Source of the DNA: Natrarchaeobaculum sulfurireducens | GTDB lineage: Archaea > Halobacteriota > Halobacteria > Halobacteriales > Natrialbaceae | Assembly: GCF_003430825.1 (NCBI RefSeq) | Contig: NZ_CP024047.1 | Location: 2,976,001 to 3,040,000 of the forward strand | Length of the DNA: 64,000 nt | Direction: 5' to 3' | Shown here: positions 1 to 64,000 of the stretch, in pieces | Layout: each line of letters begins with the position of its first letter | How positions within the stretch are numbered: position 1 is the stretch's first letter | Program-made: the position numbers and the translations under genes | Notes under the pieces: model-generated | The model's input: the letters and a program-made list of their open reading frames with translations, nothing else | What the model was told of the DNA's origin: nothing | Databases searched by the model: none

Positions 1-385
1 TGACGGAGACGCCCGCCTCGAGTGCGTCACCCCAGGCGTCCATGCCGGGGAACGACGGGAGGAGCGAGGGATGGACGTTGAGCGTCGGCGGAGTCTCTTC
101 GAGGAACGTATCCGAGAGGATTCGCATGTAGCCGTCGAGACAGACGAGGTCGAACTCGTAGGCAGAAAGCGCCTCAAGGACGGCTTCCTCGTGTTCGCTA
201 CGGCTCATGTCCTCGGTGAGCGGGACGACCTCGGTGGGAATCCCGCGTTCGGCCGCAGCCTCGAGTACCGGTGCGTCGGGAGTGTTGGTCAGTACGACGG
301 CGAGTTCGGCTCCGCCTGGCGAGCGATCGGCGACGTTCAACAGGTTTCGCCCTCGGTTGCCGGCCATCCCGGCGATGCGCGTCAT
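1..385 (-). CDS. purN: Phosphoribosylglycinamide formyltransferase, partial (3' end outside window)
   Basis: This is the first 128 codons of a glycinamide ribonucleotide transformylase, the folate-dependent formylation step of purine synthesis. The start is the ATG at 385 and the reading frame stays open to base 1. The family signature NVHPSLLPSFPG is at residues 103-114, with the catalytic Asn103 and His105, and the hydrophobic strand DGYMRIL lies at 84-90. The glycine-rich phosphate loop near residue 10 reads GNRGRN instead of the bacterial GSGSN. The gene is divergent from purB and shares its upstream region. In some haloarchaea this domain is fused to PurH; the cut end leaves that open. 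Confidence 0.85.
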   Translation of the reverse strand, partial: MTRIAGMAGNRGRNLLNVADRSPGGAELAVVLTNTPDAPVLEAAAERGIPTEVVPLTEDMSRSEHEEAVLEALSAYEFDLVCLDGYMRILSDTFLEETPPTLNVHPSLLPSFPGMDAWGDALEAGVSV

Positions 386-437
386 AGACGTATGCCCGCC
401 CGCGAGGGCAAAAGTGATTGCGGTCTCGAAGCCACCG

Positions 438-509
438 ATATGCACGTACGTGGATTGATACGGCAGTATTTTCGCCACCACTACCCCGAATATGCACACA
501 CGTGGATTT
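438..509. promoter_or_regulatory. Paired direct repeats between purN and purB, candidate purine operators
   Basis: Two 20-bp boxes, 438-457 (ATATGCACGTACGTGGATTG) and 490-509 (ATATGCACACACGTGGATTT), match at 17 of 20 positions and start 52 bp apart. The first has a perfect palindromic core, CACGTACGTG. They are the only conspicuous repeats in the 177-bp gap between two divergent purine genes, so they may bind a regulator controlling both. The regulator is unknown; the role is inferred from position and repetition. Confidence 0.5.
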
Positions 510-562
510 GGATGTGGAGAGTTCCGATATCCCTTTCCCCCTGTACTGAAAAGGGATCGACG

Positions 563-1957
563 ATGACCGACACAGACACGCTCTATGCCGTCTCGCCGCT
601 CGACGGGCGCTACAGCGGCCGGACCGCACCGCTGTCGCCGTACGCGAGCGAGGCCGCGCTCATGCGTGCCCGCGTCCGCGTCGAAGTCGAATACCTCATC
701 GCGCTCGCCGACCTCGAGGCGACGCCACTCGAGGTCGACGACGACGAACGCGAGACGCTCCGGGGACTCTACCAGCACTTTGCCGAGGAGGACGCCCAGT
801 TGATCAAGAAACTCGAGACGCAGGGTCACGCCGGGTTCGAGGCGACCAACCACGACGTGAAAGCCGTCGAGTACTTCGTCCGGCACAACCTGCCAGCCGA
901 CAGCGACGCCTCCGCCTGGATTCACTTCGGGTTGACGAGCGAAGACGTGAACAACCTCGCCCACCGTCTGCTCGTCCGCGACGCGGTCGCCGAGGTCCTG
1001 TTACCCGAACTCCACGGCGTCGCCGAAACGCTCAGCGGAATGGCCTACGAGTTCCGTGACCTCCCCATGCTCGCACGCACCCACGGCCAACCTGCGACGC
1101 CGACGACGTTCGGCAAAGAGATGGCCGTCTACGCCGCCCGCCTGGGGACGGCAATGGGCCGGATTCGTCGAGCGAACGACGCCTTGCGCGGAAAACTCGG
1201 CGGGGCCTCGGGCACGTACGCCGCCCACCACGCTGCCTACCCGGACGTCGACTGGCAAGCAGTCGCCGAGGAGTTCGTCACGGCACTCGGCCTCGAGTTC
1301 GAACCGCTGACGACACAGGTCAACCCCTGTGACGACCTCGCGGCGGTGTTCGACGCGGTCCGTGGCGCGAACGACGTCGTACTCGACCTCGATCTGGACA
1401 TGTGGCTCTACGTCTCCGATCGCTACCTCGGCCAGGAAGCCGTCGCCGGCGAGACGGGGTCGTCGACGATGCCCCACAAGGTCAACCCGATCGACTTCGA
1501 GAACAGCGAGGGCAACCTCTCGAAGGCCAACTCGGATCTCACGTTCCTCGCTGACTACATCACCACCTCCCGGCTCCAGCGGGACCTCTCCGATTCGACG
1601 GTCAAACGCAACATCGGCGCTGCCTTCGCTCACTGCCTGATCGGCTACACGAAGACGGCCGCCGGACTCTCGAAAGTCGTCCCCAACGAACAGGTCATGC
1701 GCGACGATCTCGACGCTACGCCCGAGATTATCGGCGAGGCCGTCCAGACGATCCTGCGCCGTGAGGGTCAGGAAGACGCCTACGAACAGGTCAAAGCACT
1801 TACCCGCGGGAAGTCGGTCACGCTCGAGGACTTCCGTGACCTCTTCGACGACCTCGAGGTCGACGACCGCGTCCGCGAGGAACTCGCTCAACTGACACCA
1901 GCAGGGTACACCGGGGTCGCGGGCGACCTCGTCGACGACGTCGATCTCGAGCAGTAA
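563..1957 (+). CDS. purB: Adenylosuccinate lyase
   Basis: Cytoplasmic enzyme of the fumarase/aspartase superfamily that acts twice in AMP synthesis, cleaving SAICAR to AICAR and adenylosuccinate to AMP, each with release of fumarate. The protein is 464 residues, usual for the family. The signature loop GSSTMPHKVNP lies at about residues 298-308, and the N-terminal YAVSPLDGRY is typical. The ATG at 563 is chosen because homologous sequence begins there; the frame is open further upstream, but that stretch does not look like PurB. The gene is divergent from purN with paired repeats between them, which suggests joint purine control. Confidence 0.95.
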   Translation: MTDTDTLYAVSPLDGRYSGRTAPLSPYASEAALMRARVRVEVEYLIALADLEATPLEVDDDERETLRGLYQHFAEEDAQLIKKLETQGHAGFEATNHDVKAVEYFVRHNLPADSDASAWIHFGLTSEDVNNLAHRLLVRDAVAEVLLPELHGVAETLSGMAYEFRDLPMLARTHGQPATPTTFGKEMAVYAARLGTAMGRIRRANDALRGKLGGASGTYAAHHAAYPDVDWQAVAEEFVTALGLEFEPLTTQVNPCDDLAAVFDAVRGANDVVLDLDLDMWLYVSDRYLGQEAVAGETGSSTMPHKVNPIDFENSEGNLSKANSDLTFLADYITTSRLQRDLSDSTVKRNIGAAFAHCLIGYTKTAAGLSKVVPNEQVMRDDLDATPEIIGEAVQTILRREGQEDAYEQVKALTRGKSVTLEDFRDLFDDLEVDDRVREELAQLTPAGYTGVAGDLVDDVDLEQ

Positions 1958-2104
1958 CGCGCGGGGACTCGGAGCAGATTTTTGGGGAGCGATAGGGGTA
2001 GTTACCCGAGTCGACCACCTGGACAGGTGCACTCGAGCCCGTCGTGTGCAACTCGAACCACAGTGATAATTTATTACGGATTATGTGCTACGTCTGGCCG
2101 TACC

Positions 2105-3757
2105 ATGGAATATCATCACGGGGAACGGTTAGCACACGTCGGGTCGCTCCCGACGATGGCAGCGGATCGGTACGGTGAGAAGACGGCGTTCTCGTTCATG
2201 GGGAGCGAACAGTCCTACGCCGAGTTCGAGGCACAAGCCAACAAGGTCGCGAACGTACTGGTAAACCACGGTGTCCACCCGGGCGATCGCGTCGGGCTGT
2301 TCATCCCGAACACGACGCAGTTTCCGGCGGCACACTTCGGCGTTATCAAAGCCGGGGCGGTATCGACCCCGTTGAACCTCCGGATGGACCCGGAGACGCT
2401 CGCATACGTCATCCAGGACGCCGGCATCGACACGATGATTGCCTCGGCGTTTCTCGCGGACGAGGCCCAGGAACTCGCCGCCGCAGCCGGCGTCGAGACG
2501 CTGTTCCTGCCCGGCGTCGCCGACGAGGAACGCGGCGTCGTCAACTACTCACACGCGACGATGGACGCCAGCGACGAGTTCGAGTCGATCGAGCGCGACC
2601 TCGAGGACGTCTGCATCCAGCCGTATACGAGCGGTACCACGGGCCGACCGAAAGGCGTCCTGCTCAGCCACCGAAACGTGCTCTCGACGCTCGAGAGTTA
2701 CAGTCTCGGCGGGCTCGGGGTCGACGCCGATGACTCGATTTTGCTCGTGTTGCCGATGTTCCACATCTACGCGCTGAACGCTCTGCTCGGCTCGTACCTC
2801 TATCGCGGCGGAACGATGGTCCTCCAGCCCGAGCCCGATCCGGTGAACATGCTCAAAGCGATCGACGAACACACCCTCACGAAGTTCGCTGGCGTGCCGG
2901 CGATGTACACCATGATGTTTCGGGAGTATCGCGAAAATCCCGAGCAGTACGATCTCTCGTCGCTCGAGGACGTCACCTGTGCGGCCGCGCCGCTGGCCGA
3001 GGAAGTTCGCCGACAGATCGAGGAGGCCTGGAACGTCCCCGTCGTCGAGGGCTGGGGGATGACGGAGACTGCTCCCGCGGGGACTATCGAACCCGTCCAC
3101 GGCGTCCGCAAGGCCGCGGGCTGTATCGGCCCGCCGCTGCCAGGGATCGAACTCAAGATCGTCGATCCGGCGACCCGAGAGACGAAAGTCGGTCCCGACG
3201 ACCTCGAGCCGTTCCCGGACCCCGAGATCGACTTCGACGAAGAAGAAACCGTCACTGGCGAACTCGCGATCCGTGGACCGAACGTCTTCGAGGGCTATCA
3301 CAACCGACCGGAGAAAACCGACGAGGTGTTCGACGATGCAGGCTGGTTCTACACCGAAGACGTCGCTCGGGTCGACGAAGACGGCTACTTCTGGATGGTC
3401 GACCGCGCCGACGACATGATCCTCACCGGCGGCAACAACGTCTATCCGGCCGAAGTCGAAGACGCCCTCTACGAACACGAAGCCGTCGCCGAAGCCGCCG
3501 TCGTCGCCGCAGAACACGAGGTAAAAGGCGAAGCCCCCGTCGCGTTCGTCGTCCCCGAGGCGGACGCCGACGTAACCGAATCCGACATCCGCTCGTTCGC
3601 CCTCGAGCGCGTCGCCACCTACGCCCATCCACGACGGGTGTTCGTCGTCGACGAACTCCCGCGAAGCGCCACTCAGAAGGTCCAGCGGTACGTCCTGGAA
3701 GAAGAAGTCGAGAGGCGACTCGAGGAGCCGTTGCAGTCGAGCGACGAGAAGTTATAG
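2105..3757 (+). CDS. AMP-forming acyl-CoA synthetase (fatty-acid-CoA ligase family)
   Basis: A 550-residue ANL-superfamily enzyme that activates a carboxylic acid to its acyl-adenylate and then to acyl-CoA. The phosphate-binding motif YTSGTTGRPKG is at 174-184, GWGMTETAP at about 317-325, and the hinge region YTEDVARVDEDGYF follows before VDRADDMI. A C-terminal SATQKVQRY carries the conserved catalytic lysine. An AT-rich stretch about 30 bp before the ATG (near 2075) suggests a leaderless transcript. The substrate cannot be read from sequence; the long-chain fatty acid family is the best guess. It stands alone between purB and the accessory island. Confidence 0.88.
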   Translation: MEYHHGERLAHVGSLPTMAADRYGEKTAFSFMGSEQSYAEFEAQANKVANVLVNHGVHPGDRVGLFIPNTTQFPAAHFGVIKAGAVSTPLNLRMDPETLAYVIQDAGIDTMIASAFLADEAQELAAAAGVETLFLPGVADEERGVVNYSHATMDASDEFESIERDLEDVCIQPYTSGTTGRPKGVLLSHRNVLSTLESYSLGGLGVDADDSILLVLPMFHIYALNALLGSYLYRGGTMVLQPEPDPVNMLKAIDEHTLTKFAGVPAMYTMMFREYRENPEQYDLSSLEDVTCAAAPLAEEVRRQIEEAWNVPVVEGWGMTETAPAGTIEPVHGVRKAAGCIGPPLPGIELKIVDPATRETKVGPDDLEPFPDPEIDFDEEETVTGELAIRGPNVFEGYHNRPEKTDEVFDDAGWFYTEDVARVDEDGYFWMVDRADDMILTGGNNVYPAEVEDALYEHEAVAEAAVVAAEHEVKGEAPVAFVVPEADADVTESDIRSFALERVATYAHPRRVFVVDELPRSATQKVQRYVLEEEVERRLEEPLQSSDEKL

Positions 3758-4010
3758 GAGCCACTGACCGTCAGTGCGCACCCAATTGCACGAGGACTGT
3801 GTGATCGATGTGGGGAACCGTTTCAGTTGTTAGGGTCTGTTAAACCCCTCAGAACATAATAAGAGTTTACTGCTGCATACAGAGCATGAGTTCAGTACGA
3901 CGATCCAGTTTGTTTCACGCCGAAAGCGGCGAACCACCCGCTCACTACACGTGTATACTGAACGCCCTCACTGAATAACTAAGTACAGACTGATCAACCT
4001 CCCGAAAGCA
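3758..4010. other. Left border of the accessory island, no gene
   Basis: The gap after the acyl-CoA synthetase has no supported gene. Base composition becomes AT-richer from about 3780. It contains a truncated copy (A) of the island repeat at 3880-3966, followed by an AT-rich promoter region. Confidence 0.6.
3880..3966 (+). repeat. Island repeat, copy A (right part only)
   Basis: This matches the right part of copy B (4660-4746) at roughly four of five bases, including the shared blocks TTTGTTTCA, CCGAAAGC and CGCTCACTACACGTG. The left half, with the highly conserved core found in the other copies, is missing. It has the same orientation as the other copies. Confidence 0.7.
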
Positions 4011-4018
4011 TTTATTAA
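4011..4018 (+). promoter_or_regulatory. TATA box of the first island lipoprotein gene
   Basis: TTTATTAA lies 20-27 bp before the ATG at 4038, the spacing expected for a leaderless haloarchaeal transcript. Confidence 0.55.
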
Positions 4019-4037
4019 GTGGCTATAGCTCCTAGGT

Positions 4038-4514
4038 ATGAAACGAAGATCATTCCTTTATTTGATTGGAGCAACATCGCCCGGTCTCGCTGGCTGTCTC
4101 GGCGACGATTCTGAGGAAAACGGCGACGGCGAGTCTAGCGATAGTGGCGATTCAAAGGAAGACGGCAACAACGAGTCCGACAACAGCGACAACGACGATG
4201 TATCGTTGGGTTCCTTCGAGCATGTGTCTAGACCAAAATTAGAGAACTGCGAAAAAACATACCTTGAGGATTACGTGGTCGAGGAGGGAAATGCAGGGAC
4301 CATATCATTTGAAATCACTTCTGTCGAGGAACACGATAGTGGGACAGCGAAGGTAGGGATTGAATCGGAGATAGAAGTTTCTGGTCACGGTGATGATGTA
4401 GTCTGGCACGAATATCACGATACTCGGGCGTACTACTACGTAACTGAGTCAGACACTTATCGAACGGAGAACTCAACCGAAAAACCAGAGAACGGTGTGC
4501 AAATTGACTGTTGA
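4038..4514 (+). CDS. Small secreted lipoprotein of unknown function
   Basis: The 158-residue product begins MKRRSFLYLIGATSPGLAGC: a twin-arginine signal (KRRSF) and a lipobox with Cys20 as the predicted lipid anchor, so it should be exported by Tat and tethered to the outer face of the membrane. Residues 22-55 are an Asp/Glu/Ser/Asn-rich low-complexity linker. The rest is a small folded part ending in Cys. I recognise no family. It has its own TATA box and sits between island repeat copies A and B. Base composition is lower in GC than the core genes, which suggests accessory DNA. Confidence 0.75.
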   Translation: MKRRSFLYLIGATSPGLAGCLGDDSEENGDGESSDSGDSKEDGNNESDNSDNDDVSLGSFEHVSRPKLENCEKTYLEDYVVEEGNAGTISFEITSVEEHDSGTAKVGIESEIEVSGHGDDVVWHEYHDTRAYYYVTESDTYRTENSTEKPENGVQIDC

Positions 4515-4582
4515 TTAGTGCTACCGGAACCTGGTTTACTAGTACTGACCGATCACTCTCGTTGCAGATCGGGCCAGATTTC

Positions 4583-4746
4583 GTGCCACATTCGCGCTGT
4601 GAGTTCAGCAGGTACTGAACGAGCTACCCGGCCTCTGTCAGAAGCGACGTGACCGACTCAGGGCATTAGTGCAGCACGATGACTCCGTTTGTTTCATACC
4701 GAAAGCAGTGAACCGCCCCGCTCACTACACGTGCGTATTGACTGCT
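4583..4746 (+). repeat. Island repeat, copy B (most complete)
   Basis: This is the longest copy, about 164 bp. The core at 4587-4610 is identical over 24 bp to cores in copies C, D and E; it contains TTCGCGCTGTGAGTTCAGCA. The middle has GTGACCGACTCAGGGCAT, and the right end (TTTGTTTCAT ... CGCTCACTACACGTG) matches copy A. It lies between the stop of the first lipoprotein gene and the next gene. No single frame stays open across the different copies, so it is probably not coding. Confidence 0.8.
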
Positions 4747-4812
4747 AGCGGTTCTGGCAATTCTGATCTCCCGTTTGAAAGAGTTTTAACACTTCGATCA
4801 TTTTGTTTGGAT

Positions 4813-5208
4813 ATGCTGCCTGCCCTCCACTCACGTAGCATTTCTCAGGTATGGCAGGTCGCAATATCCGGTATGCTGGTCGCACTACCTGTCAGTGTTA
4901 TTCTCGGCTGGGTGCTGGGATTCGAAACGGACGGATTGATTACAGTAATCGGTGCAGTCATTGCAGGAGGGATCGCAGTTACTCGGTCGGTTAACCCGAG
5001 CGCCGCTGGACTCCGCACCGGGCTTCTCGGTGCTAGTCTCGGAATTTTGTTCTCCCTTCCCGACGTACTGATGATTGGTACGGAGTCAGCAGGCGCTATA
5101 CCTGTGTTTATTTACACTAGTGGATTCGCGCTGGTCGTCATGTCCATGTTGGGGTGGGTCTTTGGTCGTCTTGGCGGGTGGGTAACGAATACGTTGAGTA
5201 CACGCTGA
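4813..5208 (+). CDS. Small multi-pass membrane protein (DUF5518-like)
   Basis: The product from the ATG at 4813 has 131 residues. It shows about four hydrophobic segments (residues about 12-32, 37-55, 65-85 and 95-120) rich in Gly, Ala, Val and Leu. The pattern, with Gly-rich paired helices and an RTGLLGAS-type turn, resembles the haloarchaeal DUF5518 membrane family, whose function is unknown; this match is from memory. An upstream in-frame ATG at 4669 lies inside repeat B and is rejected. A TATA-like GTTTTAA occurs about 30 bp before 4813. It sits between repeat copies B and C. Confidence 0.65.
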   Translation: MLPALHSRSISQVWQVAISGMLVALPVSVILGWVLGFETDGLITVIGAVIAGGIAVTRSVNPSAAGLRTGLLGASLGILFSLPDVLMIGTESAGAIPVFIYTSGFALVVMSMLGWVFGRLGGWVTNTLSTR

Positions 5209-5253
5209 CCCGTACTTAGCGAACACTCATCCTCGCAGATCGACGCTGAGTCT

Positions 5254-5340
5254 GTGCCACATTCGCGCTGTGAGTTCAGCACGGATTGTTCGAATTGCTT
5301 GGTTTCTGCCAGTAGTGGCCTGACCGACTCAGAGGGTGGA
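5254..5340 (+). repeat. Island repeat, copy C (left part)
   Basis: The core at 5258-5281 is identical to copies B, D and E. Similarity continues through TGACCGACTCAG and then stops near 5340, before the 3' end of the next gene at 5431. The right half seen in copies A and B is absent. Confidence 0.75.
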
Positions 5341-5430
5341 TCCAACTTCATCAACAGAGGACGGGTCGACACCAGTGGAGATGATGTGCCAGTCGGTGCG
5401 GAGAGGGTGTCCGGGATCCCTCCGGTTGAG

Positions 5431-6588
5431 TTAGCCTTCCGGATACCCCCACCATCCGCCGGTCCCGGCGATGCAGATGCCAACGGGCTTCGAATAAGAC
5501 ATATTGTCAAGGTCGTTATCGGAGTTCAGTTCCACCTCGTCGGCGTGATCGTCTTCCTCGCGGAAGGAGAGGTACCACTCCTCCTGTTCGGGGTCGACGC
5601 TGATCGACTCCTCTAGCGTTTCGCCGTCGTCTTTCTCCAGCGAGAGATCGTACTCGCCGAACGTCTCGACGAGATCGAACGACTCGAACTTCTCCGAGTC
5701 CACGTAGTCAACCGGGCCGTTGACTTCCTCGTCTTCTGGCGGCTCGAGAACGAACTCCTCGTCGAGAATCGTCGTCTCCTCGTCGGCGACCACGACGGAG
5801 ACCTCGAACGGGTCGTCACGACCGTTGATCACGTGGAGTCTCGCGGGCGAGGAGTGGCCGTCCTCGACCTTCTCGAACTCGAGTGTCGACGCGTCGCCGT
5901 CGCGCTCCACGGTGGTCTCGTAGTACTCGTCGTTCTTCCAGAGCGTCGCGTCTTCGGAAACGGCCTTCGGGTACAGCAGCGTTTTGTCGGTTTCGTACGT
6001 CCCCTCCTCGAGTGCCAGATCGACCTCCCATCGGACGGGATCGGGAAGGCGGTGGTACGGCGCGTAGTCGGTGACACACACCACTGGGTTCATCCACTCG
6101 TCGACGACCGACTCGGGCGGGTCGTCGGCTCCGCGCACCTCGACCAATCCGATTATCCCGGTGAATTCGTTCCAATCGTGGGCGAGGTCGTAGTGGATGT
6201 CGAACCGAAGGCCGTCGTTCCGTTGTCTGATAGCGTCGACGGTCACGTCGCGCACTGTACCGGGGAAGCCTCCTCTGGAGGCGACCACGTAAGCATCGTC
6301 GAAGTCGACCGGTTCGACGAACGCGGCTACGTCCTCGTGGCCCCCGAGTTGGTCGTCTACCACGTCCATGTCGTCGATGATGATGGCCTCGCCGCCATCG
6401 GTGTTCGGCGCGTCATCATCATCGTCGTACTCGAGGTAATCGTAGACTGCGGTCACTCCATCCGGTACGTGTTCCACGTCCTGCAGGGAGCGTCCATCGT
6501 CATCGGTTCGTTGTACGGTGTCCGCACATCCTGCGAGGGCGGCGGTCGTGGTGGTGCCGAGAGAGGCGAGGATGGCTCGTCGCTTCAT
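5431..6588 (-). CDS. Secreted lipoprotein of unknown function
   Basis: A 385-residue protein starting MKRRAILASLGTTTTAALAGC: Tat signal and lipobox with Cys21, so a predicted lipid-anchored extracellular protein. It is very acidic. The mature part is predicted to be rich in beta strands, with Asp runs near residues 50-65 and 170 and a Trp/Gly-rich C-terminal tail (GGWWGYPEG). I do not recognise a domain. GC content is closer to the core genome than that of its neighbours, so it may have joined the island separately. It is opposite in strand to the first two island genes and lies between repeat copies C and D. Confidence 0.75.
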   Translation of the reverse strand: MKRRAILASLGTTTTAALAGCADTVQRTDDDGRSLQDVEHVPDGVTAVYDYLEYDDDDDAPNTDGGEAIIIDDMDVVDDQLGGHEDVAAFVEPVDFDDAYVVASRGGFPGTVRDVTVDAIRQRNDGLRFDIHYDLAHDWNEFTGIIGLVEVRGADDPPESVVDEWMNPVVCVTDYAPYHRLPDPVRWEVDLALEEGTYETDKTLLYPKAVSEDATLWKNDEYYETTVERDGDASTLEFEKVEDGHSSPARLHVINGRDDPFEVSVVVADEETTILDEEFVLEPPEDEEVNGPVDYVDSEKFESFDLVETFGEYDLSLEKDDGETLEESISVDPEQEEWYLSFREEDDHADEVELNSDNDLDNMSYSKPVGICIAGTGGWWGYPEG

Positions 6589-6943
6589 ACCTTGGAGAAC
6601 CTACACGCCCGGTAAGTGTTTTGGGGTCGTTCAGTTGTAGAATCAGTAGAGGAATTTCGGTTCGAATCAACCATAGGCGGCTCGGTGATGGTTACCACTT
6701 CGTATGTCACATTCGCGCTGTGAGTTCAGCACGCCTCGCTCAATCTATTCAGTAGCTGGCAGAAAGTGCGTGCAACATCCAGAGCATGGATGCAGACAGT
6801 GAGACCCTTTGTTTCGCGTTCAATTCCCTGAACCGGCCGATCAGTACACTTGCATAATCGGCGCTGGTGGGTTCTCAAGACTAAGTACTGTTCAGATACC
6901 CATATTCGGGCAGATAGTGGAGCTGATCAATGCCGTCTGGTTA
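6589..6943. other. 355-bp gap holding repeat copy D
   Basis: Between two minus-strand lipoprotein genes. The left part contains the promoter of the 5431-6588 gene; the remainder is repeat copy D and a tail containing CTAAGTACTG, a block also seen near copies A and E. No gene is supported. Confidence 0.6.
6704..6866 (+). repeat. Island repeat, copy D (full length, diverged)
   Basis: The core at 6708-6731 is identical to copies B, C and E. The middle and right parts are recognisable but diverged (CAGAGCATGGATGCAGACAG, CCTTTGTTTCG, CTGAACCGGCC). Same orientation and about the same length as copy B. Confidence 0.7.
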
Positions 6944-7672
6944 TCACATTGGACGGACCTCGCCATCATCAGTCCATTCACAATATAGCGGGCTCGAGTG
7001 TTCCTGACCTTCTCGGAAAAGGGACTGTTCATCGAACGAGATATCTGAGTGATGGCTTGATTCGTTCACTCTCCACGACATATCATCCTCCAATTCTAAC
7101 TCCTCGATTTTGACCTCGGCGTAATAGCTTCCAAAGCGGTACTGATCGTCGTCACCAAGTGGGACGGCTTCGCTTGCCTCGATCTCCACGGATTCATCAA
7201 CGAGAACATCGCCATCAAGTTCGATCCGCACATTTGCCGTCACGTCCTTATCCGCGTAGTTTTGTAACGTTAGTGGTTGGGTTTGGGGACGTATTTCCTC
7301 CATTAGCAGGCGCATCTCATCGCCATCGTGTTCAGTGATACCACTGTAATAGGTTGGCCCGTCGATGAAGACCGCTGTAAAGATGTTGACTACTTCGGAA
7401 AGGAGTAGCCTGTCATCGATTTCATACTCGCCGTCTTCGATCGCACGTCGTGCCTCTTCTTCAGCGGGATCTGGCAAGGCAGAAATATGTACGAACCTGG
7501 CGTCACAACGCTCGTATTCTATATCGTCACTGTTTTCATCCGCACTTTCATCATCATCGGCACTGCTATTATCCTCACTCTGTTCGCCGTTCACATTATC
7601 AGAACCACTTAAACAGCCTGCAGTGAGGACTGTCGTAATAGAGGCTGCAGCGAGTAAGTCACGTCGTTTCAC
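6944..7672 (-). CDS. Secreted lipoprotein of unknown function
   Basis: A 242-residue protein with a Tat signal (MKRRDLL) and a lipobox TAGC with Cys20. An acidic, Ser-rich linker (about residues 24-52) is followed by a mature domain ending in a Cys-containing tail. No family recognised. The start is GTG at 7672, chosen because the signal peptide begins there and a TATA box (7693-7701) lies 21-29 bp upstream, again a leaderless arrangement. It lies between repeat copies D and E. Codon use is AT-richer than in the flanking core genes. Confidence 0.75.
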   Translation of the reverse strand: MKRRDLLAAASITTVLTAGCLSGSDNVNGEQSEDNSSADDDESADENSDDIEYERCDARFVHISALPDPAEEEARRAIEDGEYEIDDRLLLSEVVNIFTAVFIDGPTYYSGITEHDGDEMRLLMEEIRPQTQPLTLQNYADKDVTANVRIELDGDVLVDESVEIEASEAVPLGDDDQYRFGSYYAEVKIEELELEDDMSWRVNESSHHSDISFDEQSLFREGQEHSSPLYCEWTDDGEVRPM

Positions 7673-7692
7673 ACCCAGAATATCTAATCAGG

Positions 7693-7701
7693 TAATAAAT
7701 A
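7693..7701 (-). promoter_or_regulatory. TATA box of the 6944-7672 lipoprotein gene
   Basis: On the minus strand it reads TATTTATTA, 21-29 bp before the GTG start at 7672, fitting a leaderless haloarchaeal promoter. Confidence 0.55.
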
Positions 7702-7817
7702 CTTTCTGCTTATCAAAAACAGCAGTTGGAGAAACCCATCTGAGATGTGGACCGAACTAAGTGCTGTTTTCCACCTGTTCCGACCGATCACCAACTTCGC
7801 TAACCAAGTCAGTACTC

Positions 7818-7930
7818 GTGCCACATTCGCGCTGTGAGTTCAGCACGGATTCTTCGAACTACTCAGCTTTTGTCAGGAGTTGCGTGACCGACTTAGGGGA
7901 TGGGTGCAGCACACAGACACCGTTCGTTTC
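7818..7930 (+). repeat. Island repeat, copy E
   Basis: The core at 7822-7845 is identical to copies B, C and D. Similarity continues through TGCGTGACCGACTTAGGG and ACACCGTTCGTTTCT and stops at the 3' end of the next minus-strand gene, whose stop codon begins at 7930. The last third of the repeat is missing, as if the gene were joined at that point. Confidence 0.75.
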
Positions 7931-8124
7931 TACCTCTTCTGGTTATGTAAAACGAGGATATGAAGAGCTACAACAGCTGCCCCAGTCGTAACTACGGATA
8001 ACTCTGAGGTTGGATTGTCAATGTGCTTCTGGCCTAATTCGGTGAGTCCAAGCATCCAAGTAGTAAGTACCAAACCAAAAGCCGAGTACCCAAACAGTAT
8101 TAGTGCTCTGTATCGGTCGATCAT
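7930..8124 (-). CDS. Small two-helix membrane protein, unknown
   Basis: A 64-residue product with two hydrophobic segments, about residues 8-26 and 44-60, separated by a short polar loop. It begins MIDRYRALILFGY and ends in HNQKR. A TATA-like AAATTATTT is about 30 bp upstream on the minus strand (8151-8159), supporting expression. No family recognised. The stop codon abuts repeat copy E. It is AT-rich like the rest of the island. Confidence 0.55.
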   Translation of the reverse strand: MIDRYRALILFGYSAFGLVLTTWMLGLTELGQKHIDNPTSELSVVTTGAAVVALHILVLHNQKR

Positions 8125-8266
8125 ATCTTCTGTTCATAGCTATCGGACTAAATAATTTCTGACAGAAGAACATATCCTATAGCTAAGTTTTCACTTGCGT
8201 TGATTGATTTCTTCCCTTCACATATCACTCTCCGTTTTGTGCCGCATTTGCACTTTATGTTCACCT
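8125..8266. other. Gap with degenerate repeat copy F
   Basis: No gene. It holds the promoter of the small membrane protein and, at 8239-8265, a degenerate copy F of the repeat core (GTGCCGCATTTGCAC ... GTTCA). Similarity stops exactly where the left inverted repeat of the insertion sequence starts, so the element may have inserted into or beside a repeat. Confidence 0.45.
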
Positions 8267-8449
8267 ATGGAAATTCTGCTGACTGACCAAACCACGTTTG
8301 CCAAGATAATTCTTCGGGCGACAAGGACTTCCTATAGTTTTCTGGCGTAGAATCGACAACCGGCGAACCGATAGCTACTGAAACAGCCATCAGGCGGGGG
8401 ACTTCTTGTTTGCGAGGGCAGTTGCTCACGCTGCCACCAGCCGGCCAAT

Positions 8450-8471
8450 GAGCGCCGCCCTGGCGGCGCTC
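8450..8471 (-). terminator. Hairpin overlapping the transposase stop codon
   Basis: Ten-base arms GAGCGCCGCC (8450-8459) and GGCGGCGCTC (8462-8471) are separated by two bases. The stop codon at 8470-8472 is inside the stem. It may stop transcription or protect the message; there is no T-run. Confidence 0.45.
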
Positions 8472-9468
8472 AGGCACTCACCCCTGGTGGATCGTACACC
8501 TCCTCACGGTCCAGCATATGATACATTGAAACCAGCAGCTTCCGGGCGGTTGCGACAATCGCTGTTTTCGAGTTCTTCTTTCGAGCTAACCGGTTGTAGA
8601 ACTGGCTGAGGTACTCGTCTTCGCACGTATGTACTGCTGAGTACGACGCTTGAACGAGCAACCACCGGACTCGTCCTGATCCTCGCTTCGAGATGCTCCC
8701 CTCAAACCGCGAGTCGCCAGACTCGCGGATTATCGGGTTTAACCCGACGTAACTCACGACCTCTTTGGCCCGATCAAACCGATTGATCTCTCCCAACTCT
8801 GCATAAATCGTCAACGCCGTAAAGTAACTCACGCCAGGAATCGTCATCAGGAGCTGGGTCTCCTTCAGAGACCCAGCCCGCTCCTCGATCTCCACTTCCA
8901 ACGACTCAATCTGTTCAGTGAGTGTCTGAATGAGCTCCAGATACGACTCCAACAACGCGTCCCACGGGGCCGGGAGCGAGAGTTCCGCCAGGAACTCTCG
9001 TCCCTCCACACTCAACGGCTTTACCTCCCGAGTGATGCCATGATCACTCAACAAGCCGTGAATCTTGTTTGCGTACTCGGTCCGGTTCTCGACGAGTTTC
9101 TGTCGCCCGCGCACAAGTGCGCGGGCTTGCCGAACCTCGTCGGTTGGAACGTAGCTTTCAGGAACCGAGCCTAACCGAAGCATTCGAGCGAGTTGTTTCG
9201 CGTCAACGCGGTCAGTTTTCTTGTCAGAGTCGGAGATCAACTTCAATTCGCCGGGATTGGCGACGGTCACATCCAGATACGCTGAAAGCGTATCGTGGAT
9301 GTGATAGTAGTTGCTGGTCGCTTCAAGCGCGGCTTTTGACCCAGCGTACCGCTGGGCAAAGTCGTCGAGGTTCGCGTTTTCGACGCGAACCTCTTCGACG
9401 ATCTCACCGTTTTTGTCCAGTACTGCGATCTGTGAGTACCGCTTGTGTACGTCGATTCCAATGAACAT
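8470..9468 (-). CDS. IS110-family transposase (DEDD recombinase)
   Basis: A 332-residue recombinase that moves its element by cutting and rejoining DNA. The N-terminal RuvC-like DEDD domain shows Asp6 (FIGIDVHK), Glu49 (ALEATSNYY), Asp86 and Asp89 (TDRVDAKQLARM). The C-terminal transposase_20 domain spans about 205-285 with IPGVSYFTAL and SISKRGSGRVRW, the latter holding the catalytic serine candidate. A coiled segment at 170-200 links them. All key residues are present and the frame is intact, so it looks active. The ATG at 9468 is chosen over an in-frame ATG at 9510 because family members begin at the FIGIDVHK strand. Confidence 0.9.
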   Translation of the reverse strand: MFIGIDVHKRYSQIAVLDKNGEIVEEVRVENANLDDFAQRYAGSKAALEATSNYYHIHDTLSAYLDVTVANPGELKLISDSDKKTDRVDAKQLARMLRLGSVPESYVPTDEVRQARALVRGRQKLVENRTEYANKIHGLLSDHGITREVKPLSVEGREFLAELSLPAPWDALLESYLELIQTLTEQIESLEVEIEERAGSLKETQLLMTIPGVSYFTALTIYAELGEINRFDRAKEVVSYVGLNPIIRESGDSRFEGSISKRGSGRVRWLLVQASYSAVHTCEDEYLSQFYNRLARKKNSKTAIVATARKLLVSMYHMLDREEVYDPPGVSA

Positions 9469-9686
9469 TGGACTCACCTTGGAACGCTGGTGCGTGAAAC
9501 AGAGATTCACCTATGCGGGCTTTCCCGACTGCCGCCAAGAGCGGCAGTCGGGCTGTCATGCCCAGGACTCGGCTTCCTACGCACTCGGACCAGTCAGCAC
9601 CACGTGTTCTCAGACACGGAATACAGCTCGGTCTCTTGCGTCCCATACTTGTTTCACGCTCTCATGGGATATAGCAGAATTTCCAT
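9469..9686 (-). ncRNA. Candidate bridge RNA region of the insertion sequence
   Basis: The 218 bases upstream of the transposase, inside the right inverted repeat, are non-coding. They carry a perfect hairpin with 12-base arms (CCCGACTGCCGC at 9524-9535 and its complement at 9541-9552, loop of 5). Characterised IS110 elements encode a structured RNA in this end that pairs with donor and target DNA. The RNA here is inferred from position and structure; IS1111-type members may use the other end instead (8267-8469). Confidence 0.35.
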
Positions 9687-9811
9687 CGAGTCAGCACGAT
9701 CGCTAAAACCTATCACTTAGCAAGGTTTTCGGCAGAGCCAGGTGTTACTTATAACACGACCACTGCCGAGGAAACGAAGCTCTTCGACCGATCGCGACAA
9801 CGTGGCCCGGT

Positions 9812-10978
9812 CTAGTACGACCGCGGGAGTCCGAGCGTGTGTTCGGCGAGGAAGTTCCGGACCATCTCGTTGGTGATGGGGACGGTCTGCAACAGCCGCG
9901 AGTTCTGCCAGATGTCGTAGACCTCGTAGTCCGCGGAGAAGCCGTTCCCGCCGTGGGTCTGGATGGCCCGATCGGCGGCTTTCGTCGCGGCCTCGCTCGA
10001 GCGGAGTTTTGCGACGTTGGCCTCCGTCCCGGCGTCTTCGCCCTGATCCCACTTCGAGGCGGCCTTGTAGGTCATCTCACGGGCACAGAGCAACTCGGCG
10101 TAGGCGTCGGCGAGCGGGTGCTGGATCGCCTGATGGCCGCCGATCTTCTGGCCGAAGACCGACCGATCGTTGGCGTAGTCGACCGCGAGGTCGACCGCAC
10201 GCAGGCCGCCGCCGATGGCGCTCGCCGCGCCAGCGATCCGCTCGGTGTTCAGAGTGTCCCACAGAAGGTAGAGGCCGCCGTCTTCTGCGCCCAGGATACG
10301 GTCTTCGTGGACGCGCAGGCCGTCGATATCGACCTGGTACTGGGTCTCGAACCAGGGGACCTCGACGTCCAGCGGCGTCAGGGAGATGCCGTCTCGTTCG
10401 GCGGGCTCGGGTACCAGGAACATCGAGACGCCGTGGGTCGGATTGTCCGGGTCGAGGTCGGACGTGCGGGCGATCAGCAGCATCTCGTCTGCGTTTTCTA
10501 CGCCGCTGATCCACATCTTCTGGCCAGAGACGACGAACTCATCGCCGTCACGTTCGGCCGTCGTGTCGATGTTGAGCGTGTTCGTTCCGGCTCCCGCTTC
10601 AGTCAGGCCCATACAGAAGCGCATCTCGCCGTCGACGATCGCCGGCAGGTACCGCTCTTTCTGTTCCTCAGTGCCGTGGCGCTGGATGCTGATCCCGCCG
10701 AAGACGGGCGTGAGCACGAAGATGATCCCACCCTGGCCGCCGCCACGAGAGAGTTCCTCGATGACCATCGACATCTCGAGCATGCCCAGTCCGGCCCCAC
10801 CGTACTCCTCGGGGATGGTAACGCCGAGCCAGCCATCGCGCGCGAGGTCGGCCCAGTATGCCTCGGGGAACTCGTTCTCCTCGATGCAGCCTTTCCAGTA
10901 GGCCCGATCGTAGTCCCCAGCGATCTCGCGGACGCTGTCGCGGATCAGTCGGTGTTCGTCCGTCTCGGTGTAATCCAT
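9812..10978 (-). CDS. Acyl-CoA dehydrogenase
   Basis: A 388-residue FAD enzyme of the acyl-CoA dehydrogenase family, oxidising an acyl-CoA at C2-C3 and passing electrons to ETF. Helical N-terminal domain to about 115, beta domain with CMGLTEAGAGTN at 122-133 and KMWISG at 154-159, then the C-terminal helical domain with the arginine loop of FGQKIGGHQAIQ. The usual catalytic glutamate near the C terminus is Pro367 here (TVPIT). Glu246 in NTERI is at the helix position used by isovaleryl- and long-chain-type enzymes. It faces the carboxylase gene across a 154-bp promoter region. Confidence 0.88.
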   Translation of the reverse strand: MDYTETDEHRLIRDSVREIAGDYDRAYWKGCIEENEFPEAYWADLARDGWLGVTIPEEYGGAGLGMLEMSMVIEELSRGGGQGGIIFVLTPVFGGISIQRHGTEEQKERYLPAIVDGEMRFCMGLTEAGAGTNTLNIDTTAERDGDEFVVSGQKMWISGVENADEMLLIARTSDLDPDNPTHGVSMFLVPEPAERDGISLTPLDVEVPWFETQYQVDIDGLRVHEDRILGAEDGGLYLLWDTLNTERIAGAASAIGGGLRAVDLAVDYANDRSVFGQKIGGHQAIQHPLADAYAELLCAREMTYKAASKWDQGEDAGTEANVAKLRSSEAATKAADRAIQTHGGNGFSADYEVYDIWQNSRLLQTVPITNEMVRNFLAEHTLGLPRSY

Positions 10979-11132
10979 GCTACTGCCATCAATAATCGTG
11001 CAGCGACGTTACAGTTTCCCACAGCTAAAAACGGAAACGGCGTTCAACCTCCTATGGAGACCGAATTTCTTTGAGAGTTGGTAGCAATGGCCCCAGTATG
11101 GTCGATCGATCGACGCACGGAGGGGACGTCGA

Positions 11133-12830
11133 GTGAAGATCCGCGTCGACGCCACGCCCGATGAGGAGACCGCCCGCGCGATAGCCAGTGCGCTCTCGGC
11201 CTACCTGGGCCAGTCCGTCGAACTCGTCGTCGACGGCGACGAAGAGCCGCTCGCGACCGCGGGCGATGGCTGTGACGATCCCGTGATCACCGACCGCGAG
11301 CGACGGCTACGCGAAGAAATCGAGGGGATACTCTCGGGTGGTCCCGAACGCGGCCACGAGAAGATCGACGCGCTCGGGAAACTGTTCGTCCGGGACCGCC
11401 TCGAGTTACTCTTCGACGAGATCGAGTACGAAGACGGCACGTTCGCCAGACACGACGCCGACGGCGAGTTGCCGGCCGACGGGATGATCACCGGCGTCGG
11501 GACGATCCACGGCCGGACGGTCTTCTTCGCGGCCAACGACTACACGGTCAAGGCGGGGTCGCTGGGTCAGATGGGCGTCGAGAAGGAGATCCGGCTGGCC
11601 GAACGGGCGGTCGAGGTCGGGGCGCCGATCCTCCGGCTGATCGACTCGACCGGTGCGCGACTAAACCTCGACGAGCGCGAGCCGGGCGACACCCACATGG
11701 ATCGCTACCGCGGCGGTCGGATGTTCTACAACCAGTGTATCCACTCCGGGCAGGTGCCCCAAATCGGCGTCCTCTACGGCCCCGACATCGCGGGGTCGGC
11801 GTACACGCCGGTCTTCTGTGACTACCTGATCATGGTCGAAGAGATCAGCGGAATGGCGATCGCGAGCCCACGCGTCGTCGAGGCCGTCACGGGCGAGCAG
11901 ACGACGATGCAGGACCTCGGCGGGCCACCGGTCCACGCCACGGAGTCCGGCAGCGCGGACCTCGTCGTCCCCGACGAGCGTGCGGCCGCCGAGGCCGTCC
12001 GCGACCTGTTGACCTACCTCCCACAGCGCCACGACGAGCCGGTGCCGACGCGCGAACCGGACGTTCCCGAGGCCAATCCGAGGGGCCTCGACGCCGTCAT
12101 CCCGGAGGAACCGAACGAGTCCTACGACATCCTCGAGGTGATCGACCGCCTCGTGGACGCCGGCTCGTGGTTCGAGCTCAAACCCGACTTTGCCCCCGAA
12201 CTCGTCACCGGCTTCGGCCGGATCGAGGGGCGACCGGTCGGCATCGTCGCCAATCAGCCCGCCGCGAAAAGTGGGGCGATCTTCCCCGACTCCGCCGAGA
12301 AAGGAGCCGGTTTCGTCTGGACCTGTGACGCCTTCGGGGTTCCGCTGGTCTACCTCTGTGATACGCCCGGCTTCATGGTCGGCTCGCAGGTCGAACGCGA
12401 AGGCGTCCTCCAGAAAGGCCGGAAGTTCATCTACGCGACCTCGAACGCGCAGGTTCCCAAGCTCTGTGTCATCACGCGTAAAGCCTACGGTGCCGGCATC
12501 TACGCGATGGCCGGCCCCTCGTTTGACCCCGACGCCACCCTCGCCCTGCCGAGTGCCGAGATCGCCGTCATGGGTCCCGACGCAGCTGTCAGCGCGCTGT
12601 TCGCCGAACAGCTCGAGGAGATGGACCCCGACTCACGGCAGGCGTTCGAGGAGGGGATGCGCGCGGAGTACGAGAAACACATCGACGTCCGCACGCAGGC
12701 CGCACGGATGCAGGTCGACGAACTCCTGCCGGCCGGTGACCTGCGCGATCAGCTGGCAGCCCGGCTGCGAACGGTACGAACCAAACGGCGGACGGAACGG
12801 GATCGCTACCACGGGACGGTGCTGTTCTGA
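11133..12830 (+). CDS. Acyl-CoA carboxylase carboxyltransferase subunit with extra N-terminal domain
   Basis: A 565-residue biotin-dependent carboxyltransferase that transfers CO2 from carboxybiotin to an acyl-CoA (acetyl-, propionyl- or methylcrotonyl-CoA). It has the tandem crotonase-like halves: N half about 85-300 with VKAGSLGQMGVEK and the oxyanion region IDSTGARLNL, C half about 325-540 with VGIVANQPA, FVWTCDAFGVPLVYLCD and KAYGAGIYAMAG. Residues 1-48 (IRVDATPDEETARAIASAL) are additional and resemble the small epsilon/PccX subunits of other carboxylases. The start is GTG at 11133. No biotin carboxylase gene is in the window. Convergent with the next SDR gene. Confidence 0.85.
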   Translation: MKIRVDATPDEETARAIASALSAYLGQSVELVVDGDEEPLATAGDGCDDPVITDRERRLREEIEGILSGGPERGHEKIDALGKLFVRDRLELLFDEIEYEDGTFARHDADGELPADGMITGVGTIHGRTVFFAANDYTVKAGSLGQMGVEKEIRLAERAVEVGAPILRLIDSTGARLNLDEREPGDTHMDRYRGGRMFYNQCIHSGQVPQIGVLYGPDIAGSAYTPVFCDYLIMVEEISGMAIASPRVVEAVTGEQTTMQDLGGPPVHATESGSADLVVPDERAAAEAVRDLLTYLPQRHDEPVPTREPDVPEANPRGLDAVIPEEPNESYDILEVIDRLVDAGSWFELKPDFAPELVTGFGRIEGRPVGIVANQPAAKSGAIFPDSAEKGAGFVWTCDAFGVPLVYLCDTPGFMVGSQVEREGVLQKGRKFIYATSNAQVPKLCVITRKAYGAGIYAMAGPSFDPDATLALPSAEIAVMGPDAAVSALFAEQLEEMDPDSRQAFEEGMRAEYEKHIDVRTQAARMQVDELLPAGDLRDQLAARLRTVRTKRRTERDRYHGTVLF

Positions 12831-12867
12831 CTGCTGAGTGTGGCAGTGGTCGAGGGAGCGGGAGCAG

Positions 12868-13599
12868 TCAGCCCAGTCGCTGTTCCCACTCGTCGGCCGG
12901 CATCGATTCGCCGGTGATGCCGTCGGGTCCCTGTGCGAGCAGGCGCGTGGCGGCGTCGTCCATGACGTCGGGCTCGAGGACGCCCTCGCGTTCGTCCTCG
13001 GGCAGGTGGTCCCAGAAGGCCGTCGCTACGCGGCCGCCGGGATCGAGTCCGTTGACGGTGATCCCGTACGCCTCGAGTTCGGCCGCCTGGGTCCGAGTCA
13101 GTCCCTCGAGGGCCCACTTGGAGGCGACGTAGGGGCCCCACTTCGCCGCCGCGCGGCGGCCGAGTCCCGACGAGATGTTGAGGATGGTGCCACGGCCAGC
13201 GTCGATCATGTGTGGGACGACGTACTTCGAGAACAGGAAGACGCCGGTGACGTTGACGTCCAGAATCTGACGGAAGTCCTCGGTCTCGACGTCGTGAAGC
13301 ACGCGCTGTTCGCCGTACATGTTGAGCAGGCCGATGCCAGCGTTGTTCACGAGGCCAGTTACCGCACCGTACTCGTCGACCGTCGTCTCGACGACGGCCC
13401 TGACGGCAGCCTCGTCGGTGACGTCGGCCGGGACGACGAGGGTCTCGCCGTCAGCCTCGGCCGCGACCGCCTCGAGTTCCGACTCACTGCGGGCAGTCAC
13501 CACGACGGTCGCCCCCTCGCGGGCGAATCGTTTGGCCATCGAAGCACCGAGTCCCCGACTCGCGCCGGTGACGATCACCGTCTCGGTTTCGAGTGTCAT
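12868..13599 (-). CDS. Short-chain dehydrogenase/reductase
   Basis: A classical 243-residue SDR with a Rossmann fold: cofactor loop TGASRGLG at 11-18, NNAG at 85-88, catalytic Ser143 or Ser144 and YVASK with Tyr157 and Lys161. The Arg at residue 37 (TARSES) favours NADP(H). It is the last gene of a minus-strand set after enoyl-CoA hydratase, BKACE and another SDR, separated from the latter by 58 bp. It may act on a 3-oxo or 3-hydroxy acyl intermediate; the substrate is not readable from the sequence. Confidence 0.85.
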   Translation of the reverse strand: MTLETETVIVTGASRGLGASMAKRFAREGATVVVTARSESELEAVAAEADGETLVVPADVTDEAAVRAVVETTVDEYGAVTGLVNNAGIGLLNMYGEQRVLHDVETEDFRQILDVNVTGVFLFSKYVVPHMIDAGRGTILNISSGLGRRAAAKWGPYVASKWALEGLTRTQAAELEAYGITVNGLDPGGRVATAFWDHLPEDEREGVLEPDVMDDAATRLLAQGPDGITGESMPADEWEQRLG

Positions 13600-13657
13600 G
13601 GCCGGGTGTTTCGAGGCCGGGGAGTTAACTGTGGATGGCCGCGGACTCGAGCGCAGG

Positions 13658-14464
13658 TCACATCGGCGTCGGTGCGAGCAGTTGGCCCCCGTCGACCGCG
13701 TAGTAGGCGCCGGTGACGTACGCCGCGGCCGGACTCGAGAGAAAGAGCGTCACGGGCACGCAGTCGGCGGGCGTCCCGAGGCGGTCGGCCGCCAGATCTT
13801 CGTCGATCACCTGCTCGGCGACGGCCTCGCCCATCACGTCCATGACGCCCTCGGTGCGGATTACGCCAGGTGCGACCGTGTTCGCGCGGACGTCGTGGCG
13901 GGCCCACTCGGCAGCGACGGTCTGCATCAGATTGTGGACGCCCGCTTTCCCTGCACCGGAGTGGGCGTGATACGGCGCCCCGCGGACGGAGTTGGTCGCA
14001 CCCATCGAGACGATGGCACCGCCGCCGCGGTCGATCAGGTGCTCACCGACGGCGAACGTGCAGTTTGCGGTGCCGTCCAGGATCGTCCCGACGACCGAGC
14101 GCCAGCCGTTGGCCGACAGCTCTTCGGCCGGACAGAGGAAGTTCGCCCCCGCGTTGTTGACGAGAATCGAGACGTCTCCCAGCTCTTCGAGAACGGTCTC
14201 GAGCATGGCGTCGACGTCGTCGCGATCCCGAACATCGACGGTCGTCGCGCAGGCCTCGACGCCGCGGTCTTCGATCGCCTCGGCGACGGGCTCGAGGTGG
14301 TCGATAGAGCGGCTGGCGATGGCGACATCAGCGCCATGTTTGGCGTACGCCAGCGCGAGTTCCTTCCCGATCCCCGTCCCGCCGCCGGTGACGAGAGCGG
14401 TCTCCCCCGCCAACAGATCGTCGGCGAAGACGTCGGTCGAGGGCGGCGTCTCCTCGAAGCTCAT
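13658..14464 (-). CDS. SDR-family reductase, 2,4-dienoyl-CoA reductase-like
   Basis: A 268-residue SDR with cofactor loop TGGGTGIG at 26-33 and NNAGANF at 103-109. The YxxxK motif is absent: Lys173 is preceded at -4 by Ser169 (HSGAGKAGV). The same replacement occurs in peroxisomal-type 2,4-dienoyl-CoA reductases, and the following [17 protein letters not shown] block is also typical of them. That suggests NADPH-dependent reduction of dienoyl-CoA in breakdown of unsaturated acyl chains. It overlaps the upstream BKACE gene by 4 bases (ATGA), a tight operon joint. Confidence 0.8.
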
Positions 14465-15363
14465 CGCTCGACCCCCAGGATCTCGCGGGCCTCGTCGGGC
14501 GCCGCGGGCTCGCGGCCGACCTGTCTCGCCAGCTCGACGGCATCCGCGACCAGGTCAGCGTTGCTCTCGGCCATCTCGCCGCTGGGTCGGTAGAAGTTGT
14601 CCTCGAGGCCAACGCGGACGTTCCCACCCATCGAGAGCGCCGCGGCGACGAGCGGCCACTGGTCGCGGCCGATGCCGATCACCTGCCAGGTACAGTCCTC
14701 GGGCAACTGCCGCACCTGGTGGACCAGGTTCTCGACCGTCGCAGGAATGCCGCCGAGGACACCCATGATCAGGCTCGCGTGGAACGGGCGCTCGAGCACA
14801 CCCTCTTCCAGCAGGGGCCGCGTGTTCCCGACGTGACTCGTGTCGAAACACTCGAGTTCGGGCGTGACGCTGGCCTCGTTCATCCCCGCGAGCAGGTCAC
14901 GGATCTCCGAGAAGGGGTTCTCGAAGATCATGTCGAAGACGTACTCCTCGCGGGCGTCGGAGTACTTCGCGTAGTTCATCGAGCCCATGTTGAGCGCGGC
15001 GATTTCGGGGCCGACGGACTGGACGTACTCGAGTCGGTCCTCGAGCGGCGTCTCGATCGCGCCGGTCGAGAAGTTGAGCACGATGTCGGTTCGCTCGCGG
15101 ACCTCGTCGTGGATTTCCTGATAGGTATCGACGTCGAACGTCGGCGCACCCTCGTCGGTGCGGGCGTGGATGTGGGCGACGGCGGCGCCGGCTTCGCGTG
15201 CGGCGGCGGCTTCCTCGGCGATCTCCGCGGGCGTATAGGGGATCGCCGGACACTGCTTGCGGGTCGTCAGCGCGCCGGTCAGCGCCGCCGAAACGACGAC
15301 CGTCTCGGGGTCGTTCCCCTTCGTCGAGGCCTGCCGGGCGTAGAAGTCGGTGGTCCCAGTCAT
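14461..15363 (-). CDS. Beta-keto acid cleavage enzyme (BKACE, DUF849 family)
   Basis: A 300-residue TIM-barrel enzyme of the BKACE family, founded on 3-keto-5-aminohexanoate cleavage enzyme. The family condenses a beta-keto acid with acetyl-CoA and cleaves it to acetoacetate and a new acyl-CoA. Zinc ligands His64 and His66 are in HIHAR, and a glutamate follows in [18 protein letters not shown] at 25-34 and IPYTPAEIA at 41-49 are family hallmarks. The specific beta-keto acid cannot be told. It starts one base after the stop of enoyl-CoA hydratase and overlaps the next SDR, so all three are co-transcribed. Confidence 0.88.
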
Positions 15364-15364
15364 A

Positions 15365-16165
15365 CTAGCGCCCCCGCCACTCGGGCTCGCGATCGGTCAG
15401 GAAGGCGTCGATCCCTTCCTCGGTGTCCTCGCTCATCGCGATCATGGCGATGATCTCCTTGAGGTACGTCAGCGCCGCGCCCATCTCCATGCCCCGTTGC
15501 TCGTAGTAGGCCTCCTTGCCCATCTCGATCAGGACCGGACTGTTCGCCGCGAGGGTGTCGACCAGGTCCTCGAGTTCGGCCTCGAACGCGTCGGCCGCGA
15601 CGACGTCGGTGACGAGCCCCATGGCTCGAGCCTCACCAGCATCGACGTGCTCGCCGGTGAACAGCAGCTTGAGTGCGTCCTTCTCCGTCGCCGCGCGGGT
15701 GATCGGCGCCATCGCCTGCGCCGGGAAGAGGCCGACCTCGACCTCCGGCGTCCCGAACCGTGCGTCCTCGCTCGCGAGTACGAACTCACACGCCGTCGCC
15801 AGTCCTAACCCGCCGGCGAGACAGTGGCCCTCGACGGCAGCGACCGTGAGCGCACTCGTCGACTGGAGGCGCTCGATCAGCCCCGATAGCGCGCCAAAGT
15901 TCTCGCGGTAGGCCTGGGTTCCCTGGCCGATCGGGAACTCCTGGAGATCGCCGCCCGAACAGAACGTGCCGCTGGCCCCGCAGATCACGACCACGCGAGC
16001 CGGCCCTGCGTTGGCCGCCTCGAGCACGTCGGAAAGTCCCTGGATGACGCCGTCGTCCAGCGCGTTCCGTCGATCGATCCGGTCGATCGTCGCCCTGATC
16101 ACGAGGTCGTCGTCGCTAACCGAGACGGTGAGATCGTCGCTCGAGAGCGCCTCAGCGTCGACCAT
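15365..16165 (-). CDS. Enoyl-CoA hydratase/isomerase family protein
   Basis: A 266-residue crotonase-fold protein. The oxyanion-hole segments are FCSGGDL at about 68-74 and AGGLGLATACE at about 117-127. FGTPEVEVGLFPAQA carries the first catalytic glutamate position; the second, usually in a GxGG loop, is not conserved (PAQAM). It probably hydrates or isomerises an enoyl-CoA in the same pathway as the following BKACE and SDR genes, of whose operon it is the first gene. The start ATG at 16165 overlaps a short upstream frame (16152-16283). Confidence 0.87.
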   Translation of the reverse strand: MVDAEALSSDDLTVSVSDDDLVIRATIDRIDRRNALDDGVIQGLSDVLEAANAGPARVVVICGASGTFCSGGDLQEFPIGQGTQAYRENFGALSGLIERLQSTSALTVAAVEGHCLAGGLGLATACEFVLASEDARFGTPEVEVGLFPAQAMAPITRAATEKDALKLLFTGEHVDAGEARAMGLVTDVVAADAFEAELEDLVDTLAANSPVLIEMGKEAYYEQRGMEMGAALTYLKEIIAMIAMSEDTEEGIDAFLTDREPEWRGR

Positions 16166-16283
16166 CGCTCACCCCACTCTCGAGCGACGCGTGGTCGGCC
16201 GTCCCATCCGCGCTCGTCGTGTCCGCGTCGTGGGTGCACGCCCGGTCGAACGGAGTCGAATCCATGTCGCGTGATAGAGACAT
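16152..16283 (-). CDS. Possible 43-residue leader ORF before the enoyl-CoA hydratase gene
   Basis: On the minus strand an ATG at 16283 opens a frame of 43 codons (MSLSRDMDSTPFDRACTHD...) that ends at 16152, 14 bases inside the enoyl-CoA hydratase gene. An AT-rich TTTACA lies shortly upstream. The product is hydrophilic with one Cys and no recognised motif. It could be an upstream coupling ORF or chance; evidence is weak. Confidence 0.2.
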   Translation of the reverse strand: MSLSRDMDSTPFDRACTHDADTTSADGTADHASLESGVSDGRR

Positions 16284-16375
16284 ACGTGATTGTAAATGTA
16301 TGCCACACGGCTGGTCGGACGGCGCGGAACCGGCCGCCTGTGTCCCATCGCGGTGGCCGAGCGTGGACAGCTACG

Positions 16376-16948
16376 TCAGCGGCGAAGTAGATTGCGAGCG
16401 TACTCGAGGCCGGGACGGCCATCGAGGAGCCACAGTCCAACCGCGAGGCCGAAGAGAACGAACTCGAAAGCCAGGAACGTCGTGGGGTCTGTCAACGGCA
16501 TTACAACCGTTTCGACGGTGGTAGGCGGGTCGAACAGTCGCTCGTTGTAGCCGAACGTGTGGTGGGAAACGACTGGCCAGAGTAAGAATTCGGTGCCGAA
16601 CGGATAACCGAGTGCGAGCCTCGGCGGGAGGTCGGCGGCGAGATGAGAGAGGTGAGCGATGGCGAACGCCGTCGCCGTCTCGACGCGCTCGAGTGCGATC
16701 GCGACGAGATAGACGACCGTGAGCAGGACGACGGCGAACAGCAACGAGTGTGCGAGATCGCGGCCGGTCGGGAAGACGCCGATCACCCAGAGCGGCTTGT
16801 CGATCAGGTCCGCAAACTGGGAGCCGACGACGACCGCCAGCACCGGTTCCGGTCGCGGAGACCGGCGGAACCTGACGTGTGCGTACAGCGAGTACAACAG
16901 ATACGCGACGCCGAGATGACCGAGCGGAAGCATCTGCCGGTCGTACAT
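16376..16948 (-). CDS. Membrane-bound metal-dependent hydrolase-like protein (YdjM/DUF457-like)
   Basis: A multi-pass membrane protein of 190 residues, or 185 if the second ATG at 16933 (MLPLGHLGVAYLLY) is used; I favour the latter because the family begins there. Conserved polar residues sit between helices: GHLGVAYL at 10-17, GSQFADLIDKPL near 43-54, GRDLAHSLL near 62-70, and AHLSHLAADLP near 98-108, in the style of the YdjM family of inner-membrane proteins often annotated as hydrolases. No activity is proven for this group. It stands alone between the acyl-CoA operon and a small membrane-protein gene. Confidence 0.65.
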   Translation of the reverse strand: MYDRQMLPLGHLGVAYLLYSLYAHVRFRRSPRPEPVLAVVVGSQFADLIDKPLWVIGVFPTGRDLAHSLLFAVVLLTVVYLVAIALERVETATAFAIAHLSHLAADLPPRLALGYPFGTEFLLWPVVSHHTFGYNERLFDPPTTVETVVMPLTDPTTFLAFEFVLFGLAVGLWLLDGRPGLEYARNLLRR

Positions 16949-17078
16949 CGACGGCTCGCAAAGCCGTTACGTCGGTTCGAACGCGTTGCGAACGTAGAGT
17001 GACCGGTCGCGAACAGCCTCGAAAAGGGAGACTCACCTTCGAACGAATAATAGGGAGAGCGTCGTCGAACGGACGGGC

Positions 17079-17264
17079 TCAGTCGAGACGGTAGTAACTG
17101 ACTGCGCCGAGGACGATCGCAGCGGTGGCGATCACCGCCGCTCCGAGCGTCGGATACGCAGCGACGAGCAAAGTACCATAGAGCATGAGAAAGAGCGCGA
17201 AGTAGGACTTGAGCGTGGTTGCTGTGGGTTGTACGCCGATCGGGTAGTGTGTGTTTCGGGGCAT
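17079..17264 (-). CDS. Small two-helix membrane protein, unknown
   Basis: A 61-residue product from the ATG at 17264 (MPRNTHYPIGVQPTATTLK). It has two hydrophobic stretches, about residues 20-38 and 40-57, ending SYYRLD. A longer frame to 17309 adds 15 residues, but haloarchaeal small membrane proteins of this kind usually start at the MPRN-type motif. No function is known. Expression is plausible but not shown by a strong promoter. Confidence 0.5.
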   Translation of the reverse strand: MPRNTHYPIGVQPTATTLKSYFALFLMLYGTLLVAAYPTLGAAVIATAAIVLGAVSYYRLD

Positions 17265-17734
17265 AGGTTTGGGGGGATCGCTGTGGGTACTAGCCCGTAT
17301 ATCCTCCACAGGTAAAAGCTTTCAGATTACGAATATGTTTTGACGGGAGTTACCATACAACACACACTAAAATCGGCTAAAACTACGATTGATCCAACGT
17401 AGACCATACCATGGTACACCCTATCACTTTTCTCATAAATCTGTGAGTTTCCCGAATTAGTTCGAGATCGGAAACGACCACTGAACGCGGAGACAGTCGG
17501 GCAGAGGAGACAGCGAGAGAGACAGTCGAGTACAGGAGACAGCGAATACGGGAGCCGGTCGAGTACGGGAACCTCTCGAGTGCGAGCACAACTGCAGTTC
17601 AGGACTCCGTGCTTGTCCGAAAGAAGTCGGTCTCGGTCGCCCCAGCGTGGGTCGCCAAACTGAATGCGGGACGAGCACAGTAGCGGTCGGCTGGCTGTAG
17701 CCCTCCCCAGACAGGTGGGCGATACGACGTCCGG
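17265..17734. other. 470-bp region without a supported gene
   Basis: The left part is AT-rich and may hold the promoter of the small membrane protein. The right part (17490-17590) repeats short purine-rich blocks such as GAGACAG and GTCGAGTACGGG. Frames present are arginine-rich antisense frames without recognisable sequence. I see no RNA gene. Confidence 0.5.
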
Positions 17735-18829
17735 TCAGTTCTCGAGTGGAGAGACACAAACCGCACGGAGCGTCGCCTCGAGCGCGTCGGCAGCGTCCTC
17801 GACGGCCGAAAGGTGGACGTACTCGCGTTCGGCGTGGGCGACGCCGCCCTCGTCGTCGGCTAGCACCCCGGGCCCGAAAACGACCGTCGGGGCGTCAGCC
17901 GCGAAGAAGCCGGCCTCCGTCGCCGCGCTGAACGGTCGCACCTCGCCGCCGCTTGCCTCCTGTAGGGTCTGAACCAGATCGGCGTCCGCGTCGGTCACGA
18001 ACGCCGGGGGAAACGGCGTGTCGGGACGGATGAGGTCGACCGAGACCGAAAGCGCGTCGGGAACGCGCCCCTCGAGAACCCCCTCGAGATCGGCGCGAAA
18101 CGACTCGCTCGTCTCCGGCGGGACGCTGCGGCGGTCGAACGTGAGCCGGCACACGTCGGGCACGCGGTTGGGAGCTTCGCCGGCCTCGAGCATCGTCGCC
18201 GTCAGTTTCGGCGCTCCGAGGACGTCGTCTGCGCCCTGGCCGGCCTCGGTGTCGTAGTCGCGGAGGACCTCGAGGACGCTCGAGAGGCCAAAGACGGCGT
18301 TTCGTTCGGCGGGAACGCTCGCGGCGTGGCCGCTCTCGCCGGCGACCGTGATCGTCCCCTCACACTGGCCACGGGCGGCGATACAGACGTCGAGGTCGGT
18401 CGGTTCGCCGACGATAACGCCGTCGGCGGCGAGCCGATCCTGGAGCCCGGCTGCGCCGGTCATCAGCGTCTCCTCGTCGGGCGTGATCGCCAGCGTCAGC
18501 GTGCCGGCTTCGGGGTCGACCCGCAGGAACGCCGCCAGTAAGGCGGCGAGAGGTCCCTTCGCGTCGCAGGCACCGCGTCCCCGGACGACGTCGCCGTCGC
18601 GCTCGTAGGGGACGTGCGGTGCAACCGTATCGATGTGGGTGTTCAAGACGAGGTGTGGACCGTCGGCAGCACCGTCCTTGCTCGCGAGGACGTTTCCCAG
18701 GTCGTCGACCTGGGGCTCGAGCCCGGCGTCGCGGAGCGTCTCGAGCAGGAACTCGCGCATTTCCGTGACGTCCTCGTGGGACGGGATCGAGACGGCGTCG
18801 GCGTGAAACGTGGCGATGTCGAAAGCCAT
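17735..18829 (-). CDS. dapE: Succinyl-diaminopimelate desuccinylase (M20 family)
   Basis: A 364-residue dinuclear zinc amidohydrolase. Metal-site motifs are NTHIDTVAP near 64-72, GRGACDAKGPLAA near 84-96 and TPDEET near 111-116, with the dimerisation domain in the middle. In the lysine pathway it removes succinate from N-succinyl-LL-diaminopimelate. M20 enzymes are hard to tell apart by sequence, but its position beside lysA, dapD, dapB and dapA supports DapE. It is transcribed in the same direction as that cluster, separated by the CBS-domain gene on the opposite strand. Confidence 0.78.
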   Translation of the reverse strand: MAFDIATFHADAVSIPSHEDVTEMREFLLETLRDAGLEPQVDDLGNVLASKDGAADGPHLVLNTHIDTVAPHVPYERDGDVVRGRGACDAKGPLAALLAAFLRVDPEAGTLTLAITPDEETLMTGAAGLQDRLAADGVIVGEPTDLDVCIAARGQCEGTITVAGESGHAASVPAERNAVFGLSSVLEVLRDYDTEAGQGADDVLGAPKLTATMLEAGEAPNRVPDVCRLTFDRRSVPPETSESFRADLEGVLEGRVPDALSVSVDLIRPDTPFPPAFVTDADADLVQTLQEASGGEVRPFSAATEAGFFAADAPTVVFGPGVLADDEGGVAHAEREYVHLSAVEDAADALEATLRAVCVSPLEN

Positions 18830-18956
18830 GGTGTGAGATGAACGGCGTCGGTTCGATACGCGCCAGTTTCCCCCACCGGCAGATAAGGCTCCGGATTCGG
18901 CCGACACCTCCCTGACGGGCAGTAAGTTCAGTACGCACGCATTCGAAATCGGAGAT

Positions 18957-19403
18957 ATGGGAACTCGCGTCGAAGACGTCATGACCGAAGACGTGGTGAC
19001 GGCTGCCGCCGAGACCTCGCTCGAGACAGTCGCCGAAACGATGCTCCGCCACGACGTCGGAAGCGTCGTCGTGACGACCGAAGGCGACCCGTACGGCATC
19101 GTCACCGAATCGGACCTGATCCTCGCAGCCTACCATACTGGACGGCCGCTCGCGGAGCTTCCGACACGGAAGGTAGCGAGTCATCCGCTGGTGACGGTCG
19201 ATCCGAAACAGCCGATCCGAACCGCGATCGATCGGATGAGAACCGAACGGATCAAGAAACTCGTCGTCGTCGACCGCCTCGAAATGTGTGGAATCGTCAC
19301 GACCTACGACCTCATCCGCCGGTGGGGCGACGTGAGTGCCGACGTTCGCGAAATCGAACACAACCGAGTTCGCCGCAGCGATACGTGGTCGACCCAGCGG
19401 TGA
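18957..19403 (+). CDS. CBS-domain pair protein
   Basis: A 148-residue protein made of two CBS motifs: VEDVMTEDVVTAA at 5-17 through YGIVTESDL near 46-54, and a second ending CGIVTTYDL near 111-119. CBS pairs bind adenosine nucleotides or similar ligands and regulate partner proteins. No other domain is present. It is the only plus-strand gene within the lysine cluster, inserted between lysA and dapE, where other haloarchaea commonly carry dapF (from memory). It ends 10 bp before the lysA stop, so the two genes converge. Confidence 0.85.
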   Translation: MGTRVEDVMTEDVVTAAAETSLETVAETMLRHDVGSVVVTTEGDPYGIVTESDLILAAYHTGRPLAELPTRKVASHPLVTVDPKQPIRTAIDRMRTERIKKLVVVDRLEMCGIVTTYDLIRRWGDVSADVREIEHNRVRRSDTWSTQR

Positions 19404-19413
19404 GCGACCGACG

Positions 19414-20649
19414 TTACTGCTCGACGCGGGTGACGTCCTCGAGCGTCTCGCGTCGGCGGACGACGCGGGCCTCACCGTCCTCGAGGGCGACCTCGGCGGG
19501 CCGGGGCTGGGAGTGGAACTGGCTTGCGAGTTCGTAGCCGTACGAGCCGGCGTTCCCGATCGCGAGGACATCGCCGCGTTCCGGGCGGGCGATGGGCCGG
19601 TCGTGGGCGAAGACGTCCGCGCTGGTACAGACGGGGCCGCCGACGGTCGCTTCGATCGAGTCGCGGTCGGGCGCGCTGACGTTCAACATGGGGTGATAGG
19701 AGCCGAACATCGCCGGTCGGATCAACGTCGCGAGGCTGGCGTCGACGCCGACGACGGTCGAATCGGGAGCCTCCTTGATCGTGTTGACCTCGGTGAGGAT
19801 CAGTCCCGCATCCGCGACGACGTAGCGACCTGGCTCGAGTTTCAGCGTCGCCTCGAGGTCGCCGACGGCCTCGCGAACCATGTCTGAGGTCTTCTCGAGG
19901 TCCAGCGGCGCGTCGTCCTCGCGGTAGGGAACGCCGTAGCCGCCGCCGACGTCGACGAACTCGAGGTCCGAGTCGTCGATTCGGCGAGCCATCTCGCCGA
20001 CGCGCTCGATCGCCCGACAGTGCTCTTCGAGGCCGTCGGTGAGAACGCCACTGCCGGCGTGGGCGTGCAGGCCGACGAGGTCGAACTCCTCGCGGACGCG
20101 GTCGGCCACCTCGGGCACCTGTTCGTAGGGAATGCCGAACTTCGCGTCGGCCCCGGTGGCGACCTTCTCGTGGTGGCCCGTGCCGATGCCGGGGTTGATC
20201 CGAATAGCGACTCGACCGTCGTAGTCCCGTTCGGCCAGCCGGTCGAGCGTGTCGGTCGCACCGATCGTGATCGTCAGCCCTGGCGCGTCGGCCGCGAGAT
20301 CGACCGCGTAGTCGAGGTCGTGATCCGGCGGGTTAACCGCCGTATACTGCAGTTCGTTCGGGTCCGCGCCAGCGTCGATCGACCGTTGCAGTTCACCCCA
20401 GGCCGCACACTCGATCTCGCCGCCAGCCTCGAGAACGGCCTCGAGAACGGCTTTGCCCGTGTGCGCTTTCGCAGCGTACATCACCTCGGCGTCGGGAAAC
20501 GCCGCGGAAAAACGGGTGTAGTTCTCTTTCACGCGATCGAGATCCATCACGTACAGCGGCGTGTCGTACTCGTCGGCGAGCGACTCGAGTCGCGACAGGT
20601 CCCAGTCGTCGAGCCGGCGAACTGCCGGCGACTCCTCGAGAGCAGTCAT
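19414..20649 (-). CDS. lysA: Diaminopimelate decarboxylase
   Basis: A 411-residue PLP enzyme of the alanine-racemase-fold decarboxylases, converting meso-diaminopimelate to lysine, the last pathway step. The PLP lysine is Lys61 in MYAAKAH. The phosphate-binding glycine loop is VDVGGGYG, and HAHAGSG precedes it. The C-terminal active-site segment is GPVCTSADV, with the catalytic Cys, and NAGSYGY. It lies 100 bp downstream of dapD in the same direction, so it may belong to the operon or have its own promoter. Confidence 0.93.
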   Translation of the reverse strand: MTALEESPAVRRLDDWDLSRLESLADEYDTPLYVMDLDRVKENYTRFSAAFPDAEVMYAAKAHTGKAVLEAVLEAGGEIECAAWGELQRSIDAGADPNELQYTAVNPPDHDLDYAVDLAADAPGLTITIGATDTLDRLAERDYDGRVAIRINPGIGTGHHEKVATGADAKFGIPYEQVPEVADRVREEFDLVGLHAHAGSGVLTDGLEEHCRAIERVGEMARRIDDSDLEFVDVGGGYGVPYREDDAPLDLEKTSDMVREAVGDLEATLKLEPGRYVVADAGLILTEVNTIKEAPDSTVVGVDASLATLIRPAMFGSYHPMLNVSAPDRDSIEATVGGPVCTSADVFAHDRPIARPERGDVLAIGNAGSYGYELASQFHSQPRPAEVALEDGEARVVRRRETLEDVTRVEQ

Positions 20650-20749
20650 TGTCCATCTCAAGTGACCGCGCGGATTCAAGCGTTTGGATTGATGCGTCGC
20701 TCGCCGGCAGCGGCGGGTGGAAATAACGCGAAAACGGATGGTCGTCCGG

Positions 20750-21586
20750 TTACTCCCGCAGCGCGTCCTCGCGCTCGGTCGCCTCGAGCGTCTCGGTCTC
20801 CAGATCCGTCGCGACGACGGCGGGCTTGTAGGCGCCGCCCTCGAAGAGGTCGTGGTCGCTGACCGAGGATTCGACGAACCGCGTGAAGGCACGGCGTTCG
20901 GCGGGCAGTTCGCCGTAGTGCACCTCCTCCTCGACGAGGTCGTAGACCGGAATTCGGGGGGTAAGCAGAGTGTTCTCGCCGACGACGCTGTTCTCACCGA
21001 CGACGAAGCCTGATGTTACGCGACAGCCAGCGCCCAGCGAGACGCCATCCTCGACGATGACCGGGGCGCTCTCGACGGGCTCTAAGACGCCGCCGATGAG
21101 GGTGTTCGCGCCGAGTTTGACGTTTTCGCCGATCTGTGCACAGGAACCGACGGTGTCACAGGAGTCGACGAGCGTGCCGTCGCCGATGTACGCGCCGATG
21201 TTGACGAAGCTCGGACTCATCATGATGCAGTCCGAGCCGAGGTAGGCACCGCGACGGATCGTCGTCCCGTCGGGGGTATTCCGGGTGCCACGAGCGCCCA
21301 GGTCGTCGGTCTCACGCAGCGGCAACACGTCGTAGTGGTCGACGTCACCGTAAGCGAACGCCTGGTTCTCCCGGAGGCCGAAGTTGAGTAGGATTCCCTG
21401 TTTGACCCACTCGTTTGCCTCCCACCGGCCGTCTCGTTTCTCGGCCGCGCGGATCTCGCCGGCCTCGAGCGCCGAGAGGAACGCCTCGAGCGTCGCGTGG
21501 GCGTCTTCGCCCGCGCTCTCGGCGTCGATCTCGTCGTTCTGTTTCCGTGCCCACAGCTCGTCGATGTCGGTCTCGAGCGTACTCAT
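20750..21586 (-). CDS. dapD: Tetrahydrodipicolinate N-succinyltransferase
   Basis: A 278-residue acyltransferase with a left-handed beta-helix made of hexapeptide repeats (about residues 105-220; for example SFVNIGAYIGDGTLVDSC and VKLGANTLIGGV). It transfers succinyl from succinyl-CoA to tetrahydrodipicolinate, committing the pathway to the succinylated branch. The length is usual for DapD. It overlaps dapB by 4 bases (21583-21586), so the two are translationally coupled. Confidence 0.92.
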   Translation of the reverse strand: MSTLETDIDELWARKQNDEIDAESAGEDAHATLEAFLSALEAGEIRAAEKRDGRWEANEWVKQGILLNFGLRENQAFAYGDVDHYDVLPLRETDDLGARGTRNTPDGTTIRRGAYLGSDCIMMSPSFVNIGAYIGDGTLVDSCDTVGSCAQIGENVKLGANTLIGGVLEPVESAPVIVEDGVSLGAGCRVTSGFVVGENSVVGENTLLTPRIPVYDLVEEEVHYGELPAERRAFTRFVESSVSDHDLFEGGAYKPAVVATDLETETLEATEREDALRE

Positions 21587-22350
21587 TCGTCGATCACGTC
21601 CGCAAAGTCGTACCAGCCGGCCTTTGCTCCTGCGATCCAGACCGCCGCGTCGACTGCGCCTGCGGCGAAGACGCCTCGATCCTCCGCGCGGTGAGTCAGG
21701 CGAACTTCCTCGTGGTTGTCCGCGATGACGATCTCGTGTTCGCCCGTGACGTTGCCCGCACGGAGTACATGAACGCCGATCTCACCGTCCTCGCGCGGGT
21801 CGAACCCCTCGCGGCCGTGTTTGCGGCCCGTGAAGTCGCCGTGGGCTTCGATCTCCTCGAGCAGCCGGTTCGCGGTCCCGCTCGGGGCGTCGCGTTTCGC
21901 GTTGTGGTGGGTCTCGACGAGTTCGACATCGTACCCCGGCAGGTTCCGGACGGCCTCGCCGACGACGGAGAGCAGCGCCTGGACGCCACGGGCGAAGTTC
22001 GGCGCGTGGAGGACCGGAATCGTCTCGCTCGCGTCCTCGAGCGCCTGGCGGTCGACCGGCGCGAAGCCGGTCGTGCCGGTGACGAACGCGACGCCGGCGT
22101 CGGCACAGGTCCGGGCGTAGTCCGCCGCGGACTCGGGGCCGGTGAAGTCGACGACGGCCGTCGGCTCGCGATCGGCGAGCAGCGAGTCGAACTCGGCGGC
22201 CGACTCGACGGGGACGCCGTCGACGCGGTCGACGTCGGGGTCGCGGTTGACCGCGAGGACGACCTCGCAGTCGTCGTGGTCGCTCGCCGCGGCGATCACT
22301 TCCCGGCCCATCCGGCCCGTCGCGCCGGTGACACCGATCCTGACCGTCAT
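21583..22350 (-). CDS. dapB: 4-hydroxy-tetrahydrodipicolinate reductase
   Basis: A 255-residue NAD(P)H-dependent reductase. The N-terminal Rossmann loop is GVTGATGRMG at 6-15. The catalytic signature ETHHNAKRDAPSGTA in the second half has the paired histidines and the lysine. VDFTGP and TGTTGF are also family markers. It reduces the DapA product for the lysine pathway. Four-base overlaps with dapA upstream and dapD downstream show an operon. Confidence 0.94.
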   Translation of the reverse strand: MTVRIGVTGATGRMGREVIAAASDHDDCEVVLAVNRDPDVDRVDGVPVESAAEFDSLLADREPTAVVDFTGPESAADYARTCADAGVAFVTGTTGFAPVDRQALEDASETIPVLHAPNFARGVQALLSVVGEAVRNLPGYDVELVETHHNAKRDAPSGTANRLLEEIEAHGDFTGRKHGREGFDPREDGEIGVHVLRAGNVTGEHEIVIADNHEEVRLTHRAEDRGVFAAGAVDAAVWIAGAKAGWYDFADVIDE

Positions 22351-23273
22351 CGATCGCCCTCCGCGTCCGCGCTGGCGACGGCCACGGACTCGTCCTCGAG
22401 GTCGGCGAGGACGGCCTCGAGGTCGTCGCGGTACTCCTCGGCGAGTCGGGTCAGCGGGAGGCGCATCCGGGCGGGGCCGTAGCCGCGCATCTCCATGGCT
22501 TCCTTGACGGGAATGGGGTTGGTCTCGACGAACAGCTCGCGGAACAGCGGGCCGAGTTCGTGGTGGAGTTCGCGGGCCTGCTCGTAGTGGCCGTCGAGGG
22601 CCGCGCCGACCATCGCACAGGTACGTTCGGGCTCGATGTTGGCCGCGACGCTGATGGTTCCCGTGCCGCCGACCGAGATGATCGGCACCGTCAATGCGTC
22701 GTCGCCCGAGAGGACGGCGAACTCCTCGTCGACGGTTCGTTCGGCGATTTCACCGATCTGGCCGAGGTCGCCGCTTGCAGCCTTGAAACCCGTGATGTTC
22801 TCGTGGGAGGCGAGTTCGACCGCCGTCTCCGGCTCGATGTTCCGTCCCGTCCGCGAGGGAACGTTGTAGACGATCTGTGGCAGGTCGACCGCGTCGGCGA
22901 TCGTCCGGTAATGCTCGACCAGTCCGCGCTGTTCCGGCTTGTTGTAGTACGGCGAGATGAGCAACAGGCCGTCTGCGCCCGCGTCCGCGGCGTGTTCTGA
23001 GAGCTCGAGCGCTTCGCGGGTGTTGTTCGAGCCGGTCCCGGCGATCACCGGAACGTCGTCGACGGCCTCGATGACGGCCTCGACGACCTGGACGTGTTCG
23101 TCGTGGGTCAGCGTCGCCGATTCACCCGTCGAACCGACAGGGACGAGCCCGTCGACACCCGCCGCCTCGAGGCGCTGGGCATCCGTCTGCAGTGTTTCGA
23201 AGTCGATGCGTTCGTCGTCGTCGAAGGGCGTGCACATCGCGGGGAACACGCCCGAAAGGTCGAGAGCTGTCAT
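22347..23273 (-). CDS. dapA: 4-hydroxy-tetrahydrodipicolinate synthase
   Basis: A 308-residue TIM-barrel aldolase condensing pyruvate with aspartate semialdehyde, the first step specific to lysine. The Schiff-base lysine is Lys164 in TGFKAASG, Tyr136 is in VYNVPSRTG, and GSTGES at 47-52 forms the substrate loop. YYNKP at 109-113 is the usual companion motif. It is the first gene of dapA-dapB-dapD(-lysA). A perfect palindrome 23-38 bp before its start (23296-23311) may be its operator. Confidence 0.94.
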   Translation of the reverse strand: MTALDLSGVFPAMCTPFDDDERIDFETLQTDAQRLEAAGVDGLVPVGSTGESATLTHDEHVQVVEAVIEAVDDVPVIAGTGSNNTREALELSEHAADAGADGLLLISPYYNKPEQRGLVEHYRTIADAVDLPQIVYNVPSRTGRNIEPETAVELASHENITGFKAASGDLGQIGEIAERTVDEEFAVLSGDDALTVPIISVGGTGTISVAANIEPERTCAMVGAALDGHYEQARELHHELGPLFRELFVETNPIPVKEAMEMRGYGPARMRLPLTRLAEEYRDDLEAVLADLEDESVAVASADAEGDR

Positions 23274-23678
23274 TGGTATCGTGGTGTGGTGGGTTGGTCA
23301 CGTGCGTGACCGTGATCGCTAGGACGGAGTCGTCTGCGATCGGGGGAGTAGTCGTCGATCGAACGTGGCGAGCCAAACCGCGCCCGAGACGGGGTGCCAC
23401 TCCCGCCGCGAGCGCACTCACACACGCTTACGTTTCGAAAAACGAGCCGACGCGCCGCTGACGTCGAAGCCGACGCACGATCGAGCGACGCGGTGCATAC
23501 TCGAGGAGGCGACCTGAACCGACTTATCCGTTTTGACTTGTGGCGACGAGAGCTATCGAAGCCGAGATCGACCCCGACAAAGCCGAATCCGGCGATCGTT
23601 CGGTGGCTCGAGGGAGTGTGAGCGGCGTTCAGAATCGACGACAGCCTAAAATAGTTCTGTCGCCTGCACTAGGACACG
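23274..23678. other. 405-bp divergent promoter region
   Basis: Holds the dapA promoter and palindrome on the left and the promoter of the membrane protein at 23679 on the right (AAAATAG at about 23648-23654). Short frames inside are arginine- and proline-rich and look non-coding. Confidence 0.5.
23296..23311. promoter_or_regulatory. Perfect palindrome upstream of dapA, candidate operator
   Basis: GGTCACGTGCGTGACC has 7-base arms around a 2-base centre and sits 23-38 bp before the dapA ATG, overlapping where TATA or BRE would lie. A bound Lrp/AsnC-type or other regulator there would repress. The regulator is inferred, not seen. Confidence 0.45.
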
Positions 23679-24320
23679 ATGATGCTGCCGACTCACGCCC
23701 TGGGCGGGATGGTACTCGCGCTGCCGCTGGTAGCTGTGGCCCCGGAACTCGCACCTGTTGGGCTCGTGGCGGGACTGCTCGGCGGGATCGTCCCCGACCT
23801 GGACATGTACGCTGGCCACCGCAAGACCCTCCACTTCCCGGTGTACTACAGCGCCCTCGCCGTCCCGGCGTCGGTCGTAGCCGTCATTGCTCCCTCGACG
23901 GCGACCGTCGCTGTTGCACTCTTCTTCCTCGGGGCTGCGCTTCACTGTCTGACCGACGTATTCGGCAGTGGCCTCGAGCTCCGGCCGTGGGAGGGAACCT
24001 CCGAGCGGGCCGTGTACGACCACTACCGTGGGACGTGGATCGCACCCCGGCGAGCGGTCGCCTACGACGGTTCGCCCGGCGACCTCCTCCTGTCGATCAC
24101 GCTCGCGGTCCCGCTGGTGCTCGCCCTCGAGGGCGTCCTGCAGTGGCTCGTAATCGCGGCTCTCGCCGTGGGGATCGTCTACACCGCACTTCGACGGGTC
24201 CTCGCGGACCTCGCCACCGTCGTCGTGGGCGTGCTCCCAGCGAGTGCGTACCCGTACGTTCCTGAGCGATACCTCGAGGACCTCGAGAGCGAGCGAGCCT
24301 GGCAGCCGACCGGCCAGTGA
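23679..24320 (+). CDS. Membrane-bound metal-dependent hydrolase family protein (YdjM/DUF457-like)
   Basis: A 213-residue multi-pass membrane protein. Conserved polar motifs of the YdjM group are present: LPTHALGG at 3-10, PDLDMYAGHRKTLHFPV at about 39-55 (Asp pair, then HRxxxH), and ALHCLTDVFGSG near 87-98. These His/Asp clusters are why the family is called a metal-dependent hydrolase; no reaction is established. The C-terminal tail is cytoplasmic and acidic. It is followed after 72 bp by a permease gene in the same direction. Confidence 0.75.
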   Translation: MMLPTHALGGMVLALPLVAVAPELAPVGLVAGLLGGIVPDLDMYAGHRKTLHFPVYYSALAVPASVVAVIAPSTATVAVALFFLGAALHCLTDVFGSGLELRPWEGTSERAVYDHYRGTWIAPRRAVAYDGSPGDLLLSITLAVPLVLALEGVLQWLVIAALAVGIVYTALRRVLADLATVVVGVLPASAYPYVPERYLEDLESERAWQPTGQ

Positions 24321-24363
24321 TACGTAAACAGACTCGCTCGCACGGCGGCTGAAATATCAACGA

Positions 24364-24370
24364 CTAAATA
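24364..24370 (+). promoter_or_regulatory. TATA box of the AI-2E family permease gene
   Basis: CTAAATA lies 23-29 bp before the ATG at 24393, typical of a leaderless transcript, so the permease is probably transcribed on its own. Confidence 0.5.
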
Positions 24371-24392
24371 GACCTTCTCGGAATTCGCGGGT

Positions 24393-25469
24393 ATGAATCT
24401 CCGCCTCGGGTTTTTGCTGGTGCTGCTCGCGTTTCTCGGGGCAGTCAGTGCCCTCCTCGTCCTTCCGCTGTTGCAGTACGTGCTCGCGGCTGCCCTGCTC
24501 GCGTTCGTCCTCTTCCCACTGCACGAGCGACTGGAGTCCAGACCCGTCAGCATGGGCAATCGTGAGGTCACGATCGATCCACGGGTGTCGGCTGGAGTGG
24601 TGACGGCTTTCGGCATCGTCGCCGCCGTGCTACCCGTGCTCTTCCTCTCGGTTATTTTGCTCCAGACGACCCTCTCGTTTCTCGAGGACGTCCGTGAGGC
24701 AGAGACGATCGAAGAGATCAGAGCCTTCGCCCGAGAACTGGGGCTCGACGAGACGACGATCGCCGAGTTAGAAGGCCACCTGCTCACGGAAGTCGACGGC
24801 ATGCTCGAGCAGGGCGTCGAACTCGTGTTACAGGAACTGCTCCGGTTGGTAAACCTGAGCGTGCAGGTCGGCCTCGGGCTGCTGGTGTTGGTCTTCTTGC
24901 TATACTACCTGCTCGTCGACGGACGGCGACTGGTCGCGTGGGCCGGGTCGGTCGCACCGATCGACGACGACGTTCGCGAGTCGCTCTTCGCCGAGGTCGA
25001 CGGCGTCACGTGGGCGGTGATGAAGAGTCACGTTCTCGTCGCGCTCGTCGAAGGCGTCCTCGGTGGCCTCGGACTGTACCTCGTGGGCGTGCCGAACGTC
25101 GCCTTCTGGACCGTCATGATGATCGTCGTCTCCTTTCTCCCGGCGATCGGCATCTGGCTGGTCTGGGCACCGGCGGTCGGCTACCTCGTCCTGATCGGCG
25201 AACCTCTCAACGCCGTCTTGTTGCTCGCATACGGTGTCGCCGTCCTCTCGGTGGTGGACAACTATCTGCGGGCCATCCTCGTCGACATCGAATCCGGCGT
25301 TCACCCGGCGGTCGTCCTGCTCGGCGTCATCGGCGGGGTCTACCTCTTTGGCATCCTCGGACTGTTTCTTGGACCCGTCCTGCTGGCGACGTTCAAGGCC
25401 GTCCTCGAGGTCTTTGGCGACGTCTACGACCCGCAGGTCGAGAGACCAGACGGTCAGTCCCGGTCGTGA
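24393..25469 (+). CDS. AI-2E family transporter (UPF0118 permease)
   Basis: A 358-residue protein with about eight transmembrane segments: a pair at the N terminus, one near 68-88, then, after a long soluble stretch (90-150) with amphipathic helices, a set between about 155 and 345. This is the layout of the AI-2E exporter family, which includes Na+/H+ antiporters as well as the proposed autoinducer exporter TqsA. Motifs such as VGVPNAFW-like GVPNVAFWTVMM and LGVIGGVYLFGILGLFLGP are typical. The substrate is unknown. Confidence 0.85.
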   Translation: MNLRLGFLLVLLAFLGAVSALLVLPLLQYVLAAALLAFVLFPLHERLESRPVSMGNREVTIDPRVSAGVVTAFGIVAAVLPVLFLSVILLQTTLSFLEDVREAETIEEIRAFARELGLDETTIAELEGHLLTEVDGMLEQGVELVLQELLRLVNLSVQVGLGLLVLVFLLYYLLVDGRRLVAWAGSVAPIDDDVRESLFAEVDGVTWAVMKSHVLVALVEGVLGGLGLYLVGVPNVAFWTVMMIVVSFLPAIGIWLVWAPAVGYLVLIGEPLNAVLLLAYGVAVLSVVDNYLRAILVDIESGVHPAVVLLGVIGGVYLFGILGLFLGPVLLATFKAVLEVFGDVYDPQVERPDGQSRS

Positions 25470-25608
25470 ACTCGATTGGGCAGGCTATCAACCAGAAGAA
25501 AGGTTGCTGACTACAGCAGCCCAGAACGGAAACGCGACACGAAAGCGGGTGCGCACCCGTCACAGACCGGGTGGCTTTTTACCAGTGACGACGAAATACC
25601 GTCCACAC

Positions 25609-26445
25609 ATGAATACGACCGGCTTACAGCTGCGGATGGCAGTCGTCGGAACCATCCTCTTCGGCCTCTACCTGGCCGCGGCGCTGTTCTTCTCGGCGCT
25701 GTTCAACGTTTCGCTGCTGCCCATCCTGCTCGTCAGTATCGTCCTCCTGCCTGCCGGGCAGTACAAACTCGGCAAGTGGCTGGCGATCCGGAGCGCCGGC
25801 GCCGAGGACATGCCCGAAGACGACCCCCGATTCCAGAAGGTCCACCAGATGACCGACTCGCTCTGTCGGGACATGAACATGAAGAAACCCCGTCTGATGG
25901 TCGCCGAGATGGGCGTCCCCAACGCCTTCGCGACCGGACGAAAGGGGGCCGGTGTCGTCGTCGTCTCGAGCGAACTCATGCACATCTTAGACGACGACGA
26001 ACTCGAGGGCGTCGTCGCCCACGAGCTGGCCCACCTCAAGAACCGTGATACCGTCATGATGGTGCTCGGCCAGTCGATCGCGACCGTCGTCGGCTACGCC
26101 GTGTTCTTCCTCGTCCAGATGTTGGGCGAGGACAACCCCGGAAGCTTCGTCGTCGCGTGGATCGCCTCGATCATCGCGAACATGATCGTGATGATCTTCC
26201 TGATGGCCATCTCGCGATACCGCGAGTACGTCGCCGACGACACCGCCCGACAGTACATCGGCACCGGTGACCCACTCGCTCGTGCCTTAGAGAAGATCTC
26301 CAGTGGAGCCGAAGGTCGTGAATCCCGAATCGACGACAGCGGCGTCAACGCGCTGTGTATCTTCAACGCCGACCGAAGCCTGCTTCAACAGATCTTCGCA
26401 ACCCACCCACCGGCGGAAAAACGCATCGAGAAGCTCCGAAGCTGA
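25609..26445 (+). CDS. htpX: HtpX-type M48 membrane metalloprotease
   Basis: A 278-residue zinc protease that degrades damaged membrane proteins. Two N-terminal transmembrane helices (about 8-30 and 34-50) precede the cytosolic catalytic domain, with HELAH at 138-142 and the third zinc ligand Glu in SRYREYVAD near 200. Two further hydrophobic segments lie at about 150-170 and 180-200. The ATG at 25609 is chosen because HtpX begins there; the frame is open upstream through the end of the permease gene. It is separate from the M48 pair at 42-45 kb, which has a different architecture. Confidence 0.92.
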   Translation: MNTTGLQLRMAVVGTILFGLYLAAALFFSALFNVSLLPILLVSIVLLPAGQYKLGKWLAIRSAGAEDMPEDDPRFQKVHQMTDSLCRDMNMKKPRLMVAEMGVPNAFATGRKGAGVVVVSSELMHILDDDELEGVVAHELAHLKNRDTVMMVLGQSIATVVGYAVFFLVQMLGEDNPGSFVVAWIASIIANMIVMIFLMAISRYREYVADDTARQYIGTGDPLARALEKISSGAEGRESRIDDSGVNALCIFNADRSLLQQIFATHPPAEKRIEKLRS

Positions 26446-26506
26446 CGACGAAGCGTTCGTTGTACCGAACGACGTTTTTTAGGGTATCTCGCTCATAGCA
26501 TCAGGT

Positions 26507-27004
26507 GTGACGGAAATCCACCCCGGTCAACGCGTCGCCGTATTGGTCGACGCGCAGAACCTCTATCACACGGCACAGAGCCTCTACAGCCGTAACATCG
26601 ACTACTCCGCCCTCCTCGAGAAGGCCGTGCAGGATCGCCAGCTCACGCGGGCGATCGCGTACGTGATTCGGGCCGATGCCCCCGATGAGGAGAGCTTCTT
26701 CGACGCGCTGGTCGACATCGGTTTCGAGACGAAAATCAAAGACATCAAAACGTTCTCCGACGGCTCGAAGAAAGCCGACTGGGACGTGGGGATGAGCCTT
26801 GATGCGGTGACCCTCGCGAACCACGTCGACACGATCGTCCTCTGTACGGGCGACGGCGACTTCTCGCGGCTCTGTTCGCATCTGCGACACGAAGGCGTCC
26901 GCGTCGAGGTGATGGCGTTCGAGGCGTCGACGGCGGACGAACTCATCGATGAAGCGGAAACATTCCTCGATCTCGGAGAACGCCACGAGACGTTCTTGCT
27001 CTAA
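26507..27004 (+). CDS. NYN domain protein (LabA/DUF88 family PIN-like nuclease)
   Basis: A 165-residue single-domain protein with the PIN-like NYN fold. Acidic metal-binding residues are Asp15 in VLVDAQNLYH, the Asp residues of KKADWDVGM (about 92-100) and those of CTGDGDFSRL (about 111-120), as in LabA/VPA0323-type proteins that act as RNases. Start is GTG at 26507, with TTTTTTAG about 30 bp upstream as TATA. The RNA target is unknown. It stands alone after htpX. Confidence 0.85.
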   Translation: MTEIHPGQRVAVLVDAQNLYHTAQSLYSRNIDYSALLEKAVQDRQLTRAIAYVIRADAPDEESFFDALVDIGFETKIKDIKTFSDGSKKADWDVGMSLDAVTLANHVDTIVLCTGDGDFSRLCSHLRHEGVRVEVMAFEASTADELIDEAETFLDLGERHETFLL

Positions 27005-27052
27005 ACGAGCCTCAGTTCGCGTCGATGGAGCGGAGATCGCCTCGAGCCCAGA

Positions 27053-27220
27053 TCACTGGGTTTCGCGTGCGAGCGTCCTGAACAGTGCGCCCGCGCCGAG
27101 TAGCAGTGCCGTCCCAATCAACACCGACAGGACGGCGGAATCGAGCTCCGACGGGCCGACGAACGTCAGCCCGCTGACTGCAAGCAGCCCGATCCCGATC
27201 GTGATCTGCGTCACATCCAT
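27053..27220 (-). CDS. Small two-helix membrane protein, unknown
   Basis: A 55-residue product from the ATG at 27220 (MDVTQITIGIGLLAVSGL). It has two hydrophobic segments (about 5-20 and 27-45) and a basic end (RTLARETQ), suggesting a cytoplasmic C terminus. Similar anonymous small membrane proteins are common in haloarchaea. An ATG at 27265 would give a longer, less typical N terminus. Confidence 0.5.
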   Translation of the reverse strand: MDVTQITIGIGLLAVSGLTFVGPSELDSAVLSVLIGTALLLGAGALFRTLARETQ

Positions 27221-27429
27221 TCGATCGGACCTTGAGACCCGCCCTACATAACTGTCGTGGTGCACGGCCAGCGGGTGGCTATCGTAGCCATTGCACGGCA
27301 GTGTGCATCGGATCGCCAGACGGATCGGCGATCAGTGTGTGAGTCGGTGCAGGTGTTACTATAGCGGCGACGAATCACTCCTCGACGCGGGTCGAAGGCC
27401 TTTCGACACGGCGGCTCCAATCTCGACCG

Positions 27430-27918
27430 ATGAGCGAGTCAGCCGACGGAGACGCGGGCCTCTCGAGTCTCCGGACGATCGCGGACTACCAGTTCGGTGC
27501 CGGCGCGGGTGAGGCGCTGTTCCCGCCCGAAGAGTCGTTGACCGTCAAGCGAACGACCTCGGGGCGACCCCAGCAGGTCCACGCCGAGTCCGGTCGACTC
27601 GCGTCGTTCGGTACCGACGGCCGGTTCACCCTCGGTCTCGAGGGCGGCCGTCGACTCGCCGCGGCGCTTCCTTCCCCCTCCTACCGAGTCGTCGTCGACG
27701 ACGAGAGCGAGCCGTTCGTCCGCGACGGCAAGAACGTCTTCGCAAAGTTCGTCCTCGAGGCTGGCGACGAGATTCGCCCTGGTGACGAGATACTGGTCGT
27801 CCACGAGCGCGGCGAGTTACTCGCCGTGGGACGGGCGGAACTCGGCGCCAGAGCGATCGATGAGTTCGAAAGCGGGATGGCTGTGAAGATTCGCGAGGGT
27901 GCGCCCGCCAGCGACTGA
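27430..27918 (+). CDS. PUA-domain protein
   Basis: A 162-residue haloarchaeal protein whose C-terminal half (about 80-155) reads as a PUA RNA-binding domain: RVVVDDESEPFVRDGKNVFA, then PGDEILVVHERGELLAVGRAEL. The N-terminal half resembles the pre-PUA part of archaeosine-transglycosylase-like proteins (ADYQFGAGAGEALFP). It probably binds structured RNA, such as tRNA or rRNA, but has no catalytic domain. It converges with the HD-domain gene, 39 bp apart. Confidence 0.82.
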   Translation: MSESADGDAGLSSLRTIADYQFGAGAGEALFPPEESLTVKRTTSGRPQQVHAESGRLASFGTDGRFTLGLEGGRRLAAALPSPSYRVVVDDESEPFVRDGKNVFAKFVLEAGDEIRPGDEILVVHERGELLAVGRAELGARAIDEFESGMAVKIREGAPASD

Positions 27919-27957
27919 ATCAGAACATCCCCCGGTCACAAGACACCAGAACGCCGA

Positions 27958-28566
27958 TCAGCACTGACACTCCCGACCGATCTCCTGCTCGTAGGCCGCT
28001 TTGGTCCGCTCGAACAGGTCGGTGCCGATGTCGGTCCGAATTCGCGGTGCGGCCGTCGCGAAGAACTCGTCTACGTTCTCGTACTGGTCGAAGGCCTCGT
28101 TCGGCACCTCGGGGTCGTAACGGCCGTCGCGTTCGTATCGGAGGGCCTGCAAGCAGTTGTCCACCAGGTCCATGTCCTTGACGAACTGTGCAGTCGAACT
28201 CTCGCGACCCTCGTATTCTTCCCACAGCGACTCGAGCCTGCGGTCTGCGAACGGCTCGAGCAGGTCGGTCAGCGCGTCCCGTTCACGTCTGGTCTTCTCC
28301 TCGCTCGAGACGCGCTGTTTGCCGTCCTCGGCTCGGATCGCGACGTCGCCCGTTCGAGCCTCTGGGAGGTCGTGGACGAGCGCCATCGCAACGGCGTCGT
28401 CGCGGTCGACGTCGGCCTTGTCGGCGAAGAGCAGACACAGCGTTGCGGTCCCCCAGGTGTGGGCGGCCACGGACTCCGGGTCGTCGATCCCCCGCAACTC
28501 CCAGCCCGTCCGGGTTTCGTCTTTCAGCGCGAGCAGTTCGGAAAGCGACTCGAGTTCGTCGTCCAT
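27958..28566 (-). CDS. HD-domain phosphohydrolase (YfbR/HDDC2-like 5'-nucleotidase)
   Basis: A 202-residue HD-superfamily protein. Metal ligands are His36 in AAHTWG, His65-Asp66 in LVHDLPEA and an Asp in KDMDLVDN (about 130-137). The layout matches YfbR/HDDC2 proteins, which remove phosphate from deoxynucleoside monophosphates. The C terminus has two Cys (ECQC). It is divergent from the NAC-TrmI pair, with 114 bp between starts. Confidence 0.85.
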   Translation of the reverse strand: MDDELESLSELLALKDETRTGWELRGIDDPESVAAHTWGTATLCLLFADKADVDRDDAVAMALVHDLPEARTGDVAIRAEDGKQRVSSEEKTRRERDALTDLLEPFADRRLESLWEEYEGRESSTAQFVKDMDLVDNCLQALRYERDGRYDPEVPNEAFDQYENVDEFFATAAPRIRTDIGTDLFERTKAAYEQEIGRECQC

Positions 28567-28680
28567 GGTCAGAGGGGTGCGGTCGGCGTCCGGTTCAATT
28601 CGTCGGATCTCGCCGCCGGACCGTCGCCGCTCGTCCCGGGAACGACAAACTAAAAGGTCGCCCGCGCCGACGTGTCGCCT

Positions 28681-29061
28681 ATGTTTGGAGGAGGCGGCGG
28701 ACTCAACCCGCGCAAGATGGAACAGATGATGAAACAGATGGGAATCGACGTCGAGGACGTCGAGGCCGAGGAAGTCATCATCCGGACCGCAGAGTACGAC
28801 CTCGTCTTCGGCGACGCGGAGGTCACGAAGATGGATGCTCGCGGCCAGGAGACCTACCAGATCATCGGCTCGCCCGAGCAGGTTGAAGCCGGATCGGCCG
28901 GCGGCACTGCCGACGACGCCGGAAGCGAGGCCGAAGCCGGTGTCCCCGACGAGGACGTCGACCTCGTCGCCCAGCGCGCCGACGTCAGCGAGGACGAGGC
29001 CCGCGAGGCCCTCGAGGCCAACGACGGCGACCTCGCCGCAGCCATCGCCGATCTCGAGTGA
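28681..29061 (+). CDS. nac: Nascent polypeptide-associated complex protein
   Basis: A 126-residue archaeal NAC, a homodimeric ribosome-associated chaperone for emerging chains. It has the Gly-rich N terminus [13 protein letters not shown], the beta-barrel NAC domain (about 15-65, with [14 protein letters not shown]), an acidic linker and a C-terminal UBA domain (about 85-125; [19 protein letters not shown]). CTAAAAG about 28 bp upstream is the TATA box. Its stop overlaps the GTG start of trmI by 4 bases; NAC-TrmI is a recurring haloarchaeal pair. Confidence 0.92.
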
Positions 29062-29837
29062 CGGACGTGACCGACGCCGACCGTGACGCCGGGGACGACG
29101 AGAGCCGTCTCCCCGTGTTGCTCGTCCGTGGCGACCGCGAGTTCCTCGTCGAACCCGGCGAGGAGATGGGCACCGACCTCGGCGTTCTCGAGGTTCCCGA
29201 GGACGTCGAGGCCGGCGAGACGATAGAGACGCATCTCGGCGACGCGTTCGAGGTCCGCCGGCTTCGCGGCCCGGACCTCTTTCATCACTTCGAGCGGACG
29301 GGTGCGCCGATGGTTCCCCGCGACGTCGGCCTCGTCATCGGCGAGACCGGCATCTCCCAGGGTGACCGCGTCCTCGACGCCGGCACTGGCACCGGCGTCC
29401 TCTCGGCCTCGATGGCCCGCGCTGGGGCGTCCGTCGTGACCTACGAGCGCAATCCCGAGTTCGCCGACGTCGCCCGCGAGAACATGGAACTGGGCGGCGT
29501 CGCCGACGCTGTCGACATCCGCACTGGCGATCTCAGCGAGGAACTCGAGACCCTCGAGCCGTCGTCGTTCGACGTGCTCACGCTCGACACCGGCGACGCC
29601 GCGGAGATCGTCGCCCACGCGCCCGATCTCCTGGTCGACGGCGGCTTCGTCGCGGTCTACAGTCCCTTTATCGAGTCGACCCGCGCCGTCGTCGACGCCG
29701 CGTGCGAGGTCGGGCTCTCGAACGTTACCACCCGCGAGACCATCCAGCGAGAGATGCAGTTCGACGATCGCGGCTCGAGGCCCTCGACGGCCCCGGTCGG
29801 CCACACGGGCTATCTGACGATCGCCCGGAACGTGTAG
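29058..29837 (+). CDS. trmI: tRNA (adenine-N1)-methyltransferase TrmI
   Basis: A 259-residue SAM-dependent enzyme that makes N1-methyladenosine at position 58 (in archaea also 57) in the tRNA T-loop. A small N-terminal beta domain is followed by the Rossmann methyltransferase: [12 protein letters not shown] near 107-118, YERNPEF near 132-138 and the catalytic-pocket segment DVLTLDTGD near 174-182. [13 protein letters not shown] precedes motif I as in the family. The GTG start at 29058 overlaps the nac stop, so the two are translationally coupled. Confidence 0.9.
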
Positions 29838-30241
29838 TCGATTCCACCGTCGTCCGACTTCTTTGTCCGCGTTCTCACCGACTGATCTCATTCCGAAGAA
29901 CGGATCCGAGTACTGGCCGGGAGCGGACTCCGAGCGCTGCGAGGGGTCCGCGACCCGACGGAAGAGCAAGCTCTTCCGAGCATCGCGGACGCAGAGCGTC
30001 CGCTCAACGGGGAAGGGCAGGCGTCCACCTACCTCACCGCGAGCAAGGCCGTAGGCCGAGCGAGCGGGCCGACGACCGACCCGAAACGAAGTGACGGGGA
30101 GGGAGGAGTGCTTTTGATCAACAGGGTGGTCGGCTCCGCCGACCACCTACAACGTGGCGGCTTCGCCGCCACGCGGCCGAGGGACGTCGCGAGCGAGCCG
30201 CTCCGCCGCTCGCTCGCGGCAGACCGCAGCGTAAAAGGTTG
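29838..30241. other. 404-bp gap rich in hairpins
   Basis: No gene. It contains two short perfect hairpins, CGGAAGAGCAAGCTCTTCCG at 29959-29978 and GCGGACGCAGAGCGTCCGC at 29985-30003. These are followed by CGAGCGAGC-type repeats, the block GGAGTGCTTTTGATC near 30106, and the multi-hairpin element at 30118-30241. Confidence 0.7.
30118..30241 (-). repeat. Multi-hairpin intergenic element, copy 1
   Basis: Three stems in a row: 30125-30147 (GGTGGTCGGC paired with GCCGACCACC), 30154-30172 (GTGGCGGC with GCCGCCAC) and 30189-30217 (GCGAGCGAG with CTCGCTCGC). The element ends directly at the stop codon of the tfs gene. A second copy with the same order of stems lies at 46990-47115, also directly after a stop codon. 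Possible roles are terminator, 3' message stabiliser or a mobile palindromic element. Confidence 0.7.
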
Positions 30242-30550
30242 TTAGTTATCGTCCTCGCGCCACTTGTGCTCACACTCCGAGCAGATGAAAAAGCGCGTCT
30301 CGGACTCGTCGGCCGAGCGAATCTGTTGCATGTACCAGTACGCGCGGTCGTGGTTACACTCCGGACAGATGGCGTCGGTCTCGGGCAGCGCCGTCTCCTC
30401 GGAGGACTCGATGATTTCGCCGACTTCCTGGTCCTCCGTAACGGTGTACTGGGCGGCATCCCCTGTCGGCTTCGTAAAGCCACAGCTCCCACACTCCCAG
30501 GTCCCGTCGTCGGCTTTCATCATCGAACCGCAGTCGTCGCAGAATTCCAT
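30242..30550 (-). CDS. tfs: Transcription factor S (TFIIS/RPA12-like)
   Basis: A 102-residue RNA-cleavage factor that rescues backtracked archaeal RNA polymerase. The N-terminal zinc ribbon uses Cys4, Cys7, Cys20, Cys23; the C-terminal ribbon uses Cys62, Cys65, Cys90, Cys93. The hairpin RSADESET carries Asp81-Glu82, the catalytic acidic pair inserted into the polymerase active site, so it should be cleavage-competent. The start ATG at 30550 begins right at the first ribbon (MEFCDDCG). Confidence 0.93.
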   Translation of the reverse strand: MEFCDDCGSMMKADDGTWECGSCGFTKPTGDAAQYTVTEDQEVGEIIESSEETALPETDAICPECNHDRAYWYMQQIRSADESETRFFICSECEHKWREDDN

Positions 30551-30635
30551 CGGTGTCGGGGATACATCGGTCGAACGACTTAAGCCACGCGTTTGGATGC
30601 TCACCGGAACGTCGCAGGCCACTCGAGCGAGGGAG

Positions 30636-30926
30636 TTAGCCCTCGCCTTCGGACTGGAACGGCTCGCCGACGGCCTTTCGCGGGAGCTGGTTGTGAAGCT
30701 CCGTAGTGAGGTCCTCAGGCGACTCGAACCGATCGACCTCGCTCCGGGCGACGAGCGCGCCCGGATTGCACTCGCCGTCTGCGAGCAAGCGCGTCACGTC
30801 GTCGTACTCGGCGGCGACCGCCGACGGAGTGACAGGATACTCGAGGGTGCGAACGCGGCGTCGGTCTCGTTGCGTTTCAGGTGGTCGACCATGGTGGGGG
30901 ACACTGGGAGTCGGCTTGTACTTCAC
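30636..30926 (-). CDS. Small haloarchaeal protein (DUF5789-like), possible frameshift near the start
   Basis: The 3' part of this frame reads as a real acidic haloarchaeal protein: RTLEYPVTPSAVAAEYDDV, LADGECNPGALVARSEVD and LPRKAVGEPFQSEGEG. This pattern resembles DUF5789 proteins (from memory). In frame there is only a GTG at 30926, giving 96 residues with an unusual N terminus (HHGRPPETQRD). The ATG at 30892 gives a plausible start (MVDHLKRNETDAA) but in another frame. Either GTG is used, or a one-base change shifted the frame near residue 13. Confidence 0.5.
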   Translation of the reverse strand: MKYKPTPSVPHHGRPPETQRDRRRVRTLEYPVTPSAVAAEYDDVTRLLADGECNPGALVARSEVDRFESPEDLTTELHNQLPRKAVGEPFQSEGEG

Positions 30927-31014
30927 CGTCGATGGCGGTGACAGTCGCGAGGCGTGACAGGTGACGCATTTCGATCCGAAACGATGATTGTCGGAGGTCA
31001 CACAGCTAGTCGGC

Positions 31015-32310
31015 ATGCAGAGGCTCGCCCGCCGGATCGTCGCGCAGTTCGCCGTCGATCGGCGGGTGCTCGCGCTGGCGTTCGCGCGGATGGCCGATGG
31101 GATCGGGAACTCGTTTCTGATCATCGTGATCCCGCTGTACGTGGCCAGTGACGTGGTCGGCGGCGCGACGTTCGGCCTCGAGGAGGCGATGATCATCGGG
31201 ATCATCCTCTCGCTGTTCGGCTTTTTAAACAGCAGTTTCCAGCCGGCTACGGGGCGGCTGTCGGATCGATTCGGCCGCCGAAAACCGTTCATCCTGGTTG
31301 GGCTGGGCGGGCTCGCCGCGACGAACGTCGCGTACATTTTCGCGGAGTCGTACCTCTCGCTGGTCGTCATCCGCGGCTTACAGGGCGTCAGCGTCGCCTT
31401 TATCGTCCCGGCGTCGATCGCGCTGGTGAACGAACTCGCGACGACCGAAGACCGGGGCGGAAACATGGGTGTCTACAACACTTTTCGGCTCGTGGGCTTT
31501 GGCTCCGGGCCGGTCGCCGCCGGGGCCGTCGTCAATCTCGGACCATACACGCTGCCGGGCGGCGTGACGGTCAGCGGGTTCGACGCTGCCTTTTACGTCG
31601 CGGCGATCACTGCCGCGGTCAGTTATCTACTCGTGACGGTCCTGATCACCGACCCCGAAGCGACGAAAGCCAACGCAGGAGCCGACCTCTCGATCGCGGT
31701 CCGCGATCCGACGGGACGCAATCTGTTCGATCCCATCTTCACGCTCGGGATCGCGTCGCTGTTCATGGCCGCCGCCATCGCGCTGTTCGCGACGATTCAA
31801 CCACAGGTCAACGCCCGACTCGAGCAGGGGGCGACCTGGTTTGGCCTCCAGTTCGCGGCGTTCATCGTCGCCCAGGTCGTCCTCCAGACGCCGATCGGTC
31901 GGGCGTGTGATCTGTACGGTCGTCGGCCGTTCATCGTCGGCGGGATGGCGCTTTTGATCCCTACGACGCTCGTCCAGGGGTTCGTCACGACCTCGGAGGT
32001 GATGTTTCTGGCCCGACTGGCACAGGGCATCGCAGGGGCGATGGTGTTCGCGCCGTCGCTGGCGCTGGCTGGCGACCTCGCCGGTGAGGGTGAGTCGGGC
32101 TCGAAGCTGTCGGTGCTCACCATGGCCTTCGGCTTCGGCATCGCCGTCGGGCCGCTCGCCTCCGGCGCGTTGATCGGCTATGGCTTCCAGTACCCGTTCG
32201 TCTTCGGCACCGTTCTCGCCGCCGTCGGAACGGTGCTCGTCTACACGCAGATCGAAGAGACCCTCGAGCGGCGCGCCCCGTTGCCGTTCGCCATCGGTGG
32301 CGACGACTGA
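31015..32310 (+). CDS. MFS transporter
   Basis: A 431-residue protein with 12 predicted transmembrane helices in two halves. The loop between helices 2 and 3 has the MFS motif TGRLSDRFGRRKPF (about 76-89), and its second-half counterpart is GRACDLYGRRPF (about 295-306). It looks like a drug/H+ antiporter-type facilitator, substrate unknown. The start ATG at 31015 begins MQRLARRIVAQF, and a TTG nine codons upstream is less likely. No partner genes are adjacent. Confidence 0.85.
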   Translation: MQRLARRIVAQFAVDRRVLALAFARMADGIGNSFLIIVIPLYVASDVVGGATFGLEEAMIIGIILSLFGFLNSSFQPATGRLSDRFGRRKPFILVGLGGLAATNVAYIFAESYLSLVVIRGLQGVSVAFIVPASIALVNELATTEDRGGNMGVYNTFRLVGFGSGPVAAGAVVNLGPYTLPGGVTVSGFDAAFYVAAITAAVSYLLVTVLITDPEATKANAGADLSIAVRDPTGRNLFDPIFTLGIASLFMAAAIALFATIQPQVNARLEQGATWFGLQFAAFIVAQVVLQTPIGRACDLYGRRPFIVGGMALLIPTTLVQGFVTTSEVMFLARLAQGIAGAMVFAPSLALAGDLAGEGESGSKLSVLTMAFGFGIAVGPLASGALIGYGFQYPFVFGTVLAAVGTVLVYTQIEETLERRAPLPFAIGGDD

Positions 32311-32431
32311 CGGCGCTTTCGGGATGTGTCCAGAGTGTCTCCCCTCGGAAAGACGCCACTCGAAGAAGCGATGCCGTCTCGACTGCGACGGGTCACAACG
32401 CAAAAGTAGCGCATCCGCCTAGGTGTCGACG

Positions 32432-32935
32432 ATGACGCTTTCGGAGGAGGCCCAGGACCGGTTAGCCGACGTGGTGGAGCTACAGCCGACGAAGAACGCC
32501 GAACTCGGGGAGCGGTGGGGAATGGAAAGCGGGAGCGAAGTCCACCAGTTCCTCGAGAACGAACTGGGCGACTACTACTTTCGCGACGACAACAGCCTGA
32601 TCCGGGCGACGAGCGAGGCGGCCGAACTGGTCGACGTCGAGCCGGGGATCGAGAGCGATCCCGACACCGAAGGCGCACCCTCTCGCATTCGGGTCCCCGA
32701 GTTACACGCCCAGATCGTCCAGGTACTCGCCGGGCCGGACGACCGATCCGAGAGCGTCGTCTCGGTTCTCCACAGTCTCCGGGAGGCGTTCGACATCGAC
32801 CCCGAGGCCGAAGACGTCCGCTCGAGCCTCCAGAGCCTCCGTCGGAAGGACGTCGTCGAGGTCGAGTACCTCACCGTCCCCACGTTCCGACTGGCCGTCG
32901 ACCCCGACGATCTCGAGGTCTCCGTCTCCGAGTGA
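32432..32935 (+). CDS. Haloarchaeal winged-helix-like protein (DUF5797-like)
   Basis: A 167-residue acidic protein. The N-terminal part (LSEEAQDRLADVVELQPTKN, then ELGERWG and VHQFLENELGDYYFRDDNSL) looks like a winged helix as in haloarchaeal DUF5797 proteins, and the C-terminal part (about 85-160) like a second helical repeat (VVSVLHSLREAFDID). This suggests a DNA-binding or regulatory role, not established. The GTG at 32423 is an alternative start three codons upstream. It converges with the DUF5787-like gene. Confidence 0.65.
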   Translation: MTLSEEAQDRLADVVELQPTKNAELGERWGMESGSEVHQFLENELGDYYFRDDNSLIRATSEAAELVDVEPGIESDPDTEGAPSRIRVPELHAQIVQVLAGPDDRSESVVSVLHSLREAFDIDPEAEDVRSSLQSLRRKDVVEVEYLTVPTFRLAVDPDDLEVSVSE

Positions 32936-33004
32936 GTGGCGGCCCACGAGCGTGTCCCGTCCACTCGAAGGCCTTCATCGGCCGTCGAAGAGACCGGGCC
33001 TGAG

Positions 33005-34048
33005 TCAGTCAGCGCCCGGCCGGTTTCGTCGGCGTCGCGTCTCGAGCAGCTGTTGCAGTCGGGTGCCAGGCCCACCCTCGATCGGCCAGCCATGGGTTCG
33101 CCAGGTCGGTGGCTCCGGCTCGAACTCCGGACAGGAGCCGGAACACGCCGCCGCCGTCTGGCAGCCGCCGTGGGCGTGACAGTACGGCATCGCCTGTCCG
33201 CCGGTTCGAGCCCGTAACTCGAAGTGTCGACAGTCGGGACGCATCGTCTCGACGAACGAGCGCCAGCCGCGTTCGTAGGCTCGTTCGGCGATTTCGAGGC
33301 GGGTCTGTCGTTTCTCGGCGGGGTCGACGTACTCGAAGCGGGCAGCCGAGCCGTCGCGGGCACCGCCCGCTGGGCGCTCGAGGATTCGCGTTCCGGGCTC
33401 GTCGACGGCGAGGCTGCGTGGGTACCACTCGACGGACGCCGACAGCGTCTCGGGCTGGAGCGCGAGAACGCCCGCTTCGATCGGCAGGTCCTCGAAGAGG
33501 ACGGGCTCGACGCGTTCGCCGGTCGGTCGGGTCGCGACCCATACCTCATCAGCCAGCGCCACGGCGACGTCGTACTCGAGCTGTGCGCCGAGTGCGCGGG
33601 CGGCGCTCGCGTCGAGGTCGGGTTTGTTCTCGATGGCGACCACGCGCTCGAGCCAGTCCGGATAGGGCCACTTCCGGCGGATCTCGATGCGATTGGCTCG
33701 TTTTCGGGTTTCGAGGATTCCCCGGTCGTCCGCGCGGTGGATCGACTCGCGGACGTAGCGCCACGGGTAGCCAGGGTCCGGAAGCGCGTCGCGATAGTAC
33801 GCCCAGTCCGCAGGCGCGTTTCGGACGACGTGCAGGAGGTCGCTATCGAGACGGTTAGAGCCGAAGTTGGCCCGCTTGCGGAGGGCGTCGGGGTCGCACT
33901 CGAGAACAATGGTGTCCCAGCGCCGATCCCTGGTACCGAGCTGGCGGGCAACGATGACGGCACGGTCGCTGGTCGCCTCGAGTGGCCACTGGCGTTCGGC
34001 CCACCGGCAGGTCCGTAGTTCGAAGCCGAATTCGCCCGCGTCGTTCAC
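33005..34048 (-). CDS. DUF5787-like protein, possible PD-(D/E)XK nuclease with cysteine cluster
   Basis: A 347-residue haloarchaeal protein annotated elsewhere as DUF5787 (from memory). Two features suggest a nuclease. RWDTIVLECD (43-52) and RVVAIENKPD (135-144, with Glu140 and Lys142) have the spacing and strand context of a PD-(D/E)XK active site, followed by ARALGAQLEYDVA and ADEVWVAT. The cysteines are Cys14 at the N terminus and Cys273, 290, 296, 302, 306 near the C terminus, recalling the Fe-S cluster of Cas4/AddB nucleases. Positions 56-125 resemble a helical insert. Function unproven. No CRISPR array is nearby. Confidence 0.6.
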   Translation of the reverse strand: MNDAGEFGFELRTCRWAERQWPLEATSDRAVIVARQLGTRDRRWDTIVLECDPDALRKRANFGSNRLDSDLLHVVRNAPADWAYYRDALPDPGYPWRYVRESIHRADDRGILETRKRANRIEIRRKWPYPDWLERVVAIENKPDLDASAARALGAQLEYDVAVALADEVWVATRPTGERVEPVLFEDLPIEAGVLALQPETLSASVEWYPRSLAVDEPGTRILERPAGGARDGSAARFEYVDPAEKRQTRLEIAERAYERGWRSFVETMRPDCRHFELRARTGGQAMPYCHAHGGCQTAAACSGSCPEFEPEPPTWRTHGWPIEGGPGTRLQQLLETRRRRNRPGAD

Positions 34049-34223
34049 GGGCGTGCTACGAAACGAGAGTGAAAAACGCTCTCGGATCGGTCCTCCGACC
34101 GGTCACACGTGCCGGTCCTGCTCTGGGAGTAGGGGGTGATCCGAGTGGACGGACCGAGCGCGTCGTGTGTGGGATCGTGTAGTCGACCGAGGCGGTTTTA
34201 GACGCTGAGTCGCTAGGAGCGGT

Positions 34224-34403
34224 ATGAAATGGACTGCGGTCTCACACGCGACAGGAACGGTCCTCATCGGTGCAGGGATCGTCGTCTCCGGACAGCTACT
34301 TACGAGAGCGCTGTTCGCGATAGCCGTAGTCTGTTTCGTCATCGGCATCGTCATCGCCCGTCGAAGCGGCGGGATGAACCCCGAGACGGACCTGCCGAAG
34401 TGA
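34224..34403 (+). CDS. Small membrane protein, unknown
   Basis: A 59-residue product (MKWTAVSHATGTVLIGAGIV ... NPETDLPK) with two hydrophobic stretches, about 8-24 and 27-44, a basic RR turn and a polar tail. TTTTAG about 27-30 bp upstream is a fair TATA box. The next gene starts 16 bp after its stop, so the two may be co-transcribed. No family recognised. Confidence 0.5.
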   Translation: MKWTAVSHATGTVLIGAGIVVSGQLLTRALFAIAVVCFVIGIVIARRSGGMNPETDLPK

Positions 34404-34418
34404 GAAGCCGTACAACCT

Positions 34419-35501
34419 ATGTCCCAGCGGGTGATCCTCGTAGGCCGACGCCGACCGCCGTCTCCGTGGCTGGCCCCCGCCGTCTCCGCACTCGGCTTCG
34501 AGGTGGCCACGACGGTGCTCACCGACCGTCCCGAGGACGGACAGTACCACCTCCCGCCGGGAGCCCTCGAGCAGGTCGAACTGGCACTCGAGCGAGCCGA
34601 CGGGTCGATGCTGGTCGTCGACGGCCGGGTGCACGTCGGCCAGCTTGCCGACCTCACAGAACGGCTCGGCGACGTCACAGTTCACGACCGTCGAAGCGTC
34701 GTCTGGGCGTGGCTCGAAGCGACGAATCCGGCCGCAGAGGCGCGCCTCGCCCTTCGACAGGCCCGCCTCGAGCGTCGGCTGGCCGAACGGGCCGGGGATC
34801 GAAGTCGCTCACCGGCCAGAGCGGATACTCGGGTAGCCGACCTCGAGCGCCAGTGTGATCGAGTACGCGCTCGGCTCGAGGACCGACAACGGGCGGAACG
34901 GACTCGCATCGAATCGGCGCACACTGACGTCGACGGCTACGTCGTACTGGTCGACGAGTTCGAGCCCGCGCCGCGGATCCACAGCGGGATAGTGCTCGAA
35001 GGGCGGGGAGCCACACCGTCGACGCGCGTCGAAACGACCGTCGTCACGGTCGGCACACACCGGCTCGCGATGACTGACGTTCCATCGATCCCGTGGGCGG
35101 GTTCGGTGCCCGACTGGTTCGAACCCGTCGTTCCCGGCGCGATCGCAGCTCTCGAGCGCGCGGATCTCATCTGCTCGAGTACCGACGACCTCGCCACCCA
35201 TCTGGCCGCCCGGTTCGACGCCGATCCGGTGGTCGTTCCCGCCGACGAGGCGGATACGCTCCGGGCGACGCTTGCCGACTATTTCACCACGACCGTCCTC
35301 GAGCTATCGTTTCCCGCCACTGACAGCGCCCATGCCGCGGTCTCCTGGCTGTACGATCGCGGGGACGTGACGGCGATTTCCTACGGTGACCGGATCGAAC
35401 TCTCCGTGACGGTCCCCGAGAGGGCGGTCGACGAGGTCGGACGGCGAGTGCGAGAGGTCGATGGCCGCCTCGAGCGGGTCGGGGCGGAAACCGACGAGTA
35501 A
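34419..35501 (+). CDS. HflX-like protein lacking the GTPase P-loop
   Basis: A 360-residue protein with the N-terminal domain of HflX ribosome-associated GTPases: LVVDGRVHVGQLADLTERLG then VHDRRSVVWAWLEATNPAAEARL (about 68-112), followed by a coiled coil (about 108-170). Where HflX has its G1 motif (GxxxxGKS), this protein has YVVLVDEFEPAPRIHSG, without Gly-Lys-Ser. TDVPSIPWAGSVPDWFEPVV looks like the remains of the switch region. The C-terminal part resembles the HflX tail. It probably cannot bind GTP normally, so may be a regulatory or ribosome-binding paralog. Confidence 0.6.
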   Translation: MSQRVILVGRRRPPSPWLAPAVSALGFEVATTVLTDRPEDGQYHLPPGALEQVELALERADGSMLVVDGRVHVGQLADLTERLGDVTVHDRRSVVWAWLEATNPAAEARLALRQARLERRLAERAGDRSRSPARADTRVADLERQCDRVRARLEDRQRAERTRIESAHTDVDGYVVLVDEFEPAPRIHSGIVLEGRGATPSTRVETTVVTVGTHRLAMTDVPSIPWAGSVPDWFEPVVPGAIAALERADLICSSTDDLATHLAARFDADPVVVPADEADTLRATLADYFTTTVLELSFPATDSAHAAVSWLYDRGDVTAISYGDRIELSVTVPERAVDEVGRRVREVDGRLERVGAETDE

Positions 35502-35546
35502 AGGGCCATCACTCGGTTATCGACCCGGAACGCCCGCCGTCGGCCG

Positions 35547-37523
35547 TCACTCGAACCGATGGAGCCTCGTCTGCTCGTCTCGCTCGTCCTCCTCGTCTCG
35601 TTGTGGGCCATCGGCAGCCGCGTGTGATGCGGAGTCCGTATCGCTGTGGCGGCTCGAGCGCTGACCCGTATCGGTCGGCGGCTCCGACCGATCGCGTTCG
35701 GTTTCCGTCTGGGCTTCGGCCGTCGTCGATTCGCCAGATGGCTCCGGGGACGTCCCGCGTTGCTCGATGGCATCGGAAAGTGAGAGCTGGACGTCCGAGG
35801 CGTGCTTGGGGTCGGAGCCGTACTTTCTCACGATAGCCTTAGCAGCGTCGTAGCCGCCGGAAAACGAGGCCCGGCGGGCGACCTCCGGGCGGGCAAGCGC
35901 GCGTGCGGCCGCGGCCCGGCGGCGGTCGTACCGTGACCAGAAGGCGCTTCGGCGAGCCTCGAAGTCGACTACCGGCCGCGGATAGCTGTCACCGATGTGG
36001 ACGCCACACTCCTGTTGCACCGCGAGGGGTGTTCGCTCAGGCCGGTCGAGAAACTGACTCGGGAGCGCGGCCAACTCGGGCACCCACTCGGTGATCCACT
36101 CCCCGTCAGGGTCCTGATCGCGGACCTGCTTTCGCGGGTTGTACACCCGCTGGGCAGGGGTTCCGACCAGGCTGGCCTGGCTCTGCCACTGCGTGTAGTT
36201 GATCCCGACGTCGCTGTCGATGAGGTGTCGATGGTACCAGTCAGCCCCGATCCACCACGGTTGCTGGAGGATGTGGGCGAAAAAGGAAGCTGCCATCGCC
36301 CGCATTCGGAAGTTGAGCCACCCGCTTTCGCGCAGGCAACGCATCGCGGCATCGACCATCGGAAACCCGGTCCGGCCGCGTTTCCACGCATCTACGAGGG
36401 ACGGATCGTGTCGATCCTCGTTGATCCCCTCGAACACCGGGTTGACCGCCCGCTCGGTCCAGCCCGGCCAGTCCGCAAGCTTCTGGTTGTAATGGAGGTT
36501 CCAGAACAACCGGTCGGTAAACAGCTCGCGTCCTCGAGACGGTGATGCGTGCGTCTTGACCGCCTGATACACCTGTCGCACCGAAACCAGACCGAAGGTG
36601 AGATACGGGGAGAGACCGCTCGTCCCGTGGCGGGCGTCCTGCGGTGAGGAAATCCGTCGAGGGTACGACTCGATTCGATCGATGAACGATCGCAAGCGTC
36701 TGGCCGCTACACGGTGTGTGCCCGTCGGCACCTCCGTCTTCGTCGGCGAGACATCGAACGCCGCTTCCACCGCTGTCGGAGTGACGCCAGTCTCGATCGT
36801 GAAACGCGTCACGTCGAGGGCGTCCCAGGCTGGCGTGTGTTGTGGCGCTTCGAGCCACGACTGGGCGTGGTCCGCCCAGCCGGTTCGCGTCCGCTCCCGA
36901 TCCCGAACGAGGCCGTCGCCGGAGACGAACTCGAGTGCGGACCCACAGGCCGCCCTGGCCCGGTCGTCGCGGCGTTTTCCGTACCGACTCGTCGGTGTGG
37001 CCATCGTCACGACGGCCCAGCCGCGCTCGACGAATCGGGAGAGCAACGACACGGGATCGCCGTAGCCGAGCGTGAGCCCCGGCGACTCGGCGAGGGCGAG
37101 CGTCTCGACGGTTGGCGGTTCCGTCGCATCCGGCGACTCGGGCCGAACTGCCTCGCGGAGGGGTGGCTCAGAGCCCGCCGCCCGGTGGAGACTCGTCTCC
37201 GTAGGTAGCGTCTCGTACAGCCGATCGAGGCTCGCTACCGCCTCGTGCAGGAAGCGAAGCCGGGCATCACAGGCCAGGCCACGGTCGCCGTAGAAACTCG
37301 GGTCGAAGACGAACAGCGGACAGATCACGTCGCCGTCAGCGACCGCCCGCGTGAGCGCCAACTGGTCGTCGATCCGGAGGTGACTGCGGAGCCAGACGAC
37401 GTGCCCGGTCGCGTCGGGATCGCCGACGGCCTCGGCTGGCGAGGGAATATCCGCCTCGAGTGGGAGCGTCGCCTCCTCGTCGGCGAGATCACGGTCGGCC
37501 ACCCGCCGCCGATTCCTTGGCAT
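35547..37523 (-). CDS. phr: Cryptochrome/DNA photolyase family protein with long C-terminal tail
   Basis: A 658-residue flavoprotein. The antenna/Rossmann domain starts near residue 41 (HVVWLRSHLRIDDQLALTRA), and the FAD domain spans about 270-535: SGLSPYLTFGLVSVRQVYQ, GRTGFPMVDAAMRCL, WLNFRMRAMAASFFAHIL and NYTQWQSQAS. Light-driven repair of cyclobutane dimers is likely. Odd features are about 40 extra N-terminal residues and a Ser/Thr/Glu/Arg-rich, apparently disordered tail from about 550 to the end, unlike the compact photolyases but like cryptochrome tails. ATG at 37523 is the only in-frame Met before the domain. Confidence 0.87.
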   Translation of the reverse strand: MPRNRRRVADRDLADEEATLPLEADIPSPAEAVGDPDATGHVVWLRSHLRIDDQLALTRAVADGDVICPLFVFDPSFYGDRGLACDARLRFLHEAVASLDRLYETLPTETSLHRAAGSEPPLREAVRPESPDATEPPTVETLALAESPGLTLGYGDPVSLLSRFVERGWAVVTMATPTSRYGKRRDDRARAACGSALEFVSGDGLVRDRERTRTGWADHAQSWLEAPQHTPAWDALDVTRFTIETGVTPTAVEAAFDVSPTKTEVPTGTHRVAARRLRSFIDRIESYPRRISSPQDARHGTSGLSPYLTFGLVSVRQVYQAVKTHASPSRGRELFTDRLFWNLHYNQKLADWPGWTERAVNPVFEGINEDRHDPSLVDAWKRGRTGFPMVDAAMRCLRESGWLNFRMRAMAASFFAHILQQPWWIGADWYHRHLIDSDVGINYTQWQSQASLVGTPAQRVYNPRKQVRDQDPDGEWITEWVPELAALPSQFLDRPERTPLAVQQECGVHIGDSYPRPVVDFEARRSAFWSRYDRRRAAAARALARPEVARRASFSGGYDAAKAIVRKYGSDPKHASDVQLSLSDAIEQRGTSPEPSGESTTAEAQTETERDRSEPPTDTGQRSSRHSDTDSASHAAADGPQRDEEDERDEQTRLHRFE

Positions 37524-37649
37524 CGATCTATCGATTCCATCGGAACCACGGCTCTTGAATCCTGACCCAAGAGTCCGCTCCGAGTACGCCGGTTCGAACG
37601 ACGGCCCCGAAACCTGTGACGACGTCGGGACGACAACACGAGCCGTCCG

Positions 37650-38396
37650 CTACTCGGGTTCCATCTGAGCGGCTGACTTCCCGTCCGTCCGCCCGCCGTT
37701 TGTGACACTCGAGGTGACGCCAGCGGTACCGAGCACCCGACAGCCAGCCAGCGCGAAGAGAAACAGGATCGCTGGCAGGGCGACGATCCCGACGACGGTC
37801 AGCAAACAGACGAGTACGATCACCGGGACGGCCAGTGGGAGGACCTGTAGGACGGCCATCGCGAAGAAGTAGTCTCGGGTCAGCGCGAGCGACGCGACGC
37901 CGTCCCGATCGAACGCCGCACTGGTCGTCCCCACGCGCGCATACCGTGTTAGAGCCGCTGGCAGGAGATAGTAGACCAGCAGTGTTACTCCGAAGACGAC
38001 GACCGAGAGCAACGCGGCCAGCAGTGCAGCCACGAGACTGATTCCCCAGACGAGTTCCCCGTGACCGCCGACGAGCGGAGCCAGCCCGGTGAGTCCGGCA
38101 TATCCTATCGCCCCGATCCCGATCGCCAGGAGGATACCAGCCACTAGCGGCACCAAGAGGTACGCGACTGTGATCACGATGGCCCCGATTCCTCGCTTTG
38201 CGAGCGTCGACCACCCCTCGAGCGATGGTGGTTCGTCGGCCCCCTCGAGTGTCGTCTCTACGACCCGCACGAAGTAGCCAACAAGGACGAATACGGGGAC
38301 GACCAGGACGGAACCGAAGACGAGGAGCCCTCCGAGGATCGTCCGCTCGAGCCACTGGCCACGGATCGGGTACGAGAGGACATCGGCGTTCGACAT
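37650..38396 (-). CDS. DUF4013-like multi-pass membrane protein
   Basis: A 248-residue membrane protein with about six hydrophobic segments (around 20-42, 70-95, 115-150 and 180-215). The arrangement GGLLVFGSVLVVPVFVLVGYF followed by a PPSLEGWSTLAKRGIGA loop is characteristic of DUF4013 proteins of archaea, from memory. The function is unknown. The tail (about 220-248) is polar. It ends 126 bp before the photolyase start, on the same strand. Confidence 0.7.
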   Translation of the reverse strand: MSNADVLSYPIRGQWLERTILGGLLVFGSVLVVPVFVLVGYFVRVVETTLEGADEPPSLEGWSTLAKRGIGAIVITVAYLLVPLVAGILLAIGIGAIGYAGLTGLAPLVGGHGELVWGISLVAALLAALLSVVVFGVTLLVYYLLPAALTRYARVGTTSAAFDRDGVASLALTRDYFFAMAVLQVLPLAVPVIVLVCLLTVVGIVALPAILFLFALAGCRVLGTAGVTSSVTNGGRTDGKSAAQMEPE

Positions 38397-38558
38397 CGAT
38401 TCGGACGTATCGTCTCACAGGCGACCGATAAACCTTCTCGCCGGCGTCGACCACCGGGCGAGCTCGGCCAGCGCAGTCGCTGTGTTCGCCGGGTTCGACA
38501 CCGGTGTGGAGGCTCGGGAACTTCGGATGGTCGAGCGTGGAGTCGCCAGTCGGGTCGG

Positions 38559-38993
38559 CTACTCCTCGTCGTCCTCGAGTTCGTCGAGGAACTCGTGTGC
38601 TTCCTCGAGAATCTCACGGGGGCCGTCCTGCGTGACGGTGTTTACGGCCTGTTCGTAATCACGCCACTGGAGGTCGCGGTGTTCGTTCGAGAGTTCCGCA
38701 CTCGCCTCGAACGACCTCGCGATGAAGAGGTGAACGGTCTTGTGGATCGTTTTGCCGTTCGCCTCGAAGACGTAGTCGTAGTCTTCACGAAAGCCGTCGA
38801 GTAGTCGGAACTCCTCTATACCTGCCTCTTCCTTTATTTCGCGGATCGCCGTCTGTTGTAGCTCTTCATCTCCTTCGACACCGCCCTTGGGAAACTCCCA
38901 ATCGCCTGGGCGGCTCTTGAGTAGAAGATACTCGCGCCGGCCCCGCGTATCGCGAAAGAGGATTGCGCCTGCGCTCGTAGCTTCGACTGCCAT
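38559..38993 (-). CDS. Nudix hydrolase (diadenosine tetraphosphatase-like)
   Basis: A 144-residue enzyme with a full Nudix box from Gly37 to Ile59 (GGVEGDEELQQTAIREI then KEEAGI; Glu55 and Glu56 bind the metal). The first strand TSAGAILFRDTRGRREYLLL and WEFPKGGVE are typical of Ap4A hydrolases. It probably hydrolyses dinucleoside polyphosphates or other nucleoside diphosphate derivatives. The end is highly acidic. Confidence 0.9.
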   Translation of the reverse strand: MAVEATSAGAILFRDTRGRREYLLLKSRPGDWEFPKGGVEGDEELQQTAIREIKEEAGIEEFRLLDGFREDYDYVFEANGKTIHKTVHLFIARSFEASAELSNEHRDLQWRDYEQAVNTVTQDGPREILEEAHEFLDELEDDEE

Positions 38994-39178
38994 TACTCGA
39001 CATAATAGGTACGACGTTAAGAGAATATCGGACTGTTCGTAAATCGTATCCAGATTGGAGTTGCTATTTTCACGACCGAATCGGGTAACCGGTTTCCCCT
39101 CGACCAGCGATCAGATGGGGTGCGACGAATCTCAGCAGGTTTTTACGCGCCGACCGTGGACGATGTGACAACACAGCC

Positions 39179-39514
39179 ATGACCTTCGTCACCCGTCTCA
39201 CGCTCCAGAGCGGCGACCGGGCCGTTCTCGATCGGATCGTCGATGACATCAAGTCGACCGCGGAACGAAAGGGTGCGGCACTTAAAGGTCCGCACACCCA
39301 CCCGCCCGAACGACTGTCGGTTCCCCAGCGCTGTCGACTCCACGCCGACGACGACCGCCGGTTTAGTTCCTGGGAGTACACCGTCTTCACCCGCGAACTC
39401 GAGATCCACGGCCACGACAACCTCGCGCGCAACATCGCCTCCCAGAACTTCCCCGACTCGGTCCACATCGAAGCCCACGTCGAGCAGATCCACGGTGCCG
39501 GTCGCGGTAACTGA
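39179..39514 (+). CDS. Ribosomal protein S10-like protein (paralog of uS10)
   Basis: A 111-residue protein resembling uS10: TRLTLQSGDRAVLDRIVDDI, then GPHTHPPERLSVPQ in place of the S10 GPIPLPT loop, and EYTVFTRELEIHGHDNLARN. True haloarchaeal uS10 is about 102 residues and encoded next to tef1a, which is absent here, so this is probably the paralog found in haloarchaea. Role unknown; it may bind the ribosome or a NusB-like partner. TTTTTACG about 35 bp upstream may be the TATA box. Confidence 0.72.
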   Translation: MTFVTRLTLQSGDRAVLDRIVDDIKSTAERKGAALKGPHTHPPERLSVPQRCRLHADDDRRFSSWEYTVFTRELEIHGHDNLARNIASQNFPDSVHIEAHVEQIHGAGRGN

Positions 39515-39579
39515 CCTACCAGCACGGCTACCGCCGTTTGGCTCGCCGTTTTTGTCCGTACGCACCCAACTTCCGAGCA

Positions 39580-40050
39580 ATGTACACTGGCAAGACCGAG
39601 AAGCCTTGCTGTCTCTGTGACGCTCCGAAGGTCGACCATCGGATCGACCTTCCGCCACGAGCGATCCAGCAGCTCAAACACGGCGACGCGATCGCCTGGC
39701 AGGACGTCGTCGGCGAGGTTTCGATCTACTTCTGCGAACACGATTGGGAGACCGTCCGCGACCTCGTCCTCGAGACCGGAATGACGCCGTTGCCTCGCTG
39801 TAACGTCGCCCGCGCGTCGTTCGACCTCCGGGAGGACTTCGAGGCGTTCACCGGCCGAACCCGTGAGGAGCCCAATCAAGACCCCATCGAGGAACGGTTC
39901 TGGCGCGAGAGCAAACGAGTGCTCGGGGGAGACACCGAGTATCCACCATCGGATCGAGATCTCGTGCAAGCACACGTCGTGAGCTGGGCGCTTTCAGACC
40001 TCGAGGCATCGGTCGCAGAGCCCGGAGCCGAACCGACGAGCGGAGAGTAA
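39580..40050 (+). CDS. Uncharacterised Cys-rich haloarchaeal protein
   Basis: A 156-residue acidic protein. The N-terminal CCLCDAP (Cys10, 11, 13) and later FCEHDW and PRCNVA could together bind zinc. The C-terminal half is helical and ends in an acidic tail. No family is recognised. Start at the ATG 39580 (MYTGKTEKP); a frame upstream to 39538 exists but carries no homologous-looking sequence. It follows the S10-like gene by 65 bp in the same direction and may be co-expressed. Confidence 0.6.
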   Translation: MYTGKTEKPCCLCDAPKVDHRIDLPPRAIQQLKHGDAIAWQDVVGEVSIYFCEHDWETVRDLVLETGMTPLPRCNVARASFDLREDFEAFTGRTREEPNQDPIEERFWRESKRVLGGDTEYPPSDRDLVQAHVVSWALSDLEASVAEPGAEPTSGE

Positions 40051-40198
40051 CGACCCTCCGCGACGACCGCTGGGCGACCAGCGACAAACGACAGCGAAGA
40101 TCGAACAACGGAGTGTGTGGTATAATGCCAGTGAAATTGACCCGTCCTGAATCGCTGGTGTCGCCACTGCTTTAGTGTCTCTCGAGTAACAGAGGGGC

Positions 40199-41479
40199 AT
40201 GTCACGTCCCGACCCGGACCTCGTTTCGCTTCGACGAGAGCTTCACCGACGACCCGAACCCGCCTGGCGCGAATTCTACACCACCGCGACGCTCGTCGCG
40301 GAACTCGAGTCGCGAGTCGACCTCGACGAACTCCACGTCGGCCCGGATGCCATCGCGGGGGATCACCGAATGGCCGTCCCCGACGAGGCCGAACTCGCGA
40401 CCTGGTACGAGCGAGCCCGCGAGGCCGGTGCCGACGAGACGATCCTCGAGCGGCTCGAGGGCGGCTACACGGGTGCCGTCGCCGTCCTCGAGATGGGCGA
40501 CGGACCGACCGTCGGCCTGCGAGTCGACATCGACGGCCTGCCCCGCGAGGAGGCCGACGACCCCGATCACGTCCCCGCTGCCGAGGGCTTTCGCTCGGAG
40601 AACGAGGGCGCGATGCACGCCTGCGGCCACGACGCTCACGCGACCATCGGGGTCGGCGTCCTCGAGCGAGTCGCCGAAAGTGACTTTTCGGGAACGCTGA
40701 AGGTCTTTTTCCAGCCCGCCGAGGAGGTCATCGGCGGGGGGAAGTCGATGGCCAAAAGCGACCACATCGACGACGTCGACTACCTGCTCGCGGTCCACGT
40801 CGGCCTCGACCACCCCACCGGCGAGGTCATCGCCGGCATCGACGGCTTCCTCGCTGTCTCGCATCTCGAGGCCGAGTTCACGGGCGAGCCAGCTCACGCG
40901 GGTGGCCACCCCGAACAGGGACGCAACGCCGTCCAGGCAATGGCGACGGCCGTCCAGAACCTCTACGGCATCCCTCGCCACGACGAGGGTGCAACGCGGA
41001 TCAACGCCGGCGTCGTCGAGGGCGGCAGTGCGGCCAACATCATCCCCGAACACGCTCGCATCGTCGCCGAAGTCCGAGGAGAGACGACCGAGCTGATGGA
41101 GTACATGCGGACACACGCAACGCAAGTCATCCGCAGCGCCGCCGAGATGCACGACTGTGCGGTCGAGTTCGAGACGGGCGCCGAGGCCCCGAGCGCAACG
41201 AGCGACCAGGAACTCGTCTCGATCGTCGCCGACGTGGCCAGCGAGACGGCCGACGTCGAAAGAGTTCTCGAGCGCGACGAACTCGGCGGCAGCGAAGACG
41301 CCACGTTCCTGATGCGCGAAGTACAGCAAAACGGCGGTGTCGCGGCCTACGTCGGCATTGGGACGAATCATCCCGGCGGCCACCACACCTCGACGTTCGA
41401 CGTCGACGAGCCGACGATCGACCACGGCGTCGACGTTCTTGCTGGAGCAATCGAGCAAATCGGACTCGAGAACCCCTGA
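40199..41479 (+). CDS. M20 family amidohydrolase (AbgA/carboxypeptidase-like)
   Basis: A 426-residue M20D metallopeptidase. The metal-binding MHACGHDAHATIGVG is at about 138-152, and QPAEEVIGGG near 174-183 holds the catalytic Glu. NHPGGHHTSTFDVDE near the C terminus provides the last ligand. It resembles AbgA, the p-aminobenzoyl-glutamate hydrolase subunit, including an insertion between the first helix and the metal site (residues 45-90). It may cleave N-acyl amino acids; the substrate is unproven. A TTTAG 25-28 bp before the ATG suggests a leaderless message. Confidence 0.85.
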   Translation: MSRPDPDLVSLRRELHRRPEPAWREFYTTATLVAELESRVDLDELHVGPDAIAGDHRMAVPDEAELATWYERAREAGADETILERLEGGYTGAVAVLEMGDGPTVGLRVDIDGLPREEADDPDHVPAAEGFRSENEGAMHACGHDAHATIGVGVLERVAESDFSGTLKVFFQPAEEVIGGGKSMAKSDHIDDVDYLLAVHVGLDHPTGEVIAGIDGFLAVSHLEAEFTGEPAHAGGHPEQGRNAVQAMATAVQNLYGIPRHDEGATRINAGVVEGGSAANIIPEHARIVAEVRGETTELMEYMRTHATQVIRSAAEMHDCAVEFETGAEAPSATSDQELVSIVADVASETADVERVLERDELGGSEDATFLMREVQQNGGVAAYVGIGTNHPGGHHTSTFDVDEPTIDHGVDVLAGAIEQIGLENP

Positions 41480-41560
41480 GGCTAGAGATTCTAACGTTCA
41501 AAGAATCGACGCGAGCTATTAGGCGGTCTCCCAGAAATATCGAAACAGGGGAGGGTATGT

Positions 41561-41860
41561 ATGACCGCACCAGAATCCAGCGCAGACCCGTATCGCTCAC
41601 CACAGCCCCGAAGCACGGGCCGTGATCGTCTCCGGCACCGGTTGAACGTCGTGACCTGTCTGATCGCGTTCGGGCTCACGCTCCCGGTCGGATACGGACT
41701 GTATTCGGAGGCGGTGGCACTGACACAGTCGTTCGGTGGGCTGTCGACGACTGCCCTCGTCATCATCTGGGCGGCGGCGTGGCTCCTGCTCTGGGCCACG
41801 TTTCAGTCGATCGTCGAGTGGAACGTCGACACGACCAGTTCCACCGCTCGCAACGACTGA
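41561..41860 (+). CDS. Small two-helix membrane protein, unknown
   Basis: A 99-residue product with a basic, Ser/Pro-rich N terminus (PYRSPQPRSTGRDRLRHRL) and two hydrophobic segments, about 29-48 and 62-84, with several Trp residues in the second (IIWAAAWLLLWATF). The polar C terminus reads STARND. No known function. It starts 81 bp after the M20 gene on the same strand. Confidence 0.55.
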   Translation: MTAPESSADPYRSPQPRSTGRDRLRHRLNVVTCLIAFGLTLPVGYGLYSEAVALTQSFGGLSTTALVIIWAAAWLLLWATFQSIVEWNVDTTSSTARND

Positions 41861-42004
41861 AAGCGGGTTCTCCACCATCCCGGAATCATTCAGGGATCAG
41901 TTGAATAGCTATTTGCCTCTCGAGAGAGATCACGTAGCCGACATGGTCCCTTCGACTGTCGGTCGCTGCCCAGTTGTGCTAACGCTACTCGAGGTGGCCC
42001 CGCC

Positions 42005-43756
42005 GTGACGTCGATCCGTACTCGTGTGAGCCTCCTCGTGCGGACGGCTGTCGCCGCCGGCTGCTGTCTTATCCTCTCGAGCGCCGTCGTCGTTGCAGCC
42101 CTTCTGTTGGTCGCCGTCCCCGTCTACGGGGGCGCTCGCTACGGCGTGGCGGTGCTTTCGTCAGCCGAGTTACGTCCCGGTGTCGACGCTGGACTCGTCG
42201 GCGAACCGCTCGCCGTAGCGGTCGTCGTGGCCGTTGCGATTCCCTGCCTGCTGGCCGTCGAACTGTCGCTTCGAACCATCCGGACCGCTCGCGAGCGCTC
42301 GGCACCGGCGGGTGCGCTCGCACAGGGCACCGTCGAACTCGCCTCGTACGTGCTGTTGGTCTCGTCGCTGCTGATCGCGCTGGCTGCGCTGCCGTTCGTA
42401 CGGTCGGTGCTGCCCGAGTCGGCGTTCGCACTCCTCGTCTTGCTCGGATTCTTCTACCTGCTGACGGTCGGCTACGCCTGGGCCGCCCACGAGTGGGTCC
42501 GCTCGAGAGACGACGTCGACGACGAGCGCACGACCGGCGGCACCTGGCTCGTCCTCGGCGTCTTCGCCGTCGGCTACCTCAGCGTCGCCTACTGGGCAGG
42601 GTTCGGCCTGCTCGTCGTGGCCGCGCTCTGCTGGCTCGTCGTCGGTTCGATGGTCGCGCCCGACCACGTCGACCGGATTCGAGACGCCGTCGAGGGCCAC
42701 GCTGCCGAACGTGCCGACGAAGACCCCATCGATTCCGACGACGTCTACGGGATCACCGACGACGTTCGACGGCTGCGCGTGCAACTCGAGCGCACTGTCG
42801 GTCTGCATCCAGCCCTTCCGGTGACCGTCGTCGTGCTCGTCGCGGTCGGTGCCGGGTACTGGGCGGGGACCATCGTCTCTGCGGAGACGATTGCAGCCTC
42901 GTTCGCTGTTGTGACCGCCATCGCGTTCATCGGCATCCACGTCGGCGGTGCGATCCGTGCTGAATTCGCCGGTGACACCGCCGTCCTCCGTGATCTCGAG
43001 GCGCGATTCGACCTCGAGACGCTCAGGACGGACGACTCGACACGGCAGGTCGCCGATGGAGCGGGCTCGAGCACCGACCTGTCGGCCGAGCCCGACTCGA
43101 CCCACGCCTCGCTTGGGTCGACCGTCACCCGACTCGCCGGACAGGCCGACCTCCCGGCTCCCGACGTCAGGGTGCTCGAACACGAGACCCCTATCGCCCT
43201 GACGGTGGGCTATCGGCCCGTCGGATCGACGCTCGTCTGCTCACGAGGGCTGATCGAGACGCTTTCGGACCGGGAACTCGAGGCCGTGATCGCCCACGAA
43301 CTCGCCCACGTCGCGAACCGAGACGCAGCCGTGCTCACCGCGCTGTCCGCACCCGGCGCCGTCGCACGACTCGCTCGCAGCCGGTACGGCTACAATCCCG
43401 TCGTCGAGCCGCTCGCGATGGGCGTCCGGCTCGCAAGCCGGTGGTACGTCGCCCTCGTTTCGCGGGGCCGGGAGTACGCCGCCGACGACGGCGCGGTCGC
43501 GATCGCCGGCGATCCAGCCGCCCTGGCGAGCGCCCTCGAAACGCTCGACGCCGACCTCGAGTCTCGCCCGTCGACGGACCTCCGCGAGGGTGAGACGGCG
43601 GCCGCGTTCGCCATCGTCCCGCCACCGTGGGAGGACCACCGGTTTTTCGACCGCACACGTCGGTTCGTCGCCCGCAGAATATTCGGTACGCACCCAGCGA
43701 CGACGAAGCGACTCGAGCGGCTTCGAAGCCGCGTCTCGAAGAACGGTGGTGGCTGA
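42005..43756 (+). CDS. M48 family membrane metalloprotease, large form
   Basis: A 583-residue protein from a GTG start. A large N-terminal membrane part (about eight segments between residues 10 and 320) is followed by a protease domain with HELAH in VIAHELAHVANRD (about 420-430) and the third ligand in SRGREYAADDGA (about 490). A C-terminal segment DHRFFDRTRRFVARRIFGTHP follows. It is likely a quality-control protease. The next gene encodes a shorter paralog with the same C-terminal motifs; the pair arose by duplication and then diverged at the N terminus. Confidence 0.85.
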   Translation: MTSIRTRVSLLVRTAVAAGCCLILSSAVVVAALLLVAVPVYGGARYGVAVLSSAELRPGVDAGLVGEPLAVAVVVAVAIPCLLAVELSLRTIRTARERSAPAGALAQGTVELASYVLLVSSLLIALAALPFVRSVLPESAFALLVLLGFFYLLTVGYAWAAHEWVRSRDDVDDERTTGGTWLVLGVFAVGYLSVAYWAGFGLLVVAALCWLVVGSMVAPDHVDRIRDAVEGHAAERADEDPIDSDDVYGITDDVRRLRVQLERTVGLHPALPVTVVVLVAVGAGYWAGTIVSAETIAASFAVVTAIAFIGIHVGGAIRAEFAGDTAVLRDLEARFDLETLRTDDSTRQVADGAGSSTDLSAEPDSTHASLGSTVTRLAGQADLPAPDVRVLEHETPIALTVGYRPVGSTLVCSRGLIETLSDRELEAVIAHELAHVANRDAAVLTALSAPGAVARLARSRYGYNPVVEPLAMGVRLASRWYVALVSRGREYAADDGAVAIAGDPAALASALETLDADLESRPSTDLREGETAAAFAIVPPPWEDHRFFDRTRRFVARRIFGTHPATTKRLERLRSRVSKNGGG

Positions 43757-43868
43757 TCGGCGGATCGTCGACCGGTCGACCGTCGGTACGAACGAACCCG
43801 AACAGTAATCCTCGTCGACACGAACGGTCCGATACGAAGATTCCGCTCCGTCGTCTTCGACTCCACCA

Positions 43869-45173
43869 ATGCGATTCGACCGACTTCGGCTCACGCTCGG
43901 CCTGTGGCTGCGGATGCTCGTCGCTACCCTGGTCGCCGTCGTCGGCATGACGACGCTGGTCGTCGTCGAGGTCGGACTCGCCGCGCTCATGGCAGCGGCG
44001 TTTATCGAATCGATCCCAGGTATCGTCATCCCATTTTTCGCGGTCGGAGTCGTCGCTACCGTCGGATTCGGGCTCTGGATTTCGATCGCCGCCGTCTACC
44101 GGCGCTTGCTGCCCGTATCGCTCGTCGTCGGCCGAATCGATCACGACGGCGTGGCCGACGTACTCGAGTGGTTCGCACGCGGGCTGACTCGTCCGCCCGT
44201 TCCACTCACCCGCCGTGAGGCCACACTCGCCGTCGGCATCCCGTCGATCGCACTCGCGGGCTATCTGGCGATCGATCATCTCCCTCACCTTACGCCGTTT
44301 CTGCTGGGGTTCGTCGTCGGCGTGGGCCTGGTCTGTTATGGGACCGGGAGACTCGTCTACAACGAGTGGACCGCGGACGGAGCCGTCCGCGAGACCGTCA
44401 CGGAGGCCACCCGCGTCCCCCGCGAGGCCGACCCCGACGACGACCTCGAGGCCGAACGAGCGGCCCTCCAGAGACGCGTCGATCGACTCGCGGCTCAGGC
44501 TACCATCCCGTCGCCAACCGTCGCGCTCGGCCGGTCGAGCGCTCCCGTCGCGGCCTCCGTCGGCTACCGTCCGTCGACGTCGACGATCGTGGTCTCCCGC
44601 GGGCTCGTCGAGCGCCTGTCCGAACGCGAACTCGAGGCCGTCCTGGCTCACGAACTCGCTCACGTCATCAACCGTGACGCTGCGGTGTTGACGGCGCTTT
44701 CGCTCCCGGCGACGAAGTTCAAAGCGATGATGGTTGGGGAGGATCAAGAGGACGAGCCAGCCGAGGACGAAAGCACGGAGGCGACTGGCGAGTCACCGGT
44801 GGTTGGACCCCACCAGGGATTCATGATCGTCCCGATGGTTCCGGTCTTTCTCGTCACCACCCTCGCCATCGCCTCGCTCGCCAGATACCGCGAGTACGTC
44901 GCCGATCAGGCCGCCATCGCGATCACCGGCGACCCTGCTGCGCTGGCGAGTGCCCTCGAGACGCTCGACCGAGACGTGACTCGACGTCCCGAACGTGACC
45001 TGCGCGGCTACGGATCGACGGCGGCGTTCTCGATCGTCCCGCCGCCGTGGGACGAACACCGCTTTTTCGATCGGACGCGACGGTTCGTCCGCCGACGCCT
45101 GTTCGGAACCCACCCGCGAACCGAAAAGCGGATCGAGCGACTCAAAACACGTACGGGCGACCTCGAGCGGTGA
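43869..45173 (+). CDS. M48 family membrane metalloprotease, paralog
   Basis: A 434-residue paralog of the preceding gene. Two N-terminal hydrophobic segments (about 12-40 and 45-75) and two more (about 115-155) precede the protease domain with VLAHELAHVINRD near 257-269 and ARYREYVADQAA near 338-349. An acidic loop (about 285-305, EDEPAEDESTEATGE) lies between them. The shared tail EHRFFDRTRRFVRRRLFGTHP matches the neighbour closely, so the pair is a tandem duplication; the gap is 112 bp. Confidence 0.87.
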   Translation: MRFDRLRLTLGLWLRMLVATLVAVVGMTTLVVVEVGLAALMAAAFIESIPGIVIPFFAVGVVATVGFGLWISIAAVYRRLLPVSLVVGRIDHDGVADVLEWFARGLTRPPVPLTRREATLAVGIPSIALAGYLAIDHLPHLTPFLLGFVVGVGLVCYGTGRLVYNEWTADGAVRETVTEATRVPREADPDDDLEAERAALQRRVDRLAAQATIPSPTVALGRSSAPVAASVGYRPSTSTIVVSRGLVERLSERELEAVLAHELAHVINRDAAVLTALSLPATKFKAMMVGEDQEDEPAEDESTEATGESPVVGPHQGFMIVPMVPVFLVTTLAIASLARYREYVADQAAIAITGDPAALASALETLDRDVTRRPERDLRGYGSTAAFSIVPPPWDEHRFFDRTRRFVRRRLFGTHPRTEKRIERLKTRTGDLER

Positions 45174-45192
45174 TCGACTCGAAAAACCCGAG

Positions 45193-45750
45193 CTACTCGA
45201 TGGTGGTCCGTCGGTGGCGAACGTCGCCGCCGCAGTTGGGACAGGCACCGGGGTTGTCGGCAGCCTCGATGAGCGTGCCACAGGTGAAACACTCGTACGT
45301 GCTCTCGGCGGCGGGGTCGTACTCGATGTCCCGAAACGTCTCCGCGAGAACCGCCTTGGAAGACTCTTCATCGAGCGCTTCGATGACGTCAGCGGGCCTG
45401 ATGACGCCGAGAAGCTCACTCGAGTCGTCGTCGACGACCGGCAACGCCATGAACTTGTTCCGGGCGAACACCTTCGCGACGTGGTCGGCCGGGTCGGCAT
45501 CCGTCACCGAAATAACGGACTCGGTGGCGATCGACGACACGGGCGTCTCACCGTCGGCGTTCAACAGTTCTCGCAGTGAGGCGACGCCACAGAGCGCGCC
45601 GTCTTCGTCTACCACGTAGGCGTAGTAGATCGTATACTCCGGGTCCGCCGTCGACGTACGGATCGAATCGATCGCGTCGTCGACCGATGTCGTCGTCTCG
45701 AACGCCGTTACGCCATCGTCGAGGATGTCGCGTGCGGTCGTGAGAGCCAT
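45193..45750 (-). CDS. CBS-domain protein with C-terminal zinc ribbon
   Basis: A 185-residue protein with two CBS motifs (ARDILDDGVTAFETTTS at 7-23 onward, and a second ending LLGVIRPADV near 115-124), followed by a four-Cys zinc ribbon, YECFTCGTLI and GACPNCGGDV. The CBS pair should bind a nucleotide and the ribbon a metal. The ATG at 45750 is preceded by a TATA box (45772-45779) at leaderless distance; an ATG two codons earlier is less likely. Convergent with the second M48 gene, 19 bp away. Confidence 0.8.
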   Translation of the reverse strand: MALTTARDILDDGVTAFETTTSVDDAIDSIRTSTADPEYTIYYAYVVDEDGALCGVASLRELLNADGETPVSSIATESVISVTDADPADHVAKVFARNKFMALPVVDDDSSELLGVIRPADVIEALDEESSKAVLAETFRDIEYDPAAESTYECFTCGTLIEAADNPGACPNCGGDVRHRRTTIE

Positions 45751-45771
45751 ACCCACGGTGTTCGTGCTCCG

Positions 45772-45779
45772 AATAAATA
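45772..45779 (-). promoter_or_regulatory. TATA box of the CBS/zinc-ribbon gene
   Basis: Minus-strand TATTTATT lies 22-29 bp before the ATG at 45750, fitting a leaderless promoter. Confidence 0.55.
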
Positions 45780-45811
45780 GGCTTGGCTGTGCGGATCAGT
45801 AGCAGTGTCCC

Positions 45812-45836
45812 GCCTCGAGTCGAATCGGCTCGAGGC
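45812..45836 (-). terminator. Hairpin downstream of the DUF4397 lipoprotein gene
   Basis: Perfect arms GCCTCGAG (45812-45819) and CTCGAGGC (45829-45836) with a 9-base loop, 47 bp after the stop codon of the lipoprotein gene and before the promoter of the next. A transcription terminator is plausible, without a clear U-tract. Confidence 0.45.
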
Positions 45837-45882
45837 CGGCCTCGAGATCGAACTCGAGTAGCCCTGTGACGCGGCTACCCGT

Positions 45883-46803
45883 CTAGTATCCGCCGTCGTC
45901 GTCTTCCTCGTCGCCGTATCCGTCGTCTCCGTATCCGTCGTCGTCTTCGTGCCCGTCTTCGTCGTCGCCGTCCGAATCGTGGTCGGCCGCGTCCGCCTCC
46001 GCGTCGACGACCACCTCGAGGTCGAACGGCTCGTCAGCGGGGGCCGCCTCGGGCTCGAGGTAGCCGACGGCGAACGCGGAGTAGACGGTGCCGGCGGCCG
46101 GTTCGACCTCGAACGTCGCGACGACGTCGCCGTCGACGTCCTCGGTCGCCGGGCGGACCTCGAGTTCGTAGGCGCCGGCCGGCACCTCGACGGCCCCGGC
46201 CTCGCCGAAGTCGACGTCCTCGAACAGCACCAGTTCGCCGTCGTCGACCGTCACGTCGACCGCGGGGGCATCGGGGGCGGCATGGACCAGTCGCACGCGT
46301 GCGTCCTCGCCCGGGTCGCTCAGGTCGTCCTCGAGCACTGCCGGCTCGAAGGGCTGGTTCTCCTCGGCCAGTTCGCCCAGCGCGGCGACCGTCACTGCTC
46401 CGGGCTCGACCTCGAGGTCCTCCTCGAAGACGACCGTGTCGGGATCGCCGGCGGCCTGAATGGCCACCGCGTAGGTGCCGGCCTCGAGCTCGAGGTACTC
46501 GCTGACGGCGCGGTAGGGAACGTCCTCGAGCACCGCGTCACCGTCGACGAGCACGTCGACGTTCGGAGCGTCGGGCGAGAGGTGGGCCACGCGGACCTCG
46601 GCCAGTTCCGCTCGTTCGTCCGCGCCCTCGTCGTCGTGGTCGTCGTGGTCGTCGTGGTCGTCGTGGTCGTCGTCGTGATCTTCCTCGTGGTCGTCATCCG
46701 GCGTCTCCTCGGTGGTGTCGTCACCGAGACAGCCCGCCAGTGCGATCACACCGGTTGCACCCGCGATCGACAGTACACGCCTTCTTGTCGTTTCTTGCGA
46801 CAT
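45883..46803 (-). CDS. Secreted lipoprotein with two DUF4397 domains and metal-binding-like tracts
   Basis: A 306-residue protein with a Tat signal (TTRRRVLSIAG) and a lipobox ALAGC near residue 24. Two DUF4397 beta-sandwich repeats follow, each with LSPDAPNVDVLVDG or AAPDAPAVDVTVDD, at about 70-155 and 165-255. The linker after the lipid anchor is a perfect DDH tract, encoded by a 9-bp tandem repeat around 46630-46680, and the C terminus is an Asp/Gly/Tyr-rich tail. DUF4397 is a cell-surface domain of unknown function. A palindrome GGAACGTTCC (46816-46825) just before the start may be an operator. Confidence 0.85.
   Translation of the reverse strand: MSQETTRRRVLSIAGATGVIALAGCLGDDTTEETPDDDHEEDHDDDHDDHDDHDDHDDEGADERAELAEVRVAHLSPDAPNVDVLVDGDAVLEDVPYRAVSEYLELEAGTYAVAIQAAGDPDTVVFEEDLEVEPGAVTVAALGELAEENQPFEPAVLEDDLSDPGEDARVRLVHAAPDAPAVDVTVDDGELVLFEDVDFGEAGAVEVPAGAYELEVRPATEDVDGDVVATFEVEPAAGTVYSAFAVGYLEPEAAPADEPFDLEVVVDAEADAADHDSDGDDEDGHEDDDGYGDDGYGDEEDDDGGY
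46630..46680. repeat. 9-bp tandem repeat encoding Asp-Asp-His units
   Basis: CGTCGTGGT units repeat about five times within the lipoprotein gene and encode DDH on the opposite strand. Such a tract can slip in length, changing the linker without breaking the frame. Confidence 0.75.
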
Positions 46804-46989
46804 TATAACGTTTATGGAACGTTCCCCAATATCGGAAGTACCTACCTATGCAGGTCGAGGGTAGCGAGGCAGTCCGAGACGCCGGCTCGGACCCGCCCGG
46901 GCCGACAGTAGCCACTAGAGGGCAGTGTCCACCCGATCACGCGACGGGAGTGCCGTTCGCGAGCCGAAACGGAGCGGAAAGTGGGTTGA
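46804..46989. other. Promoter and gap left of the second multi-hairpin element
   Basis: Holds the lipoprotein promoter and the palindrome at 46816-46825. The rest (46845-46989) has CGCGAGCCGAAACGGAGCGGAAAGTG, which resembles the left part of the region before copy 1 of the multi-hairpin element. Frames here are arginine-rich and look non-coding. Confidence 0.5.
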
Positions 46990-47115
46990 TCGACTGGTTG
47001 GTCGGCTTCGCCGACCAGCTATACCGTGGCGGCGAAGCCGCCAGGCGGTCGAGGGACGTCGCGAGCGAGACGCCTGTCTCTCGCTCACGAGAGACCGCAG
47101 CGCAACCGGTCGTCG
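46990..47115 (-). repeat. Multi-hairpin intergenic element, copy 2
   Basis: Stems in order: GGTCGGC with GCCGACC (about 47001-47017), GTGGCGGC with GCCGCCA (about 47026-47043), and CGAGCGAGA with TCTCGCTC. An outer GCGGTC pairs with GACCGC. The sequence GAGGGACGTCGCGAGCGAG and the end AGACCGCAGCG are shared with copy 1 (30118-30241). Both copies end at the stop codon of a minus-strand gene. The second-stem loop changes from TTC to GAA while both stems stay paired, which points to structure. Confidence 0.7.
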
Positions 47116-48522
47116 TTAGTATTTGGGGTCGGCGCCGGTCGTCTCGTAGACGGCGTCCATGAGTTCGTCGCGTCGGCGTTGCCAGTGTTCGAGTCCGGCG
47201 GGGTGGTCGGGGTAGTTCTCGTAGTGCGCGAGAAGGGCGTCAGCCCGGCGTTTGGTCTGATAGAGGTTCCAGATCGTGCCCCAGTGACCGCGGCTTTTGT
47301 AGAGACTTTCGGCGGCGAGTTTTGGTCCGAAGCTCGCACTGCCTTCGTAGAGCGCTTCGGCGAGTTTCTCGCCGGGCATGGCGGCAAGCAAGCCCATCAG
47401 ATCGTCGACGTCGACCGCCGTCGAGAGGATATTGTAGACGTCGAGGGCGGCGTACCGCGCCCCGAAGTGGTCCATGACGCGTTCGTTGTACTCCCAGAGG
47501 ACCGCCTCACCGTGGTCGCCATCCTCGAGGCCGTCGACGATGGCCTCGGCGGCGTACTTGCCCGCGTAGGCAGCGCCAGCGATTCCGCCGCCAGTGGTGG
47601 GGTTGACGTGACCTGCGGCGTCACCGACGGCCACGTAGCCGGGGTGGACCGCCGAGTCGTAGGGTCGTCGGGTGGGCAGGGCAGCCCCGAGTTTGTCCTC
47701 GACTTCGGCACCCTGGAATTCGGCACGGTTCTCGAGGTCGCGTTTGAGGTCTTCGACGAGTTCCATCGGCTCTTCGGTCATCTGGAAACCGAGGCCGGCG
47801 TTGATCTCGGTTTCGGTACGCGGGAAATACCAGAGGTAGCCCGCAGCACGCTCAGTCGGCTTGAACACGAGCGCGTCGTGCCAGTCGACGGGTTCCTCGA
47901 CGTGGACGACCTCGCGGTAGGCCGAACAGAAGTGCGTGTAGTTGACGTTCGTATCGAACGTCGACTCGGAGAAGTCAGTGTAGTCCTGAAGCACCGACAG
48001 CGAGCCGGCAGCATCGACGACGAACGCAGCCTCGTAGCGGCGAGGCTGGCCCTTCGAGATCGCCTCGACACCGGTAACACGGCCGTCGTCGTTCTGGATG
48101 ACGTCCCGGACGACGGTATCGTAGTGGATCTCGACGCCGGCCTCGATTGCCCCTTCGATAATCCGGCGACCGTACTCCCAGCGGTCGATGACGGCGAGTT
48201 CACCAGGGACGGGAATCTCGAGAACGGTGTCCTCCTGAGGAATCTCGAACCGACCGTGGTCGACGTCGGTGTTCGTGAACGCGGGTTCGATCTGGGATTT
48301 GGGAATCGAGTCCGGGAAGGCGCTTGCACCCTTGAGAGCGTCGCCACAGGCGATGTGGCCAGCCTCTTCTTCGGACTTCCGTTCGACGAGAACGGCGTCG
48401 TACCCCTCGCGAGCGAGAGTCGCCGCGGCGTAACAGCCTGCGGTCCCGGCCCCGACAACGACCACGTCCGGCGAGTGGGTCTCGCGCGTGGCGGTGCTGG
48501 CCGACTGTTCCTGCGTGCTCAT
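47116..48522 (-). CDS. Geranylgeranyl reductase family FAD protein
   Basis: A 468-residue FAD-dependent reductase, related to the enzymes that saturate the isoprenoid chains of archaeal lipids. The FAD loop VVVGAGTAGCYAA is at about 20-32, and GYVAVGDAAGHVNPTTGGGI near 288-307 is the second FAD contact; CGDALKG near 59-65 is typical of the family. Whether it acts on archaeol, menaquinone or another chain is open; haloarchaea have several paralogs. ATG at 48522 (MSTQEQSA); it is divergent from the ferredoxin gene with 156 bp between starts. Confidence 0.82.
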   Translation of the reverse strand: MSTQEQSASTATRETHSPDVVVVGAGTAGCYAAATLAREGYDAVLVERKSEEEAGHIACGDALKGASAFPDSIPKSQIEPAFTNTDVDHGRFEIPQEDTVLEIPVPGELAVIDRWEYGRRIIEGAIEAGVEIHYDTVVRDVIQNDDGRVTGVEAISKGQPRRYEAAFVVDAAGSLSVLQDYTDFSESTFDTNVNYTHFCSAYREVVHVEEPVDWHDALVFKPTERAAGYLWYFPRTETEINAGLGFQMTEEPMELVEDLKRDLENRAEFQGAEVEDKLGAALPTRRPYDSAVHPGYVAVGDAAGHVNPTTGGGIAGAAYAGKYAAEAIVDGLEDGDHGEAVLWEYNERVMDHFGARYAALDVYNILSTAVDVDDLMGLLAAMPGEKLAEALYEGSASFGPKLAAESLYKSRGHWGTIWNLYQTKRRADALLAHYENYPDHPAGLEHWQRRRDELMDAVYETTGADPKY

Positions 48523-48678
48523 ATCGACAGTGTCGACACCGCGGTAAGAAAACGTTTTTCGTGCCGTTCGACTCGACACGGCGGAAACTCGTCGCGGAAC
48601 ACCACCGGTACCGTCGGGTCAACTGCAGGGACAACCAGCCGATAAAGAGTTTTGGTGCAGTCGTTCGTAGGCGGCCGT

Positions 48679-49011
48679 ATGACAGAGTACACCGTCGAAT
48701 TCGTCGGGACGGGCGAGACCATCACTTGCTCGGAGAAAGAAACCATTCTCAGTCGTTGTCTCGAAGAGGGAATCGCCCAGGAGTACTCCTGCCGCGTCGG
48801 GATGTGTCTGGCCTGCTCGGCGGAGATTCTCGATGGCGAGGTCACCCAACCGGCCGCCCGTGGGTTCACCGAAGCCGAAGCCGAACGCTACGCGCTTACC
48901 TGTATGGCTCGCCCACAGTCGGATCTCAAACTCGAGCGTGGGAAGTATCCCCCGAGCATCGACGCCGACCTCGAGGCGAGTGGGGAGACGGGCGCGACGG
49001 CCGACGACTGA
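48679..49011 (+). CDS. 2Fe-2S ferredoxin, plant type
   Basis: A 110-residue ferredoxin with the cluster ligands Cys38, Cys43, Cys46 (CRVGMCLAC) and Cys75 (LTCMARP), so CX4CX2C...C. It is shorter than the major haloarchaeal ferredoxin and has no large N-terminal insertion. It may donate electrons to the divergently encoded geranylgeranyl-reductase-like flavoprotein; this is inference from position. ATAAAGAG about 33 bp upstream may be the TATA box. Confidence 0.9.
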   Translation: MTEYTVEFVGTGETITCSEKETILSRCLEEGIAQEYSCRVGMCLACSAEILDGEVTQPAARGFTEAEAERYALTCMARPQSDLKLERGKYPPSIDADLEASGETGATADD

Positions 49012-49089
49012 CCGCGGACGAAGACTCGAGGTCGGGGAGGCGAACGCGATTACGCGATGCCGTGAAAACAGCGTACCAGTAGTGTGCGA

Positions 49090-50232
49090 TTACTCGACGA
49101 AGTCGATATCGTCGGCCATCTCGGGCTGGACGGCCTCGCCCTCGGGGCGGCCGTAGATCTGTGGCGACTGGACGCCCGTGACGACGATCATCGTGCGCAT
49201 ACTGCCCTCTAAGGTCTCGTCGATCGAGGTACCCCAGATGATGCGGGCGTCGGGATCGATGCGATCGTAGATCTCTTCGACGACGCCTTCGGCCTCTTCG
49301 ATGGACATATCGTTGCCACCGGTGACGTTGACGAGCGCGGAGTTCGCACCGGAGATGTCGACGTCGAGCAGCGGCGAGCGAAGGGCAGTCTTGACGGAGT
49401 CTTCGGCTTTCGCTTCCGAATCGGACTCACCGAGACCGATCATCGCGACGCCGCCACGTTCCATAACGGTTCGGACGTCGGCGAAGTCTAAGTTGACGAG
49501 GCCGGGTTTCGTGATCAGTTCCGTGATGCCTTTGACCGAGCGCATCAGCACCTCGTCCGAGACTTTGAACGCCTGGCGGACGGGCAGTTTGCCGACCGAA
49601 TCGAGCAGCCGGTCGTTCGGGACGACGATGACGGTATCCGAAACGTCGCGCAGACGCTCGAGCCCGGCTTCGGCGTTCGTCCGGCGGACCTCACCTTCTG
49701 CAGTAAACGGCGTCGTGACGATCGAGATCGTCAGTGCGCCGGCCTCGCGGGCGGCCTTGGCGACGACGGGGGCCGAGCCGGTGCCGGTGCCACCACCCAG
49801 TCCGGCGGTGACGAAGACCATGTCCGAGCCATCGATGGCGTCGTAGATGTCCTGTTGGCTCTCGAGCGCGGCTTCCTCGCCGACCTGTGGGAGCGAACCG
49901 GCGCCTCGCCCGCCCGTTTTCTCCTCGCCCATCAGGATCTTGGTGTCGGCGTCGATCTCGACGAGGTGCTGGACGTCGGTGTTCGCAGCGACGAGTTTCG
50001 CACCGTGAATACCCTGCTCGAACATCCGGTTGATCGTGTTACCACCTGCACCGCCACAGCCGACGACCGTGATGTCGGTCTGGAGGTCCTGAAGAACGTC
50101 TTCCAGTTCGTCGTCGGTCATCGTCCCCGACGGACGGCTACCCGAAGACTCGTCAGGTGCCTGGCCGGAGGGTGCCTCGGGCGGCTCCCCCTCCTCGGCC
50201 TCGTCGATGGCGTCGTCGATGAGTGAGTCCAT
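49090..50232 (-). CDS. ftsZ1: Cell division protein FtsZ1
   Basis: A 380-residue tubulin-family GTPase that polymerises at the division site. The tubulin signature [10 protein letters not shown] is at 146-155, and the GTP-binding start [13 protein letters not shown] at 58-70. The T7 loop [11 protein letters not shown] supplies the catalytic Asp. The N-terminal extension [14 protein letters not shown] and the ending DDIDFVE mark it as the FtsZ1 type, which in haloarchaea acts as a scaffold beside FtsZ2. It stands alone, with a TATA box (50261-50268) and an imperfect inverted repeat upstream. Confidence 0.95.
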
Positions 50233-50260
50233 TCTTGGCCGTCCCTATACGACGAAGCGT

Positions 50261-50268
50261 AATTACCT
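50261..50268 (-). promoter_or_regulatory. TATA box of ftsZ1
   Basis: On the minus strand AGGTAATT lies 29-36 bp before the ATG at 50232, the right place for a TATA element. Confidence 0.45.
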
Positions 50269-50291
50269 TTCCCCTGTACGTCAGCCAGGTG

Positions 50292-50323
50292 TCTGACAGG
50301 TTATTATTTTGTTACCTGACAGA
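50292..50323. promoter_or_regulatory. Inverted repeat between dtdA and ftsZ1
   Basis: TCTGACAGGTTA (50292-50303) and the complement of the right arm, TCTGTCAGGTAA, match at 10 of 12 bases across an 8-base AT-rich centre. It is 60-91 bp upstream of the ftsZ1 start, behind the TATA box, where an activator could bind. It could also be the end of the dtdA transcript, but lacks a T-run. Confidence 0.35.
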
Positions 50324-50390
50324 GAGATATGATCAATCGACTGAGCGACGAAACCGAGTAAGTACCTCCTAAAGTAAGGTATCTTACTAT

Positions 50391-51722
50391 TCAGATCTCG
50401 AACCGATGTGTACGACGCGTTCGAACCCGATCCGGATCGATTCGGGTTCCGTCGACGGTAACCGGTTCGCCGTCTGCGAGCGTGCCGAACTTCGGCCCCT
50501 CCGGAACGCCAGCCTCGCGGGCCAACGTGGGATCGAACGCCATCTTCTCAGCAACGACGGCATCGGCCTCGAGAACGACCGCCTCGTACGTTCGCTCGAG
50601 CAGCGCAGCCAGTGTCGCCACGAGGTCGTCGTAGGCATCCCCAGCGGGGTCAGGAAACGCCGCCTGCGAGCCGATCCGACTCCCGCCGTTGTCGGTCTCG
50701 AAAGCAACGCTCGAGGCGGCGACGGCTGCCCTGACGGCTTCGGGGTCGATTCCCTCGGCGGTTCCGATCAGGTCGGTCGGCAGGTCACAGACCGTGACGG
50801 ACCGATCCATCCGCTCGCCGAAACGAACGCCGTCGTCGACGTCTCCGAGGGTTGATTCGACGAGGTCGACGAGGTCGAGCGGCCGGTCGCCGACCGTCCG
50901 AAGCCATGTCTCGCTGACGACCCGATAGCCCAGTTCGTCGAGCGTCGCTTCGAGCACTGGCCACTCGCCGTCGATGACCGCCAGTTCGGTACCGCTCGCC
51001 TCGAACAGCGCCTCGAGCAGGCGCTCGTGAGCGCCAGGGTGATCGAGCGACTCGAGGCCCCAGTCGGCAGCGATGTGCCCCACCGCCCACGGCGTCTCCC
51101 GGACGATTCGCTCGAACCGGGGTGCGTAGTGATTGCCGCCGAAGCCGACGACCGCCCGCTCGCGGTGGGGCGAGACGTCCCGAAGCTCGAGGATCGACCG
51201 GGCGACGGCTTCGGCACCCGCCGGGTCGTCCCACTGCTCGTCGTCGCTGCCCAGTTCCGCGAACAGCGACGGACAGCCGACGTCAGTCGGGCCGTGGTGG
51301 GTACACTCCATCCCGACGTCGTACGCCGCTGGAGCGTACTCGTCGAACGCGACGAGAAGCCGGGCAAGCGCGTTCGGGGCAGCCTCGGCGACGGCGTACG
51401 CCGCGCCGCCGAACTCCGCGGGGCCAACGTTGCCGGTGAAGTGGCCCGTCAGCAGCGGACCAGTATCACCGGAGTGTCTCGAGGCGAAGACCAACAGATC
51501 AGGATCGCAGTCGAACGCGGCGGCCGGTCGCTCGAGTTCGAGGTGAAACGGCTCGAACGACCGGAGTTCGACACCGTCGGCGCGGAAGTAGGTGCCGCCG
51601 CCGTCGGCGTCCGGACGCTCCGCGTCGACGCGTTCTTCCCAGTCGAGCAGCGTCCGCAGGTGCTCACAGACGTGGACCGACGCGCGGTCCGCGCGGCTCT
51701 CGACGATCGCCAGCTCGGTCAT
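50391..51722 (-). CDS. dtdA: D-aminoacyl-tRNA deacylase (archaeal DtdA/GEK1 type)
   Basis: A 443-residue zinc-dependent deacylase that frees tRNA from D-amino acids. Characteristic segments are PDLLVFASRHSGDTGPLLTG (about 73-92), MECTHHGPTDVG near 138-149 with the metal-binding histidines, and VVGFGGNHYAPRF near 191-203. The C-terminal half is an extension common in haloarchaeal DtdA. It lies upstream of ftsZ1 on the same strand, with 158 bp between. ATG at 51722. Confidence 0.93.
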   Translation of the reverse strand: MTELAIVESRADRASVHVCEHLRTLLDWEERVDAERPDADGGGTYFRADGVELRSFEPFHLELERPAAAFDCDPDLLVFASRHSGDTGPLLTGHFTGNVGPAEFGGAAYAVAEAAPNALARLLVAFDEYAPAAYDVGMECTHHGPTDVGCPSLFAELGSDDEQWDDPAGAEAVARSILELRDVSPHRERAVVGFGGNHYAPRFERIVRETPWAVGHIAADWGLESLDHPGAHERLLEALFEASGTELAVIDGEWPVLEATLDELGYRVVSETWLRTVGDRPLDLVDLVESTLGDVDDGVRFGERMDRSVTVCDLPTDLIGTAEGIDPEAVRAAVAASSVAFETDNGGSRIGSQAAFPDPAGDAYDDLVATLAALLERTYEAVVLEADAVVAEKMAFDPTLAREAGVPEGPKFGTLADGEPVTVDGTRIDPDRVRTRRTHRFEI

Positions 51723-51848
51723 ACCGGTCCTCGAGCGTCGGGTGCCGTTAAGCCGCCGGTTTCACTCGCCGGACACGGCGACGGTCGACGATCATCGTGG
51801 GTCGTGGGGCCGATCTCGCTGGGAGACGGATCCTGGCACACAGGGGTT

Positions 51849-52793
51849 TCAGGGGAAAAGCAGGTAGATGAAGACGGCGTATCCGACGAGAAGGGCCGCA
51901 CCGTCGAGACGGCTCAGCCGTCGTCCGTGGCCCATCATCGCAACCAACACGACGGTGAAGACGACGAGGGCGGGAAGTTCGAATCGGAGCGTCGACGGTG
52001 AGATCGAGATCGGCGTGATCACGGCGACGATCCCGAGCACCGCAAGCACGTTGTAGATGTTCGAACCGACGACGTTTCCGATCGCAAATCCCGTCTCGCC
52101 ACGGATCGCGCCGACGACCGACGCGGCGAGTTCGGGCAGTGATGTGCCGAGTGCCAGCACGGTGAGCCCGACGAACAGCTCCGAGAAGCCGAGTTCGAAC
52201 AACAGCCCGCTCCCACCGGCGATAAGCCATCGCGAGCCGAGGACGAGTGCAATCAGTCCACCAAGGACGAACGAGACATCTCTCACATCGATGTCCCTGC
52301 CGCCGTCGGGGAGCTCTGCAGCCGGCACTGAGTCGACAGTGGCGGCGTAGACGAGATACGCCGTAAAGCCCGCGAGCACCAGCAAAAAGATCACTCCTTC
52401 GAGCTGACCGATCGTGCCGTCGAGCCCGAGTACAACCAGCAAGGCCGCGGCGAACACCATGAACGGGACGTGACGATACATGACCGTCTCGCTGATCGTC
52501 AACGGTCGGACGAGTGCTGCAAGCCCAAGGACCAGTCCGACGTTCGCGATGTTAGAGCCGAGTACCGTCCCGAGACCGATATCCGAAGAGACGTCGAGCG
52601 CACCGATAGTGGCGACGAACAACTCGGGAGCGGTCGTCGCGAACGCGATCACCGTCACGCCGACAGTCGCTGCCCGCAGGCCAACACCGAGTGCGAGCCG
52701 TCCGGCACCGGCGACGAGGAGTTCCGCACCGACGTACAGCGCGACGACACCGCCGACCAACAAGAAAAGAAAGAGCCCGGTCCCGGAGAGCAT
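51849..52793 (-). CDS. Sodium/calcium exchanger family protein (CaCA)
   Basis: A 314-residue antiporter with about ten transmembrane segments and the two inverted alpha-repeats: FATTAPELFVATIGALD ... GSNIANVGLVLG near 51-88, and LGTSLPELAASVVGAI ... GSNIYNVLAVLG near 210-250. The acidic Glu of each PEL motif binds Ca2+. It exports Ca2+ with Na+ (or similar cations) across the cell membrane. The start ATG is at 52793. It is divergent from mptA. Confidence 0.9.
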   Translation of the reverse strand: MLSGTGLFLFLLVGGVVALYVGAELLVAGAGRLALGVGLRAATVGVTVIAFATTAPELFVATIGALDVSSDIGLGTVLGSNIANVGLVLGLAALVRPLTISETVMYRHVPFMVFAAALLVVLGLDGTIGQLEGVIFLLVLAGFTAYLVYAATVDSVPAAELPDGGRDIDVRDVSFVLGGLIALVLGSRWLIAGGSGLLFELGFSELFVGLTVLALGTSLPELAASVVGAIRGETGFAIGNVVGSNIYNVLAVLGIVAVITPISISPSTLRFELPALVVFTVVLVAMMGHGRRLSRLDGAALLVGYAVFIYLLFP

Positions 52794-52976
52794 ACGCTCG
52801 AGTACTCGAGAACGGTGTAAAAACGACTCGGGTACATGACAGCAGTCGCCTCGGTGTGACCGCGATGGGCAGTTGGCGCGTCGGTCGGCGGGTCGTCGAA
52901 CGGAGAGGCCATTCAAGTGAACCCGCAAAATGCAGGTTCCGAAACCCCTATTCGATTCCTGACCTGAATGCGAGTA

Positions 52977-53909
52977 ATGAGTCACCAGCTTCCGGACGTG
53001 CAGGCGACGTCGCCCGAGGTCACCGTCGGCCTCAGTCAGGTCGGCGTCACCGGTGTCGAAAAGCTCGTCAAGATCGCTCGCGAGGACAAACGCCCGCTCG
53101 TGTTTACCGCGGAGTTCGAGGTGTTCGTCGACCTCCCCGGCTGGCGAAAGGGTGCGGACATGAGCCGCAACATGGAGGTTATCGACGAGATTTTGGAGGA
53201 CGCCACCCGTGAAGAGGCCTACCGCGTCGAGGAAGTCTGTGGCGACGCCGCCGAACGGCTGCTCGAGAAACACGATTACACTTCTCGAGCGGAGGTGTCG
53301 ATGGCAGCAGAATTTATGCGCCGTGAAGAAACGCCAGCGACCGACCGCGAAACCCAGTTCACCGTCGACATCATCGCCTCGGCGACGGCGACCGACGAGG
53401 GAACCCGCGAAGAGATCGGTGCGACCGTGACCGGGATGACCGTCTGTCCCTGCTCACAGGGGATGTCGGCCTCGCGAGCGAAAGAGACGCTCGAGGATCT
53501 CGGCGTCGAAGAAGGAACGATTAGTGAGTTTCTCGATCGAGTCCCACAGCCCGGCCACTCCCAGCGCGGCCACGCGACGTTGACGATCGAGGCAAGCGGT
53601 GACCCCGACGTCGATCTAAACGATCTCATCGACGTCGCCCGCGACTCGATGAGCGCACGGATCTACAACCTCGCGAAACGCCCGGACGAAGACCACATGA
53701 CCTTCGACGCCCACAGCGACGCGAAGTTCGTCGAAGACTGTGTACGATCGATGGCCGAAGGGGTCGTCTCCGAGTTCGGCCACCTCGAGGACGACGCCGT
53801 GATCACGATGAAACAGTCGAACGACGAGTCGATCCACCAGCACAACGCCCACGCCGAACGCGTCGTCGAGATGGCAACCTTACGCGAAGAGCTCAACGGC
53901 GACGCCTGA
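52977..53909 (+). CDS. mptA: GTP cyclohydrolase MptA (FolE2-type)
   Basis: A 310-residue metal-dependent GTP cyclohydrolase starting the archaeal pterin (tetrahydromethanopterin or folate-like) pathway. It makes a 7,8-dihydroneopterin cyclic phosphate. Motifs are [18 protein letters not shown] (about 50-67), [14 protein letters not shown], with the metal-binding Cys, and [33 protein letters not shown] near the end is highly conserved. The ATG at 52977 ([10 protein letters not shown]) is chosen; the ATG at 52968 adds three residues not typical of homologs. Confidence 0.93.
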
Positions 53910-53999
53910 TCGCCGAGACTCGGCATCGAATCGGGTACGACATCGAATCGGGTACGAGTACGAACGGAACGTTCCGATCAGTGGACTCTACCAGCGAAG

Positions 54000-54803
54000 T
54001 CAGAACTCGAGGGGGTCGGCTCCCTCCCACCGCGGGACGAACTCCTCGTGGACGCTCGCGGCGAACTCCGGATCTTTGAGATCGATCATACCGAAGGCAT
54101 CGCCCGAAGAAAGCGGATTGGGAACCTGGATGCAGACCTCGACGCCGTCGATAATGTTGAACGAGCCCGTGACGGCGTCGTTCGTCCGGACGTCGAAGTC
54201 ATCACGGGCCTGCAAGGAGTTGCGATAGCGTCGACCGACGTTCTCCGAGAGCGCGGGCACCATGTCACGAGTCATCAGGACGTCGACCGAAACGCCGCGC
54301 TCGAGTGCGTTCTCGAGTTGTTCGGTCACTTCCTCGCTAAGGGCCTGAACGTCCCGTTCCGGGATCGGATCGGCCGTCACCATCACGATATGATCGTCGG
54401 CGGCCGCGAGTCGCTCGAGGAGCAGGTCGACGGTCTCCTCGGGACCGACGGCGGCGGTCCAGAACTGCTCTTCGACCGGATCAGCCGCGTCGAGTTCGCT
54501 CGAGAGGTCGTCGACGATCGACTCGTACTGGTCGACTTGCTCCTCGAGTTCACGCTTCTTGTCCTCGAGGAGCCGGTCGAGTGCCGTGGCAGGTTCGACC
54601 GCGACGTACTTTTTCGGACGGCTCGCAGTCTGGCTGCGAACGAGATTGTGCTGTTCGATACTGTTGAGCACGTCGTAGATGCGGCCCATCGGGACGTCGC
54701 TCGCCCGCGACAACTCCTTGGCGGTTGTGGGTCCTGTATTCAGCAGCGCCCGGTAGGCTCGAGCTTCGTACTCGGAGAGACCGAGGTCCCTGAGACTGGC
54801 CAT
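54000..54803 (-). CDS. TrmB-type transcriptional regulator
   Basis: A 267-residue regulator. The N-terminal winged helix (about 1-65: LSEYEARAYRALLNTGPTTA then MGRIYDVLNSIEQHNLV) is the TrmB DNA-binding domain. A coiled coil follows (about 80-105). The C-terminal part is the sensor domain with a PLD-like fold typical of the haloarchaeal branch. It probably controls sugar or central-metabolism genes; the targets are unknown. A TATA box (54828-54835) lies 25-32 bp before the ATG at 54803. Confidence 0.85.
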   Translation of the reverse strand: MASLRDLGLSEYEARAYRALLNTGPTTAKELSRASDVPMGRIYDVLNSIEQHNLVRSQTASRPKKYVAVEPATALDRLLEDKKRELEEQVDQYESIVDDLSSELDAADPVEEQFWTAAVGPEETVDLLLERLAAADDHIVMVTADPIPERDVQALSEEVTEQLENALERGVSVDVLMTRDMVPALSENVGRRYRNSLQARDDFDVRTNDAVTGSFNIIDGVEVCIQVPNPLSSGDAFGMIDLKDPEFAASVHEEFVPRWEGADPLEF

Positions 54804-54827
54804 ACACGAAGGAGGCGGCCGAAGTAC

Positions 54828-54835
54828 CATAAACA
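54828..54835 (-). promoter_or_regulatory. TATA box of the TrmB-type regulator gene
   Basis: Minus-strand GTTTATGG sits 25-32 bp before the ATG at 54803, consistent with a leaderless transcript. Confidence 0.5.
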
Positions 54836-54883
54836 CTGGGGTAGTTTGCACCGTTGCCCGGTTTTCCCTTCAGGACCCAGACC

Positions 54884-56527
54884 TTACTCGAGGAGCGTTT
54901 GCAGCCGGTCGCTCAACTGTTCGGGAGTTTCAGCAGCGGCAGAGTCGTGCTCGCGGCGTTCGACGCGGGCCGTCCCGAACTCGAGGTCACCATCGGTCTC
55001 GGGAACGACGACCTTCTCGTGGTCGGCGAGCCGCCAGGCAGCCCGGTGGAGGTCCGAACCCGGTTCGTCGGCGACGCGGATCACGAGCGGCCCCTCGAGC
55101 AGCCGGGAAACGGCCGTCGCGTAGCGGGCAATCTGGACACCGAAGCGATCGCTCGCGCCGGCGTAGGCCTCGAGCGTTTTCTGGGCGCACGTCCGATACG
55201 TCTTCTCGCCCGTGAGCGCAGCGAGGTCGACCAACGCGTCGGCGAACGCGACGTTTGAATCGAGCGGGCGTAGCGGCCGTTCGAGCAGTCCGACGCCTTC
55301 GGTCGGCCCGTCGAGAAACGAGCCCCCGTCGCGGAGTCGATCGATCGTCGCGTCCGCAACCGCACACGCATCTGCGACAGCGTCCGGGTCGATCGTACTC
55401 GCGACGGTCGTCAGCGCAGCAAGGGTTCGCGCCTGGTTCGCGAGGAGACACGTCGAACCGTCGGCCTCGAGCGACCCGTCCAGATCGTGGGCGACGACGC
55501 CGTCCACGATCAGCTCCGTCCGGAGCGTCTCGAGGGCGCGTTCGGCGTACCGACGGGCGCGCTCGTCGTCGGTGTACGCGTAGTAGGTGAGCAGCCCCTC
55601 GATCGCGAGAGCGTTCGGTCCGGCGAAGACGCCGTCGTCGACCGGCGGCTCATCAGCCAGCGCACGGTCGGTCACGTCGATCCCGTGGGCTGCGGGCTCG
55701 CCGGGTGCCTGACTGTTGGCGAAGGCGTCGACCTCGTCGTTCCAGAGGGTCGTCGTCAGGTACTCGATCGTCCGCTCGGCCGGTTCGCGGTACGCGTCGT
55801 CACCGGTATGGAGGTAGGCGTTCGCGAACGCTCGTACGAGCGCACCGTTCGAGTCGAGCAGTTTCTCGTGTTGTAGCCCAGACCAGTCGGGTTCGGCCGC
55901 GAACCGATAGAAGCCGCCGTCGTACTCGTCGAATACGTTCGCGCTCACGGCATCGAACGAACGCAGTGCCATCTCCCGGTCGCGTTTGAGCGCGAACTCG
56001 AGGGCGTCGGGCAGGGGGAACTTCGGGCCGCCACCCCAGCCGCCGGCGACCTCGTCGTAGCTTTCGGTGAGCTGACCGAGCATCGCCGCCTCGATATCCG
56101 GGCTCAACTCGCCAGCCGGTGGCTCACCCTCGCGAAGCGGACGGGGAACCCGGGCCGCGCCGCTACCGTTGGTCTGCCACATCGTCCGAACGCTGTCGAC
56201 CACCTGACGCATTCCATCGGGGCCAAGATAGCCCGCGCCCGTAAGGACGTTCCCGTCAGGTGCCAGAAAAACCGTGGATGGAAAACCGCCCATATTGTAC
56301 CGGTCCCTGACACGGGGCCGGCGGTCTACGTCGACGCGGACGGGAACGAAGCTGTCGTTGACGTTCGCTGCGATCCGCGGATCGGCGTACGTCTCCGCAT
56401 CCATCTCGTGGCAGTGGTCACACCACGTCGCCGTCAGCGAGAGCAAGACGGGGACGTCCGCCGCCGCAGCCTCGTCGAACGCCGCCTGCCCCCACTCCCG
56501 CCACTCGACGCGCGTTGGATCGTCCAT
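54884..56527 (-). CDS. Thioredoxin-domain protein (DUF255/YyaL family)
   Basis: A 547-residue protein with a thioredoxin-like N-terminal domain carrying CDHC (Cys36, Cys39; ATWCDHCHEMDA) and GGFPSTVFLAPDG near 78-90. From about 150 to the end is an alpha/alpha-barrel domain like glycoside-hydrolase/N-acylglucosamine epimerase folds (YDEVAGGWGGGPKFPLPDAL). Members are known as YyaL or spermatogenesis-associated protein 20 homologs; their reaction is not settled. ATG at 56527. Length is shorter than the typical 650-700 residues. Confidence 0.85.
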   Translation of the reverse strand: MDDPTRVEWREWGQAAFDEAAAADVPVLLSLTATWCDHCHEMDAETYADPRIAANVNDSFVPVRVDVDRRPRVRDRYNMGGFPSTVFLAPDGNVLTGAGYLGPDGMRQVVDSVRTMWQTNGSGAARVPRPLREGEPPAGELSPDIEAAMLGQLTESYDEVAGGWGGGPKFPLPDALEFALKRDREMALRSFDAVSANVFDEYDGGFYRFAAEPDWSGLQHEKLLDSNGALVRAFANAYLHTGDDAYREPAERTIEYLTTTLWNDEVDAFANSQAPGEPAAHGIDVTDRALADEPPVDDGVFAGPNALAIEGLLTYYAYTDDERARRYAERALETLRTELIVDGVVAHDLDGSLEADGSTCLLANQARTLAALTTVASTIDPDAVADACAVADATIDRLRDGGSFLDGPTEGVGLLERPLRPLDSNVAFADALVDLAALTGEKTYRTCAQKTLEAYAGASDRFGVQIARYATAVSRLLEGPLVIRVADEPGSDLHRAAWRLADHEKVVVPETDGDLEFGTARVERREHDSAAAETPEQLSDRLQTLLE

Positions 56528-56701
56528 ATCGGGTGGTAGCGAGTCGCGAGGGTAAGCCCTTCGTTCCCCACACTCGAACCGAGCCGCGCCGAACGTGCCG
56601 AACGTGCCGAGACGGGCGAGGAGTGATCCAGGACGAGCACGCCGTTCTCGCACTCGAGACGAGAGTAAAGCGTTTTCACTCTCGGTCGGCAATAGCGTGG
56701 T

Positions 56702-57307
56702 ATGCTCCGGTGGATCTTCGCGCTGTTGTTCATCCCCTTTCTCGATGCCCTGTTGCTGGCCATCGTCGTCAGCCAGGTCGACGTCATCGGCTGGGTCGGG
56801 ATGGTCCTACTCGTCGTCCTCACCGGCCTGATCGGCATGTTGCTGGTTCGGGCGGAAGGACGGCGAACCCTCCGGAAGATGCAACGGACGCTAGCTAAGG
56901 GCGAGGCCCCGACGAACGAACTGCTCGACGGTGGCTTGCTGATCGCCGCCGGAGCGTTCTTGCTCACCCCCGGACTGGTGACCGACGCCATCGGCTTCCT
57001 GCTCGTCGTCCCGCTGACGCGCATCCCGATCCGGGCTGGCCTCAAACGCTACGTCATCGTCCCCTACGCGGACCAGAAGGCCGACGGCTTCGTCAGCGGT
57101 ACCGTCTGGACCTACGGTTTCCCCGACGACGCCGGGACCCCCGGACCAGGGACCGACTCGAGCGCTGGCGGAACGTACGACCTCGGCACCGACGCCTACA
57201 GCGTCGACAGCGACGGACGGACGACGTACACGGTCGACCTCGGCGACGAACGAACGACAGACCGCTCGAGCGAGGACGACTCCGACGCCGACCCCGGCGC
57301 TCGCTAG
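56702..57307 (+). CDS. FxsA family membrane protein
   Basis: A 201-residue protein with the FxsA core at 1-120: three or four hydrophobic segments (about 1-20, 28-50, 75-105), the turn GMLLVRAEGRRTLRKMQ and the typical GLVTDAIGFLLVVP. FxsA relates to phage F exclusion in E. coli, but its normal role is unclear. Residues 130-201 are an acidic Ser/Asp-rich extension not in bacterial FxsA. Leaderless-type start at 56702 (MLRWIFALL). Confidence 0.85.
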   Translation: MLRWIFALLFIPFLDALLLAIVVSQVDVIGWVGMVLLVVLTGLIGMLLVRAEGRRTLRKMQRTLAKGEAPTNELLDGGLLIAAGAFLLTPGLVTDAIGFLLVVPLTRIPIRAGLKRYVIVPYADQKADGFVSGTVWTYGFPDDAGTPGPGTDSSAGGTYDLGTDAYSVDSDGRTTYTVDLGDERTTDRSSEDDSDADPGAR

Positions 57308-57375
57308 GGGTTCTCATTGTTCCGGCGGAAAGAAACGCTTAAACGTTCCACCCGGCAACGATAGGATGCAGTCGC

Positions 57376-57449
57376 GGGCCAATAGCTCAATCAGGTTGAG
57401 CGCCACTCTGATAAGGTGGAGGCTCTCGGTTCAAATCCGAGTTGGCCCA
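57376..57449 (+). tRNA. tRNA-Ile (GAT anticodon)
   Basis: A 74-base cloverleaf. Acceptor GGGCCAA pairs with TTGGCCC, with A as discriminator. The D-arm is GCTCAATCAGGTTGAGC, the anticodon loop CTGATAA carries GAT, and the T-arm is CTCGGTTCAAATCCGAG. CCA is not encoded. There is no intron. Its 3' end is duplicated downstream (57558-57581). Confidence 0.96.
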
Positions 57450-57581
57450 TAATTTTGCTGCGAACGACTCCGTGAGCAGCAAATTCTGTATCCAACTCGG
57501 GTTTGAGTTACGGAAGACGCACGCTCACGAACGGAGCGAGTGAGACCGTCTGCAGGTGGTTCAAATCCGAGTTGGCCCATA
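57428..57581 (+). repeat. Duplicated tRNA-Ile 3' end, attachment-site-like
   Basis: A 24-bp direct repeat spans 57428-57451 (T-arm and acceptor end of tRNA-Ile, GGTTCAAATCCGAGTTGGCC plus CATA) and 57558-57581. The following bases are also alike (TGCGAACGACTCCGTGAG and TGGCGAACAATTTCGCGAG). Only about 105 bp lie between the copies. An inverted partial copy (CCAACTCGGGTTTGAG) is near 57491-57506. This is the pattern left by integration at a tRNA gene or by a tandem duplication. Confidence 0.6.
57454..57483 (+). terminator. Hairpin just downstream of tRNA-Ile
   Basis: TTTGCTGC (57454-57461) pairs with GCAGCAAA (57476-57483) around a 14-base loop. The position directly after the tRNA fits transcription termination or 3' processing. 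Confidence 0.5.
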
Positions 57582-57764
57582 TTCTGGTGGCGAACAATTT
57601 CGCGAGACATCAGTGTGGAGTCGAAGAAGACAGCTGAATTGCTCTCTGGGAGGGCCATCTACAACACGGATGGCGACACGTACAGTTCAAAAGAGCTCAT
57701 CCAGTCGCTTTTTTAGCGCATCGATTCACCTGGGTTTTTGTGCTGGCAGAGCAGTTCAAGGGGT
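57582..57764. other. Gap right of the tRNA-Ile duplication
   Basis: No gene. It contains AT-rich TTTTTTAG near 57709-57716, a possible promoter for the DUF4870-like gene, and nothing else recognised. Confidence 0.4.
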
Positions 57765-58174
57765 ATGGCAATAGACACGAACGATGCCAATCACGCTGCC
57801 GATGCCTCTACTGGCAAAGCAGGTGTCGACTATCCAGTAAGCAGTAGCGATCGGACGTGGGCGATCATCGCCCACGCGTCGGCATTTATTGGGCTTATTA
57901 TCCCTCGGGGAACAGTATAGCCCCGCTCATCATCTGGACTATCAAAAAAGACGAAAGCAGGTTCGTCGACGAAAATGGAAAGCAGGCAGTGAACTTCCAG
58001 ATTACGTGGACCGTTCTGCTGGCCATTGCAGCGCTGTCGATGCTCGTCTTGATCGGACTGTTGCTCCTCCCGCTCCTGGCGCTTGCGTGGTTCGCTCTGA
58101 TCATCATCGCAATACTCAGAGCCAGCAACGATCGGGTGTACGACTACCCGCTCACGCTCGATCTGATCTCCTGA
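57765..58174 (+). pseudogene. DUF4870-like membrane protein gene with a frameshift
   Basis: The start MAIDTNDANHAADAS ... SSSDRTWAIIAHASAFIGLIIP is in one frame and the rest (SGNSIAPLIIWTIKKDESRF then VDENGKQAVNFQITWTVLLA) in another. Together they form a typical DUF4870 membrane protein (DRTWA...HLSA, IKKDESPFVDxxGKEALNFQ). The join is in the run CCCTCGGGG near 57900-57910, where one extra base would restore the frame. So it is a recent pseudogene or a sequence error. About three transmembrane helices would result if intact. Convergent with the ABC permease gene. Confidence 0.7.
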
Positions 58175-58194
58175 GACTCGAGCGGGCGTCGGCG

Positions 58195-59007
58195 TCAGTA
58201 ATCGCCGAGGACGCCGAGACGTCTCGCCCGACGCGTTGCATACTGGAAGACGACGAATCCGAACGTGAGATAGCCTGCTGCAACGCCGACCAGCACCGCG
58301 AGTTCGAGCGGCGTGAATTCCCAGAGTCGGCTGCCGTCGACCATCGCACGCTGGAGGAGCGCACTCCCGTGGGCGAGCGGCAGCAGTTGCATCCAGCCGA
58401 GGTCGAACGCCGGAGCTGAGATCAACACGATGAAGCCGAACTGGAGGAGGTTGAGCCAGTTCCCGATCTGTTTGTAGAGCACCGTGATTCCGCCAGCGGC
58501 GAGCCCGAGCCCGAGTACGGAGACGATGCTGAGCGTCGCAACGACGAAGATCGTCAGGAGATGAAGCTGGAGCGTTGACCCGGTGAGTAGGATCATCACA
58601 GCCAGGATTATCGCCGACGTGAGAAACGTCCGAACGATCTTCGCGACGCCTTTCAACAGCGCCACGGGAGCAAAGCCGAACGGCGTCATCACGTGGCGCT
58701 CGAGGGTCCCCCACTGGACCTCACTCGAGATGTCGTTCGAGATCGAAGAGTACGCGCCCACCGAAAGCGTCCACAGGAAGTAGCCGACGATGATGCCCTC
58801 GATCGAGTCGGTGAGTGCCTGGCCGGCGACCATCTGGCCGCCGTAAAAGAGCACGCCGAAGAAGAACAGCGAGATGACGATGCCGCCGATGGCGTTCGCC
58901 GGATAGCGAACGAATATCAAATACTCTCGATAGAGGACGGCCCGTGCAAGGTGGGAGTAACCGGCCTTTCGTGGAGCACTGCTCGAGTCGGGATACCGGG
59001 AACTCAT
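58195..59007 (-). CDS. ABC-2 type transporter permease
   Basis: A 270-residue exporter subunit with six hydrophobic segments (about 40-60, 68-90, 110-140, 142-165, 175-200 and 235-258). The layout is that of ABC-2 permeases. The motif VQWGTLERHVMTPFGF near 98-113 is the coupling region that contacts the ATPase. Its start overlaps the stop of the ATPase gene by 4 bases (59004-59007), so the two form one exporter. The substrate is unknown (drug, lipid or polysaccharide). Confidence 0.85.
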   Translation of the reverse strand: MSSRYPDSSSAPRKAGYSHLARAVLYREYLIFVRYPANAIGGIVISLFFFGVLFYGGQMVAGQALTDSIEGIIVGYFLWTLSVGAYSSISNDISSEVQWGTLERHVMTPFGFAPVALLKGVAKIVRTFLTSAIILAVMILLTGSTLQLHLLTIFVVATLSIVSVLGLGLAAGGITVLYKQIGNWLNLLQFGFIVLISAPAFDLGWMQLLPLAHGSALLQRAMVDGSRLWEFTPLELAVLVGVAAGYLTFGFVVFQYATRRARRLGVLGDY

Positions 59008-60206
59008 CGATTCCCCCGGTCGGCCGTCGTCAGGTCGACGAACACGTCCTCGAGGTCGGGTTCGACCGTCCGTATACGATCGAGTGAGACGTCGTGGGTA
59101 CGGAGTTCGTCAAGCAACTCGTAGAGCCCGTCGCTGTCGGTCGTTACTTCGAGCTGATAGCCACGATCACGAGCGTCGGCGCTGCTCGTCTCGAACTGGC
59201 TCTGGACCGTCGAAACGAGCTCGGCATCGAGATCGGCACTCGTGATCTGGATGCAGTGTAACCCAGCTCCAGCGAGGAGCGACTCGACGGTGTCGTCTGC
59301 AATGATCTGGCCCTCGGAGACGATGAGGACCCGATCGCAGACTGCCTCGACGACGTCCATATTGTGACTGCTGAGGATGACCGTCAACTCCTCGGTTTCG
59401 ACCAGTCGCCGCAACTCGGTCTGCAGCGTTCGCGAACTTTCGACGTCCAACCCAAGCGTTGGCTCGTCGAGGAAGACGACCTCGGCTCCCCCGGCGAGAA
59501 CGCTCGCCAACGACACTTTCTGTTTCATGCCACGCGAAAGATCGCGGACGGGAACGTCGGCTTTCTCCGCCAGGCCTAACTGCTCGAGGAGCCGATCGTG
59601 ACGGTCACGTACCGAATTCGGGTCGACACCGCTGATCGTCGCGAAGTATCGAAGGTTCTCACGCACAGTCAGTCGCCAGTAGTCGTTTCGCGCTCCCTCG
59701 AGCATCGCGTCGACGGAGGCGTAGGCCTCGCGAGGGCGGTCGTAGACGTCGATGCCACGGATCTCGACGGTCCCGTCGTCTGGAAGGACCATGCCGAGAA
59801 TCGATTTGATGAGGGTCGTTTTGCCGGCGCCGTTCGGACCCAGCAAGCCGACGATCGAGCCGGGTTCGACCTCGAAGGTGACGTCGTCGACGGCGGTGAT
59901 CGCATCTGCGCCGTCGCCGAATCGCTTGCTCAGTCCGGTCACAGATACGGCCGCATCACGGCCCCGCGCTGAGGAGCCGTCGCTGGCCGTGACGCTCGAG
60001 ACAGGGCTGCGCTCGGGTCGAACGGTCGCGTTCTCCGAACATGACAGGTGAGCGTCCGCCGACAGCAGCGGCCCCTTGCTCGGGTCGATGGCGGCTCTGT
60101 CGCGTGTGACGTCTCGTCGGCCAGGGGTCACCGAACCGAGTCCGTGGATCGATCGGAACGAACGTACCCACCCTCTGACAGCCTCTGTTACCCCTCGGAC
60201 GATCAC
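59004..60206 (-). CDS. ABC transporter ATP-binding protein
   Basis: ATPase of the exporter. Walker A GPNGAGKTT near 123-131, signature LSRGMKQKVSLA near 227-238, Walker B VVFLDEPTLGLD near 245-256 and the switch histidine in SSHNMDVVE. The ATPase domain starts near residue 86 (VSVTGLSKRFGDG). The residues before it (about 85, Arg/Ser-rich) are unlike the family and the only in-frame upstream start is GTG at 60206, so the true start is uncertain. A GTG at about 59946, within the domain, is a minimal alternative. Confidence 0.85.
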   Translation of the reverse strand: MIVRGVTEAVRGWVRSFRSIHGLGSVTPGRRDVTRDRAAIDPSKGPLLSADAHLSCSENATVRPERSPVSSVTASDGSSARGRDAAVSVTGLSKRFGDGADAITAVDDVTFEVEPGSIVGLLGPNGAGKTTLIKSILGMVLPDDGTVEIRGIDVYDRPREAYASVDAMLEGARNDYWRLTVRENLRYFATISGVDPNSVRDRHDRLLEQLGLAEKADVPVRDLSRGMKQKVSLASVLAGGAEVVFLDEPTLGLDVESSRTLQTELRRLVETEELTVILSSHNMDVVEAVCDRVLIVSEGQIIADDTVESLLAGAGLHCIQITSADLDAELVSTVQSQFETSSADARDRGYQLEVTTDSDGLYELLDELRTHDVSLDRIRTVEPDLEDVFVDLTTADRGNR

Positions 60207-60539
60207 GATACCGTCTGTAGCCCTCCGAGCTACAAAAACGCGAGGCCGACGGGGCGCGTCGCTCGAGAACGGTCGTCCCTTGCGGAGGATGACATTGCGG
60301 GGCGGAGCTATCGTGGAGATTCACCGCATTACTCAGAGAACCGCCGAAGTCACCCACGTTCTGACAGTGTGGAGACGCCCTCGCTCGAGCGTGTGGTCGT
60401 TGCTGGTCACCGTCGAGTTCGAGGGCCAACCGCTTGCCGTCGATGACCCACAGCGCAGCAGCCTTCGGGCGTCCAGTTCCGTTCACTGTCACTGCTCGCC
60501 GTCTCCGCTACGGGATCGCTAGTCGACGATGCCCGGTCC
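60207..60539. other. 333-bp region without a supported gene
   Basis: Between the ABC ATPase start and the deaminase stop. Frames on both strands are arginine-, serine- and proline-rich and unrelated to known proteins. I see no RNA gene or clear repeat. Confidence 0.5.
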
Positions 60540-61001
60540 TTACCCGAAAAACGACTCGTGGACGGCACAGCCAGCTTCCTCGAGTACAGGCCCATCGACC
60601 GTCGTCTCGCCGCCAGCCCGGTCGATGATCTCCGAACACGGGACGTCGATTACGCCGCCACCGCGCAGGTCGTTCAGCGTGCTGCCGGCGACGCTGAACA
60701 CGACCCGACCGAGTCCGGCGTAGTGGATCGCACTCGCACACATCGGACACGGCTCGGTACTCGTATACATCGTCACGTCAGTACGTTCGTCGGCCTCGAG
60801 TTCTTGACCCGCCCACCGGGCGAGTTTACACTCCGGATGCGCAGCGAGGTCGTCGTCGGTCACTGTCGTGTTCTCAGCCGTTCTGAGGACCGTCCCGTCA
60901 CGAACGAGCAACGAGCCGAACGGCGTATTCCCGTTCTCGACTGCTCGCTCAGCGAGGTCGATCGCCTGTCGGATGTACTGCTCGTCTACTGATGCTGTCA
61001 C
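60540..61001 (-). CDS. Nucleoside/nucleobase deaminase (cytidine deaminase fold)
   Basis: A 153-residue zinc deaminase of the tRNA-adenosine/guanine deaminase-like group. The zinc ligands are His55 (with Glu57 as catalytic base, in AAHPECK) and Cys85/Cys88 (PCPMCA). The motif is HPE instead of the usual HAE, keeping the essential residues. It may deaminate guanine, adenine or cytosine compounds; the substrate is uncertain. The start is GTG at 61001; a longer frame upstream is basic and non-homologous. Confidence 0.87.
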   Translation of the reverse strand: MTASVDEQYIRQAIDLAERAVENGNTPFGSLLVRDGTVLRTAENTTVTDDDLAAHPECKLARWAGQELEADERTDVTMYTSTEPCPMCASAIHYAGLGRVVFSVAGSTLNDLRGGGVIDVPCSEIIDRAGGETTVDGPVLEEAGCAVHESFFG

Positions 61002-61237
61002 AGTGAGACGTCGTCGCCAGGGGTGATATACTCCGTCGGTGCTCGTCGAGCGGTCCACTCGGGATCGATTGTCAGTTCGTGCGGTGGTGTCGACCGAGAC
61101 ACCGAGGACGAAAACCCCGACCGGGCGGCGTCGTCCGACTCGATCCTGTAGCTCAATTCTCACGAATTCCCGACCGAAAGCGGCTGAGGAAGCTGTTTAG
61201 AAAGTTCTATACTGACGGAGTCGAATACTATCGTAGA

Positions 61238-61990
61238 ATGAAGGCGCTGAAACTCGACATGGTCCAGTACGACTGTCCGTACATCCGGACCACGCGAACC
61301 CACAACGTCGCCTTCCGCACCCAGCACTGGGATTTCAACCAGGCCGACCGCACCCTCGAGACGCGACTGCTCGCCATCGGTGAGACGCCCACGGAGTTAC
61401 ACGGCGCTCTCGAGACGCTCGAGGGACACGAGATGCTTCGGGGCTATGAGCTGCTGTCACGAAAGCAAAACACCGCACTCCTTCGATCGCGGATCGACGA
61501 AACCGACGCCATGCAGACGATTCGTCGAAACGACGGCTACGTAACCGGTCCGTTCGTGATCCGAAACGGAAGCGAGATCTGGAACGTCGGCTTCGATCGA
61601 CCGATGAAAGCCGACGATGCCCTCTCGGAACTCGATGGGTCGAACGAGTTTACCGTCCAGGGAGACGACTCGATTCAGATCGACGACTTCTTCGACATCC
61701 TCCAGAACGTCGAATCTCTGGGTGCAATGCTTCGGGCGCTCCAGAACCTCACGGACAGGGAGCGAGAAACGCTCGAGATCGCCGTCGAAAAGGGCTACTT
61801 CTCGACGCCGCGAGGAACGACGCTGGACGGCGTCGCCGAGGAGTTCGACATCTCGAAGATGGGGGCGTCGAAGAACCTCCGTCGAAGCCAGCGGAAGGTC
61901 CTTCGGCAGGTGGTTCAGGTCATGAACGACGTCGAAGCCCAGATGGAGTTACAGGAAGAGGCAGCCGATTCGCAGTGGACGGAGAAGTGA
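61238..61990 (+). CDS. Bacterio-opsin-activator-type HTH regulator
   Basis: A 250-residue regulator. An N-terminal sensor-like part (about 1-150) is followed by an HTH_10 domain near the C terminus (about 165-225): LQNLTDRERETLEIAVEKGY, then TTLDGVAEEFDISKMGASKN and LRRSQRKVL. This is the haloarchaeal Bat-type helix-turn-helix. The start ATG at 61238 has TCTATACT about 27-33 bp upstream as TATA. The targets are unknown; nearby candidates are the CoA-transferase genes, which converge with it. Confidence 0.87.
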   Translation: MKALKLDMVQYDCPYIRTTRTHNVAFRTQHWDFNQADRTLETRLLAIGETPTELHGALETLEGHEMLRGYELLSRKQNTALLRSRIDETDAMQTIRRNDGYVTGPFVIRNGSEIWNVGFDRPMKADDALSELDGSNEFTVQGDDSIQIDDFFDILQNVESLGAMLRALQNLTDRERETLEIAVEKGYFSTPRGTTLDGVAEEFDISKMGASKNLRRSQRKVLRQVVQVMNDVEAQMELQEEAADSQWTEK

Positions 61991-62002
61991 GCGCCGCCGG
62001 AG

Positions 62003-62761
62003 TTAGCGGATAACGCCGCGCGGGTCGATCTCCTCGCGAAGCAGTCGAAGCTGTTCGTCGGTCGGTTCGGGGCTGTGCTCGTAGTCACTCACGTCGATCT
62101 CGAAGCCGCTTTCTGCGTTGATCGTCGCCTCCTCGACGCCCGGGTGTAAGAACTCGAGTGTCAGCTTGCAGTCGTCGTCGAAGCCGTAGACGCCGTACTG
62201 GGTGATGACGTGGCTCGGCCCGGTGTCGGCGGGCAGGCCTGCCGCCTCACGTGCACCTGGGCCCTCGAGATAGCCCGGTGTGGTCAGGAAGTCGAGTTCC
62301 TCGACGAAGCTCGTCTCGTCCTGGCGCATCGCGACGATCGTCTCGTTGGCGAGCGAGCCGATGTCGTTCGCGCCACCGCTGCCGGGGAACCGAACGGTCG
62401 GGCGCTCCCAGTCGCCGATGACCGTCGAGTTCAGATTGCCGTGGCGGTCGATCTGTGCCGCACCGAGGAAGCCGTAGTCGACGAAACCGGCGCTCATGTA
62501 GGACATGACGTCGTGCATCCCGGCGGCTTTCACGCCGCGGTGGAAGGTTCGCTCGTCGCCGACCGAGATCGGCAGTTCGGGCGCATCGGGGCCGATGCCG
62601 CCGGCCTCATAGATCATCGTCGCGTCGGGCGCGTGGGTCTTCTGGGCCAACATCGCCGCGAGCATCGGCATCCCCGTCCCGACGATGATCGTGCTCTCGT
62701 CTTCGATGAGTGTCGAGGCAACGGTCGTCAGCAGTTCCGTCGACGTGTATTCCTCGCTCAT
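62003..62761 (-). CDS. CoA-transferase subunit B (glutaconate-type)
   Basis: A 252-residue beta subunit of a class I CoA-transferase, GctB/IpdB-like. Glu52 in IYEAGGIG stands where the family's catalytic glutamate lies. The segment VDYGFLGAAQIDRHGNLNST (about 94-113) and GSGGANDIGSLA (about 127-138) are typical. It joins subunit A with a 4-base overlap (62758-62761). It could transfer CoA between carboxylates or, as in actinobacterial IpdAB, act on a ring-cleavage product. Substrate not readable. Confidence 0.83.
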   Translation of the reverse strand: MSEEYTSTELLTTVASTLIEDESTIIVGTGMPMLAAMLAQKTHAPDATMIYEAGGIGPDAPELPISVGDERTFHRGVKAAGMHDVMSYMSAGFVDYGFLGAAQIDRHGNLNSTVIGDWERPTVRFPGSGGANDIGSLANETIVAMRQDETSFVEELDFLTTPGYLEGPGAREAAGLPADTGPSHVITQYGVYGFDDDCKLTLEFLHPGVEEATINAESGFEIDVSDYEHSPEPTDEQLRLLREEIDPRGVIR

Positions 62762-63780
62762 GTGCGCTCACCTCCTTCGGGACCGCCCGTCTCCGGGCGC
62801 TCGTAGTTCTCGATCGCCTCGAGATCGGCCAGACGCTCCTCGCCGCCGACGACCTCCAGGTACTCCTCGAAGTCCTCGGTCCCGGTGACGTACCGTTCGA
62901 GGTACTCCTCGAGGCCCTCCTCGGTCTCCGTTAGCTCCATCCACTCCTCGAGGTGGGCTTCGTCGAAGTAGTACTGATAGGGCATCTCACCGGGATGGCT
63001 CCCATAGGGGGCCTCGACGACGGCGTCGACGAGGAAGTAGGGGATTTCGACCTCCTTCGGTCGCGCGCGGAGTTCGTCGCTGTCGACGATCTCCTCGGCG
63101 GTAATGATCAGTCGTTTAGCCGCAGCCGCCAGCTCGGGGTCCTCGACGCTGATGCCGTCGATGACGGCGTTGCCGTACTTATCCGCTTTCGAGACGTGGA
63201 TGCAGACGGCGTCGGGGTAACAGGCGGGAACGAGCGTGATCGGCTCGCCAGTCCAGGGGTCCTCGACGATATTCGCCGAACTCTTCTCGAAAGTCTCCGT
63301 CCCGGCGAGAATCCGGCTGGGGATGAACGGGACGCCCATCTTCGCGGCGAGGAATCGCCACTGGAGCGTCGCGTTACTCGCTTCGGCGACGACCTCGACG
63401 TCACCCTCCTCGACCCGGCGACGACCTGCAGGGGCGAGCCCGCGGGTCTCGTGGGCGAAACAGTAGGCCGCCTCGACTTTCGAGACCGCACCCGCCGCGA
63501 TCAGCAGGTCGGCGTCGAAGACGGTGGTCTTCCCGGAGAGCGTCAGGTCCTCGATGCCCTGTCTGACGATCTCGTGGAGGATCGGTGTCGAGATGCGGAC
63601 GTGGCCGAAGCCGCCACTCGCCAGTAAGTCGCCGTCGTCGACGAAGCGCTCGACGGCCTCCCTCGCAGTCATCCGCTTGTCCTCGAACGCTCGCGAACGG
63701 TGCTCACGGTTCCAGGCTCTCACGTCGTCGGGGTGTTCCCAACCGACGAGTTCGCCCTCCCCTTCGTCGATGACGTTCAT
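62758..63780 (-). CDS. CoA-transferase subunit A (glutaconate-type)
   Basis: A 340-residue alpha subunit with the N-terminal DDGDLLASGGFGHVRISTP near 48-66, RGLAPAGRRRVEEGDV near 114-129, and ASNATLQWRFLAAKMGVPFIPSR around 134-156. VDAVVEAPYGSHPGEMPYQY (near 252-271) is also typical. The acidic C-terminal third (about 270-340) is longer than in GctA. It overlaps both subunit B and the preceding DUF35-type gene by 4 bases, so three genes form one operon read leftward. Confidence 0.83.
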   Translation of the reverse strand: MNVIDEGEGELVGWEHPDDVRAWNREHRSRAFEDKRMTAREAVERFVDDGDLLASGGFGHVRISTPILHEIVRQGIEDLTLSGKTTVFDADLLIAAGAVSKVEAAYCFAHETRGLAPAGRRRVEEGDVEVVAEASNATLQWRFLAAKMGVPFIPSRILAGTETFEKSSANIVEDPWTGEPITLVPACYPDAVCIHVSKADKYGNAVIDGISVEDPELAAAAKRLIITAEEIVDSDELRARPKEVEIPYFLVDAVVEAPYGSHPGEMPYQYYFDEAHLEEWMELTETEEGLEEYLERYVTGTEDFEEYLEVVGGEERLADLEAIENYERPETGGPEGGERT

Positions 63781-64000
63781 TCGTCGGTCACCTCCTGTCC
63801 GTCGACCGGCGTAAATCCGACGAATCGCTCGGCATCCGTCCCGGACTCGAGCACCGTCGGCTCGACCTCGAGTCCGGTCTCGACTGCCTCGGGGTCGATG
63901 CCGGTGACCTGGCCGGTCAACGTCACGGGACCGAACGACGCGAGCGCGACGACGTACGGGGCGTCTTCCCCGAAGTCGGGGTGAGGCACACGGATGACCG
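63777..64000 (-). CDS. DUF35 OB-fold protein, partial (5' end outside window)
   Basis: The open frame runs to the window edge. The visible 74 residues (VIRVPHPDFGEDAPYVVALA ... GPVTLTGQVTG ... RFVGFTPVDGQEVTDE) match the C-terminal OB-fold of DUF35 proteins, which usually have a zinc ribbon first. They act beside thiolases and CoA-pathway enzymes as acyl-CoA-binding partners. A start at 63989 is possible in sequence but unlikely, as the conserved RVPHPDFG strand continues upstream of it. Operon with the CoA-transferase genes. Confidence 0.8.
   Translation of the reverse strand, partial: VIRVPHPDFGEDAPYVVALASFGPVTLTGQVTGIDPEAVETGLEVEPTVLESGTDAERFVGFTPVDGQEVTDE

Follow-up and report, generated by a model that had tools for sequence, protein, structure and literature searches.

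A row of genes and related repeats in the window (the whole 64,000-nucleotide stretch of Natrarchaeobaculum sulfurireducens contig NZ_CP024047.1 that was analysed) forms a single transposon-type element. It probably represents a multi-gene mobile insertion-cassette array without a transposase of its own; an IS5-family enzyme would move it in trans, and recombination between the repeats would exchange its genes. The initial annotation, which had proposed a mobile or recombination-driven array of surface-protein genes, is supported, gene turnover at one locus being direct. The restriction to surface proteins did not hold, since regulators, enzymes and DUF proteins are common in the cargo of such arrays.

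The element in the window and its transposon ends

All six repeat copies of the initial annotation (A to F) were found at or near the positions it gave. The core reported as identical in copies B to E is present; a 23-bp pattern over it has four matches in the window and an expectation of zero in shuffled sequences. For all later scans we used an iterated profile of 214 positions, which is divided into module a (1-48), left arm (49-84), centre (85-112), right arm (113-148) and module b (149-213). In the complete spacer, J (205 bp), modules a and b enclose the inner parts of the element's right and left ends, whose outer tips are missing. With the profile some copies could be delimited anew. 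The true start of copy A is the inverted repeat at 3833, not the position given before. Copies C and E are indeed cut, both lacking the right part, and copy D is present without its first ~48 positions. The segment known as copy F belongs, as its left part, to a terminal half-repeat whose remainder lies at ~9691-9739, outside the earlier coordinates (Table 1).

At array starts and ends, the outer half-repeats run into the IS5-type terminal inverted repeat (TIR) GGCTCTGTTGAAATCCTC. Of 37 genomes, 26 contain this pattern and none its reversed control. The TIR tip is present in 42% of the first and 50% of the last repeats of arrays but in only 1.8% of 110 internal repeats. About half of the array ends have no recognisable TIR and some carry inverted a or b modules instead, which we count against our interpretation. 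A flanking 8-bp duplication (at least seven of eight bases matching) surrounds 10 of 17 complete start-to-end elements, as against zero in mismatched controls. Among the ten are four elements (L073, L131, L049 and L040) that hold one or two internal J.

In the window, the outer half-repeats carry TIRs, target duplications flank the array and the internal repeats have no tips. Thus the array is one element, of ~4.4 kb without the 1.4-kb IS110 that interrupts its right end, and from the TIRs and the 8-bp target duplication it follows that it entered its site by DDE-type transposition. The transposon-type element had been missed in the initial annotation because the IS110 hides the right end. The boundaries of this IS110 were set from its copies at three other loci (L030, L035 and L122), and the start of cassette 2 (ATG at 4813) is our choice within the ORF 4669-5208.

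Table 1. Parts of the cassette array in the window (positions in the window; model positions refer to the repeat profile)
Feature	Position	Strand	Basis
Left target-site duplication AGTTGTTA	3825..3832	.	7 of 8 bases equal to AGGTGTTA; 8-bp duplications general for these elements
Whole element, transposon-type gene cassette array	3833..9739	+	TIRs on both sides, target duplication, flanks collinear with those of sister species G003
Left terminal inverted repeat GGGTCTGTTAAACCCCTC	3833..3850	+	Alignment to family consensus GGCTCTGTTGAAATCCTC
Copy A, first (right) half-repeat (S end and module b; model 84-213)	3835..3964	+	Profile match
Cassette 1, 158-aa lipoprotein	4038..4514	+	ORF with lipobox; no Pfam match
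Copy B, full spacer J (model 11-211)	4541..4742	+	Profile match, 3e-55
Cassette 2, DUF5518-like membrane protein	4813..5208	+	Weak Pfam DUF5518 match, 21.4 bits, below the 27-bit cut-off
Copy C, spacer without right part (model 7-143)	5207..5344	+	Profile match
Cassette 3, 385-aa lipoprotein	5431..6588	-	ORF with lipobox; no Pfam match
Copy D, spacer without module a (model 49-208)	6700..6858	+	Profile match
Cassette 4, 242-aa lipoprotein	6944..7672	-	Homologues in other genomes; no Pfam family
Copy E, spacer without right end (model 4-167)	7769..7932	+	Profile match
Cassette 5, 64-aa predicted membrane protein	7930..8124	-	ORF alone; no Pfam match
Copy F, left part of terminal half-repeat (E end), broken by IS110	8239..8265	+	
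IS110-family IS within E end, TGCTGAAT-type target	8260..9693 (ends approximate)	-	Pfam Transposase_20, DEDD_Tnp_IS110
IS110 transposase	8470-9510	-	Pfam Transposase_20 and DEDD_Tnp_IS110
Remainder of E end and right terminal inverted repeat	9691..9739	+	
Right target-site duplication AGGTGTTA	9740..9747	.	

A transposase of the cognate kind is missing inside the window array and inside most other arrays; a few hold inserted IS copies. Autonomous IS with the TIR GGCTCTGTTGAAATCCTC exist in relatives, where they encode a 273-aa DDE transposase (DDE_Tnp_1, PF01609). A Natribaculum luteum protein annotated as IS5 family transposase is 93% identical to it, and in this species an IS copy with its own 8-bp duplication directly adjoins an array end. 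The 8-bp duplication and the GGC ends are reminiscent of the ISH1 group of the IS5 family. The transposase of IS5-family copies with matching ends would be a candidate for acting on the arrays in trans.

Turnover, distribution and cargo of the arrays

The initial annotation had named two signs that would support it, unrelated genes beside the repeat at other loci and the existence of empty sites. Both were found. A sister species (G003) has the same insertion (L036), with flanks that align (89% and 83%) up to the outer half-repeats. Nothing between the outer half-repeats aligns with the window array; the cargo is entirely different, which is direct evidence of cargo turnover at one locus. In another relative (G022) the flanking genes are collinear and the element is missing. 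Likewise, G003 and G020 lack a further array of the own genome (L032) but have its flanks intact, the exact boundaries of this empty site not being alignable to the base. Among three Natribaculum species the array at one locus is conserved, with no gain or loss of a single cassette. Exchange is therefore slow there.

The repeat is not confined to this locus. A 221-bp query matched 15 places in the own genome and 26 of 61 relatives, and the 205-bp consensus is present in 92 of 111 sampled genomes of the family and in 61 of 145 of the class. It also occurs on 59 plasmid records, the named ones of which are haloarchaeal (e.g. Natrialba magadii pNMAG02). The phage collection contained no copy of the repeat, and IMG/VR no match to the exact core pattern; a viral origin was rejected on these grounds.

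Array after array shows the same order: a right half-repeat, a gene, a full repeat, a gene and so on, and finally a left half-repeat. The first repeat starts at about model position 83 and the last one ends at about 97, the middle ones being complete. That the repeats keep one direction while the genes do not had been noticed in the window, and it proved to be general. Among 411 repeats at 120 loci, neighbouring copies share a strand 223 times and differ in strand 16 times, whereas the main ORFs of 204 cassettes run in plus direction 105 times and in minus direction 95 times. The median cassette is 660 bp long, and one main ORF fills about 75% of a cassette; a run comprises 1 to 14 cassettes. 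Their G+C content is 50%, compared with 59% for the loci.

Many loci have unrelated genes beside the repeat, the 178 cassette proteins falling into 131 families. HTH and AsnC-type regulators, GNAT acetyltransferases, SnoaL, cupin and glyoxalase proteins, kinases and DUFs are among the matches; a few proteins are defence-like. Relatives of the lipoprotein of cassette 4 occur in repeat-flanked cassettes in some genomes and outside such cassettes in many others. Simple local duplication of the repeat or a conserved operon, which the local view alone would suggest and which the initial annotation had left possible, is refuted by the hundreds of copies in many genomes with differing genes; we regard its probability as negligible.

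Gene exchange and its possible routes

Whole cassettes and near-identical gene bodies recur in different arrays and genomes, and their orientation relative to the repeats is always the same. The borders of the identical stretches were read in about 12 homologous pairs. In a pair from the same genome (L042 and L044, 98% identity) the match continues beyond the gene body in both directions, taking in module b plus the right arm at one border and module a plus the left arm at the other, before identity ends in the spacer centre. In most pairs from different genomes, the match ends sharply at the borders of the gene body, and modules a and b drop to background similarity. A direct repeat, GWACTGANC, is strongly conserved at both body borders, and in several between-genome pairs it coincides with the borders of identity on both sides. 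As judged from these sequence comparisons, single gene bodies have been transferred with precise borders. Among 67 complete spacers the distances of left and right arms are uncorrelated (Mantel r = 0.03), and the right arm and module b are linked (r = 0.29). The lack of correlation between the arms thus fits reassortment at the centre, though the signal may be partly lost, the sequences being divergent.

According to the explanation that we favour, the array entered its target by DDE transposition via the TIRs, leaving an 8-bp duplication, and the transposase would be supplied in trans by IS5-family copies that have matching ends. The internal spacers would be fused element ends that lost their tips. 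Being tipless, they could not be cut, and therefore the array would move as one unit. Gene bodies would be exchanged in trans by recombination between the repeated J modules, most likely through host homologous recombination. Circular forms were not visible in the assemblies, no gene-less fusion of two borders turned up in 1.77 Mb of loci, and one array is unchanged in three Natribaculum species, all of which counts against this explanation. In addition, several pairs end exactly at the body border and are not scattered within J; plain homologous recombination would predict less precision.

The main alternative for the exchange step is a dedicated site-specific recombinase, which would swap bodies at the GWACTGANC border in the manner of an integron, only with another enzyme. 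The conservation of this motif, its coincidence with both borders and the single orientation of the cassettes speak for such an enzyme. On the other hand, no recombinase recurs beside the arrays. Clustering of the ORFs around them yielded only inserted IS110 and DDE transposases as recurring mobility genes, and no gene of any other enzyme recurs. Tyrosine recombinases (PF00589) are encoded in 13 of 13 genomes searched, yet none lies near the arrays of the own genome. The gene-less fusion of two borders (b-a) expected as excision product was not found in 1.77 Mb of loci either, and we consider this alternative rather unlikely. Slightly less doubtful, and still tentative, is the wider proposal that haloarchaea possess an integron-independent system of cassette capture and exchange, in which arrays are bounded by transposon ends and bodies would be swapped at GWACTGANC by a new enzyme.

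It is also conceivable that the arrays are merely piled single-gene insertion cassettes whose internal tips were lost and whose genes were never exchanged individually. Single-gene elements with target duplications are common, other mobile elements insert into the spacer arms as well, and a gap-free fusion of an E and an S end would explain the make-up of J. However, piling does not account for near-identical bodies flanked on both sides by unrelated a, b and J, nor for the loss of identity inside J between same-genome copies, nor for a conserved insertion in which all cargo differs. We therefore take piling to be unlikely.

An archaeal integron without integrase (CALIN) is very improbable. 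The array of one-gene cassettes, the repeated inter-gene site and the integron-typical types of cargo do resemble one, but the sites do not. The attC end motifs RYYYAAC and GTTRRRY, counting either one, occur in 5 of 163 sites, and the genes run in both directions instead of in one direction behind one promoter. TIGR02249 (IntI) matched none of 61 genomes, although the control genomes gave no match either. Folding the repeat, as the initial annotation had advised, revealed no conserved structure: single-strand DNA fold z-scores of eight copies were ordinary (+0.6 to -1.7), and complementarity of the arms, which did not exceed that of shuffled arms, was 0.448 within the own site and 0.458 between different sites. 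Since own arms pair no better than foreign ones, the palindrome was rejected as a folded site and is explained as two copies of the transposon end face to face. A structured RNA was rejected too, there being no plausible Rfam match and no conservation of structure.

Relation to known mobile elements

The closest counterparts are the mobile insertion cassettes (MIC), such as MIC231 of Bacillus cereus among the modular IS231-MIC231 elements (cited in PMC2266710). They share with the arrays passenger genes within IS ends, the absence of a transposase, presumed movement in trans and a target duplication; in the arrays, IS TIRs surround the passenger genes, the target duplication has 8 bp and most arrays have no cognate transposase inside. 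They differ in that the haloarchaeal arrays have up to 14 cassettes in a row, a tipless 205-bp spacer between these, exchange of single gene bodies and IS5-type ends. The arrays are thus an extension of the MIC type by an internal spacer and gene exchange. With the IS5 family they have in common the terminal repeat, the 8-bp duplication and, in autonomous copies, the DDE transposase, whereas gene cargo takes the place of the transposase in the arrays.

Integrons are the main known form of cassette arrays that gather unrelated accessory genes. Integrons and CALINs, including those of archaea (PMC9668308), likewise have modular one-gene cassettes, a repeated inter-gene site, diverse accessory genes and turnover at a fixed locus. 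The arrays described here differ from them: no IntI was found, attC motifs and a conserved single-strand fold are missing, genes run both ways and the bounds are transposon ends. In the open-access literature we found no published description of such arrays, which is no proof of novelty. If our interpretation is correct, a second, integrase-free route of array building from DDE transposon ends is widespread in haloarchaea. It would offer one concrete way in which the heavy exchange of genes in this group comes about and mark hundreds of short genes of unknown function as mobile cargo. As the arrays are found on complete plasmids of cultured strains (Natrialba magadii pNMAG02), this is directly testable.

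The PATEs of Haloquadratum, which like SMRs and MITEs in this genus resemble the arrays in being transposase-less, in some cases palindromic and targets of other mobile elements (PMC3119063), derive from IS605-type elements, have neither TIRs nor target duplications and are too short to code. The arrays, in contrast, possess TIRs, target duplications and genes.

Insertion sequences in the spacer arms

All four copies of the IS110-family element that were read occupied a TGCTGAAT-type target, and for three of them this target lay in the cassette spacer, as its conserved arm. IS1111-group elements use integron attC sites as targets, and the position of the IS110-family element in the spacer arm is reminiscent of this. 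A second insertion sequence, of about 1.08 kb and with the ends GGGTCTTGTTTAGA, was found at an identical point of the spacer left arm in three arrays from two genomes. Because of this shared position, the spacer arms look like insertion hot spots.

Positions of the features within the window or within loci (L-numbers) carrying array or related-element sequence
Feature	Locus	Position
IS110-family element	window	8260-9693
IS110-family element	L030	4829-6267
IS110-family element	L035	4878-6315
IS110-family element	L122	1642-3080
1.08-kb insertion sequence	L042	7612-8687
1.08-kb insertion sequence	L137	7970-9055
1.08-kb insertion sequence	L136	16256-17353
Single-gene or gene-less element	L124	2944-4293
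Single-gene or gene-less element	L130	2235-2839
Single-gene or gene-less element	L126, L127
Second-type end, array start	L046, L047, L055, L059, L061
Second-type end, array end	L046, L056, L059
589-aa gene in the shared 2-kb segment	L028	7199-8968
589-aa gene in the shared 2-kb segment	L033	7869-9638

Array ends and simpler elements

In a second type of array end the terminal inverted repeat is replaced by a conserved sequence roughly 22 bp long, GGTAACGGARCGAC, together with inverted a or b modules. The single-gene or gene-less elements, some of them hosted by another haloarchaeal family, lack modules a and b and have the inverted repeats of the arrays and 8-bp duplications. They are possible ancestors of the cassettes.

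The same short element occurs on two contigs (L079 and L098) binned as Thermoplasmata and Rhodobacteraceae genomes. These genomes come from one sediment series, and the contigs are probably wrongly binned haloarchaeal DNA.

Cargo genes

Two arrays of N. sulfurireducens on different contigs (C3 and C2) share a 2-kb segment with 97% identity, which contains a gene for a 589-aa protein. A few cassette proteins matched defence-type models (ThsB/TIR-like, ZorA-like and CARF regulators), each once or a few times.
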